This document shows positions 1 through 10,509 of a DNA stretch of 10,509 nucleotides, in pieces. The position numbers and the translations under genes are program-made. How positions within the stretch are numbered: the first letter of the stretch is position 1; each line of letters begins with the position of its first letter. The DNA comes from an uncultured Gemmatimonadota bacterium. GTDB lineage: Bacteria; Gemmatimonadota; Gemmatimonadetes; Gemmatimonadales; GWC2-71-9. The notes under the pieces are model-generated. The model was not told the DNA's origin. It was given only the letters and a program-made list of their open reading frames with translations, and did not search any database. The stretch lies in NCBI GenBank assembly GCA_913009915.1, contig CAJVYZ010000040.1, forward strand, positions 1 through 10,509, in the 5' to 3' direction.

Positions 1-216
1 GACAGGGCGAAGCAGGAAGCGAAGGAGGCACTTTGGGTCTTCGAGATGGTTTGGGATCGGATCAAGAGCCCGGCGAAGTACAAGGTCATGAAGTATCTCG
101 AACGAGGGATCATCGAAGTTGACCACTGCGAGGGCGAGATGCAGCGTGCGGCATATTGGTGGCGACGCAGAAGCAAGGCGTTGGAGGAGGCGAAGCGCAT
201 TCGACAGCGGGCATAG
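1..216 (+). CDS. 3' end of an unrecognised small basic, helical protein (5' partial)
   Basis: Frame 1 is open from the first base to a TAG at 214-216, giving 71 residues with no start required inside the window. I do not recognise the family. The residues are strongly charged and probably helical, rich in Lys, Arg, Glu and Ala, with a Trp pair (AAYWWRRRSKALEEAKR) near the C terminus. No membrane segment or cysteine motif is visible. About 53 of 71 codons end in G or C, which supports real coding, although overall GC (125 of 216 bases, about 58%) is lower than in the genes that follow. It could be the tail of a longer protein or a short ORF of accessory origin. The next gene lies 160 bases downstream in the same frame. 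Confidence 0.5.
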   Translation, partial: DRAKQEAKEALWVFEMVWDRIKSPAKYKVMKYLERGIIEVDHCEGEMQRAAYWWRRRSKALEEAKRIRQRA

Positions 217-375
217 GGCCGTTCGAAGGGGGGCGGTTGTGGCCGCTCTTCGGCGCATTCGGTAAGAGCTCGTTGTTTTCGGGCGCATGAATCGGGCGGA
301 GCTTTCGCCGCTATCGGGGCCGGAAGGCTGCGGGCGGAAAGGGCGGGTGGTTGTCGGGCGGGTAACCTCGGGGGC
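217..375 (+). other. GC-rich stretch without a clear gene, upstream of the lipid kinase
   Basis: No convincing complete gene is visible. Frame 1 stays open from 217 into the kinase but has no ATG, GTG or TTG before the GTG at 376. A frame-2 ATG at 287 opens a reading frame whose residues just before 376 (GRVVVGRVTSG) resemble the first strand expected of the kinase family (see findings). Bases 295-316 and 386-408 are imperfect direct copies of a roughly 22-base GC-rich motif beginning GGCGGAGC. No clear sigma-70 promoter or terminator was found. Confidence 0.4.
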
Positions 376-1257
376 GTGCACTTCAGGCGGAGCCTTCGGG
401 CGCTCTCGAACCTTCGCCGCTCTTGGCCCCAAGCCGAGGTGGTCCGGACCACCGAGCCGGGAAGCGCCACGACCATCGCCCGCGAGGGGGCGGAGGCTGG
501 CCTGGATACCATCCTGGTCCTCGGGGGCGACGGCACCCTCCACGAAGTGGCCAACGGTATTCTTCAAGCCGGGGTGCCTTCTCCACCAGCGATCGCGGCG
601 TTGCCCGTGGGTACCGGCAACGACTTCGCCAGAATTACGGGAACCCAGGGCCTGGGGGTGGGGTCGGCTCTCGAAGCGCTGGCGCCGCGGTGCAAGAGGT
701 ATATCGATGTGGGGCGTGCCTGGGACGAGTACTTCATCAACAGCCTGGGAGTGGCCCTGGCCGGCGAGGTCGCCTACCGGGTCAACCGGATGGAGCGTTT
801 GGGGGGGCTGCCCGCCTATCTTGTCGCTGTGTTGCAAACCATGTGGAGCTACGCGCCGATGCACTTGACGGTCGTCAGCGACGACGGGGAAGTTCTCTCG
901 GAGGATTGCCTCGCGCTGGAGGTCGGCAACGGATCGACCTCGGGCGGAGGGTTCCGCCTCACGCCCGACGCCCGCCCCGACGACGGCATGCTCGATTTCT
1001 GTTTCATCCGGCCCCTGGGTAAGGTCGACCTCTTGACCAAACTTCCCCGTGCCATCAGCGGCCGCCACGTGGGGCTTCCCCAAGTCACCATGGGGCGCTC
1101 GTCCCGGCTCACCATCCGGTCCAAGGACCGGCCGCTCAGGGCCCACTTCGACGGCGAGTACCGTTCTCCCGGCTCCAGGGAAATCACTATCGCCACCCTG
1201 CCGGGAGCTCTCCCCGTTCTGGTGACGGAACGATCCATCCTGGCGGATCCGGCATGA
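376..1257 (+). CDS. Diacylglycerol kinase family lipid kinase (YegS/DgkB type), N terminus uncertain
   Basis: The 293-residue product belongs to the DAGK catalytic family. These enzymes transfer phosphate from ATP to a lipid hydroxyl such as diacylglycerol, for phospholipid recycling at the inner membrane. Seen: the nucleotide-binding motif GGDGTLHEVANG at residues 50-61, the LPVGTGNDFAR motif at 76-86, a C-terminal lobe with GGGFRLTPDARPDDGMLD, and a DGE triplet near the end. The GTG at 376 is the only usual start in this frame after the TAG at 214, and it has no good ribosome-binding site. It leaves out the first beta strand and the NPxxG loop normally found at the N terminus of this family, so the start is probably wrong or the 5' end carries a frameshift. 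The stop overlaps the next gene as ATGA at 1254-1257, indicating an operon. The exact lipid substrate cannot be told from sequence. Confidence 0.85.
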   Translation: MHFRRSLRALSNLRRSWPQAEVVRTTEPGSATTIAREGAEAGLDTILVLGGDGTLHEVANGILQAGVPSPPAIAALPVGTGNDFARITGTQGLGVGSALEALAPRCKRYIDVGRAWDEYFINSLGVALAGEVAYRVNRMERLGGLPAYLVAVLQTMWSYAPMHLTVVSDDGEVLSEDCLALEVGNGSTSGGGFRLTPDARPDDGMLDFCFIRPLGKVDLLTKLPRAISGRHVGLPQVTMGRSSRLTIRSKDRPLRAHFDGEYRSPGSREITIATLPGALPVLVTERSILADPA

Positions 1258-1769
1258 GGGTCGCCGGCATTGTGTTCCTCGGGGTGGCGGGCCTCTGGCC
1301 GGCGCCAGCCATCGGCGCGCAAGAGTTGAACCCGTCCCCGCCGACTGCGCAACAGGACACGGTTGGGACCATCGGGGAACTGGCCGCTCAGGGAGTGCCC
1401 GACCTGCAGCGTCCGGTGTCACCCATGGGCGCCTTCTGGCGATCGTTTCTCCTTCCCGGATGGGGGCAGGCCAAACTCAACCGTAAACTTACCGGCGGCA
1501 TATTCATCGCCGTCGAGGGGATCAGCCTCGGCATGATCGTCAAGATGAATCATCAACTGGGCTATCTCCAGCGTACCAACGACCCTGCCGCGGAAGCGAA
1601 GGAACAGCAGCGGGAGGACTGGATTGCCATCCTGGTGTTCAACCATCTCATGGCCGGTCTCGATGCCTTCGTGGGCGCCCACCTGTGGGGATTTCCGGAA
1701 GACCTGCAATTGCAGGGCGTTCCCGGCGCCTACGGCGCCCAAATCACTGTGCCCATCAGGTTGCCATGA
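1254..1769 (+). CDS. Small secreted or envelope protein, DUF5683-like
   Basis: This 171-residue protein has a likely Sec signal peptide: a hydrophobic N terminus ending with AIGA-Q, with cleavage probably after residue 22. A polar linker follows to about residue 58. The most recognisable part is SFLLPGWGQ at 64-72 and the hydrophobic segment after it (81-95), then a charged stretch (110-122), then a second hydrophobic stretch with LDAFVGAHLW (136-145). This order resembles the DUF5683 family, which has no established function. The remark rests on memory of the family motif, not on a search. The ATG overlaps the stop of the kinase gene and its own TGA overlaps the start of murI, so it is almost certainly co-translated with both. 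Confidence 0.75.
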   Translation: MRVAGIVFLGVAGLWPAPAIGAQELNPSPPTAQQDTVGTIGELAAQGVPDLQRPVSPMGAFWRSFLLPGWGQAKLNRKLTGGIFIAVEGISLGMIVKMNHQLGYLQRTNDPAAEAKEQQREDWIAILVFNHLMAGLDAFVGAHLWGFPEDLQLQGVPGAYGAQITVPIRLP

Positions 1770-2566
1770 ACAGAGCCCCCATCGGCATATTCGATTCCGG
1801 GATCGGCGGACTGACCGTCACCAGAGCGATCTTCGAGCGACTACCGGCCGAAGCGACCATCTATTTCGGTGACACCGCCCGGGTCCCCTATGGGCCGAAG
1901 TCGCCCGACACCGTCCGTCGCTACAGCATGGAGATCCAGGACTGGTTGCTGGGCCAGGGAGTGAAGGCGATCGTGGTTGCCTGCAACACCAGTTCGGCTC
2001 ACGCTCTCGACGACCTGCGCGCGGCGTCGCCCGTTCCGGTGATCGGGGTGATCGAACCTGGTGCCAGCGCGGCCACCAAGGCCACGCGTGGTGGGGTGAT
2101 CGGGGTCATCGGCACCGCCGGCACCATTAGGAGCAACGCCTACGCCAAGGCCATCCATGCGCTGCTGCCGGCGGCGACGGTCGAACAGGTGCCGTGTCCC
2201 CTCCTGGTCCCCCTGGTGGAGGAAGGCTGGTTTGACCACGAAGCCACCCGTGTCATCGCGGCGGAGTATCTCGACCCTCTCGTGCGGGGCGGCTTGGATA
2301 CTCTGGTGCTCGGCTGCACCCATTACCCCCTGCTGAAACCGCTGCTCCGCCGCCACCTCGGACCCCAGGTCTGTCTCATCGACAGTGCCGAAGAAACCGC
2401 CAAGGCCGTGGGTGCCCGGCTCGCCGAACTCGATCTGACGGCGCCGGACGACCATGTGGGATACCATCGCTTCGTGGTGAGTGACGACCAGGCCCGGTTC
2501 CTCGAAGTGGGAGGAAGGTTCGTGGGCGAGAAGCTGAGGAATGTGGAGACGGTCCCCCTGGGCTAG
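1766..2566 (+). CDS. murI: Glutamate racemase
   Basis: MurI interconverts L- and D-glutamate in the cytoplasm and supplies D-Glu for the peptidoglycan stem peptide (MurD step). The product is 266 residues, normal for the family. Seen in order: FDSGIGGLTV at 9-18 with the catalytic-site Asp10 and Ser11; GDTARVPYGPKS at 35-46; VACNTSSAHA at 71-80 with the first catalytic cysteine Cys73; GTAGTIRSNAY at 116-126; and LGCTHYPLLKPL with the second catalytic cysteine Cys184 and His186. The frame extends 27 codons upstream to 1685, but the ATG at 1766 places FDSGIGG at the normal distance and forms an ATGA overlap with the preceding stop, so it is preferred. The gene converges on the LpxH-like gene across a 33-bp gap with no obvious terminator hairpin. 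Confidence 0.97.
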   Translation: MNRAPIGIFDSGIGGLTVTRAIFERLPAEATIYFGDTARVPYGPKSPDTVRRYSMEIQDWLLGQGVKAIVVACNTSSAHALDDLRAASPVPVIGVIEPGASAATKATRGGVIGVIGTAGTIRSNAYAKAIHALLPAATVEQVPCPLLVPLVEEGWFDHEATRVIAAEYLDPLVRGGLDTLVLGCTHYPLLKPLLRRHLGPQVCLIDSAEETAKAVGARLAELDLTAPDDHVGYHRFVVSDDQARFLEVGGRFVGEKLRNVETVPLG

Positions 2567-2599
2567 CCGGCCGCTGTCCACCGTCTACCGATCCCACGC

Positions 2600-3328
2600 C
2601 TACCCGAAGGTATGCAGGCTTGCCCCTTCTTCCGTGAGCACTGCATACTTATACCCATCCATCCAGGCGCCCGGGTTGACGTAGGTGCGCCCCGGAAAAA
2701 TCTCCTCGATGGCCGGACGGTGGGTGTGGCCCATGACGATGCCGTCGAGGGTGGGATCGTCCTGCAGACGGCGAGCGGCCCATTCCCGTTGCCGGGTTGA
2801 TGCATGCTGAAGCACCGTCGGATCCCGTGATGTGCTCCCCAGGAACCGGCTCATCTTGTCGACGACCCAAAAGCCGAGGTCTGGGTGGAGCGCGCGCCAG
2901 GTGGCGACGGTGGCGGGGTGGCGGGTAATGCGGTGCATGAGCCGCGCCGACCAGTGCTCTTCGGTTAGACCGTCTCCGTGAACGGCCAGGATCCGGCGGT
3001 CGCCGACGGTCACGGTCGTTTCCATCGGCACGAACTCGATTCCCAGGTCCCGGTCCCAGAAATCATCGCCCCAGCGGTCGTGATTACCGCCGATCATGAC
3101 GACCGGCATGCGCTTGCGCAACTGGGCCAGGGCGGCTGCAACGGCGAATCCTTCCCGAGGGATTACCCGCCGGTAGGAAAACCAGAAATCGAAGAGATCG
3201 CCGTTCACCAGGAGGGAGTCGCCCAGAGTAGGCGCCTGGTGGAGGAACTCCAGCAGCGCCTCCTCCACAGCTGGAGGGGTGATGCCCAGGTGGGCGTCGG
3301 CTACGACGAGGAGCTGATTACCTGACAC
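2600..3328 (-). CDS. Calcineurin-like metallophosphoesterase, LpxH-like (possible UDP-2,3-diacylglucosamine diphosphatase)
   Basis: This 242-residue product carries the full dinuclear metallophosphoesterase signature: DAHLG at 11-15, GDLFDFW at 43-49, GGNHDRW at 80-86, HGDG at 117-120 and GHTHRP at 200-205. The GDLFDFW and HGD blocks and the overall size resemble LpxH, which hydrolyses UDP-2,3-diacylglucosamine to lipid X on the cytoplasmic face during lipid A synthesis. The third block reads GNHD instead of the GNRDF typical of classical LpxH, so a related phosphoesterase with another substrate is possible. The frame is open back to 3592, but that would overlap the divergent thioesterase gene and add 88 residues of low-complexity sequence. 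The GTG at 3328 is the only usual start that places the first metal motif at a normal distance. There is no strong Shine-Dalgarno, and a possible promoter lies directly upstream. Confidence 0.88.
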   Translation of the reverse strand: MSGNQLLVVADAHLGITPPAVEEALLEFLHQAPTLGDSLLVNGDLFDFWFSYRRVIPREGFAVAAALAQLRKRMPVVMIGGNHDRWGDDFWDRDLGIEFVPMETTVTVGDRRILAVHGDGLTEEHWSARLMHRITRHPATVATWRALHPDLGFWVVDKMSRFLGSTSRDPTVLQHASTRQREWAARRLQDDPTLDGIVMGHTHRPAIEEIFPGRTYVNPGAWMDGYKYAVLTEEGASLHTFG

Positions 3329-3335
3329 GGGGCCG

Positions 3336-3365
3336 AAGATACCGGTGCTGGGCCCGTCGGTGCAA
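3336..3365 (-). promoter_or_regulatory. Possible sigma-70-like promoter for the LpxH-like gene
   Basis: On the minus strand TTGCAC (3365-3360) and TATCTT (3341-3336) are separated by 18 bases. The -10 box lies only 7 bases before the GTG at 3328, so transcription from it would start at or very near the start codon and give a leaderless message. This would fit the missing Shine-Dalgarno. The boxes match the consensus only partly (3/6 and 4/6), so this is a weak call. Confidence 0.25.
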
Positions 3366-3378
3366 GCGGTTGCGCCGT

Positions 3379-3407
3379 TTGACTTTCCGTGGTTGACGGG
3401 TGAAACT
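3379..3407 (+). promoter_or_regulatory. Possible sigma-70-like promoter for the thioesterase operon
   Basis: TTGACT at 3379-3384 is followed 17 bases later by GAAACT at 3402-3407. The -35 box is good (5/6) and the -10 box is poor (3/6). A second TTGACG sits at 3393-3398 without a matching -10. The divergent intergenic region is the only space where a promoter for the operon starting at 3510 could lie, apart from internal ones. A start here would give a leader of roughly 95 bases containing the GC-rich inverted repeat. Confidence 0.25.
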
Positions 3408-3422
3408 TTCCCATCCGGGTCG

Positions 3423-3462
3423 GGCCGGTAAGGCTGGCCTGTTTGGGCCTTGCGGCCCGGCC
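3423..3462 (+). repeat. GC-rich inverted repeat in the leader of the thioesterase operon
   Basis: GGGCC at 3445-3449 pairs with GGCCC at 3454-3458 around a TTGC loop. Outside it, GGCCGG (3423-3428) can pair with CCGGCC (3457-3462) as an alternative fold, so two mutually exclusive hairpins are possible. No U-rich tail follows, so it is not a standard intrinsic terminator. It may be structure in the 5' leader or chance in a GC-rich region. Confidence 0.3.
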
Positions 3463-3497
3463 TGTCTGGTACCGGCGCGTCCCGCTGAACTCGACCC

Positions 3498-3502
3498 AGG
3501 AG
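3498..3502 (+). promoter_or_regulatory. Ribosome-binding site deciding the GTG start of the thioesterase
   Basis: AGGAG lies 7 bases before the GTG at 3510. It supports this GTG as the true start, since no ATG occurs in frame until inside the hotdog motif. Confidence 0.7.
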
Positions 3503-3509
3503 CCCTTCC

Positions 3510-3980
3510 GTGCCCCTTCCGGCATCGGCCTCACCCAGGTCGCCCGACAGCCCAGTCCCCGGGCTGATCTGCCGCATCCGCCACCGGGTCAACTACTCCG
3601 AAGTGGATCAGATGGGCGTGGTATATCATGCCAGGTACCTGGTGTGGCTCGACATGGCCCGGACCGAGTACCTCCGTGAACAGGGGATGAGCTACCGGGA
3701 ATTCGAGGAGCGGGGCTATCGTCTGGCGGTGAGCGAAGTCTCCATTCGGTACCGCCAGCCGGCCAGATACGACGACCTCCTCACGGTCCGGTGCTGGGTT
3801 CACGAGGCGGCCTCCCGCCGGGTGACCTTCGGCTACGCCATCGAGCACGATGAAACCGACCGGCTGCTCGCCACTGCCACGACGGCCATGCTGAGCCTCG
3901 ATTCCGGATTTGCCCTCACCGCCATGCCGGATGATGTGCGCCGGCTCCTGGTACCTACTGCGGCCCCAGTCCGTCTCTAG
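3510..3980 (+). CDS. YbgC/4HBT-family acyl-CoA thioesterase (hotdog fold)
   Basis: The 156-residue product matches the YbgC/FadM branch of the 4-hydroxybenzoyl-CoA thioesterase family, which hydrolyses acyl-CoA (in some members acyl-ACP) thioesters in the cytoplasm. The diagnostic stretch is residues 28-59: VNYSEVDQMGVVYHARYLVW, then DMARTEYLREQG. Asp33 sits at the position of the family's catalytic aspartate, and the YHARY part is typical. An IRYRQPARYDDLLTV segment follows, as in other members. About 20 residues precede the domain, somewhat more than in E. coli YbgC. The GTG start is supported by AGGAG at 3498-3502. YbgC is commonly found beside tol-pal genes. Here the neighbours are instead a HEAT-cyclophilin and outer-membrane proteins, still an envelope context. 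The stop lies 15 bases before the next gene, so they are probably cotranscribed. Confidence 0.92.
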   Translation: MPLPASASPRSPDSPVPGLICRIRHRVNYSEVDQMGVVYHARYLVWLDMARTEYLREQGMSYREFEERGYRLAVSEVSIRYRQPARYDDLLTVRCWVHEAASRRVTFGYAIEHDETDRLLATATTAMLSLDSGFALTAMPDDVRRLLVPTAAPVRL

Positions 3981-3982
3981 CT

Positions 3983-3988
3983 GGAAGG
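3983..3988 (+). promoter_or_regulatory. Ribosome-binding site of the HEAT-cyclophilin gene
   Basis: GGAAGG lies 7 bases before the ATG at 3996, in the short gap after the thioesterase stop. It fixes the start just ahead of a run of nine C residues. Confidence 0.65.
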
Positions 3989-3995
3989 CTCCGTC

Positions 3996-6035
3996 ATGTC
4001 CCCCCCCCACCGCCGGATCGGCGTCTCGGTCATCCTCGTCGTTGCGATTGCCCAGCTGAGCCCGCGGCTGGTGGTGAGCCAGGGAGTAGAGGACCTGGCG
4101 CAGATCCTCGCCGTCGAGGACAGCCGTCGGTGGGACGGGGGGCTGTTCGAAACCAGTCTCAAGAACCCCGAACCGCTCGTCCGCCGGACGGCGGCCATGG
4201 CGATCGGCCGGGTGGGGGACTGGCGGGGGACCGAACTGCTGTTTCCGGTATTGCTCGACCCGGACACCACGGTCCAAACCACGGCCATGTTCGCCTTGGG
4301 CCTGCTGGAGGACACGCTCGCCGTCGGGCCCATCCTCGAGCGGCTGCGTGCCGTCCCGGCGATCAGCCAGGATCCCGCCGTCGAGGGCGTGGCGGCCCTT
4401 GCCAAGATAGGCGGCCCCGAGGCGGCTGCCTTCATCGCATCGCTGCTGGACGGAGCCTCGCGGGCGGCGCTGGAGAACCGGGACCCCCTCGTGGCACAGG
4501 CGTTGATCGATGCTTGGCGGCTCCGCGAAGAAGCACCGGTTGGCGCTCTCATGAACTACCTGGATCACGACAAGGAAGACTGGCGTTGGCGCGCGGTGGT
4601 CAGCCTCTCCCGGCTGCAGGCCCCGGAAGCGGGCCAGCTGTTTCTCAGGGCGCTGGCCGACAAGTCGCCCACCGTCCGGGCGGCGGTGGCCGCGAGGCTG
4701 ACCAAACGGTACGCCGCGCGTTCGGGCCTGGACGCCGAAACCTGCATGGATCTCCTGGCCAACACCGTCAATGATCCCGACGGCCGGGTGCGGATCAACG
4801 CGCTGCGGGCTCTGGCAACCTTCCGCGACCCTGAAACGGGACCGGCCATCGCGGTTGCCCTCGACGATCCGCTCCTCAACGTCAGGGTGCAGGCCGCACA
4901 GGCGCTCGGCCGGGCCGGAGGTCCGCTGGCGATCACCGAACTAACCCGCGTCTTCACCGGTGCCGATTTCTTCGCCCTGCAACGGGAGGCCTTGCTGGGA
5001 CTCTCCCGTAGCGACAGTACGGCGTTCACCGCGGTGGCAGCCACCTGGGGACAGAGCGGCGATTGGCGTCTGCGCGCCGTGGCGGCAGACGGGTGGGAAC
5101 GGGTGCTCCCCGGCCCACACCCCGACAAACCCGATTTCTTGACGGACCCGGATTCACGGGTCGTGGCCGCGGCCCTTGGTGCCTGGAGCCGTCAGGTTCA
5201 GGACCCCACCGATGATTTGATCCGCGAGGCCCGGCGCCTCATTTCCCATCCGGACCCCGTCGTCAGGGTGGCCGCCGCCGGCGTGCTCGGCTCCGTGGCC
5301 GACCCCAACGATGTCTCGGCACTGGGAGCCATGTTCCAGTTGGCACAGAGCGACGCCATGCCTGACGCCGCCTGGGCCGCCCTGGACGCGCTTCTGATGA
5401 TCGCCGACGCTAGCGCGGATGGAGAATCACGAGTCTCGTTGAGGTTTCTCGCCAGGACCCCACGGCCAAGCAATTACCTCATCCGCAGCTGGGTGGAGAT
5501 AAACTGGCCCTTGGCCCTGGAGCGGTGGGGACCGGCGTATCCTATTGAAACGCAACTCTCCCTTCAGGACTACCGTGCAGTTGCGGAGCGTTTCCTCGTC
5601 AACATAGGTGAGGCCTATCCGCATGTCTTCGTCGAAACGGAGCGCGACGGAACCCTCGAGATCGAATTGTTCGGGCCCGATGCACCGCTGACGGTGCAAC
5701 GGTTCCTGAGCCTGGTGGACCGCCGGTTCTTCGACGGCATGCGCTGGCATCGTGTGGTGCCTGATTTTGTTGTGCAAACAGGGGACCCCCGGGGTGATGG
5801 GTGGGGGGTAGCCCCAGGGGCAGTTCGAGACGAACTCAATCGACGGCGATACCGGACCCGCTATGTGGGAATGGCGCTCTCGGGACCGGATTCCGGGTCC
5901 AGCCAATGGTTTATTACCCTAAGTCCGCAACCCAGACTCGACGGCACCTACACGGTGTTCGGACGGGTCGTCGGCACCAGCCCGGGGCTGAAGCGCCTGA
6001 CGCAGGGAGACCGGATCCGCACCATCCGTCGATGA
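3996..6035 (+). CDS. Secreted HEAT-repeat protein with C-terminal cyclophilin-type peptidyl-prolyl isomerase domain
   Basis: The 679-residue product begins with a likely signal peptide (hydrophobic residues 8-20, possible cleavage near VVS-Q at 28-29), so it is expected in the periplasm. Residues about 55-470 are tandem alpha-helical HEAT or PBS-lyase-type repeats, with recurring DP-x-VR-x-AA-AL-G patterns (for example PLVRRTAAMAIGRVG and PVVRVAAAGVLGSV), likely a protein-binding scaffold. Residues about 540-679 form a cyclophilin domain: WHRVVPDFVVQTGDPRG at 584-600 holds the catalytic Arg586 and the Phe/Gln pair (591, 594), and SSQWFITL at 635-642 and LDGTYTVFGRV at 648-658 follow. Relative to human cyclophilin A, Trp121 and His126 are replaced by Arg and Tyr, as expected for a cyclosporin-insensitive bacterial type. 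The TGA overlaps the next ATG, so the two proteins are translationally coupled. A role in folding outer-membrane proteins is inference. Confidence 0.9.
   Translation: MSPPHRRIGVSVILVVAIAQLSPRLVVSQGVEDLAQILAVEDSRRWDGGLFETSLKNPEPLVRRTAAMAIGRVGDWRGTELLFPVLLDPDTTVQTTAMFALGLLEDTLAVGPILERLRAVPAISQDPAVEGVAALAKIGGPEAAAFIASLLDGASRAALENRDPLVAQALIDAWRLREEAPVGALMNYLDHDKEDWRWRAVVSLSRLQAPEAGQLFLRALADKSPTVRAAVAARLTKRYAARSGLDAETCMDLLANTVNDPDGRVRINALRALATFRDPETGPAIAVALDDPLLNVRVQAAQALGRAGGPLAITELTRVFTGADFFALQREALLGLSRSDSTAFTAVAATWGQSGDWRLRAVAADGWERVLPGPHPDKPDFLTDPDSRVVAAALGAWSRQVQDPTDDLIREARRLISHPDPVVRVAAAGVLGSVADPNDVSALGAMFQLAQSDAMPDAAWAALDALLMIADASADGESRVSLRFLARTPRPSNYLIRSWVEINWPLALERWGPAYPIETQLSLQDYRAVAERFLVNIGEAYPHVFVETERDGTLEIELFGPDAPLTVQRFLSLVDRRFFDGMRWHRVVPDFVVQTGDPRGDGWGVAPGAVRDELNRRRYRTRYVGMALSGPDSGSSQWFITLSPQPRLDGTYTVFGRVVGTSPGLKRLTQGDRIRTIRR
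4000..4008 (+). repeat. Run of nine C residues just inside the HEAT-cyclophilin gene
   Basis: The codons directly after the ATG at 3996 contain C9. A change of one C would shift the signal peptide out of frame. The frame after the tract is the correct one for the whole protein, so the tract length given here is consistent with an intact gene. Confidence 0.8.
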
Positions 6036-8866
6036 TGCGCCGCCGGCTCGTCGTGGCCGCACTGCTGGTGGCGGGCTCCTTGGCAGCCACTCCGGCCGCG
6101 GCCCAGTTTTTCGCCTTCGGCCAGAACAAGATTCAGTATCGCGGCTTCGACTGGCAGGTCATCCACGGTCCCCACGTCGACCTGTATTACTACCCCGAGG
6201 AAGAGCACATCGCCGGGGTGGCGCTGGAATATGCCGAGGCAAGTTACGACACCTTGAAGCTGCGATTCGGGCATGAGGTATCCACCCGAATCCCCCTCAT
6301 CGTCTACGCCTCACACGTCGACTTCAGCCAGACCAACATCCTGCCGTTCGTACCGCCCGAAGGCATCCTCGGCGCCACCGACTTTCTGAAGCACCGAATC
6401 TCCATGCCCTTCCGGGGCAACCTGTACGAGTTCTTCGCCACGCTGCGTCACGAGATGGTGCACGTGTTCCAGATGGGGATCTCGGTGCAGGCGTACAATC
6501 GGGCACCCCGTCTCAGTCGCCCGTTCATCCCCCTGTGGTGGAGTGAAGGGTTGGCCGAGTGGTGGTCCTCCGGGGAGAGCGCCCGCGACGAGATGATCCT
6601 TCGCGACCTGGTGTTGACTGGCCGGATGCCGTCGTTCGAACAACTGACGTTCGTGCGCGGCGGGCTGGAGTATCCCCTCGGTGGCCGGATCCACCGGTGG
6701 CTGGCCAAGGTGTACGGGGACTGGCGTGTCGCCGTGTTCTATCGGGAGATGTGGCGCTATGCCACCTTCGAGGAAGCCATCTTCGCCATCTACGGCAAGA
6801 CGCTCGAACAACTGAGCGAAGAGTTCCGCTTCGCCATGATGCGCTACTACAACGACGCCATCGACGAGCGCATGCCGTTGTCCGTGGCCGGCACCAAGGT
6901 GGCCGACCGGGCCATCAACGCCACCTACGTGGCGGGGAGCGCCAACGATGGCGGCAAGGTGGTCTACTTGGCCCCCGGCAACGGATACATCTCCATCTAC
7001 CTGGAAGATTTGCGAACGGGAAAGCGCGGGAAGGTCATTACCGGGGGGCGCTCGGAAAACTATGAAACGTTCCACCCGTTCTCCTCACGCCTGGACGCCA
7101 GCCGTGAAGGGTACCTCCTGTTCTCGTCGCAACGACACGAACGCGATGCCCTGGTCATTTGGAACCTGGTCGAGGGCGACCTGGCCGGGCGCTACCAGTT
7201 CCCCGACATCACCTCGATCGTCTCGCCCCACTGGGCCCCCGATGGCCTGAGCATTTTCTTCAGCGGGCTGTCGGACGCGGGCATCTCGGACCTCTACCGC
7301 GTCTGGCTACCCGACGGGCGGGTCGAACGGCTGACCGACGACCAGTACCAGGACCTGGACCCGGCGCCCAGCCCGGACGGCACCCGGTTGGTGTGGGCGT
7401 CCGACCGCACGGCCGGAGGCCTCGACGGCGCCAAGAACCTCTTCGTCATGGATTTGGCAACCAAGGACATCCGCCAGATCACCTACGGAATGTGGGTCGA
7501 CGAAACACCGGTATGGGCCGGGAGCGGGCGAGTGTACTACGCGTCGGACCGCGACGGGATCCTCAACGTGTTTTCCATCGACGAGTTCGGGGCCGGACGC
7601 CGGGAGACCTCCGCCTGGACCGGCGCGTTCGACCCCTCGTACGTGCCCGAGAAGGATGGATTGGTGGTGTCGGGCTACCATCGACAATCGCTTAACGTCT
7701 ACTTCCTGCCGCCCGACGCGGAAGCGGAACAGTTCACCTTTGCCCCTCCGACGATGTTGGAGGAACACAGTCGGTGGCAGTGGCCTGCCAGCGACGAGAC
7801 TGAAGCGATGGCCCTGCAGAGTGAGCCCTACGAGAGGAGGATGACGGTCGACATCGCTGCCGCCGAAGCGGTCGCCATCCCCGGTTTCGGAGCGGCCCAA
7901 GGGGCGGCGATCATGTTCAGCGACTTGCTCAACGACGACGTCATCGTCGCATCGATATCCACCTACTCGGGCCCCAACTTTTCGGACATTTTCGACAACA
8001 TCAACATTTCGGCCTACTACATCAACCGAAGGCGGAGAGTGAACTGGGGCTTGGGCGTGTTTCGCACCAACGGGACCGCGTTCGAAGCCGGCAGCCGGTT
8101 CGCCTCGTATATCGAAAAGGCAATCGGCGGCATCGGACTGTTGAGCTATCCCTTGAACCGATTCAACCGGATCGAGGCACAGCTCCAGGTGGCGTACTCC
8201 GATCGCTTCGATTTCGTTCTGGCCCCGCGCGACCCGCGGCGCACCGGCATCATCGTCTCCAATTTCGTCAGCTTCATACGCGACAACTCGTTGTGGACCC
8301 CGGTCGGCCCCATCGACGGCGGCCGGTTCAGCATTACCGCGGGCATCTCCAAGGACTTCACCAATGCCCGATTCGACAGCTTCCTCCTCGCCGTCGATTG
8401 GCGGCGGTACTTCCGGATCGCCGCCCACACGGCCTACTCGCTCCGTCTGATCGGTTGGTATAGCGGTGGCGACCGGCCCACGCGCATCAACATCGGCGGC
8501 ACCCACGCCATTCGCGGCTTCCCGCTCTTCGGCGAGGTCACCGGCACCAAGGCGTGGATGATCAACAATGAACTCCGCTTCCCCTTCCTCAGGTACCTGA
8601 CCTTCGGCACCCCGGCCGGAGCGCTCCGCTTCCCCGCACTCCAGGGCGCCCTCACCTTCGACCTGGGGCAGGCCACCATCCCCAACGTGACCCGGCGGGG
8701 CGTCCTCGGCAGCGCCGGCGCCGGGCTGCGCTGGGGGCTCTGGCCCTTCGCCGTGGTGCGGATGGACGTCGGCTACCGGTTCGGCTCCGGCTTTGCTGCC
8801 TACGGCCTCTCTCCCAATTGGTGGGAGGGTAGCTATCTTCAGGTCTGGTTCGGCTTCGACTACTAG
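6032..8866 (+). CDS. Three-module outer-membrane protein: gluzincin-type metallopeptidase, TolB/PD40-like beta-propeller, Omp85-type barrel
   Basis: The 944-residue product starts with a signal peptide ending ATPAAA-Q (about residue 24). Residues about 35-285 are a peptidase-MA-like domain: HEMVH at 140-144 gives two zinc ligands and the catalytic Glu141, and WWSEGLAEW at 169-177 offers Glu172 as third ligand. Residues about 290-600 carry PD40-type propeller repeats (HWAPDG at 400-405, PSPDGTRLVWASDR at 446-459, VYYASDRDGILNVFSID at 501-517). Residues about 610-944 look like an Omp85/BamA-type barrel: the loop-6 motif IGGTHAIRGF at 821-830, then NNELRFPF at 845-852, and a terminal strand ending in aromatic FDY. 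The peptidase and propeller would lie in the periplasm or at the surface, joined to the barrel. ATG 6032 overlaps the previous stop; ATG 6035 is an equal alternative. The frame extends back to 5801, but that lacks a signal peptide. The substrate is unknown. Confidence 0.88.
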   Translation: MMRRRLVVAALLVAGSLAATPAAAQFFAFGQNKIQYRGFDWQVIHGPHVDLYYYPEEEHIAGVALEYAEASYDTLKLRFGHEVSTRIPLIVYASHVDFSQTNILPFVPPEGILGATDFLKHRISMPFRGNLYEFFATLRHEMVHVFQMGISVQAYNRAPRLSRPFIPLWWSEGLAEWWSSGESARDEMILRDLVLTGRMPSFEQLTFVRGGLEYPLGGRIHRWLAKVYGDWRVAVFYREMWRYATFEEAIFAIYGKTLEQLSEEFRFAMMRYYNDAIDERMPLSVAGTKVADRAINATYVAGSANDGGKVVYLAPGNGYISIYLEDLRTGKRGKVITGGRSENYETFHPFSSRLDASREGYLLFSSQRHERDALVIWNLVEGDLAGRYQFPDITSIVSPHWAPDGLSIFFSGLSDAGISDLYRVWLPDGRVERLTDDQYQDLDPAPSPDGTRLVWASDRTAGGLDGAKNLFVMDLATKDIRQITYGMWVDETPVWAGSGRVYYASDRDGILNVFSIDEFGAGRRETSAWTGAFDPSYVPEKDGLVVSGYHRQSLNVYFLPPDAEAEQFTFAPPTMLEEHSRWQWPASDETEAMALQSEPYERRMTVDIAAAEAVAIPGFGAAQGAAIMFSDLLNDDVIVASISTYSGPNFSDIFDNINISAYYINRRRRVNWGLGVFRTNGTAFEAGSRFASYIEKAIGGIGLLSYPLNRFNRIEAQLQVAYSDRFDFVLAPRDPRRTGIIVSNFVSFIRDNSLWTPVGPIDGGRFSITAGISKDFTNARFDSFLLAVDWRRYFRIAAHTAYSLRLIGWYSGGDRPTRINIGGTHAIRGFPLFGEVTGTKAWMINNELRFPFLRYLTFGTPAGALRFPALQGALTFDLGQATIPNVTRRGVLGSAGAGLRWGLWPFAVVRMDVGYRFGSGFAAYGLSPNWWEGSYLQVWFGFDY

Positions 8867-8888
8867 CCCTCACCATCCATAACTGCTG

Positions 8889-9608
8889 ATGCTACAACGG
8901 TTTCTGCTTGACCCCCGGACGCTGGTGCTCTATCTTGCCGTCGTGGGCACCGGCTGCAGCTCCGGCCCTGTGACACTGGTGCCGGAGACCGCCCACCGCG
9001 TCGCCGCCGAGGAAGCTTTGGCGTGGTCGGCCGAAACGGTACCAACCGGGTACCAGCTATACCGGTTCAAGTGGAACTTTCGGGATGAACGTGCCAGCGC
9101 CGGTGGCCGAGGCAGCGCCAGGATTGCTCCACCCGATTCTCTGCGGTTCGATGCCGCGGGGCCATTCAACTCGGGCGCCTTGGCGGGCATGGTGGTCGGA
9201 GGGCAGGCCGAGTGGACCGACCCGGCCGACGCCAAGGACACTGTCCTCGACGTCCTGGTGGGCGCCGACTACACGCCGTTGTTCTGGACCATGTTCGGTA
9301 TGGCCCGGCCGGGGGGCGCCACCGATACCCTCACGGCCTTCACCGACATCGACGCCCGCGTCTGGCAATACGTATCGGGACCCGATACCGTCCAGTATGC
9401 CCGCTTGGACGGCGAACAGCCGAAGTTCATCGCGATGGTCCGTCGGGCCGGTAAGCTGATCGGCCGGACCGAGACCCGCCTGGGGGCCGATGGCACACTG
9501 GAATCCGCTCGACTCATCCTGCCGAAGTCCCGGCTCGATCTGGAATTCTACCGGCACAGCACTCCGGATTCGTTCCCGATGGAGATTTGGCGCCCCGCTG
9601 CTCCTTAG
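8889..9608 (+). CDS. Putative lipoprotein, LolA/LolB-like (possible DUF4292 relative)
   Basis: This 239-residue protein has a hydrophobic N terminus ending at Cys23 (VVGTGCSSG). The TG-C positions fit a lipobox, although Gly at -3 is unusual, so lipid attachment is likely but not certain. The mature part reads as beta-rich: GGRGSARIAPPDSLRFDAAGP (72-92), then GMVVGGQAEWTDP, and a charged C-terminal half. A periplasmic half-barrel like that of the LolA/LolB family, which carries lipoproteins or lipids to the outer membrane, is suggested by this layout and the lipoprotein neighbours. I cannot show the fold from sequence alone. No Shine-Dalgarno precedes the ATG, which lies 22 bases after the previous stop. 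The 3' end overlaps the frame of the LptE-like gene. Confidence 0.7.
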   Translation: MLQRFLLDPRTLVLYLAVVGTGCSSGPVTLVPETAHRVAAEEALAWSAETVPTGYQLYRFKWNFRDERASAGGRGSARIAPPDSLRFDAAGPFNSGALAGMVVGGQAEWTDPADAKDTVLDVLVGADYTPLFWTMFGMARPGGATDTLTAFTDIDARVWQYVSGPDTVQYARLDGEQPKFIAMVRRAGKLIGRTETRLGADGTLESARLILPKSRLDLEFYRHSTPDSFPMEIWRPAAP

Positions 9609-10068
9609 CCTCGCCCTGGCCTCATGCTACGGATTCAGTGGCGGCGGCCTGCCGCCCGAGGTCAAGACAGTCGCCATCCTGCCGTTCGACAACCTCACCG
9701 CCGAGCCGACCCTCACCCAACAAGTCATGACTTCCGTCCGTGAGGCGGTGGAGAACAGGCTGGGACTACGGGCCGCCGGTGAAGACCAGGCGGATGCCAT
9801 CGTGCGCGGGACCATTACCCGCTACGACCCCGACCTCCCGGTCGCCTTTCAGGGGGGCGTAGCCAACCAGGTCGACGTCACTCGCAGGTTGGTCCGGCTG
9901 ACGGTCAGGGTGGAAATCTACGACCAGAATGCCGGCCGAACCTTGTGGGAGCGGAACGCATTGACGGTCGAGGGCGACTACGAAACCGGGCGGGAGCAGG
10001 ATGGAATCGACAAGGCCCTGAACCTACTCATCACCGACATCGTGGACGGAGCGCAATCGCAATGGTAG
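9490..10068 (+). CDS. lptE: LptE-like lipopolysaccharide-assembly lipoprotein (start unresolved)
   Basis: LptE is an outer-membrane lipoprotein that plugs LptD in the lipopolysaccharide export machine. Seen: a lipobox LALASC with the acceptor Cys at 9625-9627, then YGFSGGGLPPEVKTVAI, FDN and T in the order usual for LptE (Cys-Gly/Tyr, strand, F-x-N-x-T), then an ADAIVRGTITRY segment and a mature part of about 147 residues. The first in-frame ATG (9490) gives an N-terminal region of about 30 residues before the hydrophobic core, too long for a lipoprotein signal and lying fully inside the upstream gene. No ATG, GTG or TTG lies near 9580, where the signal should begin; ATT at 9568 and CTG at 9598 are the only nearby alternatives. 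An ATG at 9579 is one base out of frame. The start given is therefore the longest possible one. The gene probably belongs to the same operon. Confidence 0.75.
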   Translation: MAHWNPLDSSCRSPGSIWNSTGTALRIRSRWRFGAPLLLSLALASCYGFSGGGLPPEVKTVAILPFDNLTAEPTLTQQVMTSVREAVENRLGLRAAGEDQADAIVRGTITRYDPDLPVAFQGGVANQVDVTRRLVRLTVRVEIYDQNAGRTLWERNALTVEGDYETGREQDGIDKALNLLITDIVDGAQSQW

Positions 10069-10343
10069 CGGTCGCCATGTCGCGCAACCGCCGAGGCGCC
10101 GGCAGCCGCGGCTGTCTGATTTCGTTCCTGCTCCTGGCGGTCGCTCTCTACTACGGGATCAACATCGGCGAGGTGTGGTACCGCTACCAACAGATGGAAG
10201 AGGAGATGACTTCCCAGGCACGGATGGCGCCCGGCATATCCGACCATGTCATCCGCCGCCGGTTGCAGGCCAAAGCGGATGCCTTGGGCCTCCCGCCCGA
10301 GGCGCGGAAATTCAGTATCATCCGGTCGGGACAGGCCCGGCAT
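10062..10343 (+). CDS. Single-pass membrane protein of unknown function, 3' end lost at adapter junction
   Basis: Ninety-four residues are visible before the adapter begins. A basic N terminus (RNRRGAGSR) is followed by one hydrophobic segment (about residues 18-34), then a charged region with YRYQQMEEEM and IRRRLQAKADALGLPPEARKF, which looks helical. The layout resembles small membrane-anchored proteins near pilus or envelope genes, but I do not recognise the family with confidence. ATG 10062 overlaps the lptE stop and has GGAG at 10048-10051; ATG 10077 is an alternative. The true C terminus lies beyond this contig. The 19 codons after 10343 (RSEERRVGKECRSRWSPYH) are translated adapter and must not be counted. 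Confidence 0.65.
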
Positions 10344-10401
10344 AGATCGGAAGAGCGTCGTGTAGGGAAAGAGTGTAGATCTCGGTGGTCGCCGTATCAT
10401 T
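10344..10401. other. Illumina TruSeq-type adapter sequence (artifact)
   Basis: The 58 bases begin AGATCGGAAGAGC, continue through GTCGTGTAGGGAAAGAGTGT and end GTATCATT. This is the reverse complement of the Illumina universal adapter. It is sequencing read-through at a contig end, not genomic DNA. Its translations on both strands (RSEERRVGKEC on +, and FFLMIRRPPRSTLFPYTTLF on -) are known contaminant peptides. Confidence 0.98.
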
Positions 10402-10509
10402 AAAAAAAAAACCCCCACCCCCCTCCCCCCCCTCCCCCTCCCCCCCCCCTTCCCTACACCAACTGCATTGCTCGCTATCTTGTTGCTCCTCCTTCCGTTT
10501 GTCCCCGTT
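10402..10509. other. Poly-A and C-rich low-quality tail after the adapter (artifact)
   Basis: Ten A residues (10402-10411) are followed by almost pure C with scattered T to about 10450, then CT-rich sequence unlike the rest of the window. This is what base calling yields after an insert and its adapter are exhausted. No gene or biological repeat should be read here. Confidence 0.93.

Follow-up and report, generated by a model that had tools for sequence, protein, structure and literature searches.

What might a bacterium gain at its outer membrane from a zinc metallopeptidase, a beta-propeller and an Omp85-type barrel joined in one polypeptide, and does such a protein belong to a known system? 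The question is raised by a gene in a 10,509-nucleotide stretch of DNA (the window) from an uncultured Gemmatimonadota bacterium. A first-pass annotation, made from the sequence alone, had proposed that the peptidase and the propeller stand where POTRA domains usually stand, that the architecture might be undescribed, and that the protein could be a self-anchored outer-membrane protease, a surface-displayed nutrient enzyme or a quality-control factor.

Gene and domain organization

The gene encodes 944 residues, in the order signal peptide, zinc peptidase, TolB-type propeller and 16-strand barrel, with the following features.

6032..8866, + strand: coding sequence of the peptidase-propeller-Omp85 protein (P0001), 944 amino acids plus stop, starting at ATG 6032
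6032..6103, + strand: signal peptide, residues 1-24, with AAA just before Gln25, read from the sequence
6104..6892, + strand: zinc metallopeptidase domain with a predicted gluzincin-type fold, residues 25-287
6449..6463, + strand: HEMVH, residues 140-144, containing the presumed catalytic Glu and zinc-binding His residues
6542..6562, + strand: SEGLAEW, residues 171-177, with Glu172 as the presumed third zinc ligand
6671..6673, + strand: Tyr214, invariant, presumably catalytic or substrate-binding
6893..7711, + strand: TolB-type beta-propeller, approximately residues 288-560
7712..7843, + strand: linker, residues 561-604, with two short helices and no POTRA fold in the predicted secondary structure
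7844..8863, + strand: 16-strand Omp85-type barrel, residues 605-944
8510..8521, + strand: IRGF loop-6 motif, residues 827-830, in the stretch joining predicted strands 11 and 12

The start ATG overlaps the stop codon of the upstream gene for a HEAT-cyclophilin protein as ATGA, a stop/start overlap that is a usual sign of translational coupling. An alternative start, GTG 5801, would place 77 additional residues ahead of the signal peptide and would overlap the upstream gene; therefore, ATG 6032 is the better start. The secondary structure prediction has a helix at residues 2-17 of the signal peptide region, reading of the sequence revealed no lipobox in the signal peptide, and Gln25 is invariant in all 31 rows of an alignment of orthologs and paralogs. 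The AlphaFold2 model of the protein has a pLDDT of 87.7 and a pTM of 0.86. Of 828 homologs, 120 were listed, and most or all of these carry the families PF26549 and PF26550. A search of NCBIfam for a characterised family returned only sub-threshold TolB and peptidase propellers, and a viral fold library, which gave only matches of low TM-score, mostly to propeller and repeat proteins, was set aside.

A conserved peptidase active site

The HEMVH motif and the downstream SEGLAEW motif pointed out by the first-pass annotation are present at residues 140-144 and 171-177, and the predicted model is in keeping with a zinc site at these positions: His140 and His144 share one helix and Glu172 lies on the next, the ligand positions being judged by secondary structure. 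H140, E141, H144 and E172 are invariant in 27/27 orthologs and in 31/31 orthologs and paralogs down to 24 percent identity, two sets that were collected by whole-protein searches and not selected by motif. They are also invariant in 90/90 rows of the widest set, where the conservation is partly by choice because 72 of its rows come from 80 loci chosen by HExxH and PLWxEG patterns; the loci left out as partial, X-containing or near-duplicate are L059, L066, L071, L084, L114, L115, L122 and L136. Tyr214 is invariant in the same three sets (27, 31 and 90 rows). HExxH is followed by EG 20-39 residues later in 121/121 proteins (the query and the 120 homologs listed of 828), a spacing that arose by chance in 24 of 20,000 shuffles of the query sequence.

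The affinity of this domain is clearer when its relatives are included. The Peptidase_MA_2 profile (PF13485) matches the query protein weakly (E 0.021; 15.1 bits, below the cut-off of 32.4) and the isolated query domain with 17.7 bits against the same curated cut-off, and it matches 73/73 rows of the family alignment at E≤0.01 (best 1.6e-12), reaching 35.9 bits, above the cut-off, on the relative L102. Searching the PDB with the family profile identified bacterial collagenases, with a best E of 0.0042. The 50 matches listed by a fold search with the isolated domain bear the titles of collagenases, lugdulysin and aminopeptidases, which we take to be gluzincins, and the closest are M9 collagenases. 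According to its model, the domain has a gluzincin fold, with approximately 14 percent identity to the M9 collagenases and other gluzincins. It differs from the M9 collagenases in being fused to an outer-membrane barrel, and cleavage of collagen is not implied by the likeness.

In a profile alignment counted by hand along the row, Tyr214 falls opposite residue 549 of a collagenase chain from Vibrio, and the titles of the matches listed include the structure of a Y549A mutant of the collagenase VhaC. The lugdulysin mutant E242Q Y315F, likewise named in a title, has a spacing of 73 residues, equal to that between E141 and Y214. Tyr214 might thus be catalytic, and the conservation of H140, E141, H144, E172 and Y214 argues for catalysis.

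Propeller and barrel without POTRA domains

The best PDB sequence match of the whole protein is TolB (E 5.6e-16), which is the best propeller match by both sequence and fold. The PD40-type repeats noted earlier correspond to a Pfam PD40 match at residues 432-472 (E 1.7e-9). In the model, the barrel is predicted to have 16 long strands within residues 605-942, in agreement with the proposal of a 16-strand barrel after residue 610, and BamA is among the closest folds in the fold comparison. The ShlB/FhaC-type barrel profile PF03865 matches residues 777-900 (E 4.3e-7, 30.2 bits against a cut-off of 22.7); the Omp85 profile PF01103 has no match on the query protein and matches its relatives. The loop-6 motif of Omp85 proteins is (V/I/L)RG(F/Y), and IRGF is found at residues 827-830, with R828 conserved in 90/90 and G829 in 87/90 rows; the last residue is Tyr, and the IRGF motif and aromatic C terminus noted from the sequence are both present. 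The 16-strand C-terminal barrel, the profile match and the loop-6 motif place the protein in the Omp85/TpsB superfamily.

The protein lacks the one or more POTRA domains that are usual, if not universal, in Omp85 proteins. Neither the query protein nor the contig has a POTRA match, and only the 44-residue linker precedes strand 1 of the barrel. The profile matches, the confident model and the fold comparison support the idea that a peptidase and a propeller have replaced the POTRA domains.

Distribution and descent

Matches were found in 61/61 genomes of the genus, family and order, and 27 of them, including the own genome, have full-length orthologs with 46-100 percent identity. In a sample of the phylum, 147/150 genomes contain relatives at E≤1e-30; 32 genomes have a near-whole-length match at 536 bits or more, and in most of the others the best match is a longer paralog. 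Such longer paralogs are common in the phylum. The 19 full-length paralogs examined have 1,018-1,100 amino acids and 24-35 percent identity in the best segment, the 15 that were aligned cover all three domains, and the two that were scanned both match PD40, Peptidase_MA_2 and Omp85.

Beyond the phylum, a genome scan confirmed at least 466 stretches, of which 80 were kept. Their labels comprise Gemmatimonadota, Glassbacteria, Eisenbacteria, Zixibacteria, Calditrichota, KSB1, Ignavibacteria, Neomarinimicrobiota, Rhodothermales, Bacteroidetes and Fermentibacteria, and full-length relatives occur in several FCB phyla. A quick tree of 73 rows, with taxon labels as deposited, requires 15 label changes compared with a minimum of 10 and a mean of 43.5 for shuffled labels. 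Zixibacteria, Calditrichota and Eisenbacteria are each recovered as a single group, Ignavibacteria require five changes, three rows labelled Gemmatimonadota lie outside the main group, and the Bacteroidota cluster no better than shuffles (84/500 as low). The clustering by taxon in this sequence tree suggests, on balance, that inheritance within the FCB group has been largely vertical. This pattern would differ from that of other minor Omp85 subfamilies, which the excerpted text of a 2014 survey describes as genus-level and probably horizontally spread (PMC4104836).

Gene neighbourhood

The genes next to the barrel gene in the window are as follows.

3996..6035, + strand: HEAT-repeat and cyclophilin protein whose N terminus is signal-like and whose stop codon overlaps the barrel gene's start codon
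8889..9608, + strand: lipoprotein with Cys23 invariant in 30/30 rows
9490..10068, + strand: LptE-like protein (PF04390, E 3.2e-10), whose true start may lie inside the frame

The same order is conserved among close orthologs with at least 45 percent identity, for which 37 loci were available, five of them repeating a genome. The HEAT-cyclophilin gene lies upstream on the same strand in 37/37 loci, the lipoprotein gene downstream in 36/37 and the LptE-like gene next in 35/37; the missing neighbours coincide with contig ends. A recount with frames of at least 120 amino acids recovered 36 and 35 downstream and 35 upstream. In the upstream gene, HEAT repeats are fused to a cyclophilin-type prolyl isomerase. 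The lipoprotein of the window has no match in Pfam or NCBIfam, and its 30 aligned rows match no Pfam family beyond two chance-level matches; a LolA/LolB-like fold is our guess. The link to LptE is uncertain because the Pfam profile of LptD is absent from 61/61 genomes, though the same profile matches only 2/14 control genomes. Positions 10344-10401 match exactly a 58-base adapter-type sequence, presumably an Illumina adapter, followed by runs of A and C (within 10344-10509); we interpret the contig end as a probable assembly artefact, which cuts short a small frame after the LptE-like gene.

More distant relatives have a different neighbour. Of the 69 distant loci, five are labelled Gemmatimonadota. 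A BamB-like propeller match follows no more than 1.4 kb downstream, on the strand of the barrel gene, in 55 of the 69, and when only the 60 loci with at least 900 bp downstream are considered, the BamB-like gene is next in 52 and missing in eight. The queries for this search were drawn from the same distant loci, and the positive count leans on the Pfam scan with PQQ_2, a profile described as BamB, which matched 47/47 downstream proteins scanned and is broad, with matches in 11/14 control genomes. No BamB-like match was found upstream (59 loci with 1.4 kb there) or further downstream; the search also returned three matches inside the barrel gene and one, in L072, on the other strand. A strict lipobox pattern is present in 19/37 BamB-like proteins. 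The NCBIfam BamB equivalog scored E 3e-37 on one of them, with 128 bits against a cut-off of 285, so we call these proteins BamB-like and not BamB. The window's own operon has no BamB-like neighbour.

Two further neighbours were observed. In 9/19 paralog loci (L028-L046) the next gene belongs to one cluster, of which the member in L030 (5569-7050) has a SPOR domain, a peptidoglycan-binding domain. In 21 distant loci, a second conserved gene lies approximately 1 kb downstream of the barrel gene, and the one scanned, in L082 (7608-8438), has PEGA domains.

Relation to known Omp85 proteins

The supposition that the architecture is undescribed seems to hold for one half of the protein and falls for the other. 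Heinz and Lithgow, in the 2014 survey, gave the name WD40-Omp85 to a subfamily in which a TolB-like propeller precedes the Omp85 barrel, placed it among the architectures without POTRA domains and termed it reminiscent of a BamA-BamB fusion (PMC4104836). Our protein has the same TolB-like propeller N-terminal to a POTRA-free Omp85 barrel. It differs from the subfamily as described there in the conserved peptidase that precedes the propeller and in a family that spans FCB phyla; the excerpted text of the survey mentions neither a zinc peptidase before the propeller nor gene neighbours (PMC4104836). The 'Metallo' subfamily of that survey carries PF00149 (PMC4104836), which is a calcineurin-like phosphoesterase in Pfam, and is a different thing. 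Among the papers listed from the open PMC literature we recognised no description of a peptidase-propeller-Omp85 protein; in that literature one paper contains 'WD40-Omp85' and none combines 'peptidase MA' with 'Omp85'. In a paper on the Flavobacterium BAM complex (PMC12611786) the words propeller, BamB, metallo and peptidase are absent. The barrel-propeller half is thus known, whereas, within the open PMC literature, neither the peptidase nor the pairing with these neighbours seems to have been described.

Three other systems offer comparisons. In PlpD, the patatin-Omp85 protein of type Vd, as in our protein, an enzyme domain precedes the Omp85 barrel; that enzyme domain is patatin-like and is accompanied by a POTRA, in contrast to the zinc peptidase and propeller without POTRA found here (PMC11116518, in part). 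The PlpD paper also states that every Omp85 protein studied earlier promotes either the assembly of outer-membrane proteins or protein translocation (PMC11116518, in part). Pfam found no patatin or POTRA match in the protein. BepA, an M48 zinc peptidase, acts on LptD, which it promotes or degrades, probably at the BAM complex, according to the portions used of PMC8423444 and PMC13067283, and it resembles our protein as a periplasmic zinc peptidase linked to outer-membrane-protein assembly in an LptD context (PMC8423444). However, BepA is a separate M48 enzyme, whereas the present peptidase resembles MA_2 and M9 peptidases and forms one chain with a barrel. BepA has TPR repeats, and no M48 or TPR family is among the Pfam results for our protein. 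The 16-strand barrel is of the BamA type, and a BamB-like gene adjoins in the distant relatives; unlike BamA, the protein has no POTRA and carries an additional TolB-type propeller and peptidase. The genome has a separate BamA, a frame with five POTRA domains and an Omp85 barrel (G000 C265), which suggests that the peptidase-propeller-barrel protein is not the main BAM component but an accessory or parallel factor.

A possible role in outer-membrane assembly

The best account of the protein, in our view, is a periplasmic protease, anchored in the outer membrane, that serves the assembly or the quality control of outer-membrane proteins; the chances for and against this reading are about even. 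It is favoured because the conserved neighbours are cyclophilin, lipoprotein, LptE-like and BamB-like genes, and a periplasmic peptidase that is tied to the outer membrane and encoded next to chaperone-like and BAM/LPT-like genes would fit a BepA-like role. The signal peptide would export the protein and the C-terminal barrel would insert into the outer membrane. From Omp85 topology we infer that the peptidase and the propeller face the periplasm, in the usual place of POTRA. The protein might then act on outer-membrane proteins, or on their lipoprotein or LPS-assembly partners, during assembly. The propeller would hold the substrates together with a lipoprotein partner, which is BamB-like in most of the distant relatives and unclassified in the window. 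The upstream cyclophilin could assist the folding of these substrates, and the zinc peptidase would either cleave products that have stalled or gone wrong or process precursors to their mature form. Against this reading stand the separate BamA, the own operon and 8/60 distant loci without a BamB-like gene, the broad PQQ_2 profile, the sub-cut-off BamB model and the failure to find LptD.

The protein could instead be chiefly an insertase or translocase without POTRA domains: a second barrel of the BamA kind, serving special clients, in which the peptidase binds or chaperones and does not cut. The BamA-like barrel fold, the invariant Arg828 of loop 6 (90/90) and the BamB-like gene adjoining in 52/60 distant loci are in keeping with such a function. 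We nevertheless regard it as unlikely, since the conservation of H140, E141, H144, E172 and Y214 argues for catalysis and the POTRA domains, with which BamA binds partners and clients, are absent.

Export of the peptidase and propeller through the barrel to the surface or for release, as in the original type Vd model, would give a degradative or nutrient enzyme. M9 collagenases are secreted enzymes, and their likeness to the peptidase fold is the point in favour of this idea, which was one of those first offered for the gene. It seems rather improbable, because approximately 560 folded residues would presumably have to pass through a 16-strand barrel, the conserved neighbours resemble envelope-assembly genes, and the enzyme domain of PlpD was found in the periplasm, against the earlier secretion model (PMC11116518, in part). 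Least probable of all is a Tol-Pal-like factor in which the propeller would connect the barrel with Pal-type lipoproteins or peptidoglycan and the peptidase would trim envelope proteins at sites of constriction or growth: TolB is indeed the best propeller match and one paralog (L030) has a SPOR-domain gene downstream, but that neighbour belongs to the paralog and not to the window gene.

Taking the periplasmic assembly or quality-control protease as the preferred reading, one may go a step further. The FCB group might possess a second, POTRA-free assembly machine, with an insertase-type barrel, a TolB-type propeller and a quality-control protease in a single chain, whose partner would be a BamB-like lipoprotein or else the set of periplasmic cyclophilin, lipoprotein and LptE-like protein, and inherited mainly vertically since early in the group; we offer this broader model tentatively and think it possible, though on the doubtful side.

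In summary, a conserved, apparently active peptidase fused to an Omp85 barrel, and encoded in several phyla next to BamB-like or LptE-like genes, suggests that outer-membrane quality control can be built into the barrel itself. An unassigned subfamily thereby becomes a testable protein pair, and many uncultured phyla gain a candidate envelope factor.
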